Assembly (NCBI GenBank): GCA_029948255.1
Contig: JALIZF010001719.1
Coordinates: 124,001-188,000 of the forward strand
Direction of reading: 5' to 3'
Source of the DNA: Telmatactis stephensoni
Taxonomy: Eukaryota > Cnidaria > Anthozoa > Actiniaria > Isophelliidae
Length of the DNA: 64,000 nt
Positions 1-64,000 of the stretch are shown in pieces (the first letter of the stretch is position 1; the number at the start of each line of letters is the position of its first letter). A program made the position numbers and the translations under genes. A model generated the notes under the pieces. The model had not been told where the DNA came from and ran no database searches. It saw nothing but the letters and a program-made list of their open reading frames with translations.

Positions 1-894
1 TTCATGAAGTTGTTGTAATCTTGTGAAAGTTGTGCGTCGTAAAGAAGTTTTTTCTTCAAAAATTCAGCTGTCCGGATCACTTGATCTTTATTGTCAGGCA
101 TCAAAACGTTTTCATCTCGGAATGGTAATGGCATTTCGTAGTGGCCATTGACATGTCTTACACCTTGTTTAATCTTCTTAAGAAAGAGGCTATCTTCTAT
201 TGAGAACTTCTTTTGGTTGTTGCATTCCATTGAAATTTCGCTTAACTCTGAATCAAGCAAAGTGTTCAGTGTCTCTGGTGATATATTTTCTTTCATGTTG
301 TTATCAATCTTGTAGTGAAGCTTTAGAGACTGTTGCACGTGTCTGTTGCCATGATTCTATTACAACTAAAGGTACTTGTACGAACACCAGCTACGTGGAG
401 GGGCCAACTATTGTCCATCCCGCAAAGGTTAGTACAGCATATGGACCATCATCTTTACCAGCAACGAAGTCTTTTGGTTGAATTGCTTTCGGACAATTAG
501 TGCCAATGAGTAGACCAACTTTAACTCCAGATATGTAGGGTGGCATTTTATCAGCTACTAACTTGAGGTGTTGCCACTTTCTTGCCAATTCAGGTCGAGG
601 AATCTCTTCTTCTGTTGCTGGTATATCATCTGGTGTGAAGGTCTTTGGAAGCTCTATGGAATTCTTGCCATCTACATCCGATACAAAGAGTCCTGTTATT
701 ACTTTGGTGTCTAGGTGTTTGGTACCATTCATTGTCTTGATGGCGATTTTCGTCTTCGTTCCCTGTACATTCAACAATTTGATCATGTTTCTGAAGCAAA
801 TGTTCCTGTACTGCAATTGCCAAGCATGGCATAAACTGTAACTTCCTCTTTGTTTGCTCGTAGTTTCACTGCAACAATAGGCATTGACATTCAT
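1..894 (-). pseudogene. BEL/Pao retrotransposon pol, protease and start of RT
   Basis: This is the downstream part of a minus-strand BEL/Pao polyprotein. From 894 down to 391 one frame carries a protease-like segment ending in a block with LLIGTNCPKAI and DDGPYAVLTFAGWTIVGP, the usual BEL/Pao passage just before reverse transcriptase. A second frame from about 340 to the window edge carries GHYEMPLPFR, the RT N-terminal hallmark of this family. A frame change lies near 335. The RT catalytic core is beyond position 1. It follows the gag part at 891-1606 in the same direction. The break suggests a dead copy or an assembly indel. Confidence 0.82.
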
Positions 895-1606
895 TCCGGA
901 TCTTTCTTGACTGGAATGTTTTCATCGCTTTGAACTTCAGCATAGACTGTTCTCGAGCTTGACAGATTGCTTGGTTTGATCTCTCGGTGCTGTGCCTTTG
1001 TTGCATCGACGTTGTCATTTTGTCTCTGATGATGGTCGCTCTTGAAATCCCAAGGACTTGGAACTGGGTTGTCGTTTCTTTGCGATTGACGAAAATTGTA
1101 GTCGTGTAGGGCAGTAGGATGACGCTTTGCAGTACATCCACGTGATCTGTGACCAGTCTGGTAGCAAGCGTAGCAAAGTCCTTTTTCTAGAAGAAATGAT
1201 CTTCTATCTGCTATCGTCTTCGCTAAGAAGTCTTTACAGTGATCCAAGTCATGTTTCCCATTGCAGAGAACACAGTCTTGTGGACGGTTGTCTTGTTCAC
1301 TTCTTGCGGGAGCCGTGGGTTGGTCTTGTCTGTTTCTTGAGGGAAGGCTTGTTGCTGATGTCACATGGCTAGTCACTCTGTAACCTGAACTCGGTCTACT
1401 CTGTGAGGGCTTGGATTTAACGCTGTCATCTCTGCCAATTCTTTTCAGTACTTCTCTTGAAAATACTGGGTCGGTTGCTATCTTTGCTTCAGACTTGATG
1501 AATTCAGTTAAATGCTTGAAGTTTGGCAAACTTTCGTTGGGTTTTCTCAACTTGATTACTTGCCGACGTCATCGATCCTGTAAGATTCTGTGGATGATCC
1601 AGTATA
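891..1606 (-). pseudogene. BEL/Pao gag C-terminal part with zinc knuckles
   Basis: This encodes the capsid tail and nucleocapsid-like part of the BEL/Pao polyprotein. It contains a Cys-rich array, CVLCNGKHDLDHC followed by CYACYQTGHRSRGC, the second being a CX2CX4HX4C-type zinc knuckle that binds nucleic acid in gag proteins. The segment KLRKPNESLPNFKHLTEFI resembles the linker before the knuckles in this family. An in-frame TGA replaces what is probably a Trp codon near 1573, so the frame does not run unbroken to 1606. At 1606 the gag frame is cut by a nested insertion and resumes at 8454. Confidence 0.82.
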
Positions 1607-1621
1607 CTAAGTAAGGGTTAA

Positions 1622-1753
1622 AGAATGAACATGAGTGTTCCATGGGATATAGAGTCCCGAGCATTAGATAAAAGGCCACAAGGGCGCAGCCCAAGTAACC
1701 CTTTTATCTAATGCAAGGGACTCTATATCCCATTGGACACGAGTGTTCATTTT
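1622..1753. mobile_element. Foldback MITE flanked by TTAA
   Basis: A 132-bp palindromic element. Its arms contain GAACATGAGTGTTCCATGGG and, reversed, CCATTGGACACGAGTGTTC, followed by ATATAGAGTCCC / GGGACTCTATAT and CATTAGATAAAAGG / CCTTTTATCTAATG around a short GC-rich loop. TTAA lies directly outside both arms (1618-1621 and 1754-1757), the duplication made by piggyBac and Kolobok type transposases. No coding capacity. Which autonomous element mobilised it is unknown. Confidence 0.78.
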
Positions 1754-1873
1754 TTAACTGTCTTAGGATATGATCACACTCACGAGCAATTTACCCACTT
1801 TTATTGTTAAATTGTCTAAAGGCTTATTTGTTTTGCACTGCTTTCTTGTGTCCGAAACATTTTTTGCGTTTTC

Positions 1874-1952
1874 CAATTCACCTTTGAGGCGATAGGGTTT
1901 CCTGTGTTAGGTCACGTGATCAAAACGTAAACACTCCTTGAAAGTTCGGACA
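1874..1952 (+). repeat. Left terminal inverted repeat of the ISL2EU-like element
   Basis: The first 59 bases match the complement of the right end exactly by eye. After a variable six-base stretch (CTCCTT here, TACCGC at the other end) the match resumes with GAAAGTTCGGACA. It includes the palindrome GTCACGTGAT at 1911-1920. Confidence 0.88.
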
Positions 1953-1997
1953 AGAAGGTCAGGCACATTTGTACGAATATCATGTGAACTTTGACTA

Positions 1998-3875
1998 TGG
2001 TTACTACAAAAAGATGTGCCTATGGCACTTGCAAAAATGATTCACGATATCCTGAACGGTGGAAAACAGCAGAGGAGACCTGGTACAATTTTATCATTTT
2101 CCCGGTGCAAAGAGAGAGAAAGAAAAAAGACAAAGATGGATTACAGCGTGTCACCGAGGGGATCACTTCGTTTGTACTAAGGATAAATACATTTGCAGCA
2201 TTCACTTTGTTGGTGAAAGTTGCCCTACAAAAGAATATCCCAATCCAATATCTGCCATGGCAAGTAAAGAAGAAGTGTGATTTCTTAAAAAATATAGCAA
2301 TAAAAAAGTTATGACATCACTATAAGCTCAGTGATAACTCTTTCATGCTGTTTGTAGGTGAAAAGGTTAAGTCGAAAACGAAAATCTTCTCTCGTAAGGG
2401 AAAACAAAAAACAAAAAAGTAAAAGAAACCGTGATGACCACCAAGCAGCCAGGGCTTTGTTAAAGCTTACTGTCAATAATACTGCTAGGGGAAAATCAGA
2501 AGACTGAATTCAGGGCTGCCGAAGCACTGTTAGACCTCAAGACTCGCATCGAGGATCACCTAAAGCGAACTGGACGAATATATAGAAGACACAAGCTTAT
2601 TTGACGAGGAATTCAATACAGGATAAATCTACAAATACAGAACAAGTTATTTTGGAGGAATGCTATACACAAGTTAGTTATTTTATCCCCATCTAAAAAA
2701 CTCTTTGAATATCTACGGTACTGTCAATAGATAATGCGTGAATTGTTTGCTTTTGCAGACGGATTCAAGTGATAAACTTTTGAAAATTTTGTTTATGGAG
2801 AAAGTACTCAACCCTCAAAAAATAAATCACTACACAGGTATATTTTTATGTAGTTCAGTAATTAAAGATAAGATGTTCAATAATAATACGTTTGTACTTA
2901 CAGGCATGACGAAGGAATGATTTGATTTGATTTATAACCACACAGAGGAAAAAGGCAAACGAATACACATGTGGAAAGGCACCAAAAAAACGAAGACAGG
3001 AAAAATTCATAAAAAGTATCTAAAAGTAAGTTAATATAAGAATAACACTAAACTCCCTTCCCTCTGAAAAACCATTTGATCTATCTTTATTTCCATTTTT
3101 TCAGAAACGTGAAGACCTATCAAAGCTTACAACTAAGGAGCAATTTGTGTTTACTCTTGTGAGACTCAGACGAAACCCAAGCATTACTATGTTGTCTGAC
3201 ATTTTTGGCATCTCTGCAAATTCTGGCAGCCGCATATTCATATCTTGGATTTTGTTTCTAAATAAAGAACTTAAGTTTCTTATGCCCTTTCCCACCACCT
3301 CAGATATCAAGGGAATTACCCAACCAAAAGGATTTAAGAAATTTGAAAACCTAAGGGCTATAATAGACTGTACAGAGTTTTATATAGAGAAGCCTTCAAA
3401 ACCATCTTGTCAGAGAGCAACCTACAGTCAATATAAGTCTGGAAACACATTCAAATTGCTGATTTCCATGTCACCTATTTGTCATATCAACTTTGTTTCT
3501 AATTTGTATAGTGGTAGCATAAGTGACAAAGAAATAGTAAATAAGAGTGGATTCTTACAAGAGTTACTGCCTGGTGATAAGGTCATGGCTGATAAGGGCT
3601 TCAACATACAGGATCTCCTTGCTCTACATGATGCAGTATTAATTGCACCTCCAATTATGAGAAAAGGCAATGTGTCTGCCAGAGCATCAACAGCAACACG
3701 TCGGGTTGCTACTGCACGAGTTCATATTGAACGTATGATAAGACTTTTGAAACTGTTTTCTATACTTAAAGGAGTCATTCCTCTTACTTTAAAGCCATAC
3801 ACAGATGCTATTGTCTCAGTCTGTGCATGCCTAGTGAATTTGCAACCAAATGTCATACAAACTGGTGAAATTTAA
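1998..3875 (+). pseudogene. THAP-domain DDE transposase of the ISL2EU-like element
   Basis: This is the transposase gene. The first part (from the ATG at 1997 to about 2280) is a THAP zinc finger: CAYGTC at the start, and ICSIHFVGE with its CX2H pair later, separated by a frame change near 2070-2090. A basic Lys/Arg-rich segment follows at 2358-2500. The main exon, about 3105-3875, is a DDE_Tnp_4 type nuclease with IIDCTEFYIE (first Asp), VMADKGFN (second Asp) and ARVHIERMIR (Glu). The start of the main frame is spliced: AG precedes it near 3105. An in-frame TGA lies near 2918. THAP binds the element ends and the DDE core cuts DNA. It is very likely non-functional as read. Confidence 0.8.
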
Positions 3876-5219
3876 ATGACAACCACTGTGTAATTAAAAA
3901 ATACTCTTCCTTGCCATATTTAAGACTTATTAATTGCCCCATTCTCACAGTACATTAACTTCATATTAGTTTAAATATGTCATATCATACAGTGTTTTTT
4001 CATGGTGGTAAATGAAACAGAGATTCCAGGTAAATTCTTGTTTCAGTTCTGTTTTTTTCTGCTGCATAATGATCAAACCATTCATGAATAGCATGTATAT
4101 AAGTATTAGGGTTGCTTTCATATGTCTTCAAGTCCTGAAATTACAGAGAATATATATATATATATATATTATATGCATGTCTCCAGAAACCAAGACTCAA
4201 AACCATGAATAATGATAGTAATACCTCTAGGAAATGTTTCAAGAACATAGTCATGTATATTCCACAGTTATTGCTCCCTGTTAGTGTGGCACTTGATAGA
4301 CAATAGGAGTTCATTATTTCAAAAACAACATGCACAGAAGCATTATATTTAATTAGAAGCATGCATAAGAGTTTACCTTGAGCACATGTCTTGTCAACTG
4401 GCTTGTTTTTGAAGTCGGATATTCGTATGGCGCGGATGGTCAACAAAACTTGATGGAAAAAATAATATTTGATAGTGAGTGGAGAAATGTCAGTGTAAAC
4501 AATTATGTAAAATTGTAGTAGCTTTTTGTATTTAATTAATGATACCTTGTTAGATACTGAATTTCAGTTTCATGTCCCATGTCGAAGAGTCCATTATGAG
4601 AAAATGCCTATTATATATATAATAAGAACAAACAGTTATAAGGTTAAGTTGTCAAAACTATTATAAAGCTATAATGTAATTCCTATAATAGTAAGATACA
4701 AACCATGGAGTTTGAACAGCCAATAGCCAATGTAAGCTGAAATAAATAATACAATTCAAGTTATATAGTGAAAAATTATATTGAAAAAAATCAGGCATCT
4801 CCATGCATCACAGTTTCATATTTTTAAATAAGAAACTTTAAACTTTAATTAGTTCATGATACCTTCATATATATAACTTACCACCTGTTGATAGGAATGA
4901 AAACATAATCTTCACTAAGAAAATTTGGCTTGAAAAACTTTGCTGCTGCTTTCATTTTCTCTTCCCTATGGCATAATCACAATTCCTGTTTTTAAATAAA
5001 ACTATTTCTCTGTGATGTTAACATCATATTTATAAAGTACCTTGAAACTTGTTTTCCTATGGTTTGTTCACCACACAAGGTGCTGTAGAAAAATGTACTA
5101 ATGATAGGGTAAGGGCATGGTTTTTCGCTGGGAAAGGAAACAAAAATGATTATTAATTATTAATTATGTATGATAGGACTACCTTGATTCACTCATATAT
5201 TATTGTATGTGGTCATGTC
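3876..5219. other. Non-coding spacer between the two ISL2EU-like genes
   Basis: No convincing reading frame. It is AT-rich, with a TA dinucleotide run at about 4151-4169 and short imperfect repeats. The two genes converge here, so it should contain both 3' ends and polyadenylation signals; no single site can be assigned. Confidence 0.55.
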
Positions 5220-7486
5220 TTACTGAAACAGAACAGCAACTATTTTGTCATTGATCATGGCCTCTGGTTTGACACTTTGAAGATCTTCATCATAAATGTC
5301 AATGCCACCAACCATAATTGATCTGTTTGAGAGATGTTGGACAGTAGGGCTTGAAGGCAGGTCAGTGCAGTCCTGAATGTCTCCTGATCTGCTGGAAATA
5401 TGTTGGACAGTAGGGCTTGAAGGCAGGTCAGTGCAGTCCTGAATGTCTCCTGATCTGCTGGAAATATGTTGGACAGTAGGGCTTGAAGGCAGGTCGGTGT
5501 AGTCCTGAATGTCTCCTGATCTGCTGGAAATATGTTGGACAGCAGGGCTTGAAGGCAGGTCAGTGCAGTCCTGAATGTCTCCTGAGAAATAGATTGAAAA
5601 GTATGACAATTAAGATAGATAGATATATTTAAACATGACATCCCAAATTTATACAATACTATACCTTCTACTGGTAGGTGTAATCCTGATACTTCTGACA
5701 TCAAAAATGGAAGCACCTGTCTAGTCCAAAAGTTTCCCAGCTTGTCACATACTTCTGACATGAACTTTGCATTGAATCTTATTGGTAGTGTAAATATTCC
5801 TTGTTGTGTCCACACAACAAAGTTGCACAATTGGAGCTCGACAACAAACATCTGAAGCTGCACTTGAAAATAATACCGGGATGTGGTTTTCAGGGAAAAA
5901 TCATTTCCATTTTTTACACCACCAATTTCAGGAGTGAGGAAAGCCTGTTTAGGATGCAGTTCTTTATGTTTGAATGGACACTTGTATTCAATGACTGCAT
6001 CCTCACAACCATCTTTACACTCACAAACCTGAACATTGTCTAGGGTAGCACCTAGAAATGGTTTCTTTTTTGAAATTAAGAAACCTTTTGAAACAAGTTT
6101 CAGGTTGTAGTGGATGTGAGAAGCAGTCCGTTTGTAGGCCTCGCGTGCATTCTCCTCATGTACCAAACCCCACTCCCTTGCATTAGTTGGTTCCTTTATG
6201 GGCTGGGATGGAAGGTGTGATGGTATGTTACACACAGCAATTGATTCGACCAGCTTTCTTGCATCATCTGCTTTTTTGTCATCAAGTCTTACTTGACGTG
6301 TGAAAACTTGATGACATTTTGAGGCTGTAATAAAGCCTGTCTTGTGTAAATACCATTCTTCACACTGCCACTGCTTTAAAGTATTTACATTGACAAGCTC
6401 TATTTCTTCCTCGGTGAAACTCAGCATTCTAGCCACATCCGTGGGCGTAGCATTTGGCTCGTTTTTTAGCAATACCATCAATTTTTCTTTCAAAATGCCA
6501 AAACCTGAGTTGAATGAAGACTTTTCTGTTTCAATATCTTCAGATAAAGAGCTATCTTCAGAGTACAGCTTTTTAAACAGGGGCATAATTGCAGGTCTGT
6601 CTGTTTCCAATCTACACATCTTCTCAGTGAATTTTCTTAATGACTCTTGGTCTGGTGATTCTTGATCTTCGTTTGCCCGAACGTCTACATCAATGTTTTG
6701 ACAATATTCATGCTTACGTTTCTTTTTCTTGCTGGATGGTTTTTTAATTTTCTGTATGTGCAAGTCTTTTACCCCACACGGTTGTGTGTTTGCACAAGGC
6801 TTTTTAGTCCAAAGACAAGGACCGCTCGTCACACTATCCTAGTCTTGACTATTCAGAAAATCTTCCAAAGCATACATGGCTGCTGCAATATGTTTGCAGC
6901 CACCATCCTGACCACCTTTACACTTGCATTTGGCTTTAAGAACACTGCCTTTGTTTGGACCTTTGCCTTCAAGAATAAACCACAGATCGTAAAACTCTTT
7001 ACCTTCGTCTGTTTTAGCTTTCATAGAGGGGCGCACTTTGGCTACGAACACATGAATGCCTTCATGGTTCAAGGTAGTTGTGAGTAAAGATTCAACATAA
7101 CCGTCGACGAATAAGCGATAATCGTCAAATGATTTGTAAGAAGCGAGACCTTGTTTATCATACTTGGTGGAATGATAAATAAATTAATTAAAAATGTCAT
7201 ACAACCCAAACGGTGGCGAGTTTATGAAGTTGTTCTCTACTTTCATGGCAAAAGGGTCGGAAATTTGCATATCATGAAATATTATGATCGTCAACATTGT
7301 CTTTGTCCAGGATGTCCTTCTCGAATTAGGATCGATCGGCAAATTCATCCTTTCCACTGCAGAACCGATCTCCACTAAAGATTTTTTCAAATGGCCACTG
7401 ACTGAGACTCCTCTTTCTTGTAAATACTCTTTCAATTGAGCTACATTCATTTCTTTGAAATTTCTCAAGTTAACTTTCCTTTCCAT
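5220..7486 (-). pseudogene. SAP-SWIM-YqaJ nuclease of the ISL2EU-like element
   Basis: One reading frame runs from an ATG at 7486 to a splice donor near 5670, interrupted only by an in-frame TAA at 7184-7186 and an in-frame TAG at 6839-6841. Residues 12-50 look like a SAP DNA-binding motif (MNVAQLKEYLQERGVSVSG). A SWIM-type finger follows (CKCKGGQDGGCKHIAAAMYA). The C-terminal half is a YqaJ-like exonuclease: WYLHKTGFITASKCHQVF, EWGLVHEENAREAY, LGATLDNV and VIEYKCPFKH, carrying the catalytic Asp and Glu-X-Lys. The last exon (about 5220-5587, after TTTCTCAG) contains four 22-residue repeats. YqaJ proteins are lambda-type 5'-3' exonucleases; a role in transposition is inferred. Confidence 0.82.
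5341..5604 (-). repeat. 66-bp minisatellite inside the last YqaJ exon
   Basis: Four tandem copies start at 5341, 5407, 5473 and 5539 with a period of 66 bp. The period is a multiple of three, so the repeat stays in frame and encodes four copies of a 22-residue unit containing DIQDCTDLPSSP. Copies differ by only a few bases. Confidence 0.9.
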
Positions 7487-7577
7487 AATGCCGAATTGTT
7501 AACATTAAAAGTAAATTTTCGCTGTGTTTACAACGCTTTATTTATCGTACAACGTGCACGAGCTCTAACTTTCGCAA

Positions 7578-7656
7578 TGTCCGAACTTTCGCGGTATGTT
7601 TACGTTTTGATCACGTGACCTAACACAGGAAACCCTATCGCCTCAAAGGTGAATTG
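7578..7656 (-). repeat. Right terminal inverted repeat of the ISL2EU-like element
   Basis: Reverse complement partner of 1874-1952. It starts with TGTCCGAACTTTC on the plus strand and ends with CACCTTTGAGG read in reverse, with ATCACGTGAC near 7610-7619. Sequence outside 7656 no longer matches the left flank, which sets the boundary. Confidence 0.88.
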
Positions 7657-8071
7657 AAGAGGCTCATTTATGTCATGCACATCAGACCGGCCGGCTGGAG
7701 GCCGCTTTGGCTACAGAACTCCACAGGCTTTTTCAGGGATAGAAATTGTCACACATATGAGATGGATACTAAATCTACTAGAGCGAAGAGCTAGATAACG
7801 ACAGCAAAAAAGTGCCTATTTTACGTACCATCAAGCCTGAAAACACAAGCTGGAGGTTTCGAGTATCTAAAATTTCTCACAGTAAGTTTGAGTTTGTTAT
7901 AATTCATCTTATAGTAAAGGAAAAAAGTATGCTTAGTACTTGCCAGTTAATTTCATAGGGAAGATTTTCAGAATTTGCTCCAACAAATTTGATGCGTGTA
8001 CGTATATCGATATTAAAATGTTATTTACAAGTATTTAAGTTGGTCATGGAACACAGAAAGATTTTGAAAAT
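7657..8071. other. Carrier sequence between ISL2EU-like element and foldback
   Basis: Non-coding part of the nested insertion. No gene or RNA recognised. A GC-rich patch (CCGGCCGGCTGG, about 7688-7699) stands out from the AT-rich surroundings. Confidence 0.45.
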
Positions 8072-8430
8072 GATTATCAGCGCTTGGTATTTTGATGCAA
8101 TGTGTTCCGTAAAGTAACTAAAGATGTCAAATATTGGGGTTTTGAAATGCAGGAAAATTGTTGTATAAAGAAGGCAGTACCGTCAGTGAGTTTCTATAAC
8201 TAATCAGTATTCTTTATATAAAGCATACTAATGGACTCTTTAAGCAAAAGAATTCAAAAGACTTCATTAGTATGCTTTATACAGAGAATACTAATTAGTT
8301 ATAAAAGCTCACTGACCGTACTTGTTTTCTTTACCGCACAATTTCCCTGTGCTTCAAAGCCCTCACCACTTGACACCTTTAGTTACTCTATGGAATATAA
8401 AGCACCAAAATACTAAGCGCTGATTGGGCG
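8072..8430. mobile_element. Long foldback (MITE-like) element
   Basis: Two arms of roughly 170 bp read as imperfect complements. The left starts GATTATCAGCGCTTGGTATT and the right ends AATACTAAGCGCTGATT. Inner blocks include AGTAACTAAAGATGTCAA / TTGACACCTTTAGTTACT, AGTGAGTTTCTATAACTAAT / ATTAGTTATAAAAGCTCACT and AAAGCATACTAATG / CATTAGTATGCTTT around a short loop near 8240. No coding capacity. Confidence 0.8.
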
Positions 8431-8453
8431 AGTGAGTGTGATCATTTTCTAAG

Positions 8454-9715
8454 GTAGGATAATGACTCCATAGCAGAGACGCACTGTGTCAAAAAGTTAG
8501 CAAGACATTCTAAAGCACTATCATCTCCAGATTTTAAGATGGGCCAGTCATTAACTTTCTTTATGTAGGCATTAGAAACTTTATAAGGATCTCCATATCT
8601 TTCTTTCAGCAGATCCATGGCTTGAGGATAACCGTGACCAGGGTCTTTGTGTAGACATCCTTTGATTAGATCTTTAGCTTCTCCTTCCAAGTACTGCAGC
8701 AGATATTGAAGGCGGACATCACTAGATTGTGTTCTTGTTTCAACTTGTGACTTGAAATTACGGATGAATGTATATAAATGAAGACGTGGCAGAAGACTTT
8801 GTTGATGTTGCTGGGCTAAAATCTCTGTTAACTGAGTTTGTTTCTCCACTAACTGTACAAATGGATCTTTATCCAGAGTGGGAACCGCACGTCTAGGTAG
8901 TTCAAGATGATCTTTGTAGGCAGCTAACGGTTTACGGTTGTCTTGGAAAGCGTGAGACGGTCCTGGTTTAACCACAAAGGGACTTGGTTCGATATTCAAA
9001 GGTTGGCGTGGATTCAGAGGTGTCGAGGAAAGCTTCGGCTTGGACTTGGACTTGGATGTCTGGCGTACTTGACTCAATCTTCAGACGTGGTTCAGGCAGC
9101 ATTGATAGACAAGGTTCAGGTATTGTTGGCGGACGTGATTCAGGTGAGGTTTTAAATAGACAAGTTCAAGTAACATAGACGGACGTGGTTCTATGTTAAC
9201 ACTACGATGTCTGAGTTCTTCTTCTTCGATTTCTTCTTACACTTGTTCTTTAGCTTGGGCAATAGCTAGCTGTCCTTGTAAACTAATCCACTCTATTGCG
9301 TTCTGCAAGGCTTGCTTTTGAGATAACAAGGCTGTTTTAGCTTGTATTTCGGCAACTTTTGATCTTTGTTTGATTCTGGCCGATAATGAAGACTTCGATG
9401 AGTGTCTGGATGTTTTGGATTCAGCATTTGACTGTACATTCGATATCTGAGAGACGGCCTCTAGTTGTTCTTCAATCTTGTTTTTGGCTATTATGACGAA
9501 GTCTTGATAAAATTGGTGACTTGTAAATTGATTTCATCAAACCAGTCTTGAATATTCGTCTTTTCCTCTTCGTTTGAAAGGTCATAAAACCACATGAGGA
9601 ACTTTGTATGGAATTCTTCTTGAAAAGCTTTAAGATTTTGTAACTCTTGTTGAACATAGTTTACATTGTCGAAAGAACTTGATAGCGATGGTAATTTGTT
9701 AAGTACTTCGCTCAT
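8454..9715 (-). pseudogene. BEL/Pao gag N-terminal part (DUF1759-like)
   Basis: Start of the same polyprotein as 1-1606. The ATG at 9715 opens MSEVLNKLPSLSSSFD. A helical segment rich in Ala, Gln and Glu follows (AEIQAKTALLSQKQALQNA, about 9300-9370), typical of the N-terminal coiled part of BEL gags. From 9077 to 8454 lies the capsid-like block with KVNDWPILKSGDDSALECLA and FLTQCVSAMESL. A TAA near 9238 and further frame changes between 9080 and 9240 break it. The gag frame continues on the far side of the nested insertion at 1606. Confidence 0.78.
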
Positions 9716-10214
9716 TCTTCTCTTACCAGCTAAACATTCTGATTTATTTCATTCTTGGCTATAGGCCTTTCCTTTTTCCGTTGGTTTTCGTATTCTGTGT
9801 TGATCGTTTTTTTCTGCGTCTTCATCATCTTTGAACTGGCATAGATGAATGTTAACTTGTTTTGAACGAAATATAGCGGTTGATGTTGAGTCTCAATAAT
9901 TAAAGCACATAGGTTTACGTTAAGGTTCCTTAAAAACATATAACTAAATGTGTTAATAATACAATCTTGAAAAAGATAGAAAATAAGATATGATACTTAC
10001 AAAACAAGTTGTTCCGTTGAACGTTTGGTGAGACTAACTTAATTATGCATAAACGGATAACAATGAACTGATTGCAAACAAAGAAAAATACATGAAAGGG
10101 GCTAACAAAGAAAACTTAAAATAACTACTGCTAATTATATACTTAATTATGGCGCTGTAACATATATAAAAGATATATATCATTCAGTATATATGATATA
10201 TATATGATATATAC
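9716..10214. other. Upstream of BEL/Pao gag; no LTR recognised
   Basis: This should hold the leader, primer binding site and 5' LTR of the minus-strand BEL/Pao element, but the partner LTR is outside the window and no boundary can be proved. The right part is very AT-rich, with TATATGATATA repeats at about 10170-10213. Confidence 0.4.
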
Positions 10215-10472
10215 ACTCGATTGCAGAAAGGTTGTAGTCTGCAAATATACAAATATCTAATGAAATGCAAAACCCAAAATACTGCTTAAATAGGCATTGC
10301 TTGCATGCAATGATTGTCAAAACATATTTTTAGTCTTTCTAAACTCTAGCAGATATTCAAGAACTATATTTTGGGTGTTGTGATCGCGTATTTACAAATT
10401 GCATCTCATTAGTATACTGAATAAATTAGATATTTGTGTAAAATGTAGACTACAACCTTTCTGCAATCGAGT
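10215..10472. mobile_element. MITE with about 46-bp terminal inverted repeats
   Basis: The left end ACTCGATTGCAGAAAGGTTG is matched by CAACCTTTCTGCAATCGAGT at the right end, and the arms continue to AATATCTAA / TTAGATATT with a small insertion in the right arm. TA-rich sequence flanks both ends, fitting a TA target. 258 bp, no coding capacity. Confidence 0.82.
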
Positions 10473-10656
10473 ATATATATGATATAATCATTCAGTTTGG
10501 TGAAGAAGGCTGAATGGATGAAACATACGAATAAACAGATATTTAAAAGTTACAAGTTGCGTGGATTGTTGTATTTACTGCAGAATGCAGTAGATACTAT
10601 GTCATCGTGTTGAAAATGGATATACTTCATGCTTCACTCAAATTATGAGATCACGG

Positions 10657-11224
10657 TATAGATCGATTTCACGTGACGTCACGAGAGAACTAAAATCTAA
10701 ACTAAAACTCGGAGAAAGTTGATTGCCTGGTATTTTGTATGTATCATGAAAAGAAGTCGTCTCTGGAAATTTGGTCTGATTCTGTTCATCGCTTGGCAAA
10801 TTATCGGCACCAAAATTGTGTCACGCCATGCAGTCACGCATTTTCAAATGGCGTAAGAACACATCAATTTGCGACAAATTTCACCTCATTTGCTTTGGTA
10901 TTGAACTTAATTGTCATTTTCTATATATATAATCAATAAAATGAACAAATAAATGTATTTTTAATATCATTTCGATGCTTGGTATTTATGGTCGCCATAT
11001 TGGTGTACATATTGGTGTACACCAATATGGCGGCCCCATACATTCTTACCAACAACAAGCCCACATTCAAACATTCGTATCTTCGTGGTGAAAAGCTCTT
11101 TTGACTCAATATTTTCTAGAGTTGCAAAGATTTAGTTGTTCTTTGAGGTACAAGTATTTTTATTTTATTTGATGCTCTGAAACCGACTTTATTTTTCTTG
11201 ATGACGTCAGTGAAATCGATCTAT
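10657..11224. mobile_element. Non-autonomous DNA element with TATAGATCGATTTCAC ends
   Basis: The left end TATAGATCGATTTCACGTGA is matched in reverse by GTGAAATCGATCTATA at the right end, each followed inward by GACGTCA. The 568-bp interior is non-coding and holds a strong palindrome at about 10992-11030 (GCCATATTGGTGTAC / GTACACCAATATGGC). Confidence 0.72.
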
Positions 11225-11560
11225 ATTGGTATTCACCAGAACATGTATTAGTTCTGACACGAAGTTCTGTGCTTAACAATAGAAAGTGTTAACAATAGAA
11301 AAGTCGGAATATTTTCGGAAAATACACGCAAAAAAAACAAGTAAAGGCAAAATGACATACGAATCTGTTTTTTGGAATCACGGAAGGGTAACTAACAAGC
11401 ATGACCTTCCATGTGACTGACGACTGTTGACAAGTTTGACAGGATTTCAAGTCAAAAATCTTGGTACAGTGATGTTTTTAATTTTTATGCCCATTGATAA
11501 GGCTCAGCTTTAATAGAATGTGTCAGGTTTATTCTTATGGAGAATTTTTGAATCATTATT
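11225..11560. other. No gene seen
   Basis: AT-rich sequence with stops in all frames; no repeat or RNA motif recognised. Confidence 0.4.
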
Positions 11561-11697
11561 CAATATTCAAAGGTCGTTTTTGAGCCGGTAAGTAATACAA
11601 TACTGAAGTGTTCGTCTCCATCTCGTTTGAGCCTTTTGCAAATGTTCTATCTTTTAGCATGTTTTACAACGATTGCATGTAAACTGTCATCAAATAA
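11561..11697 (-). repeat. 137-bp direct repeat, copy 1 (PLE-associated)
   Basis: Near-identical to 12281-12429 in the same orientation. It shares the block from TTCAAAGGTCGTTTTTGAGC to AAACTGTCATCAAATAA, but lacks a 15-base stretch around GGCAGTAAACAA present in copy 2. The two copies bracket the hammerhead motif at 12104-12177, as expected for tandem or partial PLE terminal repeats. Confidence 0.85.
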
Positions 11698-12103
11698 CTC
11701 ACTTCATTATATAATATTTCAGCTTCTATTAAGGAAATGTAATGGCCTTCAATATGTATGAAGAGCTCAAACGTGGACCTTGATTGCAAGGCCAAAAAAA
11801 AACTAGCAATTCCTTTTACAAAACCTATGACACTGTCTCTATTGATGGACGTAAAAACATTGTTAAAAATATTACTTACCAAGTTTTTCCGAACGTTTAA
11901 TTTCAGAAATTAAGACATCAGTTGAGGTAATAACAAACTGCCCTGTTCAACTCCAAAAAATTCTTCATCATTCTTCGTGTTTTTCTTTTCAATGCATTTC
12001 ACATTGTCTAACATATACATGCACCTTTCAGGTGCCTTTTATTGTTTCATATTCTACTACTATAATAATGATAATAAATTGTAGTTTGAGACTTAAGAGA
12101 AGA

Positions 12104-12177
12104 TTCATTGTTTTATTGCTACTAGCTGGTTTCGTATGATCTTAGATGATCACACTCATCAGGCAAGTTACAATGAA
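12104..12177 (-). ncRNA. Hammerhead ribozyme, type I, Penelope-associated
   Basis: On the minus strand the conserved core CTGATGA (12156-12162) is followed by an 8-bp stem II (GTGTGATC / GATCATAC, one G-T wobble, loop ATCTAA) and GAAAC. Stem III is minimal (two pairs with a six-base loop) and ends in GTA, the predicted cleavage triplet. Stem I closes by TTGC / GCAA next to the core and by the outer 8-bp pair TTCATTGT / ACAATGAA. Hammerheads with very short stem III are known from Penelope-like retroelement terminal repeats, which fits the PLE pieces at 16527-17497 on the same strand. Confidence 0.78.
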
Positions 12178-12280
12178 TGACCGTTGAGATGTTGCTGGCA
12201 GATTAAATATGTGGCTGTTATCGTTTTATGACGTAACGTAAAAATTCCCGAGGGTAAATTTATTCCAGTGAGGGCTAATT

Positions 12281-12429
12281 CAATTTTCAAAGGTCGTTTT
12301 TGAGCCGTTAAGTAATACAATACTGAAGTGTTCGTCTCCATCTCGTTTGAGCCTTTTGCAAATGTTCTATCTTTTAGCATGGCAGTAAACAAGTTTTACG
12401 ACGATTGCATGTAAACTGTCATCAAATAA
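12281..12429 (-). repeat. Direct repeat, copy 2 (PLE-associated)
   Basis: Partner of 11561-11697. It runs directly into the duplicated block at 12435-12551 and so probably belongs to the 3' region of the Penelope-like element interrupted by the DIRS element. Confidence 0.83.
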
Positions 12430-12434
12430 TGACG

Positions 12435-12551
12435 ACGCGAAGGTCAAAGCAAAGTGAGCCTCGTGCAAACACCTACCCGCATGCCCAGAGCTCAACACCT
12501 CAATTACCCATCAATTACCCATCATCACCCTAGTGATCATGTTACAATTCG
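12435..12551 (-). repeat. About 117-bp direct repeat flanking the DIRS element, left copy
   Basis: Shares ACGCGAAGGTCAAAGCAAAG through GATCATGTTACAATTCG with 16418-16536. It carries an extra tandem copy of CAATTACCCAT and lacks the 13 bases AGATGACCTGGCC seen in the right copy. It is either the split direct repeat of the tyrosine-recombinase element or a duplicated stretch of PLE 3' sequence. Confidence 0.85.
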
Positions 12552-12559
12552 GTTATATT

Positions 12560-12663
12560 CACCACAAGAGACAAGGGTTTGGCAAAAATTGTTTATTGAA
12601 CTACCGCAGGAGAAAACGTTCAATAAGACCCCCCAAAATCGCCAAACCCTTGTGAGTGTGGTG
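12560..12663. repeat. Hairpin near the 3' end of the DIRS element
   Basis: CACCACAAGAGACAAGGGTTTGGC at 12560-12583 pairs imperfectly with GCCAAACCCTTGTGAGTGTGG at 12641-12661. The position just inside the element's 3' end suggests a terminal recombination or RNA-end structure; the role is inferred. Confidence 0.65.
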
Positions 12664-12743
12664 GGGATGATTAAAAAGATATAATGGCTAAAATATTAAG
12701 ATAACTATAACCATAACTAATACAAATGACAATAATAATAAGA

Positions 12744-13780
12744 CTATGGAAACAAGGCGTGAATACGTTGAGCCATAGCGCCTGTTGCTTGCAACTTTTT
12801 ATCTTTTGACATATCAAGGTAAACTAAATATGCATCGCTACGCCAGTCTCCGAGATGTTGAATAAGCTCTGCAGGAACTGAACAAGAAAATGCAAAGGTG
12901 GCTCCTCCTCGCCTAAAGCTGTGTGGAGAGAACTGACGCGAGTCTAATCCTAAAAGTTTAGACACCCGCTTAATAAAGGCACGAAAATTCGCATATGTCA
13001 GTGGCTCATGTTCGCTTGTGCGATCTATAAATACAGAAAACAAAGGTATACTAGCGTCCTCTTGCGTGAGCTTATTAACCTCTATATGATTCTTGAGTGC
13101 TGTAACTGGGCACAGAAGAGAATCGCAAATAAAAGGCAGAGGAATAACGAGGCGGCATTGTTTTAAATTGAATTGTCTTAGTTTCACGGATAGTTAATGT
13201 GGCTCCGCCAGCCTGCAAATCGAGGTCACTTCGCAAAGGTACCTTGGGGCTAATACTATTAACTTGATTTACCACTAAATTAGATTTATGCAAAAAAAGT
13301 GAAAAAGGCTACTAAACTAAGAGCCCATAACGCGTTGTGCAACGGCAAGCGTAAATTAAGTAATTGATGAATATTATGTAATATTTCAGGCGTCATTGCT
13401 AACTTCCGTTGTGGTGCGATTCCGATAAAGCGCTGACAGCCTCTTAACAAAAGTTTGTAATGATAATCGGTGTCCCATGATAAAGGAAAACCAAGATACT
13501 GATGTACATGCTTAATACTACTTAAATGATTACTGATTGTGCCGTACGCCCGCCCAAGCTGAACTAAATGCGCGATATAACGAAAAATGGTAGGCTTGCT
13601 CGCCGGAAATGGCCGAAAACCATAAGAGAGACAAAAGTGCCGATATGACCTACAGTGCGCATTAATGTTTGCCTGCGTGGACTCAGCGTGGGACAACTGT
13701 AAATAATAATATAATTTATGACATAAATTATCTAACTCTTGAAGAGTGCGAGCTTGTGAATCTAAAAAGAATAAAAACAA
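12744..13780 (-). pseudogene. Tyrosine recombinase of the DIRS element
   Basis: This enzyme inserts the circular cDNA by site-specific recombination instead of DDE integration. The N-terminal SAM-like core-binding part lies at 13286-13780 (RYIAHLVQLGRAYGTISNHL). The catalytic part at 12744-13280 carries an Arg in VPLRSDLD, HSFRRGG (HxxR), HLGDW and the nucleophile region YLVYLDMS. It is spread over three frames with shifts near 13290 and 13150, so this copy is broken or contains sequence errors. Confidence 0.82.
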
Positions 13781-13815
13781 AATGAATTATAAATGGACCT
13801 TGACTCGCAATTAGA

Positions 13816-15333
13816 TTAAATAGAAAAGTTTTTGTGGTCAACTTGTACGTGCTTAAATGTGAGACCAAGACTATGTTCTAAGGCAGTGAACTGTTCTTGG
13901 TAACGAGGAGACTTGTGCCATCTACTCAAACAATCTGCTAAAATGTTGTGACGTCCTTCGATGTACTGCGCCCGTATTTCGAAGTCTTCTGTAGCAGCTA
14001 CCAACCACAGTTGTCGCAAACATCTCTGCATAAATGGATCTCGTGATTTACCAGAGTTGATAGCCATCACTGCGGCTTCATTATCACAAGAGATAATGAA
14101 GCGTTGACCAGAAAGCTTTGGAGCCCAGACTCGTGTGGCAATCAAAACGACGAAGAGTTCTAACACAGAAATGTGTAAAGACATGTGAAGGATAGCTGGT
14201 GGAAACTCACATGAAAAACATTCTTGAAAGCATGTCGCTCCGCCTCCGTCCAGACATGCATCTGTTGAAAAATGACCAACTGACCAACTTTGTAGTTCGA
14301 CTAACAACTCCGCCATGCGAAATGGAGGAACTGTTAAGGTCAAATCTTCTGTATTGACCTGAATTCCGAGACAAAGCATGTCTGTCGACGGAGGAAGATC
14401 TTTGTCCGGTGACATGGCCAATCCCAGTTCTTGAAGCAGTTCCTGTAGATGATTAAACACCACGTCTGCATATAAAGGTTTTTCGGCGCCAAAACAATCA
14501 TCTAAATATACGTCTGCCGAGAAACCCTCACAAGTTACAACGTGAATGACCGCCTTTGTGGTACGCTGGCAAATCATAGCCGAAGAGCGAAGACCAAACG
14601 GGCATCTGAGGTCAAAATAAAACTGGTCTTGGAATTTGAACCCTAAGAATCGGTAGTCTTTGGGATCCACGGGAAGTTGACGATAGGCTCGCTGGAGGTC
14701 GAGTTTATAGATCAAACACCCTTGTCCTTGGGCTCTAATGAAGTCACAAAGCCTATCGATTCCAGGCAGCCGCAACTGAAAGGGAACTGAAAGATATTCA
14801 CCGCTTGGAATTCCGCTATTCACGGACTCTCCAGGCGGAAAGCTGAGATCCATCACCACCCGTCGTTTAGACGATCCCCGCTTCGGAACGGTTTGTAGTG
14901 GTGAACAAATCAAAGCGAGTGGCAGTGGATTCACATCAAACGGCCCTGCCAGAGCCTGATAACTGAGTTCAGTGTCAATATAATGTTGTACATGATCTGC
15001 AAATTGAATTGCAGAGCCGTGATTTCTGTAAGTAGACACCGGCAAAGAATCAAAATCGTAATTAATCGGCCAGCCGAAAGCCAAAAAATCCACTATGATT
15101 TTATCGTGGTAATCCTCTAAATAAGACGACCATCGCTCAATATTTAAGTTTGTATGTAAAGGTATTCGGGCTCCGAAGGCATTTGGTTGGTCGTGTCTCG
15201 AAGCCAAAATATGAGTCACGACTGCTGTAGTATTTATCTGAACCTGAGGTGATAGCAGTTGGGGGCGTATCCCCGATGACACAGAAGGTGAATGTTGATC
15301 CATTGTCGAATCGTGTCCATTATTCATGTCCAA
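13816..15333 (-). CDS. DIRS reverse transcriptase and RNase H
   Basis: An uninterrupted 505-residue frame. The RT part has VPKRGSSKRRVVMDLSFP (fingers), KLDLQRAYRQLPV, CPFGLRSSAMICQ and the catalytic YLDDCFG, all in DIRS-type order. The C-terminal third is RNase H-like, with FSTDACLDGGG, SVLELFVVLIA and ISCDNEAAVMAIN, followed by YIEGRHNILADCLSR. The ATG at 15333 gives a normal start, with gag just upstream ending near 15394. It is the best preserved frame of the element and could still encode protein. Confidence 0.88.
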   Translation of the reverse strand: MDMNNGHDSTMDQHSPSVSSGIRPQLLSPQVQINTTAVVTHILASRHDQPNAFGARIPLHTNLNIERWSSYLEDYHDKIIVDFLAFGWPINYDFDSLPVSTYRNHGSAIQFADHVQHYIDTELSYQALAGPFDVNPLPLALICSPLQTVPKRGSSKRRVVMDLSFPPGESVNSGIPSGEYLSVPFQLRLPGIDRLCDFIRAQGQGCLIYKLDLQRAYRQLPVDPKDYRFLGFKFQDQFYFDLRCPFGLRSSAMICQRTTKAVIHVVTCEGFSADVYLDDCFGAEKPLYADVVFNHLQELLQELGLAMSPDKDLPPSTDMLCLGIQVNTEDLTLTVPPFRMAELLVELQSWSVGHFSTDACLDGGGATCFQECFSCEFPPAILHMSLHISVLELFVVLIATRVWAPKLSGQRFIISCDNEAAVMAINSGKSRDPFMQRCLRQLWLVAATEDFEIRAQYIEGRHNILADCLSRWHKSPRYQEQFTALEHSLGLTFKHVQVDHKNFSI

Positions 15334-15393
15334 TAAAGAGTTCCTAGGTGAGTGTTGTTCCGCACAGTCACTATAGATAGTATCCTGAACTAG

Positions 15394-16272
15394 TCAAGTA
15401 TCTGGAATTGGGTTTCGGCGCTTCGGACAATGTAGCATGGGATGATCTTTGGCGCAAACCCTGCAAATGTGATTACTTGAGTAATTAGGTGCCATGGTCT
15501 CGCATTCACAGGCTCCTTTGTAGTTCCAAGTTCTACATGCCTTGTTGCCTGAACCAGCGGCTGACGAATTAGCTGTGGATCCATTGTGGTTCAAAGCTCT
15601 TGGCGTCAATTTTAAATCAGAATGCCTGAAGAAAGTGGCAGCGTGATCCTTGATGTCAGGCAAGTCGGTCCATTCTAAACGGCATTGCTCGACTTGCTTG
15701 GCAATGCACAAATAGAAAGACCTGACGCTCGGCCAAGAATAGCTCATTGCCTTAATAGCCAATAGCTCGAGAATATTGATCATTGCAGCTTTGACATTGG
15801 ATTCGTACGGTTTGATCATACATAAAAAACCAGCAAGAAACTCTGAATGATCAATTCTTTCATAAGGAGTATTGTTGGACATACCTGGAATGAAATCATT
15901 GGGCCAGTCCACGTGTCTCTTCTTGCGTGCTGCAATAGTTGGTTCGGTGGCCAAAGCCTCACGCTGTACCCCAGAAGCCGATGAATGTTCTCGCAACCGA
16001 GCGACCTGAAGCTCGAGTTGAAGTTTTTCTTTTTCAAGCTCTAGGAGTTTGAGCTGTTGATCCAATGTTTTGGTGTGTTCTCTGTTAGGTGTGTGTGTAG
16101 GACTGCTTTCTGTGTAGACTTTTCCCTTGCGTGATTGTGATGCTGACGGTGAAGAAAATGCTGGCAGCGTGGAAAACTCGAGGTTGTCGATATCAAGTCC
16201 TGTTAAAAATTCTGAGTCTTGTTTCGGCTTTGTGGACCGTGTTGATTTACGAAGTGGTTTACTAGATGCCAT
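15394..16272 (-). CDS. DIRS gag-like protein
   Basis: The frame opens upstream near 16455, but the ATG at 16272 (MASSKPLRKSTRSTK) is the likelier start because the earlier codons overlap the flanking repeat. A Leu/Glu-rich coiled segment (QQLKLLELEKEKLQLELQV) sits near residues 65-85. A Cys-His cluster at the C-terminus (CRVCAKDHPMLHCPKR) may bind nucleic acid. It lies directly upstream of the RT gene on the same strand, the usual DIRS position. Sequence similarity to a named gag family was not recognised. Confidence 0.72.
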   Translation of the reverse strand: MASSKPLRKSTRSTKPKQDSEFLTGLDIDNLEFSTLPAFSSPSASQSRKGKVYTESSPTHTPNREHTKTLDQQLKLLELEKEKLQLELQVARLREHSSASGVQREALATEPTIAARKKRHVDWPNDFIPGMSNNTPYERIDHSEFLAGFLCMIKPYESNVKAAMINILELLAIKAMSYSWPSVRSFYLCIAKQVEQCRLEWTDLPDIKDHAATFFRHSDLKLTPRALNHNGSTANSSAAGSGNKACRTWNYKGACECETMAPNYSSNHICRVCAKDHPMLHCPKRRNPIPDT

Positions 16273-16417
16273 GGTAGCGTGGCGAGACTGATACGCAGAA
16301 TTGTTGTGATGCTGTATCGATTGTTGAAGAATTGTTGATTTGAGATTGACTGATGTCGATGCTTGAGATGAATACTGGTTTGTTGGAGATTGCGATAATT
16401 CAGAGCTGATCTGGACA

Positions 16418-16536
16418 ACGCGAAGGTCAAAGCAAAGTGAGCCTCGTGCAAACACCTACCCAGATGACCTGGCCGCATGCCCAGAGCTCAACACCTCAAT
16501 TACCCATCATCACCCTAGTGATCATGTTACAATTCG
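16418..16536 (-). repeat. About 119-bp direct repeat flanking the DIRS element, right copy
   Basis: Partner of 12435-12551. On the minus strand this copy begins inside the last codons and stop of the PLE GIY-YIG frame (ending NEL-stop), so the repeated sequence is contiguous with PLE coding sequence here, while the left copy is contiguous with PLE-like 3' sequence. Confidence 0.85.
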
Positions 16537-17142
16537 TTGCGCTTATTTAACGTACATAGGTGTTTTTTGCAAATTATTATAAATTTCTCGCTTAGGCACA
16601 AATTACATTTTTTGTTTAGATTGTTATATGACTGGCATTTCTTGAGTATTTTCCACTTAATAATGAAATGTTTGTTGGTTTCTCTTAAGTTCCATATATG
16701 TTTAGATAATTCTGTTTCGTTTCTTCTGTTGTTGTGCCAAAATGACGTTTTATGGTTACAGTAGCATTCTTTGAAGTTGGTTGCTAGTCCTATGTAAGTT
16801 TCTGTTGATGTATCTGTTTCGACCGTAGCTTGGTAGACAACGTTGTTTTGAAGGCATTTACCTTCTAGGGGACATTCTTGTTTTTGTCTGCAGTTGCATT
16901 GTTTTTGTTCAGTTGTTGTGCTGTTGGTTTCAGAGAGGATTTTGTTGTTGTGGGAAGCAATGATAGACTTAACATTAGGCATGCACGAGTAGCTGAGCTT
17001 TAGGGTGTGTCTGTTGAAGATCTGGTGAAGTGGGTGGCCTTTAGGGAAGCATTTGTCTACGGCGTTTAGGAATTTTCGTCCAAGATTAGTTTTCATGTTG
17101 GAGTTCCAGGGAGGGTTGTACCAGATGATGTTTTGTTTTCAA
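16527..17142 (-). pseudogene. Penelope-like element C-terminus with GIY-YIG nuclease
   Basis: The frame begins near 17140 with NIIWYNPPWNSN, a conserved PLE linker, and continues through the GIY-YIG endonuclease: a Cys cluster (CNCRQKQECPLEGKC), VVYQATVET, ETYIGLATNFKECYCNHK and ELSKHIWNLRE. It ends KRNEL-stop at 16527. GIY-YIG enzymes nick the target for PLE insertion. The preceding RT part is not upstream in the same direction; it lies inverted at 17147-17497. Confidence 0.88.
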
Positions 17143-17146
17143 AACA

Positions 17147-17497
17147 CAAGTCACTAAAGTGTTTAAATCAAACGACCTTAAAATCACCATCGAGGCAAAC
17201 ACGAAGATCGTTAACTTCCTTGACGTAACCTTTAACCTTACAAACGGAACTTACAAACCATACATGCAACCAAAGAACGAACTGCTATACGTCCATAAAC
17301 AAAGCAACCACCCTCCACCACTACTAAAGAACATACCACTAAACATTAACAAAAGACTAACAAACATTGCATCTAACCAAGACACCTTTGACGAAACAAT
17401 AACCCAATACCAAGAAGCTATCAATGAAGGTGGATATAATTACAAATTAACATTTCAACCAACAACCAGCAATGCAACTCAGAAAAGAAAAAACTGA
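17147..17497 (+). pseudogene. Inverted fragment of the same Penelope-like RT
   Basis: A plus-strand 112-residue fragment from the end of the PLE reverse transcriptase: NDLKITIEANTKIVNFLDVT, then KPYMQPKNELLYVHKQSNHPP and NINKRLTNIAS. It ends in KRKN at the point where an intact PLE would continue into the NIIWYNPP that starts the minus-strand piece. The two pieces thus abut in opposite orientation, as in twin-priming inversions. Confidence 0.88.
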
Positions 17498-18250
17498 AAG
17501 CCGGCCAAATAACGTACATCGGGGGAGAGGGTACAGATCACTGATTGACTGATAATACTTGAAGGGAAAAAGTAAAAAATGAAAGAGTGATGTGTTTCAG
17601 GCGAAATAGCAGGATTTTCACGATACTGGCCTAGTCTAAATCTTCAATATATGATTTGGGCTACCTGTGTATTCATCTTATGCTACAAAAATAGACAAAA
17701 AATAATCTCGATTGCAGATTATTCATAATTGAAGATAGAATCTAATTACAGAAAAGACAGGAAAATATATTTTTTGATTAACTTCCCACTTTGCAAAAGC
17801 TCCCCTCTACCCCCTCCCCCTGTACTTAAATACTGGTGGACTGGGAACGAGTGATCTCGATGTAAACACATTCGTGAATTCAAACAAGTTTTCTCTTCAG
17901 CATTTTGACTCGAATTGATAGATCAATGCCAGTTTTGTCTTGTGTATGGTTAACTGCATCTCTGAAGGTCTTATATTTCGTGGGACATTTTTGCGTGCAT
18001 TCCGCTTGCTTTGTCTTATTAAAATGTGTCAGAAAAAGTACATTTGCATTTATAACGTATACAGCTTCATTTACATGTGTAACGTACAACATTTGACTTA
18101 TGCGGAAAAACTCTAATGACTCAAATGTCAAATGTCTTAATTTTTTTGGTAAAAGATAAACATCCAAGACTTTACAGTGATTTAAGGAGGCATTTAAACC
18201 TTAAGCTTACACACCCACACTTTCTTGCAATTAATTTCATTTCACTTACC
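17498..18250. other. No gene supported
   Basis: Contains a C-rich patch (CCCCTCTACCCCCTCCCCC, about 17803-17821) and a minus-strand open stretch at 17880-18167 that could be a terminal exon of the neighbouring gene but shows no family motif. Confidence 0.4.
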
Positions 18251-21200
18251 ATTAAGTGTTGACCACTTTAACTTCTTCGTTTCTTGATCATGGTAAAATT
18301 TGAACTGGATCTTTATGGCTGCCATCCCCTCTTCAACCTTGCTTTTGGTGTCAAGCATGTCTGCTGTCTCAATAAGCTGCAATTGCAAAACACACTTTTT
18401 AAATAAGTCAAATCCTGAATAGCTACATGTAATAGCTGCCTCTATCAATTTAGAACTAATAATACATGTTTAAGTGTGGATTCTTTTTGTTCACTTTCAT
18501 TTCTGATTCAACTAAATACCTGAGCAAACAGAAGACTCATGATCCTCAGTAGGAGGTGCAAAGTGTCAATGATGACATGGTCAAAAGGAATTGACAGCAT
18601 TGGCGGTTGTGTACTGCCTTCACGTTGGAGCACTGTGCGCTTCTTGTACTTTTCGGTACAGCCGTCAATGGCCCTTTCAATAGGCCAAAGAGGCAACAAT
18701 GATAACTAAAATAATATATTAGATAACAGCCTCAGTTAAACCAAGCAAACGAATTTAAGCGGCAGGTTTAATGGAAGTTCAAACAATTATTATTAGAGGT
18801 AGAAAATAAAAATCAGATAAAGTTTTTGAAGATCTAATTTGAAATCCAAACCTATATGGCCAAAATACTAAATTCATATTTTAAAACAGTTGCGTAAGAA
18901 AAGGTTTTAGATAGAAACAGCTAGCTTAACTGTGAAAGGTTTGCCTTCTGGGATGTTTACTTTCTTGTAGATTAAGTGAAGGACATTATTTTAGATGGAA
19001 GACAAATAAGAAAAGTTATTAATAGTGACTGGTTGCATGTCCTATGAGAGACGGAAAAAAATCCCTGACTTCATTGGAACATCGAAACCACTTGAGCTTG
19101 GAATTGGTCAGGGATAGTTTTTAAGCATTCCTTATTTGTCATATGATTGATTTGGCATTATCATGGGACTGTAGTACAATAGAAATGACATAAATATGTA
19201 TTGTACATTACATTGCTCTTGTCATGCTCCAGTTTTGACACAAGACTATGTGCCAGTCTTGTGGTGACACTGTCATCCTGGGGCACTGGTGGATGATTCG
19301 CCTCAACCACTTCCTCAATCATATCCAGTATGTTTGGTCTTATTGATACTGAGCAGTGGAACTTAAGGATAAAAGGGCATACATTTTAGAAGTTGCTATA
19401 TATTTTGGAATTGATTTGCTTACATTGCTATATGTTTCAAACCATTTGCACTATGGTTTTGATTCATTTCTTGACACCTTTTTGGCAGCTTTGGATAACA
19501 CAAACAATTTAGATATTGGTGCTTCACTTTGATACTTTGATAGGTGGAGTTTGTACATCAATGTTATGATCTGTGATGCGCAATCTCCACATCTATCAAA
19601 ACATCAAAGTGAAGCAATTGGTATCCAAAGTTATCACAACATGTCAAAAAATAATTAAAAACTTAGTGCAAGTGGACACAGTTTGAAGAGGAGCATTGTA
19701 AAGTAAAGTAAAGCGACCATATTTAACGCCGATAACTCGTAACAGTAATTCAACTGACAAACCTGAGGTCGACAGTGCGCTCATTTTACTCCCCTTTTTC
19801 CATCAGTGCTCCGTTTTAAGAATATTTAAAGCTAATTAAAGCTACACAGATTGGAAAGAAGTCGAGGACAAGGATGTGAGGTCTGGCTAGCTGGGGATCG
19901 AACTCGGGACCTCTCGCACCGAAGGCCGCGCACTAACCAACTGTGCCATACTTGCTCCTGATGGTAAATTTTAGGACTCACAAAAAGCTATTTGTGGATC
20001 ATGCTTACCAGTGCATGTGCACACAGCACTTACAGCCATCCCTTTGTGCCACCTTGGCTGTAGCTCTGGCCTCAACCGAGATAGAATGTTGTACAGTAAT
20101 CTTGAGCCCTCTTCAGAATGGCATTCCCATACATTTTTGTACACCATGGCCCAAGCAAGTAGAAATCCCTTCAAATTTCAATTAATTATTAGATTAGATT
20201 AGATTAGAATAAATCATATAATGAATTAGTTTCTATAATTTCATTGATAGGCATCTGCTACAATCCATACCGTGTTGTTTGCAGCAATTTTTTTAATTCC
20301 TTCTGTTAGCTTCTTGTCGTCGCAGAGAACTTCTCCCCCTTCCTATACTCTATTACAATGACTCTGCCTTCTGCTCTGGAAACAATGGATCAACATTCAA
20401 AAATCAAATTACAAACAATAACAAAGCATATGCATGGTGCATCTTGATGAATTATAACTTCCTTCATTGCAAAGCAATGCTGCAATTGTTATTTTACATT
20501 AGGTATCTATCTATCCATGTTCAATTGTCAAGCATAAAAATTATTATTTTTGCCTTTGACTAAAATTAAACCTTTGTTGTCTATTAAGAATCTTATTGGC
20601 ATTGCATGCTTTACTTGATAATAATACAAATCTCAAAGTCTTTGTGTGTGTGTTTTATAAGAGAAAACATAATAATAGGTTGGCCCTAAAAATGGCTTGA
20701 ATGGATGTATATGACTCAGACAAAGATAAAAGATAAAACTGAATCATACTGAAAAGTACATATAATTATATTTTTAAAAAGTGGTCATTAAAACTAACTG
20801 CCATATCATAATCAGATGGAAATGATAAGGACATAGAAAATTGTGTTATCTCTAAATAATAATGGTTTTGATGGGCTCTTAGTTCACACTTGGATGGTGT
20901 AGCAGCTCTCTTAAGATCTAATCCTATTGGATTGCTACACTCACTGTAAAACAGTAGAAAATAATACAATAGAACGAGTTGACAATGAAATGTATTGTTT
21001 TGTTTTGTTTCTTCAATCCCATCAGATCTAATATGAGTTCATCCCTTGAATTAGCCTGAGTATCGGGCTTTATAATGGGAGGGGAAGGGGGCGGGAAGAG
21101 AGGAAAAAGGGAAAGAGCTGGAGGGAAAAGGGAAGGGAAAGTCTTACATAAATGTATTGAGCTGACTCTTCCACCCATTCCTATCATGCCACACTTCTTT

Positions 21201-21688
21201 CAAATTAACAGCCAATTGTAATCACTTCCTGACCAGTGATTTTGCAAATGCTGTTACAAGATTTTCAGTAGTTGAACACTTTACTTGAAAATATCACAAA
21301 TTTGAAGAATGAATGACAAGTGAAGAACTTTGACATTGTTGGCTGGTACCAGAAAAGGGTTCATAGTTTTCAGAGTATTTTGACTTCTGGTAGGAAGTCT
21401 TTCAACAGCCAGTTACAGCAGTTCAATATTTGTGACCACCAACCTGTTATCAAGTTTTGGAAGCTGGCCCCTTTTCAAAAACTCCAGTCTTACATACCTC
21501 TGAACAACACTGTCATTTGAAGTCAATAACAGACTTCCTAGTTGTCTCTTCAACCCAGCTTTCTGTGAACCCATAGCCAGGCCACTTAGGGATTGAAGGA
21601 TTAGCTCCTCAAGATGAGTTGTTAGTACAGGATCATCAATAACCACTACAAGGTTCGTTTTCGACAATATTTCTCTGATTATTGGCCT

Positions 21689-21724
<36 letters not shown>

Positions 21725-21946
21725 TACTCATACATTGAACAACAACAAGGAAAAAATGCATGTAATAGGACTGATTAATTATTACTAAAACAGACGTTCC
21801 TGATTGGTTCTGGTCCCCTCCAGCCAACATATTGGGATGCCTTCTGGAGGGGATACCAATTGCCTTGGCAAGAATGTTCATTGTTAATGATTTGCCAACG
21901 TTCCTTTCTTCATAGGAAGAGTGTAGCATCCCAACAGAACTTTCAT
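18251..21946 (-). CDS. Spliced gene of unknown function with NTPase-like segment
   Basis: At least five exons with canonical borders read on the minus strand. At 21946-21786, after TTGTTGCAG-type acceptor, is EERNVGKSLTMNILAKAIG, resembling a Walker A loop (GKS). At 21686-21498, between CAG and GTATGT, is NLVVVIDDPVLTTHLEEL, a Walker B-like block, and LLLTSNDSVVQRY, sensor-like. Further exons lie at about 19362-19217 (NILDMIEEVVEANHPPVP), 18705-18521 (DHVIIDTLHLLLRIMSLL) and 18397-18251 (ending before GTAAGT). Possible exons at 20943 and 20150 are less sure. The 5' part is missing: a transposon starts at 22086. I do not recognise the family; a TE-borne ATPase is one possibility. Confidence 0.55.
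19462..19655. repeat. Foldback repeat in an intron
   Basis: The arms contain GGTGCTTCACTTTGATACTT and, reversed, GCTTCACTTTGATGTTTTGA, extending through TTTGGATA and a shared GATAG(A/G)TG(T)GGAG inner part. MITE-like, non-coding. Confidence 0.7.
19698..19958 (-). mobile_element. tRNA-derived SINE
   Basis: On the minus strand the head near 19958 carries an A-box-like GGCACAGTTGGTTAGTGCGC and a B-box-like GGTCCCGAGTTCGATCCCC (19893-19911) at tRNA spacing, then an unrelated body, then a tail of TTTAC repeats (19698-19713). RNA polymerase III promoters of this kind drive SINE transcription. It lies in an intron of the NTPase-like gene, same strand. Confidence 0.85.
20187..20211. repeat. ATTAG microsatellite
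   Basis: Four to five tandem copies of a five-base unit (GATTA/ATTAG). Confidence 0.8.
21076..21145 (+). repeat. Polypurine tract in an intron
   Basis: About 70 bases almost entirely A and G, with runs such as GGGAGGGGAAGGGGG. It may form triplex or quadruplex structure; nothing else is apparent. Confidence 0.6.
21689..21726. repeat. A-run followed by TA repeat
   Basis: About 19 A residues followed by (TA)n. On the minus strand the T-run directly precedes the CAG acceptor of the 21686 exon and so doubles as its polypyrimidine tract. Confidence 0.8.
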
Positions 21947-22085
21947 CTGCAACACAAATTACAAGTAAATATATATTGTTGGTTTCTGTCAAGAAAGGGA
22001 AGTGGAAAATCATTGTTTGTAATATCAAGTGAAAAATGGATAAAATCATAACAAACAGTCAAATCTAACCTAGTTAGAAAAACAG

Positions 22086-22106
22086 CTCAAGGGTGTTAAG
22101 GCTTGG
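22086..22106 (+). repeat. Left terminal inverted repeat of the SAP-gene element
   Basis: CTCAAGGGTGTTAAGGCTTG plus one G, matching 28859-28879 in reverse over 21 bases. Beyond it, TTTGACCCCCAGCGAAGTTT resembles the MITE's subterminal TTTGACCTTGGAAAGTTT. Confidence 0.85.
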
Positions 22107-23207
22107 TTAGAATCCTCGGCTTTGACCCCCAGCGAAGTTTTTGTCCCGCGTCCCGCGAGTCGAGTGCTGACGCGTGCAGATCAACATTTATTCAATATGG
22201 CGTCGATCGTGAGGAAAGGAAGACAAATTTTATAGTAGTTTTTATGATTTATTTCAATTCTGACTAAAAGAAAAGTCGCCAAAAAGTGAAAAAACATATC
22301 CTCTAAGATTCTAGAGCTTCCTGGACCTGAAAGATGTACATTTCCTTCGAATGTCTTCAGTTGAATATGTTAGCGTACGCTTGGTCAAAGCGTGTAAGAT
22401 TATCAGCTCTATATTATATGCAAAAGTCTGACCTTGTCGTCCAACAAGTTATATTCTTGGAACTATCATATAAAAGGACGTTTGAGGTAAGTTACATGAA
22501 ACACTATGTATATGGTTTTCTGTTTTTAGGTGTACAAATAAGTTAATGTAACAAATTAACACCTAAACCTAGCTTTAAAGATAACTTAACTGTAAGCATT
22601 TCAAGTGCTCATTTTACTGGTAGCTCATTAGCTTATGTACATGTTTACATGTTTCACAAATATTTTGTACACTTATTTACGCTGCATACATATTGGAATT
22701 GGTTTATGCAGGACATGAATCATAGTTCTAAAGTTGAAATAGGCTCTATAAATACAGGCTTTTTATGAAATCCAAAGCAGTGAACTTTCTGTGTATTTAC
22801 TCAATTTTTCTCAGGCAAAATCCAAGACTAGGTACTAGGCTCAATGACATCACCCCAAGAGTAGAACAGAGAAAATATCATTAACACTTAGTGTAGATGT
22901 TTTTGACAAATGAAAATGCTATATATTCAGAGGGTTGAATCTCAACAGAGCAACAAGAATTCCATCATCTGGCTTGGTGTGGAGTGATGTCATCCAATGC
23001 CATGTACCATATCCCCTGACAATCATGACCATGGGTCCAATTCAGCAATCAGAAATGGCCAAAAGTGCTAATTTAAACATTCGCCAAAATTCAGGTTTTA
23101 TCAAAATCAAATTAATTATTTTTGCCATGGTCAAAGAAAATTATTAAATATTTTTTGTATGTTTTCAGACAGTGATTACATGTAGGTAGCCTTTTATGAG
23201 TTAACAG

Positions 23208-26200
23208 CTATACTGCATAGTTATTAATTGGAAAATGCCACGTTTTTTCCAGTAGTTCTTCAGCAAGTTGTTTATTCTTTACTAATGATTGAAAATGACT
23301 GTCATTCTTGTAATCTTTGTCATTTGCAATTTTCTTGTGATTATTTAAAAACATGAAGTCCCATTCTCTCATTTCTTCTTTGAGTGACCTAAGCTTTTTC
23401 AACACTTGTGTCTGGATCTTAACCTCCATAACATTTAACTTTTTCCTATAAAATCGTGACTTGGGATCTTTGGTGAGCTCCCTCTTTAATCGATCCAGTT
23501 CAATAACATCACTGGTTTTGCCAATGAGTTTTTCTAGTGCTTTTGCTGTTCTAGAATGCAGTGTTCTGTCAGTATTTATGGACTCGTGCTCAGGTTCAGG
23601 ATGATTTAGGCTGGTCTTTTTCTTTTTGCAGGGTGATGACTCGCATTCATGAATTGTTTCCTTGTCAACTGGTGATTCCACGGCTTGAACTAGGTAAGCT
23701 ATTTATAGGGTTGTTATCAAATGAAATGTCAACATTGTCAGTGGATGGAATGTCACTAATATAATCACAATGTGTTATTGGCAAACACTCAATGTCAACA
23801 TTGTCAGTGGATGGGATGTCATTTATATCACATGTTATTGGTAAACACTCAATGGTGATTGTTTGGGGTGCACTTTCAGTTGTATGCCCTTCTTCCTCTT
23901 GTGGTATGACTGGGATTTCGTCAATTAGTTGTTGCTCTTCTGTGACAATGTCTTGTTCTTCCTCTCTGGTATAAATCAGATTTCCATCACTGTCTCGCAT
24001 TTTGTAGACAGGCAGCTGATCAGGCATGCTTTTGCATGTTTCCCAGGTTCTCTCAAGGTCATCATGGATTTTCTTTAAATTATGTGATCTGTAGTGGTAA
24101 AGGGGAGGTCCCTGTTGTCTGTACTCTTCTTCATCAGGACTGTCAAGAAATTCTATGCCACCATCATCCCTCCACTTCCACCAAACATCGTGTCCACATA
24201 CAAGGTAGTCGCTGATTTTTGTAATGTGGGATTGCCATAACCTTGATTTTTTTACCATGAACTCTTTAGATAGTACTGTGTTACAGGGCTTTGGAAGATT
24301 CTTGGCTAGACGAGAGATCTCTTTTTCTTGATCTTGGAAGCTTTGTTTTTCTAAAGCCATTTTGTCCTCTGCCTGGACATGTAGGAAGGCATTTGGCACA
24401 AGATCTTCGATGTGCTTGTTCCAGGTTTTTCTGGTTATATCCTCAATTCTTTCAAAGTATCTTTCAAACAACTCTGCAGAAATTGATCTCAAGCTGACAA
24501 GCCTGTAAATCAGAGGAGCATGGTCTATGGCACTGTGGTAATATATACCACACAGCTTCCTGAGAGTCATTGCTTTTGGTGGTGTTAATAGGCTCTGTAT
24601 TGCTTGCCCATGTCTGAAGGAAAGATTGTACAATCTGAGTACAGAACGGGGTGTTCTCTTGATGTCATTTTGGTAATAGATGCCTTGCATCTCACAGAAC
24701 ATTAAAAGAATGTTCCTTTCATCCTCTCCAAGGAGATTCTGGTTGGATAAAGCAATTGTAACCTTCAGCAGGGCTCTTCTGTAATCTGTTGCTCTGAGTT
24801 TATCTTTATTCAGGGTTATTGAAATTATTTCTTTGAAGGTTAGCAGAGCATCAGCATTGGTTAGGTGAAGAGGTAACTCAGAAAATATGTTTGCTATATG
24901 ATTTAAGCAAACATGGAGAGGTTCAAAGAAGAGAACTTCATAATCTTCAAGATTTAGATCTTTCAGTGTCAAGTCCTTTTCTCCAAAGAGTAAAGCAGGT
25001 AGTCTGCTGGTTCCTCTCAGTATATCTGTGAGTTCTTCCTGTAGGTCTTTCTTAATCTTGCCATCAAAATCTCTAACACCTCTTGCGGCAAGCTCCTTCT
25101 TGATGTCATTCACTTTGAGGTCCTTGAATGGGGCTACAGCATTATACTTTCCAAACCTGCCTGATAGAACTAGTTGTTGTTTTTCTTGAAGTGTTCTATA
25201 TGACTGGTAAGCCATGTAATCATATTCATTGGCACGCCTCATATCACCAGTGCAGCCACTACATGCAAAATGACCCCCTTTTTGGTCGCCATCTTCGAAC
25301 TCTACGGCCGGTGAATCACCATTCATGAACCTCATTTTCTCTGTGATTGTGACACTCTCTTGGGGATGTATTTGGACTTCTGTTCGATTCATTTGCCTTA
25401 GGCACTCTCTTCTGGTTGTCACAAAAGCAAGTTGGTCACTGTCTTTGGCACTGGCTGCTCCCATCATGTACAACGTTGGGGCTTCAACTATTGATTGTAC
25501 ATCTACATCCTTGCCATACCTTTCTCTGTATTCCACTGGGGTGATGTGTGTGGCAGGGTCATACAATTCTCGAACCAGGAATAACATGAAACCAGATCCA
25601 GCTAACGATGAATGGTCGTGCCAAATTATCCAGTGCCGTGTTCTCTCACATTTCTTCAAGTGTTCTCTTGCTTCTTCCTCAGACAGTTTAGCATTCCATT
25701 CTTGTAGCTCTTGAAGTGTTGTTTTAATCTGGCTGTATGTCATCTCCTCATATTCCTTATCATCCCTTACTCTCATAATGCCTTCACTTCTGTTCTTTTC
25801 TAAAGTTGATCTGCAAATTTCTTCAAGTGCATACTTCTTTGCTGAAATTGTCAAGCTCTTCTTTTCAATGTTACCATCAGGGGTAAGAACAACTTTTACA
25901 TGCTCGTTCTGCAGAACTGGAACTCCAAGGTTGTATTTTCCAGTGAGGATTTTTTCGTGTATGTCAAATTTTAGACTTTTGTTTGCCCGAGATACTGGGA
26001 CAGAAATGGCCCCACCAGGCAGTTTCTTTAGTGCTCGTCTAACTCTGTGGCTTTCTGTTGATCAGATAATTTTATTATAAAAATAATCAACAAAGGGCGA
26101 ACTCATATATTGAGGGGTAGGGATGCTAATCTGGAATTTTGAAAATGTACAAGGCACCCCCCCCCCAAAAACAAATGTACAAAGAGCATCCCCACCCTGT

Positions 26201-27829
26201 TCCCAAGAGAGCCCCCTGGGTTAAACACACAGAGCGTGACACATCGCCACCATCTTCAATGGCCATTTTTCATAAACTCATTACTAATTAATTTGTCTTT
26301 CAAACTTGATGGAGAGGAAAATCATGAAATTCCTTTTGGCAAAAGTTTTAACCCCCCTCCCCTCCCCCTCAGGTTAAACACACAAAGAGCAATACATCTC
26401 CACCATCTTAAATGGCCATTTTTTATTACTCAATAATTAATTTGTCTCTGGCAAATTTGATCATTTTTAATAATTTGTTGTTTACTGATGATTGTCATTT
26501 CTCAAGTCAGTCCTAATATTAAACTGGCTTACCTCTTTTCTCTCTATCAAACATTGGTATGTCAACTCCTTTAGCTCTTAAGTATTCTTTTAGAATTTGA
26601 CCTGCATTTTGGGGGGATGAATCACAATTAACACCTTTTATCTTATATTGCCTGGCTTTTTCTGACCAATTTATAGGCACTTCCACAGGCCAGCTCTTTA
26701 CATCCTCCTCCAACTTGTCTAAGTCTCCCTCTATGGAAGTGGGGCAATGTGATCTTTCTTTGGTAGAAGGCGGTGTTTTTTCAAGACGTTCCTTCGCTTC
26801 TTTGATAGTTTCAAATGACTGGTGTAAGCGTTGTTGAGTTCTTGCAGAAAAGGGTGTACGTTGGGCCAGATGAGAGTCTACATCATTGCTCTGCCACATT
26901 TGTTCAATTGAGGATTTAAAGTCTCTTTGTCTTTGCCTTTGTTTGTTTCGTCGCTCACTGGGACTTTCTCTGACTTGAAGATTGGCTTGAGGCAGTGTGA
27001 CCAGAACATCTGTAAATGACTTTCCCAGATTTTCTTTACAGACTTTGTCATACTCATTATATATTAGGTTTGCAATTTGTTTCAGCTCTCCTTTGTTTGG
27101 CTCTGCTTTTTTAGGCACGGTGTTCTGAGCTTTCTTAGTTAAATCAGAAAATGGGCTCTTCTTCTTATTGTTTTTTCTGTTTTTGTTTTCAGGGAATTTC
27201 TTTGTTATTGGTGTGTGGAATGTCTGGCAACACAAGCAGTTCTTCAAGCTATGAACATTTTTTCTAAATGTTGGGGTTTTATCCCATTTTGATGCAGAAA
27301 ATTGCTTAAGATATTGGTGTTTGTCATCTATCTTCCTCCAGTGTGATATTTTGTCATCTATGATCTTGTAGCTTTTCAGGAATGTTACTATCAGATCATG
27401 ATAAAAAACATTTTTAAACACTGTAAAGTATATAATTTAAGCAAGAACCCAGTGACCATGCACTACCGTGCATAATGCATGTGTCCTTGTGAAGCAGCTG
27501 AGGGTCTCTTTTATTAAAAAGCTATGAAAATTGTGTGGATAATTAAAAATGATCCAGGACTATAACTGTGATTTGCCCATTTCACATTTAATTTCCTCAG
27601 GGCAGTCTTAGCATCCCAATCAATTCTAATTAATTCCAACTTTTTGTTGTACTGTACCTTTGTCTAGTGATAACTTCTCGTATTCACTGAACTGTACACA
27701 GTACAGACGAAATCGTTCATCTAAAACACGTTTGTTGAATGCAGATGGTGATTCATTTGGCTGTTGTTTTATATTTTCTTTAGCAATCGATTTGGATTCC
27801 CATAAAAAACTCTCGAAAACCCACAACAT
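23208..27829 (-). CDS. Large SAP-like protein of the candidate transposon, probable transposase
   Basis: Three exons with GT..AG borders and matching phases: 27829-27658, 27420-26533 and 26054 down to a stop at 23665. Together they give about 1150 codons without a break. Exon 2 is basic and has a Cys pair (CLCC) and many Lys/Arg/Gln. Exon 3 holds HDHSSLAGSGFMLFLVRELY, EAPTLYMMGAASAKDSDQLA, GGHFACSGC, a SAP-like helix pair (DLKVNDIKKELAARGVRDFD) and YEVLFFEPLHVCLNHI. The tail has a tandem repeat with CLPIT and DIPSTDNVDI (about 23740-23860). A coiled segment at 23208-23681 is in another frame, either a shift or another exon. It resembles, from memory, a multicopy cnidarian family of unknown function; the transposase role is inferred from the flanking TIRs. 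Confidence 0.72.
26157..26455. repeat. C-run and 155-bp direct repeat in intron 2
   Basis: A run of about ten C lies at 26157-26166. GTTAAACACACA..CCACCATCTT..AATGGCCATTTTT occurs at about 26219 and again at about 26373, roughly 155 bases apart, both ending in ATTAATTTGTCT. Confidence 0.75.
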
Positions 27830-28858
27830 ATTCTTTCAGTCATTCTAGAAATTGAATTTACCGCCTAGAAAATGCGCATGTACTCTTGTGCAAAGCCGCA
27901 GCCTGATAAAGCACGTATTCCAAGACTGAACACGAAAAAATTCACGCATAAACTTCTTTATTGCACTGACTTTGCTAGACCCTTTTGTCGAATAGCAGAG
28001 AAAGAATGCCAACCAAAATGCTAAAAAAGGCATTTATTTATGATATAACCTCAGCAACAGGTACTTCAAACTTTATATTGACTAATAAGTTCGTTTAAAT
28101 ACTTCTTCGGGTGGTTCGAGCTCACTTTTTTGGCCTCTAGTTTTAGAATTCTTTGAGTTCTGCCATTTCTTGTTCGTCCACCATATTGCTTTCTCTAGCT
28201 AGCAGCTTCCTATTGGTCAGTATAACAATATAAATTTTAAAAATAGCATTTATTTGCATACATTATGATAAAACAGGAAGCCAAAAAGCATATTTTATGG
28301 AAATAGTCGTACCCAGTCTTCCACGTGAGTATTTTCTCTCGGAAAAAATGGCGTCCAAATTTTAAGGACAAGAAATAGGGACTTCGAACCTCAACGGGCC
28401 GTCGAAATTTGATTTGACATTCGAGTTTTTCTGCTACATGCATAGTTCTTATGTGTATCTTGGACTTACTGTCCGGAATGGATGAATATATAGCTTTTTA
28501 ACGCCGTAGATGCCCTAGATAGTTACAATGAAGTAAGGTACGATAGATAATTAAATATTATATCACTTTCTTTATTTAAAACTCAACCATTCCGGACAGA
28601 GTCTTTTAAACTAGTGCCTGTAGTTTCTGAAATGACTCATGGAATGTCTCAAACTTGTACGTTGACCAGCCCATTTTCATCCAACTGTCGACCAATAAGA
28701 AAAAGTATACAAGGTCACGTGATCACTTAAATACCGATATGACATAACAAAAACGTTTTTCCACCTAATTGCTGTGGCTCTGCTAAGTTTGAAAGTTTTC
28801 CGTTGAATATCGAAAAAGTTATGATTTTTTAAAGTTTTATTCAGAATTTAAGCAAATG
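27830..28858. other. 5' flank of the SAP-like gene inside the element
   Basis: It should hold the promoter. It includes an inverted repeat CTGTCCGGAATGG (about 28470) / CCATTCCGGACAG (about 28586). A short minus-strand open stretch at 28237-28443 might be an upstream exon but shows no motif. Confidence 0.45.
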
Positions 28859-28879
28859 CCAAGCCTTAACACCCTTGAG
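28859..28879 (-). repeat. Right terminal inverted repeat of the SAP-gene element
   Basis: CCAAGCCTTAACACCCTTGA plus G, the reverse complement of the left end. GTCACGTGAT lies subterminally at 28714-28723. Confidence 0.85.
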
Positions 28880-30830
28880 AAGAAGCAATGAAGCGTCTAT
28901 CTCTGATGTTTATAGCAATGGACAGACATCACTACAACAAAGCCACAATGTCATGGATAAGTGATACCAAATATCAGAGGAATACATTCCCAGAGTACTT
29001 CCAAGCAAAGCAAGATTTATGCTCAGTTATCACCGAAAAGAAAGTGGAGACCTTTCATTCCAAATTAAGCAAGCATAAGCAAGAATGATAAGGCCCCCAA
29101 AATCCAGGAAACAGCACGTCTGTTGGCAAGGTCAAATTTTGAAAACAATTTTTTTGAGCAAGATTACATAAATGGGTATCAACGTGGTATCAGTGATCAG
29201 AATTTGCTTCTCTTGACTGGTAATAATGATTTTTATACATGTGTTTACCCAGCCTAGTCCCCAGGCTATCCCGTCTCTCGTTTCAAAACGTGACGTCACA
29301 GAGTGACTCCAACGGGAACGCCTAGCGAATAATGCCAAAGCTCAAGATGGCGGACGCTAACTTAGTCAGATGCAAACGTGATGCTTTAGAAGATGCTGGT
29401 AGCGTCGCAGTTTAATGCTCCCGGATCTCACAAGACACCCTATATGTGAAATTAACTGAATTGAGCTGAATTCAAAACTCTAACGGTTGTGTGTTCGCAT
29501 CGATCGAAGCAATACGATAAGTTGTGTTCGGTCTATTCGATTCTCCACTTCGAAGGTAAAATCTCTTAGTAATTAATGGCTATCTATACCGCTAAAATTT
29601 CTGGTGAATTGAAATTGCTTTATTTACACAGACTACTGTCACTAGTTGAGTTAAATCCACATATATTTATGCACTTGAAATAAAACAAATCTCCGTCAGA
29701 TTCTCTGTAATAAATGTAATGTATCTGATATTTATCAAGTTCCCTTTGGCCGCAACAGGGTTTGATTCAAATTTTATTGTAAACAAACTTCACTCAGTTA
29801 GTTTTATAATCACTGCTAAAACTGTGATTGTTTGAAAATGTAATAGATTTGAATAAAATGTACTTGTGCGTAGTCTTGACTCAGAAATCCCCTTTACAGT
29901 CTATAATCTTCCTCTATGCTTTCTTAAAAACATATAAACTCGTAAAAATCCTATTTTTGGTCTATATTGGTGAATGTCGATACTCATTTCACCGAAATTG
30001 TTGGAAAAACGTTAAAAATTCAAGTTGTTAAGTCAGCTAAAGGTCAGGGACACTGCTGGTCAAATCAGGGACACTTTTGGTCAAATCAGGGACACTTTTG
30101 GCATTATTTGCTAGGCGTTCTCTCGCGCTTACGCGCTCGCCCCAGGTCTCGCTCGCGCTTCACGCTCGCAGAGGAACGCCTGGGTACTAGGCTGGTGTTT
30201 ACCAATACCAATCTTATAATTAATTTTATACATTTTATTTCAGGTTTGACAGCTGAATGTATTCTTGAGATGTTTGAACGAATTGCCACAAATCTTGGCC
30301 AGTCAGCAAATTTGCCAAGACCTTTAAACCGTAAAGGAAAACCATATGGTAAATCCAGTTTCTATCTAGCATGTTTTGATAAGCCATTCAATAGAAAGAG
30401 CCTTCCTCTTGGTTACAGATGGCCATCATTTGAACCAAACCCCACCTTGACTGTGATTCTGATGAGTGCCAATCACCATCCAAATCAGACATCAAGCGAC
30501 TTACATGTGGTCATACATTTCACTATATCTGTTTGGGCAACAATGGCTGTACGATTTGTCTACCAAACTTAATAAATGATATCACACAGCTCTCTCAGTC
30601 TTGGAACGAGCGGTTAATGGACCACGATGAAGGTGATGACAATGGTAGTGATGATGATGATGATGACAATAATGATCCTGATGATGACGACAGCACCTCA
30701 CTTCAGCCTGTAGAAGGTTCAAAAGATTTTAAATATTTCAATTCTGAGCTTTTCAAAGCATATGTTGTAAATAAATCTTCAAAAATGAAAGACATTGTTA
30801 AAAAATCAAAACAACTTCACGAGGATTAGA
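28880..30830 (+). pseudogene. 5'-truncated gene with RING-like C-terminus and acidic tail
   Basis: Coding resumes at once after the transposon end, with FIAMDRHHYNKATMSW and SVITEKKVETFHSKL, then after a frame change near 29082 KIQETARLLARSNFENNF up to a donor after LLLLTG near 29217. The next exon starts about 30244 (LTAECILEMFERIATNLG). After another shift near 30450 comes CDSDECQ, RLTCGHTFHYICL and GCTICLPNL, a RING-like C-C..C-H..H-C..C-C zinc site, then a run of Asp (about 30650-30690). RING domains usually act in ubiquitin transfer; here that is only inferred. The N-terminus is missing. Confidence 0.6.
29249..30195. mobile_element. hAT-like non-autonomous element in an intron
   Basis: The ends CCAGCCTAGT and ACTAGGCTGG are inverted repeats, and TGTTTAC is duplicated directly outside (29242-29248 and 30196-30202; possibly 8 bp). 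A second inverted pair lies inside: AACGCCTAGCGAATAATGCC / GGCATTATTTGCTAGGCGTT. A CpG-rich stretch of GCGCTCGC-type repeats lies near the right end (30118-30180), unlike the AT-rich surroundings. Interior TCAGGGACAC units repeat at about 30045-30095. Confidence 0.85.
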
Positions 30831-31853
30831 GTACAAACACTGATAAAGTGTGCAAAATAAATAACACTATTAAATAGTATTGCTCTGTTCCATTGTTGAA
30901 AGTTATAGCATTTGCAAGTTTTTAGTGTTTGCACTCTAAGATATCTTCTGTATTTTAGTGAATAAAAAATAGTTTTTGTCTAGTTTTCAAAGAGTGTCGC
31001 TACACAATATAAGCTTATGAAATAATGGCCGAGTGCTGAAAACAAGCGCCCGATTTTCCGTGAATGATGTTATTATAAGCAGCTTGTAAATAGTTTCGTA
31101 AATTGTACATATGTAAGATAAAAAATAATAGCCTATGCCATTTATACTGTAAATAATTGATACTAATTTGTTTTAAATCATGTATTAATAATTACCTGTA
31201 AAAAGACAGTAATAAACAAATATTAACTTATGAACTCACCTCACGAAGTTAGCTATCCCAATATTCCACGAAAATATGCAATCATCTAGCAATCTTTGAA
31301 GCAACCGAAACTATTTAAGTTCCTTTTCGTTTAAATAAGAATATTTTTTTCCAATGCATCTTATTTTCTTGCATATAAATCGTTTTCAACATCAAAATTC
31401 CTGATGGAATTCTGTCAACAAAAATGGCCGACTCGGCGAGAATGAAGAAGCCGCTGATCAAAAGGAATGACGTCATCAAAACGTATTTCCGAGGTGCCCA
31501 GCTACAGTGACCTCAATCCTGCTTCAATGTCTTTCCATTTTGTGTAGCTTTACCTAGGTTAAAGAGTGCACTATCAGCTTTCCAGAAAATTATCTTGTGC
31601 TAATGGAACTACCGACACTAAATATGGTGCTTTAACGTCTTTACTTTATGTTAACATGGGTACAGCGATCTGCACTGATTGCAAGTAAGTTGAAACAAAT
31701 GAGGGGATCATGATGAAAGAATCAATTGTCATATGAACAACTTTTTTACTTGACGCCGCATGTCACCACTAAGCTCCTATATAGTAGAGGAAGACATGCT
31801 TTACTATTATTTCATAAGTTACATATATTTTTTATATACAGATACACGTTTCA
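30831..31853. other. No gene supported
   Basis: AT-rich, with a short GC-richer patch at 31420-31500 starting with an ATG (MADSARMKKPLIK) that soon stops. It may be the degraded first exon of the downstream gene. Confidence 0.4.
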
Positions 31854-33704
31854 ATGGGCTCGACTGTTGCAGATCACTGCCGAGCATATGCACTAAGTGA
31901 CCCTGATGACCAAGACTACATGGTGATTTGCGAACACGAGCATAATGACAAATGCGATAGATGCTCCCATCTGACATCTGTTTTAGCAGAAATTGATAAG
32001 GTGTTACACGAAGCTGACTGCGTAGTTGATACGAAAGAAGAGCTGTTATTTGTTGTCTCTCAGGCAACACAAAACATCAAAGCCTGGAAATCTCACATGC
32101 TTCGTTCAACAAATCAAGATCAATGTAGACTGGATATCCTAGAGCATTTAGATGAAACCTCCGTTCTCCTCGTTTTAGATTGGGTTATGAAATATCTGCC
32201 AAGAAAATATCGAGAAAGTCAGTCTGATTGGTTTGCCAAGCGAGGGATATCTTGGCACATTACAGTTGCAACGAGAAGAGTGGCAAGCGGAAAGATGGAG
32301 TCATTGACGTTTGTTCACGTATTTCAAGCTTGTAACCAAGATGGCATGGTTGCTCTTGCCATTTTAGATGACGTCTTCAGTCAGTTAAAGTCAGTGATGC
32401 CAGACATAGAATCAGTGTTCTTTAGACAAGATAACGCTGCTATCACTGCGCATTAACCATGGTGACAACCGAGAAAGTGGCCACTTTAAATGGTCTTCAT
32501 CTTTCAAGAATGGACTTTTCCGATCCTCAAGGAGGAAAGGGGTCCTGTGATCGGAAAGCGGCCACAATAAAGAGACACATGTCAATTCACTTGAATTCCG
32601 GCCACGATATCCAAACAGCAGCTCAAATGCAGGAAGCCATTGAATCGTTTCAAGGAGTTCCTGGTGTAAAAGTCGACATCTGTGGTCCTCCTTCAGCAAA
32701 TGTTACAAGGCCAATCAAATGGAAAGGAGTGAGCTTTCTTAATAATATCCAGTACAGTGAAAACGGCTTGAAAGTCTGGAGAGCCTACAACATTGGCCCA
32801 GGTAAAGATGTATCTTTGTCAAGATTTCCAGAGCAAGAACAGATGCCACACCTGGCATCTAGTTGCTACAGTGATAGTTCATTGAATGTAACGTTCGAAT
32901 CTATCAAGGCAAGAAGAGTGAAGAGCCTTCCTTCCCACTCACCTGATGAAGATATCGATACCATGGATTCCGAAGATGACTCAAGGGACGAATCATACGA
33001 ATCTGCTTCCCAAAATCTGTTTATCTGAATCTGTTTATCTGAAGGATGCGTGAAATCCTATCAGAGAAACTCCTCCCTCCACAAGCATCTTGAATACGGC
33101 AAGCACAAGCACATTCTGGAGTACAAAACACTTTACGATAAAGCCATTCTTGGGTATGCATCAAGACTGGAGCATGGTGCAGGAGCACCACCTGAATTGC
33201 AAACTGAAATCTGAACCATCTGAACCATCACTTCCCATGGGATGGGCTCTGAAGCTCCCTCGTTCATGCGGAAGTTGCTCTTCATCTAAACAGAAAGATT
33301 ACCTTACTGCAAAATTCATGATAGGAGAGCAATCGGGCCAAAAAGTAGATCACGAAAAAGTATCAAAGACCATGAGAACAGCAAAGGGTAGCAATGGTGA
33401 TCATATGTTTGAAAGTGCAGACTTTTTGACAACTCAACAAGTGTCGAGCTATTTTTCACGCCTTGCCTCTAAAAGATGTCTTGAAAGCGAAAATGACGGT
33501 GAAGAAAGTGAGGAAGATGATGCAGAAAGAGAACAACAACAACTTCAAGGACTCAGAGAGAAGGTCATGGCCGATGTTTCCATCCAACATGCCCATCCAA
33601 TCGTATACGATGCACATAACATTTGTGAGATGGCTAAAAATGAAAAACTTATGTCTTTCTCAATAAAGATGCTACAGACCATCTGTCTGTCCGAAATGTC
33701 TTGA
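31854..33704 (+). pseudogene. TE-like gene with C2H2 finger, multiply broken
   Basis: Segment 1 (31854-32437) includes VMKYLPRKYRESQSDWFAKR and ends at FFRQDNA, where a one-base shift leads into segment 2 (CYHCALTMVTT..). Segment 2 has MDFSDPQGGKGSCDRKAA and then an acidic stretch, and stops at 33026. Segment 3 has a C2H2-like GCVKSYQRNSSLHKHLEYGKH, and after a shift near 33175 segment 4 has PMGWALKLPR and LTTQQVSSYFSRLASKR, possibly a helix-turn-helix. QDNA and DFSDPQGGKG could be the acidic residues of a DDE-type nuclease; this is inference. I recall this as a multicopy cnidarian family without an assigned function. Confidence 0.6.
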
Positions 33705-34704
33705 TATGGGTTACATTTCTGCGAAAGATATTAAAAGTTAGGGAGGGATGATTATTGACATTATAGCAAAATAAAAGCGGTGGTACGGGTGGGGCCTGAA
33801 CTAGTAGTTGAGTGCTCCCCTTCCACTCCAGGGTGAAGGCCTACCATCTCAAACATAACATGCAAATCGGCTTCCAAAGTCAATTGTAGCTACAGAAGTC
33901 TAAAAAATGTATTAATAATATTTTTCCAGCTCATGAGGTATTTGCCATTTCAAAATTGCGAAGTAAAAATTACAAGTGGGCTACCTGCAACTGTAAATAT
34001 ATATATAAATAATCAATAATAACTGAGAAAAAATGTTTAACTCTTTCCCTACTGCCTCTTAGAAAATCGTTCGCACGATGGAGTTATAAAATTGTAGCTT
34101 TGTTGTTCTTAAAATTAGTGAGATGATTATCATATAGTGATGACTGCAGTCATTCAAAAGTCGAATGGTAGCAAAACTTGGGCAACTAGATAGAGACTTT
34201 GAGACTTGTGGCTTCTTCCAGTTCACAAAACCAATAAAATCCAAATACAAGCTTCTCAAAATAATAGCAATTTTACCTCGTTAGTTTTCTTTGAAATCGT
34301 TATTTAGTATCCAAATTACACTTTTAGAGTAAAGTTCAGTCCTAGTACTTGTCATCCAGCTAAGTTATTTTCTCATCAGTCGAACACCGGGCACAGGGAC
34401 AAGCATTTTGCACACGAATGCCTTTTTTTCAACAACCACCACCACAAAGCATGATGGGAATCCAGCTAGCAGCGACAGCACTTCACCCCTTTCCTAAGAA
34501 TTGAGCTTTTTTATATAAGTCTAGAGTCATCGGACCCTACAGGCCAAATATCACTTTCCCTGACATCTGTAGGACGTGAAATATTTGAGTCTTGCCTTGT
34601 TAGGGTGCCATCGTCTTTCTCTATGAAGCTCTTCATGGTAATCATTTCGAAAAATTCCCTTTCTTGAAATAGCGAACTTTTCTCACATTTATTCGTGGAT
34701 TATC
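33705..34704. other. No gene seen
   Basis: AT-rich with no supported frame. It ends in ATTATC, which is repeated at 35813-35818 across the next element. Confidence 0.45.
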
Positions 34705-34718
34705 GAGGGGGCCTAGAG

Positions 34719-35400
34719 CTCAAGGTAGTTAAGGCCTGGGTTTGACCTTGTTTGACCTTGGAAAGTTTTTGTTCTGTTATATAAGATATAACGATGCGAA
34801 ACTTATTTCACTTGGCACAATGTTAAATAATAACTAGTTGAGTAACCTTAACTTAGTGTTTTGGATATAGGGTAGTCACGTGATCAATTACGACGAAACT
34901 TCGTTTTTCTTGAATCCGCAATTCAATTTCACTTAAAAAACAGAAATAACACCTCTAGTGCATAAAGAAGGTTTAATCCTAAATAGTTTTGTGTAGACAT
35001 CTGGACTTTTTACAATTGGCTGGAAGATATTAAGCAAAGTATTATTTTGAGGCTTGGTCACGTGACCTGTTTTGCTAAAAATCGCTTTAATGAAAATCGA
35101 TAGTCATGTTCTCTAATCAAAATGGGATAGACTCACTTAAAAGAACTACGTTTCAAGCATTTGCGTTTTCTTTTCGCTAACACTGAAGTGCGGAAAAATT
35201 TTCAAACATTTTGTTACAAAAAACGACCTAACTGGTCACGTGACCGCTGAAATCTCAAACTTAGCACTTAAGGCTCATCGTTTTATGAATATCTAACGTT
35301 GTGACGAATATCATATATTTCTGGTTTAAAATTCGTGCTACAGCACAAAAAACATATTTCGCCCAATTTAGCCACTGACCCAGGCCTTAACTACCTTGAG
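34719..35400. mobile_element. MITE related to the 22-29 kb SAP-gene element
   Basis: The ends CTCAAGGTAGTTAAGGCCTG and the complementary CAGGCCTTAACTACCTTGAG differ from those of the 6.8-kb element at only about three positions in 20, and subterminal TTTGACC..AAGTTTTTGT is also shared. The interior is non-coding but contains three GTCACGTGA(C/T) palindromes (34875, 35057, 35235); the large element has one at 28714. It is a likely internally deleted relative that could be moved by the same enzyme. Confidence 0.75.
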
Positions 35401-35812
35401 AGGGGTTACGAATACCGCAATCCAGCCCGAAAAATTTGAAAATACCGCAATCCTGCATGAAAAAATGGTCAATCCCGCAATCCTGCATGAAAAATTCGAA
35501 AATACAGCTCACCACACGAAAAATACGAAATACCACTCCCACGGGACCTCACATGCAGAAACATGAATCACAGAAACATGAAATTTTCTATCGAGCGCCA
35601 GAAGCAAAATCCTGCATCTCGCAGGCTTCAAAAATACCGCATTACCACAATTTCAAATCATTTTTCCCGTAATACCGCAGCTCAAAAAAGAAAATACCTC
35701 ATACTGCAGGGTTTGAGAATCCCGCAATACCGCAATTTTTTTTGTAAAATACCGCAATACCGCACAAAGAAATGGTCAATCCCGCAATCCCGCAAATCCC
35801 TAGGAACCCCTC
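35401..35812. repeat. CCGCAATCC-type irregular tandem repeat
   Basis: Many degenerate copies of AATACCGCAATCC and AATCCCGCAATCCTGCATGA, bounded by GAGGGGTT at 35399-35406 and AACCCCTC at 35805-35812. Confidence 0.8.
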
Positions 35813-35818
35813 ATTATC

Positions 35819-37251
35819 CAAGCACTGAATTCAGTTTGTCGAGACAGTGAGACTTAGGCTTTAACAGGGCTTAATGATGCCCTCCAATTTCTTAATAGAT
35901 CAAGAAAATGACCAAATGGCCATTTTCGTGCATTATTCAGGAAATCAAGCTTAAAAAATGCTTAATTGCAGTAGGGGAACAAGAATACAAAAAAATTTTC
36001 AAGTTTTGAACAGTTTTGGTGGCTGGGATTTCAACTGTATTTTAGGGTCACTATCAAGATAACACAACGTGTAAACAACGGCACAATACGCTCAAAAGTG
36101 ATCCTCAGGAGCTACAACTACAAATGCAGTCTAAAGGTAAGTTTATTAATAGTGTTTCATCTCTCTAGAGTTTAGAGAAGTATTTTATATATGTTTTTGA
36201 ATCAGTCACGCGGTCACACAATCGCCGTGTTTTTGCGATTTTTGAGTGCTAAATGAAAGACTTTCTTGGAACTTCCAGATTTTAAAAACATATCGTTTTC
36301 TTAGTAAATGGCCGTAGTGTCATAAGATTCATCTCACTGGCACACGATGAAAATGACTCTTCTTTTTGACCTTTCGATTGACTTAATAAAATAGTTCACT
36401 TTGTTTTGGACATTTTTGAAATAGTTAAACGCCCAATATTTACGATATGAAGGTTCGTGAACAAGAAATAGTTAAAGAAAGTAGATGTGACCCTGAAAGA
36501 TTTTTAAGTTAAATGGTTTTGATGTAAAGACAAAGAAAAATATGTACATTTTTCTCTCCATTAGTCGCAGTCACACACTGTCTCCACCCAAAATCGGATT
36601 GTTTGTAATTTCTTCAAAAGGAATAGATATTTTTGAAAACAAACTACACAGCGTTTGTATTCTGACTAAGTTCTACCTATATGCAAAACATGAGCGAAAT
36701 CGATATCTTTTGTTTTGCCATGAGATGTTTAGTCCTTATAAGGATTAACAATTAACCTTTTTTGCATATACTTTTTTTGTTGAAGTATTGCATACTTTTT
36801 GCTAAAGTATACTTCTTGATGAAGCATACATTTTGCGAAGTATTTGCATTTACTTTTTGTTGAGGTATTGCATACTTTTTGCTAAAGTATACTTTTCAAA
36901 GGGCCCAATTTCAGTACCTTTGCAGTATCATTGCAGCATTTATACTTCTGCAAGTATGCTTTCTGTACAATTAAATATGTACTTAAAGTGCTACTATTAT
37001 GAAATTTTGCCTCTTCAGACTGTCTTTTCTTTCAAGTATTCTGAAAGTAGTGTTCAAGCAACAAGTATAAATTTTCCCTTGTACTGATGCTGAGAACTAC
37101 GAGAAACTTGGAGTTTTGAAATTGTAAATTATGGGCCGCCATGTTTTTTTGGAATATATGTGCCAGCAATAATTGATCAGCAGTTGCTCTCATTTCGGAG
37201 TCCTGTGACGTCAGTGACTGGACATCGATCTACACATTTACAAGAAAAACA
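35819..37251. other. Non-coding; short duplicated segment
   Basis: No supported gene. GAAGTATTGCATACTTTTTG with GCTAAAGTATACTT occurs at about 36784-36813 and again, with GAGGTATTG, at about 36861-36892. The right part should contain the promoter and left end of the Kolobok-like unit, but no terminus was identified. Confidence 0.45.
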
Positions 37252-38126
37252 TGGCGAGTAGCGAAAGTGAAAGTGATATACAATCAAGTTTTGAATCCAA
37301 TAGATCTATAGATCAAAAGTTACTCTGAAGAGCCTACAGAGCCTAATTATTCTGAAGGAAACAGCGAGGTGTTTTTGGGATTTGATGAGTCTCTAGAGCC
37401 ATCTGCGACTGATCTTGAATGGCAATCGTATACCGACGCTATTGCTTTTGAAGCACAATGAGAAGAAGAATTTCGAAAGCGATTCATTGCCGATGTTAAA
37501 ATAAGTTCTTGGCAAGCTAAATATTAAATATTTTCGTTGTTACGATCTTTTGAATAAGGTAACATAATTTTTATAGGTGTAAATGCTCTAGATGTTCACT
37601 GGAACTGCTTGTAAAAAGCGAGGAATGTATGTGTTGCCAAGAGATGGATCACGTCAGGGAGAAAATAGAGGAGGCTGAAATGGACGAAAACACATGTATT
37701 ACTCAACATCCAGGATTCAATAATGTTTGTCTCGATCAATGGGTTCTGGAAACGGCTGGAGTAGGATTGAAGACGTGATGAAGAGAAACAAGAGCTATCA
37801 AACACTGTTAAATCAAGGCACTAAGTCCTATTCAGAGTAAATTCTGTCTACAGATTCTGCTGTAATTGTATAATATTCAATTTTGATGTCGTTCTATTTT
37901 AATCTATAGATATTTACGAGCAGTTTTTGTTTGGAATTGCATGGGTAGTTCCAACAGGACACCTTTGCCAGCATGCGTGTACAATGCAATCAGGAAAGAA
38001 TTTCCAAGTGATAATGGGACGTATAAGGGATTTGAGGAAGGAGAGGACGAAGAAGACGAAGAGGAAGAAGACGAAGAAGAAGAAGAAGGAAATGATGACG
38101 AGGAAGTGTCCGAAGGTGAAGAATGA
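37252..38126 (+). pseudogene. P2X7 cytoplasmic (ballast) domain-like gene
   Basis: Exon 1 (37252-37458) is acidic, MASSESESDIQSSFESN, with a frame change near 37318 and a TGA at 37458. Exon 2 (from about 37579 after TTATAG) has CKCSRCSLE, EECMCCQEMDH and ENTCITQHPGFNNVCLDQWV, with a frame change near 37770. The last exon (from about 37911) has FVWNCMGSSNRTPLPACVY then AIRKEFPSDNGTYKGFEEG, then an Asp/Glu tail coded by a GAA-rich run (38040-38090). The Cys clusters, the HPGF..VCL block and the IPSC-like IRxEFP..G.YKGF tail are those of the zinc-binding cytoplasmic domain of P2X7; no channel part is present. It converges on the Kolobok-like transposase tail. Confidence 0.74.
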
Positions 38127-38149
38127 AGGATAATTATAATTATACTGAC

Positions 38150-38912
38150 ATAGTCACACTACAAGCCAATGATACCATTTCACACTCATATGAAAACCAC
38201 TCTATGATCATGAGTTCTGTGTGGCCTTTTTGAGGAGCTCCACACTTCTTGCAAGTGGGAGCCTTTCTTGTTTTTGGCCTATTTTGTGCTTGAGTCAGTT
38301 GTTGCAGTTCAGCTTTTAAAATAAAAAGAATCATTTAGATATGTGAAAAGAAGGCATATATTTGTAATTCCAAAATATCAAAAATGTTATTTACCTGTGC
38401 ATGTTGGTGGGACAATAACTGTTTCCATCTGTTGCCTTGATTTATACTTTGCTATAGCACCGTCTTTGTCTTCACAATCCATCATATGGTACCTTGGTTC
38501 TGGTGTGCTGTTTTTCAGTTCCTCTCTGATCGTCTTTAGCTCATTTCTAGGTGTAGTTGTAAGGCACTCGGAAATTTCAGCAACATATTCTTGAATAAAA
38601 AGTAGCACAAACAATTTACTAAACATGAAATAGCTTTGAGCTAAAAGCTTAGAATATGAATTATTTTCAAAAGTTGTGATTTCACAAAAGTTGTTGGCTA
38701 GGTGTATACAAAGTACAGAATAATGCACAATAACAAACCAAAGTTTGGTGGAATCCTTGTCTCTCTCACTGTGGCCTCCCCATACTTATATTTAGGGTAG
38801 GTAACACTCCGCTTTGGTTGTCCATTAACATCCAGTTTTACCCCACTTCCAGTTTTACCCCACTTTCTCGTCTCAAGTTGTTGTTGAAATGTAGAGCAGC
38901 TAGTGCTGTCCT
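38150..38912 (-). pseudogene. C-terminal exons of the Kolobok-like transposase
   Basis: An exon at about 38912-38745 begins TALAALHFNNNLRRESG and continues SVTYPKYKYGEATVRETRIP. A 17-bp tandem duplication (38832-38865) shifts the frame between these. The next exon, 38600-38396, has EYVAEISECLTTTPRNELKT. The last, about 38311-38150, has AELQQLTQAQNRP and TCKKCGAPQKGH, a zinc ribbon-like end. These fit the end of the protein whose start lies at 50.0-52.9 kb on the same strand. The piece joining them, normally a few dozen residues, was not found. Confidence 0.68.
38832..38865. repeat. 17-bp tandem duplication
   Basis: CCAGTTTTACCCCACTT occurs twice in direct succession within a coding exon, adding 17 bp and so breaking the frame. 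Confidence 0.93.
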
Positions 38913-39484
38913 ATATATACAATTATATACATAAATTAATGTTATAATAGTTGCAGATGATTGGTTTTAGAAATTATTCCAAAAACTTGCAGACCCTTTA
39001 GCCTTGTGTTTATATCCCACAATAAAACATTCTTGTCCTACCTTGCAAACATGCCCTGGTAAGAATGTGAGGAGTGTCCTCTGGGCTCCCTGTTGGCAAC
39101 TAGTCACCCGTGGGGACTGGCACGAGGCCAGACCACGAGGAGAAGACAAGTAGTTTGTTTCATGTTGTTTTCTTCCTTTTTTGTATACAGTTTACAACCT
39201 TTTGTACGAATTTATTTGTATTAGAAATCATACTATTATATCATACTATTATTCAGCGAGCATAGAACCGCCGACAGGGTAAGGTTTTTTGTGTATTTAT
39301 CTATATTTTTACTTGTAATGTCAACAGTTTATTCGACTCGACGTTTATAATTTGTAGGTAATACTGCATTAAAAAGCGCTCAAGAACACTGCGTCACATG
39401 TGGCGTTGCGAGCAGTGGCGTTTCATCGATGGCCCTGTCGGTAGGTGATTATCGTTGTGATTTCTAAAGTAAACAGTTTTCAAT
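38913..39484. other. Upstream of gag fragment; no gene seen
   Basis: It may contain the LTR and primer site of the gag element (GTGGCGTTGCGAGCAGTGG at about 39401-39419 would suit a primer site), but no matching second LTR was found. Confidence 0.35.
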
Positions 39485-40240
39485 ATGGCCACCATATTGC
39501 AGTTACAAGAAGCGAAGCGAGAGATATCAAAACTGAAGTCGATTATAGCTGAAAAGCAAGAACTTGTAGAGGTCGCTGAACAAAATGCTGAAAAAGCTGA
39601 GAGTGAAGCAAAAAAGTTGTTGAGAGAAAGCTTGATTGAAGGAAAGAAAGACAGTGAGGTCAAGGAGCGTGTTGTATATGTCAACCAGTCACATAAGCTT
39701 GAGAAATTTAGAGGAAAGCCTGTAAAAGCATCAGATTTAACAATTGAAGAGTGGATTGAGGATGCTAGAGCTGCCTGTGCTAGTAGGGGTTTGCCATTCA
39801 AGGAGCAAGCGGCATATCTAATTGAGCACCTAGCTGGAAGTGCCCGTCGTGAAGTGATTGGGAGGGGTGAAGAAGTCACGGGTGACCCTGACAAGATTTA
39901 CATGGTACTGAGAAAGATGAGGAACTAAAAGATGATGCTGAAGACGAACCTGACAATCAGGATGATGATGGCAGTATTGAGTCAATTTCTGAAGTTCCAG
40001 AGTTCCAGAATGCACCACAGAAGATCCATGGTAATAAGACAGATAAGGAACTATCAACAAAAGCTTCAGATACACCAGACAGTAAAGAACTGGAAAGCAA
40101 CAATCCAGAAGACCACCAACAAACAGCAGATGGAATCAGCGATGAACCCCAAGTTAGACGTTCAACCCGTCAAGGAAAAGGACAACAAAGAAAAATTAAA
40201 GGTGCCATATGTAATGTACCAGTAGAGTGTGATCAAACCT
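39485..40240 (+). pseudogene. Internally deleted LTR-type element: gag fused to pol tail
   Basis: A 147-residue frame at 39485-39928 starts with a coiled coil (ATILQLQEAKREISKLKSII) and continues into a capsid-like block (KFRGKPVKASDLTIEEWIED, HLAGSARREVIGRG). In the next frame from about 39920 the sequence is acidic and ends DEPQVRRSTRQGKGQ, like the RRSTR tail that normally closes Gypsy polyproteins after integrase. Protease, RT and integrase are absent between them, so an internal deletion is likely. Confidence 0.58.
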
Positions 40241-40493
40241 GTAGCATATTGCCTCGCCCCCCTGAAAGATCTGGTATCATTCTTCCGAAATTAAAGAGAA
40301 AACTGCAGTTCAGAGGACAAATTTGACAGTAAACTTCTTTTCCCGATAAATCAAATATTCTTTAATGTCACGCCAGCATGATAAGGGTCTATTGTCAAAG
40401 ATTCTCAGAATACGTATCACAGAGAAGCCCGAGTTCACGCAGTTATGCGTCTAGTTATTCTTAATTTCAACAAATGATTAAGCGAGTTTGCAT

Positions 40494-40641
40494 TGTTATG
40501 AGATATTGAGCAATATTATGGGTTCTTACTTATTTTTTATTCCTCGTAATTCTCTAATACAACGGCTTTCACATCTATTCGCCACGTGTAGTTGTGAATG
40601 CAATGCGCATGCTCAATCACCTAAATATGCATATCATTACA
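40494..40641 (-). repeat. 3' LTR of the Gypsy element
   Basis: 148 bp, TG..CA on either strand, identical by eye to 44809-44956. The adjoining inner sequence reads AAGAGAAAGAGGGA on the minus strand, a good polypurine tract (40642-40655) for plus-strand priming. Confidence 0.95.
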
Positions 40642-40729
40642 TCCCTCTTTCTCTTATAATAGCAAACAGTAACAATAACTTTAAACGTTCTAGTGCATAT
40701 TGTTCCTTTAATGTTCCTGGATCTCTGGT

Positions 40730-43700
40730 TCAGCCTTCCTCAAAACCGTAACGAACTGGTGGTCGTATAACTCGCCCACTCCTTGTGGTGTTGTGACCAT
40801 CTTGAGTAGTTGGGACGTTCTTGGTTGATGGATCTTGCTGGGAATAGGTATCCTCGAGCTTGGTCGGTAGAGGTGCTTCTCTTATGTGATGGCGATTTCG
40901 TCTCAGGTGTCTTCCTTCAGGTGTTGTTACCGTGTATGATCGAGGAAGACTTGGAATATTTTCTTTTATTACAGCCGGTGTCCACTTGAGGGTTGCAGGT
41001 TCTTGGATGTTGACGTGTTGACCGGCATGGAGTTCTGGAAGTGGTCTGGAACCTCTATCAAAATAGTGTTTCTGTTGCTGCTGTCTCTGTTGAAGCCTTT
41101 CGATTACTTCGTCGCTCGTTTGGTCTCTTTGGATCTTTCTTGGAAGGTTGTCTTGTATGGGTCGTCCCAGGAGAAGCTCAACCGGTGTTGGCAATTTGTT
41201 GTCTATGGGTGTGGTCCTCAGACAAAGCAGTGCCATATACGGGTCTGTCTTGGCCTGTTGTGCTTTCATTGAGGGTGGTCTTTATGATCTTCACTTGTGA
41301 CTCTATGAACCCGTTGCTTTGTGGAAAATTAGGGGAACTCGTGATGTGTCGAAACCCGTATTCCTCTGCGAAGTCTCTGAAGGCTTGACCATCATACTGG
41401 GGCCCATTATCAGATCTCACGATTCGGGGAATACCCTGCTCACTGAAGATTTGTTTCAGGAGCAAGACTACTGTCCTACTGGTGCTTTGTCCCTTTGGTA
41501 TCTTTCTGACAAAACTGTACTTCGAATAGTAGTCAGCGACTAGCAGGTAGTCTGACCCGTCAAGTTGGAATAAATCGGTTCCAACTGTATGCCATGCTCT
41601 AGGTGGAGTTTCGGTTGGGTTTAGTGGTTCTTTCCGTTGGCAATTCTGTAGCTCCTGGCATGTGATACATGACTTCGTTGTCTCATCAATGTCCTTGTTG
41701 ATACCTCTCCAATAGACGGAAGCTCTTGCGCGGAGTCTGGTCTTTTCTGTACCTTGATGGGGCTCATGGAGTTTCCTCAGGATATCGGCTTGCATTTCTT
41801 TGGGCACAATGATGCGGTGACCTTTAAGCAGGGCTCCATCTTCGATGGCTATTTCGTCTCTATATGACCAATAGTCCCTTATTATCTGTGGCACCTGTTC
41901 TTTCTTTTGGGGCCACCCGATGTAGACCTGTTCTTTGAGAGCAATCAGTTCAGCATCAGAGCTGGTGTTCTTCGCAATCCTCTCTACGAAGGACTCGCTA
42001 AATTGTGGTATGACCTGGTGAATTTCTACATTAAGATCAGGGATTGGGCCTTTCTCTTCTGGAGATAGTCTGGAAAATGCGTCAGCAAGCTCCATTTCTC
42101 TTCCCGGTTTGTACTGTATGGTTATGTTGTAGGGCTGCAGCCTGAGTAGCATTCGTTGAAGTCTTGGAGGAGCGGCCATAAGGTGTTTCAGGTGGATACT
42201 CTCTAATGGTTTATGGTCTGTCTGGACAGTTACGCTGCGTCCATAGATGTATGTGTGAAATCGTTCACAGCCTGTAAACGACTGCTAACAGTTCTCGTTC
42301 GATATTTGCGTATCTCGATTCTGTATCCGTAAGAGCCTTGCTTGCAAAAGCAACAGGTTTGTTATCTTGGAGGAGGACAGCTCCGATGCCTTTCAGGGAC
42401 GCGTCGACCTGCAAGGTTGTTTCCTTTGCTGTGTTGAAGTAGGTCAGGGTTGTTTCGTCACTGATGCTATCTTTTACTTTATCGAAAGACGCTTGATGTG
42501 AAGAGCTCCACTTGAATTCGTTCTTTTCCTTGAGGAGTTCTCGCAGAGGCGCTGTCTGGCTGCTCAGGTTTGGGATAAACGGGCCCATGTAGTTAACAAG
42601 TCCTAAGAAGGTTTGTAACTCTTGTCTGTTGGATGGTGGCTTGATCTGCTTCATTGCTGAGACTTTGTCTGGGTCTGGGCGGACTCCTTCTTGACCACAA
42701 ATGATGCCGTAGAACTTGATTTCCTTTTGCTTGATCACACATTTGTCGGGGTTTAATTTGAGTCCCGTTTCTTTGCATCGCTGGATCATTCCATACATGT
42801 TGTTGTCGTGGTCTTCGTCTGTTTTCCCGGAGATGACAATATCATCTGCAATTCCTACTACACCGGGGCATCCTTCGAAGGTCTGATCGATTTTCGTCTG
42901 AAACACATCCTGTGACATCTTCAACCCAAAAGGCATTCTATTGAACCTGTATCGCCCGAAGGGAGAATTAAAGGTAGTTAGATAGCTGGATTCCTTATCT
43001 AAGACAACGTTCCAGTATCCGCATTTGGCATCAACAATGGAGAATGTCTTTGCTCCGCTCAGCCTGGGTAGTAACTCTTCCAATGTTGGGGTAACATGAT
43101 GCTCTCGTAAGATAGCTCTGTTCAAGTCTTTTGGATCTAGGCATATTCGTAGCCGCCCATTGCTTTTACGCCGGTAGACCAAACTATTCACCCATGCTGT
43201 TGGTTCTCCTTCCTTGATTTTTGTGATTATGTTGTTCTTTTCCATGTCCTCTAGCTCTGCTTTGATGTCATCTTTCATACTTAGTGGTACCTTTCTTGGT
43301 GGATGGACTACTGGCGGTATAGTGGGGTCTAGTGTGATCTTATACTCTCCTTCGAATCTTCCGATTCCATCGAAGCACTCTGAAAATTGCTGAATCAGGT
43401 CTTTCTTGTCTGCGATGGGCTTTCTGTCGATGGCATGGCCTTGAACTCGTTTGCTGATTTCGTAGTTAAATTTGATGAGGTTGAGCTTCTGGCATGTTGG
43501 CAGACCGAGGATTGCATTTCCAGGGGCATCTGTAACGTAGAAGGTTGCTCTTGTTTCTTCGTTCTTGAATTTACATGGAATTTTCACAGTACCATAGTGC
43601 TGAATCCTTGTTCCTCCGTATGCTGTTAAGATGGTTTTTGATTTTTCAAGGACTCCTCCTTTAGGCAAATGGGTGCGGTTATTGATGTTCTCAGGAAACA

Positions 43701-44244
43701 TTTGACGATAAAGTCTGAGTGGCAAGATGTTCCCTTGGGCCCCTGTGTCAACTTTGGCTTTGAGTTTTGTTTGAAACTGCTTCCTTTGGGGTAGTTCCAC
43801 GTCGACTGCCACAAATATTGACTGCTTGGATGACGCATCCTCAGTTACTTGATTGATGTCTAAGTTAATGGACTGGAATGTCAGGGAGTCGAACTCGTCC
43901 TGGTCTTCATCGTGGCTTTCAACTTGGCTAACTTGTTTTTTCTGCCTGCAGACCTGTGCGAAGTGGTTCGGTTTGTTACAGTAATGGCAAAACTGCCCTT
44001 TTGCTGGGCATCTTTCTGATCTGTTATGGGCGCCTCCACAATAGTAGCATTTCTTGCTTTGGTATTCCTGTGGTCGTCTGTAGTTTTCCTGGGATCCCTG
44101 TGGTTTCGAGCTCTGCTGGGTTTGGGGTTCCTGTGTCCTCGGACGCCATCTTGGATTCTGTGGATTTTGACTGATGGAATTTCTTGTTTGCTGACGTACG
44201 ACGTGCATTTGTACAGGAATATCTTCTTGAATTCCGCTTGCCAT
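40730..44244 (-). pseudogene. Gypsy pol: knuckle, protease, RT, RNase H, integrase
   Basis: The long frame 44244-42265 has two zinc knuckles (CYYCGGAHNRSERC, CHYCNKPNHFAQVC), the aspartic protease site KVDTGAQGNILPL and RT with RICLDPKDLNRAI, MPFGLKMSQDVFQ and GIADDIVISG. RNase H begins FKWSSSHQASF..LQVDASLKGIGA and shifts frame near 42273. The frame 42179-41178 has KPGREMELADAFSRL, the integrase zinc site (HEPHQG..CITCQE) and the core with VGTDLF, SDNGPQYDGQ and NGFIESQVK, the D,D,E set. A shift near 41268 leads to the C-terminal part at 41269-40730, ending GRVIRPPVRYGFE. Each part is normal; the joins are broken. Confidence 0.9.
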
Positions 44245-44306
44245 CGTTTCCAGCTCTTTCCTTGAAGATTCGTGTGATTTAGCGATGCTGATGGCCTTTT
44301 GTAGAG

Positions 44307-44700
44307 TTAGTTTGGCGCCTTCGTCGAAAAGTTCTCTCTGATTTTCTCTACTCGTGTGCCAATGACGATCCTGTCGCGGAGCATTTCGTTTTCTTCCTTA
44401 AATTCGCAATCTTTGGCTAGCTTTTGAATGTCGGTAATAAATTCTTCTATTGGTTCGCCTGGTTTTTGGACTCGTTTGTGGAATTTGTATCTTGCAAATA
44501 CTGGGTTGGATTGGGAACTGACATGCTGTTCGAATCGATCATAATATGTCTGGAGTTTACCTTTATCTTCCTCTGTGATGTCTGACCATGTGTTGAAGAT
44601 GTCTCTGCCCTTTTGGCCTGCCCAAATTAGCAAATAGCTGCATTTCTCTGCTTCACTCCTTGATTTAAGCGGTCCAGTAAACATTAATCAGGCATGTTGC
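44307..44700 (-). pseudogene. Gypsy gag
   Basis: A capsid-like segment directly inside the 5' LTR, opening FTGPLKSRSEAEKCSYLLIW, with GRDIFNTWSDITEEDKGKL and PIEEFITDIQKLAKDCEF. A one-base change near 44330 puts the last stretch, about 25 residues before the zinc knuckle, into the frame of the downstream polyprotein. In related elements gag and pol are joined or shifted at a defined site, so a programmed shift is possible but unproven. Confidence 0.82.
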
Positions 44701-44808
44701 TTGAAACGGCGCCACTCTTCTCGGGTGTTTTCGCCATCCCAGCGCATTGTTGGGGTTTCAACTCCACTTAAAGCCATCTTGGGGAGTTCTCTCAGACTTC
44801 TGACACCA

Positions 44809-44956
44809 TGTTATGAGATATTGAGCAATATTATGGGTTCTTACTTATTTTTTATTCCTCGTAATTCTCTAATACAACGGCTTTCACATCTATTCGCCAC
44901 GTGTAGTTGTGAATGCAATGCGCATGCTCAATCACCTAAATATGCATATCATTACA
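44809..44956 (-). repeat. 5' LTR of the Gypsy element
   Basis: 148 bp. Directly inside, the minus strand reads TGGTGTCAGAAGTC (44795-44808), a typical tRNA primer binding site starting with TGG. Confidence 0.95.
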
Positions 44957-44962
44957 GATCTT

Positions 44963-45430
44963 CGAAGCTGAATTTAACGGGATCTTCGAAGCTGAATTTG
45001 GCGGGACTTTCTTGCTTTTCATTTGAAGCTTTAGTTTCATCAAATTTGCCTCTGAAACCTCAAGCTGGCTTCTTATTCTTTGTGTTTCTTCTCTTAAAAG
45101 AATCAATTTCTTTTGAAGCAGTGCAACTTCTGTTATTTTCGTTTGAGGATTTTCCTCCTGATCTGCTTGGTTACGGTCGCCTCCTCGAAGGTCATACGAA
45201 TCTACATACTCGATCAGTTTTCGAAATTCTGGTGAATTTTAAAGAAATTGAGGGTTATTGTTCTGTCCCTTCGCACCCGTTCTTGTTCTAAGCAATCCCC
45301 CTAGAATTCCAAACACCATTCCCACAACAACTTCGTCTTGAGTTCTGCTTCCAAAGACCTTTGAATTACATGGCGCGCCATCCCCTAGTTGAAGCGATTT
45401 AAACGATACACGCTTGATCTTGTCATCCAA
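44963..45430 (-). other. Unassigned coding-like fragments
   Basis: At 45238-44963 one frame reads as a coiled coil (EVALLQKKLILLREETQRIR, SQLEVSEANLMKLKLQMKS) ending in a short duplicated segment (two copies of GATCTTCGAAGCTGAATTT, 44957-44975 and 44983-45001). At 45430-45239 another frame has FGSRTQDEVVVGMVFGILGG. They may be exons of one disrupted gene. Not recognised. Confidence 0.4.
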
Positions 45431-45789
45431 TGATCCAGCCAGCGAAGATTGAAAAAACTTGCCTCAGTGACAACCACATATCTGTCTGTCATGTTATTGT
45501 TACCAATATGCAGGGCATAAAGAGGGGGGTGTATGGAGGGGATGTATTTGGCAGTGTGTTGTTTAAGCACTGTTTTTCTAAGGCAGTAGATTAAATTAGA
45601 TCCAAAAAATGTATTTACATAGTTCTTGCCTTTTCTAAAATAGAGCTTTCGTGTTTGAACTGGGCCATGTGAGCACTTGTTGAATAACGAGGCTAATTTG
45701 CATACGGTCGGAGGCTAATTTGCATACGGTGTCATGGCGGAGTGATTTTACTCTGCTCCGTAAAATTAGTTTAAATTTACCACTAAACA

Positions 45790-46607
45790 ATGTCACATAA
45801 AGAAAAGCTTCAGGAGGTTTTCAACTCAGGACTTCTCCCCTTGATACGGAGAGAAATTAGGCTAGAATTGAAAGTTGAAGTCGACAAAATCAACAATTCT
45901 ATCAAAGACCTCACGAAACGCTTCGATGCCATTGAGGCATCTCAACAGCATCTAAGTGATAAGTACGATGAAGTTCTTCAATCCATCCAATGTAAAAAAA
46001 ACAGATTGCAGGCTTCCTAAACAGCATTGCAGAGTTCCAAGAAGAGGTCGACAAATTGAAGAACTCAATTTATGAGGCTGAGATTACCATCGACGAACTC
46101 CAACAGTATTCACGATGTGACTGCCTGGAAATATCTGGCATTCCTGTACTACCAAATGATGATCCCTATCAGCTCATCGACGAAGTAGCTACATTAATCG
46201 GCGTTGATATACAACCCGGCGATTTGTCGGTAGCCCATCGTTTACCTGATTCTAAACATAACAAGGATCGCCTTATCGTAAAATTTACACGAAGACAGCA
46301 GCGAGACCAAGTTTACCAACGCTGTAAGAAGCTCGTTGGGAAAACCACTAAGAATCTCCCTTCAGTAGATGATGAGATAGGTAAATCTATCCATAAGGCA
46401 AACAAGGTGTTCATCAATGAATCCTTGACGGCTTACAGATCTGGTTTATTTGGGCGCATAAACAAATGGAGACCCGCTCACAAGTACAAATTCATCTGGA
46501 TGCATTATGGCAAAATCTTCATCAAAGCAAATGAAAACTCAAGATCCTTTTCGTGTAAAACACATGAAGAATTTGATGCATATCTGGAAAGTCTCTCACA
46601 ATATTAG
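45790..46607 (+). pseudogene. LINE ORF1 protein
   Basis: The N-terminal part from the ATG at 45790 is helical (KINNSIKDLTKRFDAIEASQ) and stops at 46018 because of a shift at a run of eight A. The frame continues at 46020-46607 with VDKLKNSIYEAEITIDELQ, RCDCLEISGIPVL, LSVAHRLP and RLIVKFTRRQQRDQVY, which look like the RRM-like and C-terminal RNA-binding parts of L1/CR1 ORF1 proteins. Confidence 0.78.
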
Positions 46608-46660
46608 ACTGGTATTTGATTTGTCTGTAAGGTAATATTTAATTTTATATTATTATCTTC

Positions 46661-49597
46661 ATGAGATTGTATAATGAATGGACGCCTCCATTCAATGATT
46701 TAAATGACAATGAACTCTGCTTATTGCTAGGTTATGACTCTATACATAATCTAATCAATCCTGATATCGACTTATTTAATATCCTCCCAAATCCAGACAA
46801 AACGGATGAATCTGATTCAGACCTAATGCTTATTGCTCCGAAATCTGATTATTATTCCATAGCAAAAATTAACAGTAGTCTTGATAATACTTGTTCCAAT
46901 TCTCTTTTCTTCTTGCATTGCAATATAAGGAGTCTGCCAGCAAACGTCGATCTTCTTCATGATCTCCTATATAGCTTTCATACAATGCCTGATGTAATAG
47001 CTATTACTGAAACTAAGCTTAATTTAAATTCAGTTGCAAACACTGAATTACTCAATTATAATTTTTATCATGTAGATTCTTTGACAAATGCTGGAGGGGC
47101 TGCTATTTACATTTCCAACAAACTAGATGCTTTCCCAAGGCCAGATATTCACTTGAATACCGAAAGGGTTGAGTCTTGTTGGGTTGAAATTGCAACAGGA
47201 CAGGGTAAACCCAACATCGTAGTTGGATCTGTATATAGGCACCCATCTCATGATCTTGAAAGCTTCACATCAGAGTAAAAATTACTACTTCAAAAGCTGA
47301 ATAATGCCAAATATCAAGTCTATTTACTAGGTGATTTTAACATTGACTTTCTTAAGTTTAATACACACTCACATACTGAAGACTTTCTCGATATGCTATA
47401 TAGCAACAACTTTCTTCCTATTATTACTAAGCCTACAAGGTTAACTAATTGTACTTCGACCCTAATTGACCATATATATACAAATACCCCAATCGAAAAT
47501 ATAACTCCTGGTATTGCAACTGTGGATATATCGGATCATCTGCCAATATTTTGCATCATTGAAACTCAGGTGAAAAAATGCAAGATCAAGAGATTTTATA
47601 GAGATTATTCAAAATTTAAAATGACTGATTATTTGAGTGATATCGAGACAATTAAATGGGAGTCAATTCTAAAATCAGATGACCTCCATACTAAAGCATC
47701 CAAATTTGTGGACGTCCTCAAGGAGGTAGTAAATAAGCATGCACCCATAAAACAAGTGCCTAGGAGTAAGCTCAAACAAAAAATTTTCAAGCCATGGATA
47801 ACTACTGGACTTTTAAAATTGATAAGAGTCAAGCAAAAAATGTATCGCACACATTTCTTAACCAACGACTCAACAAAAAAAGATCTTTACAAGAAATATA
47901 CAAACACTCTCAATAGGTTAAAGCAGCAATGTAAAACATCTTATTATAGATCACAATTTGAATTCTACAAAACCAATCTTAAAAAAAACATGGACCCTCA
48001 TAGGTTCCCTTATTAATAGAAAGGCAAAAGGCCAAACTACCACGCCTAGGCTTATTCGGAACAATACTACCTTTACTGAGAAGCAGGACATAGTCAACCA
48101 ATTCAACGATTTTTTTGTTAAAGTAGGTCCCAACTTAGCTTCGACCATAAGCCATACTAACATTTCTCCCTCTACATTGTTCCCAGCAAATATAGCATCC
48201 AATTTTGAATTAAACGTTACTAGCTGCAACAAAGTTGCCAATATCCTCTCAAGCCTCGACAACAATAAGGCCTCACTCGACATCCCAAACAAACTCATTA
48301 ACATTGCCAGCGAACCTCTCTCGGTTCCCTTAACATGCATCATTAATGAATCTATTTTGAAAGGAACTGTTCCTGATGTCCTTAAAATCTCTAAGGTAAC
48401 TCCTATCTATAAAAGTGGGACGACAACCGACCCTGGGAATTACAGACCAATAGCTATACTTTCACCCTTTGCCAAAGTGCTTGAAAGGCTTGTCTTTAAT
48501 CAACTTACGGCATTTCTGGATGAAAATCATATTCTCTTTAAACATCAATTTGGGTTTAGAAAAGATCACTCCACAGAACAAGCTATTCTCGAGCTGACTG
48601 ATCAACTTAAATCCAACATTGACAATAAAAAGATTACTTGTGGTATCTTCCTCGATTTGTCAAAAGCATTTGACACAGTAAATCATCAAATCCTTCTCGA
48701 TAAATTATACTCGTATGGTATTCAGGGATCCTCACTTCAATGGTTTAGTAGTTACTTAACAAACAGGTGTCAGTATGTTGAAATCGACAATGTAAAATCT
48801 GATCTTCTAAATATTGAGTGTGGAGTACCACAAGGATCGACGCTTGGGCCGTTACTTTTTCTCCTTTATGTGAATGATATGCCTAATTGTTCCAAGAAAG
48901 TAGATTTTCGGATGTTTGCAGATGATACTACCATCTTTTTCTCCAGTGATTCTCCCGATGAACTTGAAGGTACGATGATATCTGAACATCAACACCTCCT
49001 AGACTATTGTGTTGTCAATAAGCTTTCTGTTAATATAAAGAAAACTCACTATATGATAATTACATCCCCTAGGATTAAGACCCAAATTAACATACCCAAT
49101 ATTGAAAAAAAGACTATGTCAAATACTTAGACATATACATCGACAAGAATCTTAATTGGGCACCTCAAATACGACATATTAATTGCAAAATCTCAAAAAA
49201 TCTAGGCATCCTTTATAAACTTCGGCATCTTTTGAATTTAAAAACGTTGAAACAAGTTTACTATTCCTTAATATACCCATATTTACAATACGGAATTATG
49301 AGCTGGGGCAATGCTTATAAAACCACATTAACTAAAATCAAATCAACACAAAATAAATGTTTGCGATGTATTTTCTTTGCTCACAGCAGGGAAAATGCCA
49401 TTCCTTATTACAACCTCCTGGAATTGCTAACACTGGAAAACATTTATAAATTTAAAGTTTCTACGTTTGCCTATAAAATCTCAAGTGATCAGGTCAGCAC
49501 TCCTGAGGTATTTAGTAACTATGTAAAAAAGCGTCTGATGTCCACTCTTACAACACCAGATTTTCCAAAAACGGCAACTTTTTTAGGCCAAAAATAA
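46661..49597 (+). pseudogene. LINE ORF2: endonuclease and reverse transcriptase
   Basis: The endonuclease part begins at 46661, with LFFLHCNIRSL, DVIAITETKL and GSVYRHP. An in-frame TAA at 47276-47278 interrupts it before YLLGDFNIDF and DISDHLPIF. A shift at an A-run near 47985 leads to the RT (47958-49130) with YRPIAILSPFAKVLER, FLDLSKAFDTVNH, GVPQGSTLGPLLF and RMFADDTTIFF. A second A-run near 49105 shifts into the C-terminal part at 49130-49597 (YYSLIYPYLQYGIMSWGN). All catalytic motifs are present; only the frame is broken. Confidence 0.88.
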
Positions 49598-50036
49598 GAA
49601 CAAATTATGGTGCTCAAACATTCAAATTTTCTCTCAGTCATCTGGGAACAAATTCCCGTTGAAATAAAAAAGCTAAGCTACTTACAGTTCAAAAAACACT
49701 ATAAGTTGTTTCTAATTAAATCACAAAGGTTATAGATATATTTAATTCCTTTTTTTTCTTCTTTATTTTCTTCTGTTATTCTTTAGTTTATAAGATAAAC
49801 ATCATCATAAATTTCGAGTAAATAATCTGCCATGTCACCGTTCACACCAACTCTATTAAAATCAACAAGTGGCGGTAGCCAGCCCGAAAGTCTTGCTCCT
49901 CTGGCTACCGCACACTTCCAAAATTTATACTTTTTTAACATATCCTAACTGTCTATTTTTTTATTGTTAATATATTTATATAAGAGAAACATGTAAAAAA
50001 AATTAAAAGAAGTGTAAATAAAAAAACCTTGAACCT
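49598..50036. other. LINE 3' untranslated region
   Basis: AT-rich, no gene. It ends in an A-rich stretch at the junction with the Kolobok-like exon. Confidence 0.6.
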
Positions 50037-52922
50037 TATTGGGTAGGTCAGAATGCTGGGTTAAGATGTGGTATAGGAAAGCATGAAATTTGGCCAACTT
50101 AACATCACCCAACATCTCTTGTGTTGGTGTCACTGACCAGTAAAAGTGATGGATACAGGATTTTGTCCATCGGCCAACTAACTCACAACCACTTTCTTTG
50201 CTTATTTTAGTGAGGGATTTACGTATTTCTATGGAAAAAATCAAACAATCTTAATATAATAACCCATGTCATATTTAGGGACTGGTTATTATTTATGAAA
50301 GGGAGAATAGGCCAGGACCTTAACCCACCCCATATCATTATATATTTAAATAATGATGCACCCCCTGTCATTTGAAAAAATCAAACTGCCTCCTCCCTAT
50401 GATTTCTCCCTACTCATAAATAATGATTGGTCCCTTAATCAGATTTAATAATAATTAAATACATTATTTTATATTTATATTTTGAGAACTTACATTTACC
50501 AATATGCCAGAGATCATAAAAGTGATTAATGGCTTCCCAAGAGTTTTACACTGTGCAGGGAGTCCCTCCTTCATCCTTTGCATATTGAGGTGTATCTGTC
50601 TGAGATGAATGACTTTTTGATCACGCCAGTATCAAGTAGGTAAGCAAATGACCTCTTGTGACCCAAAAGCTCCATAGCAGAGCTACTCCCTGCCTCATTG
50701 GCCTAAAACAAAAAAATAGTTATTCAGAAGAAAATAGAAGTTTATAAAATCAACTGGTGGAATGGTTAGTACTTTATTTTGACTGATTTATTTTTTCCAT
50801 TCTTGTTCAGTGGTTGATTGCTTCCACTCATTTAGCGCTATGCCTCTAATTATTTCTTGTTCTGTGATATATTTCACTTTCAGATTAGTAGCTGTATCAA
50901 CGATTAATGAATCACTGCATCGATCAAATAGATGTAAATTTTTCTTTCATATATAGTGAATTTGCATTTACCTGAACAAGAGAAATATATATTATTTGTC
51001 CAGTGTTCCAGCAAAGTATAGAGTATGTACCATATTTTGCTGAATGACCCATTGAATCATGCCTGGCATCACCTGCTAATATCACTTCTTGGTCACGCAA
51101 AGCTTCAACTATGCTTGACTGGTAAGTCTGCCAGAACTTCCATATTGATGGTATCAGGAGATGTTTTTGATGATAATAGTATGAGGCTTCATAATACACC
51201 AGCAAGTTGATATGCTTGAAAACTAGCAGAATTTTTTTTGCTGAGGCACCTGCACTTAGTATCCCAAAATACAACAGTAAATTCCCAGCAGCAAATTTTC
51301 CCAGCATCATGGGTTGACTTTTCCAATTGCATTTGGAACAAAGAGCCTCAATTGATACCATAGTTCCATTTTGGTGAAGAGATAAGGTGGGTGAAGGTGC
51401 CAGGCAGAGATAACAAAACTGGAATAACTGCAGAAGTTTGGAAATGAACACAATTCCCTTTGGATCGTCTCTTAGGTTCTTTCCTTTCATATCCAACCTT
51501 TGATTTAAAAAAATGTGAAGCACAAATGGTGAATTGGACAAGTCACTGTGAAACTTACTTTCAGTATCCCAAATGGTCAAAGGGTTTACAGAAGGGGGCA
51601 TTTAGAACCACCTTACCATCTAGAAATTCCCTCCTTGATTCATATCCATTGTTATGTATAAATATATAATGAATGTTATATGCAACTACCTTGTATTTAC
51701 ATTGTCAGTTTCAAGATCATCATTTTCCATGGCTGCTGGTACACACTCAGGTTCACTGTCAGTCCACACAGGATCTTCAAAAGGTTCTGACTCCCCTTCC
51801 ATTTCAACGTCTGAATCAAATTCATCTGAATCACCCTCAAAATCAACACTACCCTCTGTCTGTTCCATTAGTTCTGTGTCAACCTCTGTTTGAGTACCTA
51901 AAGGCATTCACGTATTATGATAAGATTTGAGAGTCGTTTTGGTCAATTTTTTTTATAAGAAACATCACTTACATACTGTGCTCTTTGGTGTACATGTCAC
52001 CTTGTATAGGTCGAATGTTTGCTGATGTGAAGTTTCAAGATGATTTTTCATTCGCTTTACTTTAGTTCGTAGATTATTTATTTCCTTCTTTAGCTTCTTG
52101 ATCGTTTCTTTTTGTGCGGGACAGTCCAAACAAGCACTCTATTATAATAAAATAGTGAAATATAAGTTACGACAAACACGAGAATGACAATGGTGAATGA
52201 CTTATTAGGTGATTTATTTAGATTTATTTGATATACTATTTTATAATAACATATATTATATATGAAGCCTCACTTCACTGGAAGACGTTTCAGGTGACAC
52301 AAGATTTGTGTTGAAGACCTCATTCTCTAGGTACGCTTCTCCCTGACCGTATCTTATCTCCTCTGCGTCATTCGCAGTGTTCTGTTCAAGGTCGATCGAT
52401 TCCTCGTGGATCATTAATAGTGTTTGCTCGCTGGTTTTTGAAGCGCTGCTTAGATTTTCATCCACATCTCTCTGGCTCGCATTATCTTCCAGGCATTCAT
52501 CTTGTGTGGTAGTCTCATGTTCTAGAAAAATCTCTTTCATGGCCTAACATCGAAAAAACCGTAGATTTAAAAATTATTGCAAAAGCACATTACACAGTAC
52601 TATTTTGACTAGCGTACCTTCCGGTGATTTCTGACATTCACATGGACGTTATCCTGGTCATCCTGCGCTTTCCAAATCGTCGGGACAGAACCACGGACAA
52701 GATTTCGTTCAGATCCTTCAATGTGGACTTGTCTTGTAAAGCACAAACGTTCAAAGTGTGCAGAGCAGACATCAAATCGTCCGGGACCTGGATTGAAATT
52801 ACATTGATGTTGCACCATTTCACACGAAGAATTTTGCTGATGGGTGACTTGTGAATCGATATTCCCTTTTTCAGATTTGACAACTTGCTGCATCCTTGTA
52901 CAACACAATGATCAGATGTCAT
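50037..52922 (-). pseudogene. Kolobok-like THAP transposase, N-terminal and catalytic exons
   Basis: Exon 1 (52922-52625): THAP finger CVVQGCSKLSNLKKG, then after a frame change near 52800 FDVCSAHFE and RGSVPTIWK. Acidic exons lie at 52540-52270 and 51907-51690; an exon at 52140-51976 is a coiled coil (KETIKKLKKEINNLRTKVKR). The main exon 51601-50974 has CNWKSQPMMLGKFAAGNLLL and the first catalytic block VILAGDARHDSMGHSAKYG. Exon 50703-50491 has SSAMELLGHKRS, FISDRYTSI and HFYDLWHIGK. Exon 50236-50037 has GCELVGRWTKSCIHHFYWSV. The GDxRxDSxGHSAKYG and SDR pair with a THAP domain fit Kolobok-type enzymes as I recall them. A LINE cuts the gene at 50036. Confidence 0.75.
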
Positions 52923-53290
52923 TTTGTCAAAATATAATAATCGATTTTTACATTCTCATTCAAGGAAAAAGTCTCACTCATTGTTTTGTTATGCTACTTC
53001 ACAACTTGTAAATAAAAACGTACATTATTATTACAGTATTTTGTAGCTTATTTTGCTCTATTCATTAATTTTGTTTCCTTTAGTTGAGTATCTTTCTGAC
53101 TAGCTACTAGCTTTCTAATTAGTACACTTTGTTTCACGGATTTATGAAAACCACTCCAAAAATAGTATTTGTTTTAGTGTTTGTAGTTTGTATAAATTTT
53201 ACTATATAAATTACATTTTCCCAATTAACTGATATCCGTATACATGTCATTTTATTGTTTGTCAAAACTTATACAAGTGATGGGTTTTAT
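52923..53290. other. Spacer between Kolobok-like and Harbinger genes
   Basis: AT-rich and non-coding; it probably contains the right end of the Kolobok-like unit and the left end of the Harbinger element, but no inverted termini were matched. Confidence 0.4.
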
Positions 53291-53996
53291 AGTATTTTTA
53301 GGTGGGATGAGTCAAAAGACAAGATACTTATAAGAGAAGTGTGACTGCAGCAACCATTCCTTGAAAGAATTGGCTCCAAAGAAGCTGGTTTAAAGTGGAC
53401 AGAGATTGCTAATTCTCTTAATGCACATCCACTCTTCAAAGAATGTTCTAGTCTTGATGAGAATAGAAGATAATTCATCAGGTTCAAGCCCACCAGATCT
53501 TACTGAAGTTGAAAAAGCTTTAGAGGAGATTCAAAACATATTAGTTACAAGCACACAAAATAAACCTCAAGAGGTCCAAGTCAATGAAAGATCAAAAGCA
53601 ATGCAGATGAGGGATAAAGCCATGAAAACCTGGAGTAAGCAGACTGATGAAGATAACAGTGACTCAGAAGGGTCAAGTGATTCTGTGGTTGACAAGTCAA
53701 GATCTAGTAGAAAAAGGAGGAGAGGAAGTGATGCACTTGATTATTTACAAACAAGGCAGTCATCTGATCAGGAAATAAAGAGGGAAGAAATAGAGATTAA
53801 GAAACAACAAGTAGCAGTGGAGGAAAAGAAAATAGAACTTGAGTTGAAGAAACAAGAACAAGATTGCAGGCAATTCTGATTGAACAACAAAGACAAGCTG
53901 CTTATTAAACCAACAACAACAGCAGCAGCAGCTGAATCAGCAGATGCAAATGCAATCCCAAATGCTTTCTTTGGTTGGCAAGGTTTACAAAATGTA
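53290..53996 (+). pseudogene. Harbinger Myb/SANT-like DNA-binding protein
   Basis: From about 53301 the frame reads WDESKDKILIREV, then after a TGA at 53342 RIGSKEAGLKWTEIANSLNA, a Myb/SANT-like motif. The next frame (53406-53879) holds a Ser/Asp-rich linker, KSRSSRKRRRGSDALDYL, and a Glu/Lys coiled end (VEEKKIELELKKQEQD). A CAG-rich stretch (about 53915-53935) would code Gln in a third frame ending near 53993. PIF/Harbinger elements encode such a Myb-like partner that carries the nuclease to DNA. Several frame breaks. Confidence 0.72.
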
Positions 53997-54047
53997 AGAG
54001 TCTGTATAAAACTCATTTGTTATATTTGTTCGCCAACACATTACTTA

Positions 54048-54345
54048 GTATACACCTATTTCAAAAAAGGTTGCCAGACAAGGTCTCAAGCCTACACGAC
54101 TCACCTAAAAGGTAGTATGGGTAGAAATTACTAAAATCCAAAAGACCACAAGAATTTCGAGACAACTGTTCTGAACAAGCTTGCCTCAAGCTTATTCACG
54201 AAAGAACTTAATTTATTAATGTTTAAAATCAAGACCAAAGCAGAAAAGTTTTACATCTACCCATACTCCTTTTGGGTCTAGTCACATACCTGCACATACA
54301 CTTGAGGCCTCGTGTACAACAACCTTTTTTGAAATAGGTGTATAC
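54048..54345. mobile_element. MITE with GTATACACC ends
   Basis: GTATACACCTATTTCAAAAA from 54048 and its complement ending at 54345 match over about 27 bases, with weaker pairing further in. TA flanks both sides (54046-54047 and 54346-54347). It lies between the two Harbinger genes. Confidence 0.8.
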
Positions 54346-54699
54346 TATAAGTAAAGTTGATATCTCGACTACCAGATTGTTTCTTGTTATATCCAATTGT
54401 TGATCATTTTTCCTTCTGTTGTTGAACAATGTACTACTTAAAAGTTTGCATGCACCACAAGTACATCAATAAACCAAGTTAGTTTCATGATCACTCAAGC
54501 GAACTTGGGAAAGGTCTATTGACAATGTTATTTCTTTTTTTTTTTAACTTTTGCTTGAATTTAAATGATTACAAACTTGTAGGCTGTATTTTGTATTCCA
54601 GCATAGTAAGTATACTATGCTGTAAATCTCACTACCAAACATTTATAATTATGTGAAGCTTTCGAACAAAATGTTACTGGTTATTATATCTGTCCAGAT

Positions 54700-55968
54700 T
54701 TATCTAAGGTATGTATGAAGTGGTGGGGGATCAAGGTGCAAAGAAACTTGGACGTAGCATTGCCATAGAGACATGTAAGACAGTTTCTTAAGAAGGCACA
54801 GACTAAGTACTGTTTTCCAACAGCACTCATCCCAATCTTGGAGATTCTTCTTGTAATCAATGAACTTGAAGTAATTTACAATATCGCCAAAAAGCCACTC
54901 CACAGACACTCTAACCTCACTCATGGCAGTATTAAATCCTCTCATGTTTTGAGTAAATATAGGGTAGTCTCCTTGTCGATAAGGGCACATGAGTTGTGGG
55001 CGAAGGGGATAGGCCATGTCACCATACACACAAAGGGGGTTTCCTGCAGTGTCAATAGCATGTCTTTGAAGTTCTGGCAGTAGATTCGAGTCGGCAAGCA
55101 TTCCAGCATCATGACGTCGACCCTCAACTGGGCCATACATGTTAGCAATCAGGCCATTTGGAATAGCAATTGATTGAAACTTGAGGCTATGAACCCTTTT
55201 GTGTCCATTGTAAACAACACGTTGATTTGCCTCAGGGCGTGAAATTGGCTTCACAGTCCCATCAACAAATCCAAAGCAGTGATATAATGGGCTTCCCTTT
55301 CTTCTTATTGCTTGAACATATTGTTCTAGGCATAAAGGCGAGAGAAAAGGCTGATTCCAAGATGTCAGTCTATGTCCGTGAGTATCATAAACCCAATCAA
55401 GAACAACATTATATAGCATGCACAGCTCTGGTACAGGTCTGGCGAACCGATGAATGAGATCACTGTATCTGCACGGATAAGCTAGGCGTTTCAAAAGTAA
55501 ACAGAGACCCTCAATGCCACTACAAACTGTACCTTGCCTGCATTTAAATTGTTGTGGAACTTGCAACAATCTGGCCAAACCTGGGATGTCTTCTTTACTT
55601 ACTCGAAATTCTGTGATACACTCACTTTCATCCAAATTATCCAGGGAAAATCTATCGTAATCCCAGTAAGGATACACCAGATTCGTCGACCGGTATTCTT
55701 CATATAAAATTACAAACTCTTCCTCATTTAGAAGACCATCCGCGTAAGCAAATACAAGAGCATTTCTCACATCTTCGAAAGACATTTTGAAATGTTTATC
55801 CGCCAGTTTACATCTTCCGTAGCGGACAATCTTAACTCTCGTATTTTCGCGCCCTAATTGAAAGTTAGAACCCAGTCTTCCAGACGTATTTACCTCACGT
55901 CCATCCGTAGTCGTAGTCCGTACTTGTCTTAAAATCCCTAATGCCAAGCGGCATGTGTCAAGTGGCAT
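54700..55968 (-). CDS. Harbinger DDE transposase
   Basis: An intact 422-residue frame of normal length for PIF/Harbinger nucleases (DDE_Tnp_4). The N-terminal helical part has NLDESECITEFRVSKEDIPG and LARLLQVP. A helix-turn-helix-like block (GTVCSGIEGLCLLLKRLAYP) precedes the catalytic core, with CFGFVDGTVKPISRP (first Asp), VYGDMAYPLRPQL (second Asp) and SEVRVSVEWLFGDI (Glu). The GPVEGRRHDAGML block is also typical. It is convergent with the Myb-like gene at 53.3 kb, its expected partner. It is one of few undamaged transposase frames in the window. Confidence 0.88.
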   Translation of the reverse strand: MPLDTCRLALGILRQVRTTTTDGREVNTSGRLGSNFQLGRENTRVKIVRYGRCKLADKHFKMSFEDVRNALVFAYADGLLNEEEFVILYEEYRSTNLVYPYWDYDRFSLDNLDESECITEFRVSKEDIPGLARLLQVPQQFKCRQGTVCSGIEGLCLLLKRLAYPCRYSDLIHRFARPVPELCMLYNVVLDWVYDTHGHRLTSWNQPFLSPLCLEQYVQAIRRKGSPLYHCFGFVDGTVKPISRPEANQRVVYNGHKRVHSLKFQSIAIPNGLIANMYGPVEGRRHDAGMLADSNLLPELQRHAIDTAGNPLCVYGDMAYPLRPQLMCPYRQGDYPIFTQNMRGFNTAMSEVRVSVEWLFGDIVNYFKFIDYKKNLQDWDECCWKTVLSLCLLKKLSYMSLWQCYVQVSLHLDPPPLHTYLR

Positions 55969-56054
55969 ATGATCTTACAAGTGTGAAGTTAGGATCAGTT
56001 GGGAGAGTTCCTAAACGTTCTTCACAGCATCCAACTTTGTAACTTCATAATGAC

Positions 56055-59000
56055 TTATAATAATAATAATAATACTAATGTACTTAGTGCGCATTTAACA
56101 TGGCTCAATGCGCTTACATATGTGTATAAATAAAAATAATTAATCCGTAGATAAATAAATTGTGCTAAATTTCATGAATAAAATTGAGATATTTATAGTA
56201 ATATAAAAAAATAAAATAAGTTACGCTAATTGTCATGGGGAAAAATAAGTTTTTTTAAATAAAAATGTCTTAATGTTTGATTTAAAGGATGCCACTGAAG
56301 GTGAAGCTTTTATAGATTCAGGCAGATCATTCCATAATTTAGATGCTGCATAGGAGAATGTGCGATGACCATAGGTACTTGTTCTGACAGTGGGGATGAC
56401 AAGGAGTGATCGGTTACAGGAACGTAGTTGTCTAGTAGGCTTGTGTTTAGTTATAAGACTTGATAGGTACTCTGGAGCAAGGCCATGAAGGGTCTTATAC
56501 ACAAGAAGTAGGATCTTATATTGGATTCTCTTTTCTACTGGCAACCAATGGAGGTCTTTTAAGATTGGTGTTATATGGTCATTTTTACGTGCACCACTGA
56601 CCAATCGGGCTGCGATATTCTGGAGCCTCTGAAGCTTATCCAATTCACTCTTAGGCAAGCCAACTAATACACTGTTACAATAATCTAGATGTGGGGTCAC
56701 ATAAGCATTAACCAAGCGCGCCAGATCATCATGCGAAATATATTTCTTGATGCGGCCAATCGATCTAATGGCCAGCATCGTCTTTTTACATATATGGTTG
56801 ACATGACTGGTAAGACTAAGATTAGTATCCAGTATTGCTCCCAGGTTTCGTACTTTATTTGTGGTGATGATTGTGTTGCCACCAAACGAGAAACTTGAGG
56901 GAATATCGTGTTCCCGACTGAAACGCGATGTGAAAAATATCACCTCAGTTTTCTTAGGATTGCACAGCAACATGTTGTTCGTATACCATGAAATGACATC
57001 GTCTAAACAGGATCGGAGTTTGCCAGTCGCGCATGTTGAACTCCCTGGACTAACAGAAATATATAGTTGGGAGTCATCTGCGTAGAACATAAATTTTAGG
57101 TTGTGACTGAGGATGATATCTTGAAGTGGGGCCACGTACATAATAAACAATAAAGGACCCAATATTGAGCCCTGTGGAACGCCATACTTCAGTTTACGTG
57201 GGGATGATACAGTATCTCCAATAATTACAGATTGAGTTCTACCTTGTAAATACGACTGAAACCAATCGAGTACTTTCCCAGAGATGTTGAAATAACTCCT
57301 AAGTCTGTCCAAAAGGATGACATGATCCAACGTATCGAACGCGGCTGATAAATCCAATAAAATAAGGATAACTTGTTGTTTGTTATCAAGACTCATCAGA
57401 ATGTCATTAGTCACTCGAACCAAAGCTGTTTCTGTGGAATGGTTACACCGAAACGCAGATTGGAAGGATGGCAGAAGATTATTCCCCATAAGATACGTGT
57501 AGATTTGAGTTGAGACAGATTTTTCAATGATCTTACTTAGAAAGGGGATGTTAGCCACTGGTCTGTAGTTTTGGAAGAGTTCTTTATCAAGATCAGCCTT
57601 TTTCAAAACTGGCCGCACGTAGGACAGTTTCAGACCTGATGGGAATTTTCCTCTTGAAAGGGACGATTTGACAATGTTGGCTATGGTACTAATTAGTACA
57701 GGCTGGCAGCTCTTTACCAGGTGGGTTGGAAGCGGATCCAGAGAACATGTTTTGGATGATAACGACTTCATAGTAGATTCAACTGATAAATCATCAGGAA
57801 GATGGAATTCATTGAACACATCAGATGGTTGATTGTGAGTAGATGACGAAGTACTTGTAGGTTGTGGTTCACTAGATGGTCGAAGCTGTTTTCTGATTGT
57901 ATCTATCTTCTCAGTAAAGTAATCGTTAAATTTTTCCACCAAAACATCTAGAGCATCATACGATGGCAAAGGTGGGACTCTCTTATAGAACATCGAGTCG
58001 ATTGATTTAAACAATTTCTTAGAGTCAATTTGGTCAATCTTGTTCTTGTAGTACGATTGTTTGCTGGATTCTAATAGAGAATTGTATGTGTTACAAGACT
58101 CAGAATAGAGCTCTTTATCTACTGTCAGATTGGATTTCCTATAGCGTCGTTCCATTTGCCGTTTCGCTTTTTTGGCTTGTCTCAGATCATCAGAAAACCA
58201 CGGGGCCCAGGGTCAATGTCTAATCCATTTCTTTTGGATAGGCGCCATGGAGTTATAGATGGATTGAAGGGAAGAGTTATATGATTGTACCAAACTCTCG
58301 AGATCGACGTCATTAGTACCAACATCCAAAAGAGGTGATTCTAGTATGGTAGCCTGTAGCAGTGAGGGTTCGATTTTCTTCGCTCTAAAGGTAACAGGTA
58401 CTTTAGACAATGGTGGCTCTGGACACTCTACTTCACAGGTAATAGCAAAATGATCAGAGTAAATATCTGGGAGTATCCTAACATTGTCTACCAGACTGTC
58501 ATCACATCTTGTGATTACCAGGTCTAACGTGTGTCCACGTTTATGCGTTCGACCACTTACAAACTGTTTCAAGTTAAAAGATTCCAGAATGTCAAGAAAT
58601 CGAAGTGCATCAGGATTGGCGGCATCATCGACATGGAAATTGAAGTCTCCACATACAATGATAGAATCGTTCGTGGATGCTATTGATTCAATAAATTGGG
58701 AAAACTCATCAAAAAACATGCCAACAGTTAACTTATTTTTGCGTGACGGTGGAGGCCTATAAACGATGATGATTCGGCAACAGAAGTCCTTGAACTTCAT
58801 TGACATGTCAAGCAGTTCAAATGATTTAGAATGGAAGTCGGAATTTACAGAAATTGTAATGGCTTTCCATAGCAAAAGGGCAATCCCACCGCCTTTGCCA
58901 GATGTTCTTGGGAGTTCAACGACAGTGAAGTCTTTCAAGTTATACAGAACTTCGGTCATCGAGTTGTTGTTTACATTCTTCGAAGTCCATGTTTCTGTTA

Positions 59001-59540
59001 AAGCTAACAGATCCAATCTATTCGAGTGAATAATATCACAGATTAAAGCGGACTTGTTGTTGATTGATTGAGCATTCCATAAGCCTAGGCGAACTTTAGA
59101 GGGCAGTTGACTGCGATGTAGTTTAGTTGTAGTTTGAATTGGGATGGAAATTAGATTTAATTGGCGGCTAAATTCGCATCGTAATGTTGCAATTGTTCGA
59201 TGAACAATGGACTTGAGATTACCTAAGCTCCCAGTGGGACACCGCATCGCTGAACTGGACGAAATTTGCATAAACCGTGTAGTTGTACCAAGATCTTGAA
59301 AATGATTTAAAACTTGATTTTCATGAAGAGGACCATACTTTCCAATTCCAGTGATTGTTGTAATGGGTCTACGCTTGTTCCTGCCCGCTCTACAACCACG
59401 ATGAAACGTCTTTCGAGTGATACCAGCAGCTTTAATAGTTGACCAGGTAGCCGTGTCGAGTCGTGGCAGCATTAAAGAGAATGTTGAAAATATCGACCGT
59501 AGACAGCTCGAAGAATAATGCAATCCGGCCATAATGGACT
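56055..59540 (-). mobile_element. L2/CR1-like LINE
   Basis: A minus-strand non-LTR element. The 3' end near 56058 is an ATT microsatellite (ATTATTATTATT on the minus strand) after TGCGCATTGAGCC-type sequence (about 56085-56115), a tail form common in L2/CR1 elements. The 5' border beyond 59532 is not certain. Confidence 0.85.
56233..59532 (-). pseudogene. LINE ORF2: endonuclease and RT with one in-frame stop
   Basis: One continuous frame of about 1100 codons, broken only by TGA at 58213-58215. The endonuclease (59100-58400) has LRLGLWNAQSI, LLALTETW, VYRPPPSRKN, VCGDFNFHVD and YSDHFAITC. The RT (about 57700-56900) has YRPVANIPFLSKIIEKS, LLDLSAAFDTLDH, GVPQGSILGPLLF and MFYADDSQLYIS. The C-terminal part has PHLDYCNSVLVGLP and KILLLVYKTLHGLAP. 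The stop lies in the linker between the two enzymes (WIRH-stop-PWAPWFSDD). Confidence 0.92.
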
Positions 59541-60100
59541 ATAAGCAGTTGAAATGATCTAAGACGATGAATGAAGTAAAAACTATAGAATTTAGATAGG
59601 AAAACTATAAAAACTTTGAGAGTAATTAAGATGCGTGTTGCTGCTAGTCAAGCGCAATGCGATATTCACGCCATTTTATTTTTTATGGGCAAATTCCATT
59701 TTCTCATACTATAACAAAAGCCCTCTAAGAGGTCATGTGGTTGCTGGAACAAGGCTCTTAGCAAATATTAATAAATTTCCACTGAAAAATCATCAGTAAT
59801 GGATTCAAGTTTAATATTCGATGCTAAAAGCTGTTGGGTTTCCTGTGTTACTGTTATATACTTTGTAATATGATACGTATATTCTATTGTTACACACATG
59901 CTTGGGAAATAAAGGCACGTCGAAACATCTCCATGTACTTTATCTATAAACTTCAAAAAAGCCATGTTGTGGTTTTCATTAACGATTAGCTATAGTTGCT
60001 TGGGGTCAAAATGTGACCTGCTCGTACTTTTGACGATTTCTGGCTCTTTCTCAGTGTATACAACACTCAATATACCACTATATCTATCTATCTATCTATC
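59541..60100. other. No gene; ends in a TATC microsatellite
   Basis: Probably LINE 5' untranslated sequence then unique DNA. TATC repeats at 60079-60100 directly precede the truncated PLE. Confidence 0.5.
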
Positions 60101-60104
60101 TGAA

Positions 60105-61525
60105 TAATTTGGGGAGTTTACCAGAGGGAGCTATTCTTGTAACAGCTGATGTTGTAGGACGATACCCCCACATACCACATGAGGGTGGATTGAAGGCTAT
60201 GAGGGAGGTATTGGATAAATCTTCTATATCTTCAATTCCAACTGAAGATTTGGTAGACTTGGCTAGATTGGTACTGGAAAATAACAAATTTACTTTCAAT
60301 GAAAAATTCAGCGAGGGACAGCTATTGGTACTAGGATGGCCCCTTCGTATGCTAACTTATTTATGCACAGTATTGAGACGGATATCATTAGCAGTTCTCC
60401 AGATAAACCTCTAACATGGATGCGCTTTATTGATGATATCTTTTTTGTCTGGACAGAAGGCAAAGATAGCTTGAAGTCATTCATGGAGCTTATGAACAAC
60501 TTTCATGACACCATTAAGTTTACCTTTGACTGGTCTGAAACTGAGGTAATTTTTCTGGATGTCACTATCAGACTAAGAGATGGATCTTTAACTACAGATA
60601 TTTATACCAAGCCTACCGACAAACATCAATACCTGTTTTATGCGTCATGCCATCCTAATGCTTGTAAGAAAGGTATACCATTTGGCCAAGCATTGCACAT
60701 TAGAAGAATCTGCTCTGAAGAAGACGTATTTGACAAGAGAGTTGAGGAATTGAAAGGTTATCTGGTTGAGAGAGGACATGAGGCACAATATGTTGAGAAA
60801 GAGATCAATAGAGCGCGTAACATCCCTAGAGAAGACACATTAAAGGACAAACCACCAAAGAACAACCCTTGTATTCCGTTCGTGCTAACGTATCACCCTG
60901 GACTGCCTAAAGAGAGATACTTGGCAGACTACAGCCTGTATTGGAGTCCTCGAGACGACTGACATATGCTGTTGGAGGGGTAACAATGGTAGCTTATAGG
61001 AGACCCAGATGCCTTCTGGATTTTTTAGGTAGAGCAGAGATAAATACTAACTTTCAGTTAGCAGACCATAATGTAGGCCGTTATAAATGCAGAAGGGCAA
61101 ATTGCATGGTTTGTAATTATCTAGTAGAAGGTAATAGATTTAGAAGTTTTGTTACAAAACGAAATTATTATATCAATTTTAATCTTAATTGCAATTCTAG
61201 TTTTGCTGTTTATCTTATCTCTTGCTCACGATGTGGAGTGCAGTATGTAGGATCGACTATTACAAAGTTTAGGATGAGATTTAACAATCATAAATCTAGA
61301 ATTAATAAACATACATGTTTGTCTATGGCCAATAGGGCTAAAGATGATAGGATATATCAACATTTTTATTCAGAAAACCATTGTGGTTTAGAAGATGTTA
61401 GCGTTATGCTTATAGATAAGTGCAATACAGAACATAGTCTTAGGGAAAAGGAGGCCCAGTGGGCTTACCGTTTAAATACTATTAGCCCCAAGGGTTTAAA
61501 TGTAGAAGAATACGTATACTTGTAA
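60105..61525 (+). pseudogene. 5'-truncated Penelope-like element, RT and GIY-YIG
   Basis: Begins inside the RT: LVTADVVGRYPHIPHEGGLK, then after a shift near 60325 MAPSYANLFMHSIE, RFIDDIFFVWTEGK (catalytic DD) and FDWSETEVIFLDVTI. After another shift near 60945 comes VAYRRPRCLLDFL, a Cys-rich GRYKCRRANCMVC, and the GIY-YIG part YLISCSRCGVQYVGSTITKF with RMRFNNHKSRI and EAQWAYRL. The first part of the RT and everything upstream is missing. It belongs to a different PLE lineage from the copy at 16.5-17.5 kb, judging by the divergent GIY-YIG sequence. Confidence 0.9.
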
Positions 61526-61646
61526 TCAGCTCGTGCTTAAATTTTACGCGCGCTTATCGTGCACATGAACTTGTAATTTCTATCAGTAGCTAGAGCATTA
61601 TTGTACTTCGCGCACGCTTATCGCGCACGAGGGAAACAAATGTAAC

Positions 61647-61725
61647 GGTTTTGTTTGGCTTCATCAGATGCCCTGATGAAGGCTTTTATAATAAAGCCGA
61701 AAATTTGGCAGTGTAAACAAAATCC
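61647..61725 (+). ncRNA. Hammerhead-like ribozyme motif downstream of PLE
   Basis: CTGATGA at 61673-61679 is followed by a 6-bp stem II (GGCTTT / AAAGCC, loop TATAAT) and GAAA at 61699. Stem I pairs TGCC before the core with GGCA at 61707-61710 and, further out, GGTTTTGTTT (61647) with AAACAAAATCC (61715). Stem III is almost absent (GAAAATTT then GGCA), so activity is uncertain, but the place, 120 bases after the PLE stop on the same strand, fits a PLE terminal repeat. Confidence 0.62.
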
Positions 61726-61734
61726 AGTTTATTG

Positions 61735-62150
61735 TATTTTATCTATAGATATAGATATATATCCTATACAGACTATAGATCCTATAGAGGGACTATAGAT
61801 CCCTATAGAGAATATGAGGATCCATATGAGACTATAGAGACCATAAAGACCTATAGAGACTATAGATCCTCGATATGATCCTATAGAGACCATAGAGACT
61901 ATAGAGACCATAGAGACTATAGAGCACTATAGATCCTATAGATGCCTGTAAGTATCCTATAGGAGCCTGTAGAGGACTATAGATCCTATAGATCCGATAG
62001 AGACTATAGATCCGATAGAGACTATAGATCCTATAGAGCCTATAGAGACTATAGAGACTATAGAGACTAAGATCCTATAGAGACTATAGATTCCTGTAGA
62101 GACTATAGATCCTGTAGACTATAGATCCCATAGAGACTATAGGATAATCT
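61735..62150. repeat. CTATAG-rich irregular satellite
   Basis: Many degenerate copies of GACTATAGATCCTATAGA and GACTATAGAGACCATAGA, about 415 bp in all. The unit is itself nearly palindromic (CTATAG). No cas genes or uniform spacers. Confidence 0.9.
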
Positions 62151-63296
62151 TCTGAAGCCTTTTGAAAATTTACTTTTAAAAATAGACAGACAGTATTTAT
62201 AAATTACCTTGAATTGCTGTTATTCTGCCTTTTTGTATTCCTCCCAATGTTTTAGAAAGCCAAGTAGTCTTTTACAAGGCCCGTAACTTCTTTAAAACTA
62301 CAACCATTGCGTTAGAAACCCATACGGGTCAACCATAGCCAAGGCCTGTTGACATGAACATGATATCCCCTTGCCAATAAACGCAATTTTGTCATTGACA
62401 AAAGAACCTACAGAAGAGAAAAGCCCAGGGTTGGCAACAACCCTAGATACTATTGTTCTCTCGTCTTCCAATTATCGTAGTTCGAAAGTGACATTTGTGG
62501 GGAACAGTGATGACAGATTTTGCCCCTTATCCAAAGAATCCCAGTGCTAACTGGACTTTATGTGCCTGGCCAAAGTCCATGTGTGCCAGGCCAAACCATG
62601 GTGCTGACAAGACACATTAACATATTTTGGTCTATATTTTCAAAGAGTGCTACGCTCGTGTAATGTGTGTCAAATTATGCTTTCCTGTCAAAAGGTCAGT
62701 GGCCGGTTACTCGAAACCCAACGTATTCGGGCAGGCAGTCTTTCATTTCTTCCTCCACCCAAAAACCGCAGACCGCCAGCAACATCGCAGCCTAAATCTC
62801 ATAAACATTCTAATTCTAAAATATAACACACAGATCATCATATGATTTATGCATATGCCCAGTTTATTTAAAAATAGTTGCATAAAGTATGTTTTAAAAA
62901 TAGGTTTAATTTATCAAAGAATAGAAAAAAATTGTAGTAATATGGAACACATTTCATAATAAGGTATTCACAGCAAAACAACAGAATAATTTTTTTCCAA
63001 AAAGTTCCCTTCACTGTGACTTTTGATAACATGAACATAATATGTATTTATCAGTCAATGTAACCCTAATGATGTTTTGCTTAAATCAAGTCCATGACGA
63101 ACCTCTGGAGTAGTCATTTCTTTTGATTTTCACTTATCCAAAAACTTTGTAAGTGGTACCCTTGTAAGGTTATAATGATGATCATCTGACACGTTTTGAC
63201 ACATTTACAGCTAATAATTAGCTAATTAGAATAATTATTACTCTCTAGAGATTTGTCACATTTGAATGGGGATTTAATAGTTCTGTTGCTGTCACT
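62151..63296. other. No gene seen
   Basis: AT-rich and without a supported frame; no repeat structure stands out. Confidence 0.5.
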
Positions 63297-64000
63297 TCAG
63301 AGTGCTTGTATGAAGGTTTGTAATTGTTCTTCCAATACTTGGAAACTTAGTTGTTTCCTCTTTTTTAAGTCCACTAACTTCCCTTCAACTTGTTTCCTTG
63401 TTTTATGATTGGTACAACTTTTCTCACCAAACATATCTTTACATAGAGAAACACTATTGTTGTATTGTGTGGTTATTTCTTGGGCATCTTCAATTGATAT
63501 ATTCTGCTCTAGAATTATCTTATCCTCTAAAATAATTTGGAGGATAAGAAAGTTCTCCTCATCTGTCCATTTTCCAATGACTACTTCTGCTCCTTCGCCC
63601 TCCATGAAATCAGCACCAGCTTGCCATTCACCCCCAAATTCAGACTTTGATCTCTTACGACCACTTGGTTTGGCATTTTTCTGACTTTGTTCCAATGCAC
63701 CAGGTGGATTAGCACAGCCTTTACATTTGCATTTTACCTGACAAGGTTGCTTCAAACGTAAGCATGGGCGCACCTTGATTTGTATGGATGGCCAGTTTCA
63801 GAGACACAGTGACAGCAGTATTGTCTATTTACATTTTTTAAATTCATCCACAGGTGCATCCAGTTTTTTGCTTCGAGTCATGACATGCTCTCAAACAAAT
63901 GTCATCAGTTTTTGAAAGGTCACTATGAACAAGGGCATCATAATGGCCTGGACCTTCATGAGTGAATGCCAGGTAAATACTGTGATTATTATTGTCATCT
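63297..64000 (-). pseudogene. C-terminal part of OTU-like protease with CXC cysteine region
   Basis: From the window edge the minus strand reads IYLAFTHEGPGHYDALVHSD, where GHYDAL fits the catalytic His region of OTU-type cysteine proteases. After frame changes near 63840 and 63780 come YCCHCVSETGHPYKSRC and CLRLKQPCQVKCKCKGCANP, a CXC-like cysteine motif, then a basic linker and a helical tail to 63297. OTU proteases remove ubiquitin; in TE-like genes the role is unknown. The N-terminal Cys region is outside the window. Confidence 0.58.

Follow-up and report, generated by a model that had tools for sequence, protein, structure and literature searches.

RAG1 cuts antibody genes and is held to descend from transposases of the RAG1-type fold. 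The RAG-like (RAGL) and Transib transposons are described in PMC7204232 with 5-bp target duplications and 5'-CAC ends. In PMC12730594, the RAG1/Transib/CACTA (CMCT) clade is characterised by a DDE triad whose second D and E enclose C(2)C and H(3-4)H motifs, by 2-5-bp target duplications, and by ends that are 5'-CA..TG-3' "in most cases", a tendency and not a rule. The same paper gives the fungal PlavakaA and ESTA elements 2-bp duplications, with ends TGT..ACA in PlavakaA and duplication of TA in ESTA, and cites Lanisha (Repbase Reports 2020), which is listed as an EnSpm-like CMCT lineage. The CMITE MITEs, small inverted-repeat elements of coral genomes that resemble the present family in this respect, are linked to piggyBac-like elements in PMC2872659.

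The window (the whole stretch of 64,000 nucleotides from contig JALIZF010001719.1 of Telmatactis stephensoni) contains one copy of a real, recently active transposon family. This is very probably an autonomous cut-and-paste DNA transposon family with a RAG1/Transib-type DDE transposase, placed in or beside the CMCT clade and in none of the named lineages tested. The features of the window copy are shown in Table 1. The 21-bp inverted termini reported by the initial annotation were exact (100% complementary), ranked first of 53 inverted-repeat pairs in the 21-30 kb scanned, and were the sole perfect pair among the best 25 of the 53. The subterminal palindrome TCACGTGA was present near the gene-upstream end in 3/3 gene-bearing copies tested (window, C750, and C5) and three times in one 661-bp copy, lay about 150-165 bp from ends in the copies tested, and could be a candidate site for the transposase or a host factor. 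Locus L055 contained three GTCACGTGACC-type sites. Beyond the right end of the element, two overlapping long ORFs (212 and 197 aa) were seen at 31818-33028.

Table 1. Features of the window copy; residue counts are given as x / sequences covering each position, and residues are numbered on the exon-3 model.
Feature	Position	Strand	Remark
Left flanking dinucleotide AG	22084..22085	.	Differs from right AA
Terminal inverted repeat, gene-downstream end, CTCAAGGGTGTTAAGGCTTGG	22086..22106	+	Inter-copy homology stops here
ORF homologous to C-terminal coiled region of relatives	23208..23702	-	Frame differs from exon 3
Exon 3, coding for the catalytic core; RNase H fold of RAG1 type predicted	23665..26054	-	
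E530 and E533 (AELFER), candidate catalytic Glu	24463..24474	-	Both E in 34/34
H509-x4-H514, proposed zinc ligands	24520..24537	-	Both H in 34/34
SAP-like domain, residues about 311-347	25021..25131	-	
Cys pair C267/C270 (CxxC), proposed zinc ligands	25252..25263	-	Both C in 32/32
Proposed catalytic Asp 2, D249, motif GDxPA	25315..25317	-	D in 32/32
Proposed catalytic Asp 1, D149, motif WHDHS	25615..25617	-	D in 31/31
Exon 2, 888 nt, N-terminal region	26533..27420	-	Counterparts in 9.5-kb subfamily and distant relatives
Exon 1, predicted, 172 nt	27658..27829	-	Splice phases
Subterminal palindrome TCACGTGA	28715..28722	.	About 160 bp from gene-upstream end
Terminal inverted repeat, gene-upstream end	28859..28879	-	Exact complement
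Right flanking dinucleotide AA	28880..28881	.	Flank has four identical copies elsewhere, other sequence before them

Analysis of the flanks showed no intact target duplication at the window copy. The right flank (28880-29059) had four 100% copies elsewhere, each starting at the element edge, and all four were preceded by one sequence ending in ATTC that is unlike the left flank of the window. For the left flank (22066-22085) one other copy was found (C278, 98%), and it runs on into sequence other than the right flank. Judged from these sequences, the two flanks were probably not neighbours before insertion, and the window copy would be a recombinant between two copies, a rearrangement, or an assembly chimera. 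Flanks from different loci explain the missing duplication; they also remove an argument made earlier, in which the truncated genes on either side of the element were taken as a sign of insertion.

A search of the genome with the exon-3 protein gave at least 61 matches, 37 of them without an internal stop; the 61 is a lower bound, and some matches are two pieces of one copy. The left 201 bp of the element were found at 4 places and the right 201 bp at 5, with the window counted in both. Homology among the window copy, C120, C209, and C33 breaks off two bases or less from the termini; as their flanks are the same, C120 and C209 were counted as one insertion. In C33 one terminus lacks its first 19 bases and the other is full, C677 has one end only, C1097 had no recognised termini within the stretch fetched, and the C209 copy has grown to 35 kb and contains a PF02992 piece. 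A copy of 6769 bp on C750 has the termini CTCAAGCATGTTAAGGCATG and a TA duplication. Those on C5, C361, and C435 (9551, 9629, and 9872 bp) obtained identical scores and are 99.6-100% identical in DNA across long aligned stretches; they sit at different sites between related termini (CTCGAGTGTATTAAGGCCTGG(TT) in all three), with duplications of GA, TA, and TT, respectively. C5 has ORFs that match exons 2 and 3 and the C-terminal piece. In the gene copies outside the window for which both ends were read (C120, C209, C5, C361, C435, and C750), the termini coincided, and in these copies the refuting condition named in the initial annotation, a gene lacking such termini or termini confined to one place, did not arise.

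The termini are not confined to the window, with over two thousand matches in the genome. The terminal 20-mer of the window was found at 2021 places with up to 3 mismatches, compared with 21 for a reversed control, and the terminus consensus CTCRAGNNNNTTAAGGCNTGG was found exactly at 2369 places, compared with 0 for its reversed control; this abundance is not due to chance. Abundant copies of roughly 660-700 bp carry the same termini and are too short to encode the protein. A set of 19 single short copies showed 92.9-99.8% pairwise identity (median 95.8%, 171 pairs). In one 661-bp-type copy (L070, C135:42150-43690) a second element with termini CTCAAGCACATTAAGGCC..GGCCTTAACATGCTTGAG was nested. 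Prokaryote genomes gave 25 pattern matches and 0 confirmed relatives. The profile search with a 36-member alignment gave 47 proteins, compared with 35 in the first search, and none was labelled as another transposase family.

An exact 2-bp duplication of varying sequence flanked 20/20 fetched copies whose two ends are exact (19 are 651-664 bp long, and one of 1351 bp has a nested second element), and 9/9 fetched copies of 682-5388 bp from other terminus variants; all 29 copies were chosen from match lists for paired intact ends. Of the gene-bearing copies, seven were read at both ends; the 2-bp duplication was present in six of them and absent from the window copy. Three of the 20 insertions lie in tandem repeats, and after removal of 2 bp the neighbouring unit matched at 27, 27, and 28 of 30 positions. 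The other high value was 26, on removal of 7, in a 5-bp-repeat locus (L057), while the remaining 17 loci reached at most 22 of 30 in the removal test. The C5 insertion also lies in a repeat, for which 39 rows were obtained besides the two of C5 itself, 38 of them across the junction, and GA was single in 6/6 empty sites fetched. Removal of 2 bp restores the pre-insertion sequence, and the duplication is confirmed by the empty sites, so that the search for such sites proposed in the initial annotation gave a 2-bp target duplication at the tandem-repeat loci and in the C5 repeat. The duplications show a 2-bp stagger and freedom of target. A TTAA-type duplication inside the termini was dropped, the outer bases being constant at the sites read. 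Tc1/mariner elements duplicate TA and were ruled against, since many dinucleotides are duplicated here.

The three exons, joined via GT..AG introns, gave 1149 codons plus a stop, in agreement with the single gene of about 1150 codons and working splice sites described at first; the exon-3 model begins at 26061, two residues inside the intron. The exon 2 product showed, by eye, a Cys motif and a helix-turn-helix-like stretch. Relatives have an extra C-terminal stretch beyond the exon-3 equivalent, and because its counterpart in the window is an ORF in another frame, the protein of the window copy is probably truncated. D149, D249, and E530 or E533 would form the catalytic set and the Cys and His residues would bind zinc; which Glu is catalytic we infer from spacing. 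A CxC spacing replaced CxxC in P0032-P0035, which form one distant branch. The SAP-like helix pair noted at the outset was supported by SAP matches in 23/36 alignment members at E <= 0.1, but the window protein itself (E 0.1) stayed under the Pfam cut-off. In single-sequence searches with the window gene, no Pfam or PDB entry reached the cut-off. One Exaiptasia gene model (P0027, 1228 aa) joins a DUF6589 (PF20231) region to a family member, either as a real fusion or through a model error.

Two AlphaFold models (the window protein and a 29%-identical relative) had the RAG1 core as best fold match and Transib next, with RAG1, HzTransib, and BbRAGL at the top. The residue order D, D, Cys pair, H-x4-H, E is RAG1-like. 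The RNase H fold that the initial annotation proposed to look for in exon 3 is predicted, and it is of RAG1 type. The statement that no motif tied the protein to a named superfamily was therefore too strong, as the predicted fold and residue pattern point to the RAG1/Transib/CMCT group. A profile search of PDB sequences gave SAP domains and weak unrelated chains, and RAG1 and Transib were not found among its matches. The viral structure library gave no match at E <= 0.001, and Foldseek with the second model gave a weak match to Hermes (hAT; E 0.005). The Pfam RAG1 profile (PF12940) matched nowhere, controls included, and is therefore uninformative on RAG1L in this genome.

The family was placed in or beside the CMCT clade, with RAG1, Transib, and CACTA as the lineages covered by sequence comparison. 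It resembles the clade in its DDE, C(2)C, and H(3-4)H residues (roles proposed; CxC in one distant branch) and in the 2-bp duplication of 29/29 sampled short or medium copies, and differs in its ends, which are CT..AG and not CA..TG where read. RAG1 core, RAGL, and Transib share with it the predicted RNase H core, into which a large helical segment is inserted, and the D..D..C-C..H-x4-H..E order; the SAP-like domain here and the lack of detectable sequence similarity set it apart from RAG1 and Transib. PlavakaA and ESTA share the 2-bp duplication and the motif set, as PMC12730594 describes them, but the ends here are CTC..GAG and many dinucleotides are duplicated. We read the family as an unnamed cut-and-paste lineage of the CMCT clade, set apart from PlavakaA by its termini and from ESTA by its duplications. 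That it is a separate superfamily, an animal RAG1-fold lineage that branches outside Transib/RAG, EnSpm, Mirage, and Chapaev and has a 2-bp stagger and a terminus code of its own (CTCRAGNNNNTTAAGGC), is a tentative proposal to which we give slightly less than even weight. The word "undescribed" of the initial annotation holds for the literature searched, in which no paper was recognised by its title or the opening of its abstract as a description of the family; Repbase lay outside the search and may hold an entry.

Repeated copies whose termini coincide, 2-bp duplications, and empty sites bear out the earlier proposal of a DNA transposon with one large gene; conserved residues and the predicted fold suggest that the encoded protein does the cutting. 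The enzyme encoded by the single gene would be a DDE transposase whose RNase H core is of RAG1/Transib type, carrying a set of zinc ligands and, as an insertion, a SAP-like domain. It would recognise the 20-23-bp terminal inverted repeats of the consensus pattern, and may also bind the subterminal palindrome. It would move the element by excision rather than copying, presumably through hairpin or other intermediates, and join its 3' ends to the target at positions on the two strands that lie two bases from each other; repair of the gaps would then duplicate 2 bp, of nearly any sequence. For the copies of about 660-700 bp, which are too short for the protein, movement must occur in trans.

The strongest alternative, although we consider it unlikely, is that the family is a divergent EnSpm/CACTA (CMC) transposon and falls within that superfamily. 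In EnSpm/CACTA, Mirage, and Chapaev the stretch from the second D to the E holds C(2)C and H(3-4)H, and duplications are short (2-5 bp among CMCT members in PMC12730594); PMC4455052 states that Repbase merged Chapaev and Mirage with EnSpm on the basis of weak similarity. By eye, the motif order D-x-PA..GHxxCxxC..[DE]PxH..FER of the family is also seen in two CACTA proteins from this genome, and since the [DE]PxH and FER motifs are included, distant CACTA kinship is possible. The only hhalign match to these two proteins was the second-Asp/CxxC motif, and it was not significant (probability 0.5 on a per cent scale, E 0.13). Two of the 36 alignment members touch the tnp2 profile PF02992 (best E 0.068), with no match over cut-off, whereas 0/61 family places overlap the PF02992 places listed for the genome, which number at least 145 at E <= 0.001 (139 over cut-off). 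The termini, moreover, are CTC..GAG and not CAC..GTG. A Transib or RAGL transposon is very unlikely: its case is the predicted fold, against which stand the 2-bp and not 5-bp duplications, CTC and not CAC ends, the listed ORFs of the 6.8-kb and 9.5-kb copies, which include no second long gene, and the PDB profile search. Least probable of all, by a little, is a passenger or host gene family whose termini are moved by an unrelated transposase. In its favour, the termini far outnumber the gene copies found, and CACTA genes are abundant in the same genome; against it, matching termini enclose the gene in three subfamilies in which termini and protein differ together, and a transposase fold with invariant acidic residues is predicted.

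The autonomous RAG1/Transib-type family would be a second abundant animal lineage with a predicted RAG1 fold, whose ends differ and whose stagger is 2 bp and not 5 bp, and offers a comparison from outside for the determinants of stagger and end recognition in RAG1. If the separate superfamily is true, the RAG1-fold scaffold can set its pair of cuts at a distance of either 2 or 5 bases. Activity is directly testable, given closely similar copies that have long open frames and more than two thousand termini, and unclassified repeats of related genomes could be named via the family.

Two further observations concern the genome. A number of its CACTA-type tnp2 (PF02992) genes have open frames of 860-930 codons. 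On C194 (130734-169234), ten exact same-strand terminus 20-mers lie within 39 kb, a possible tandem array of element ends.
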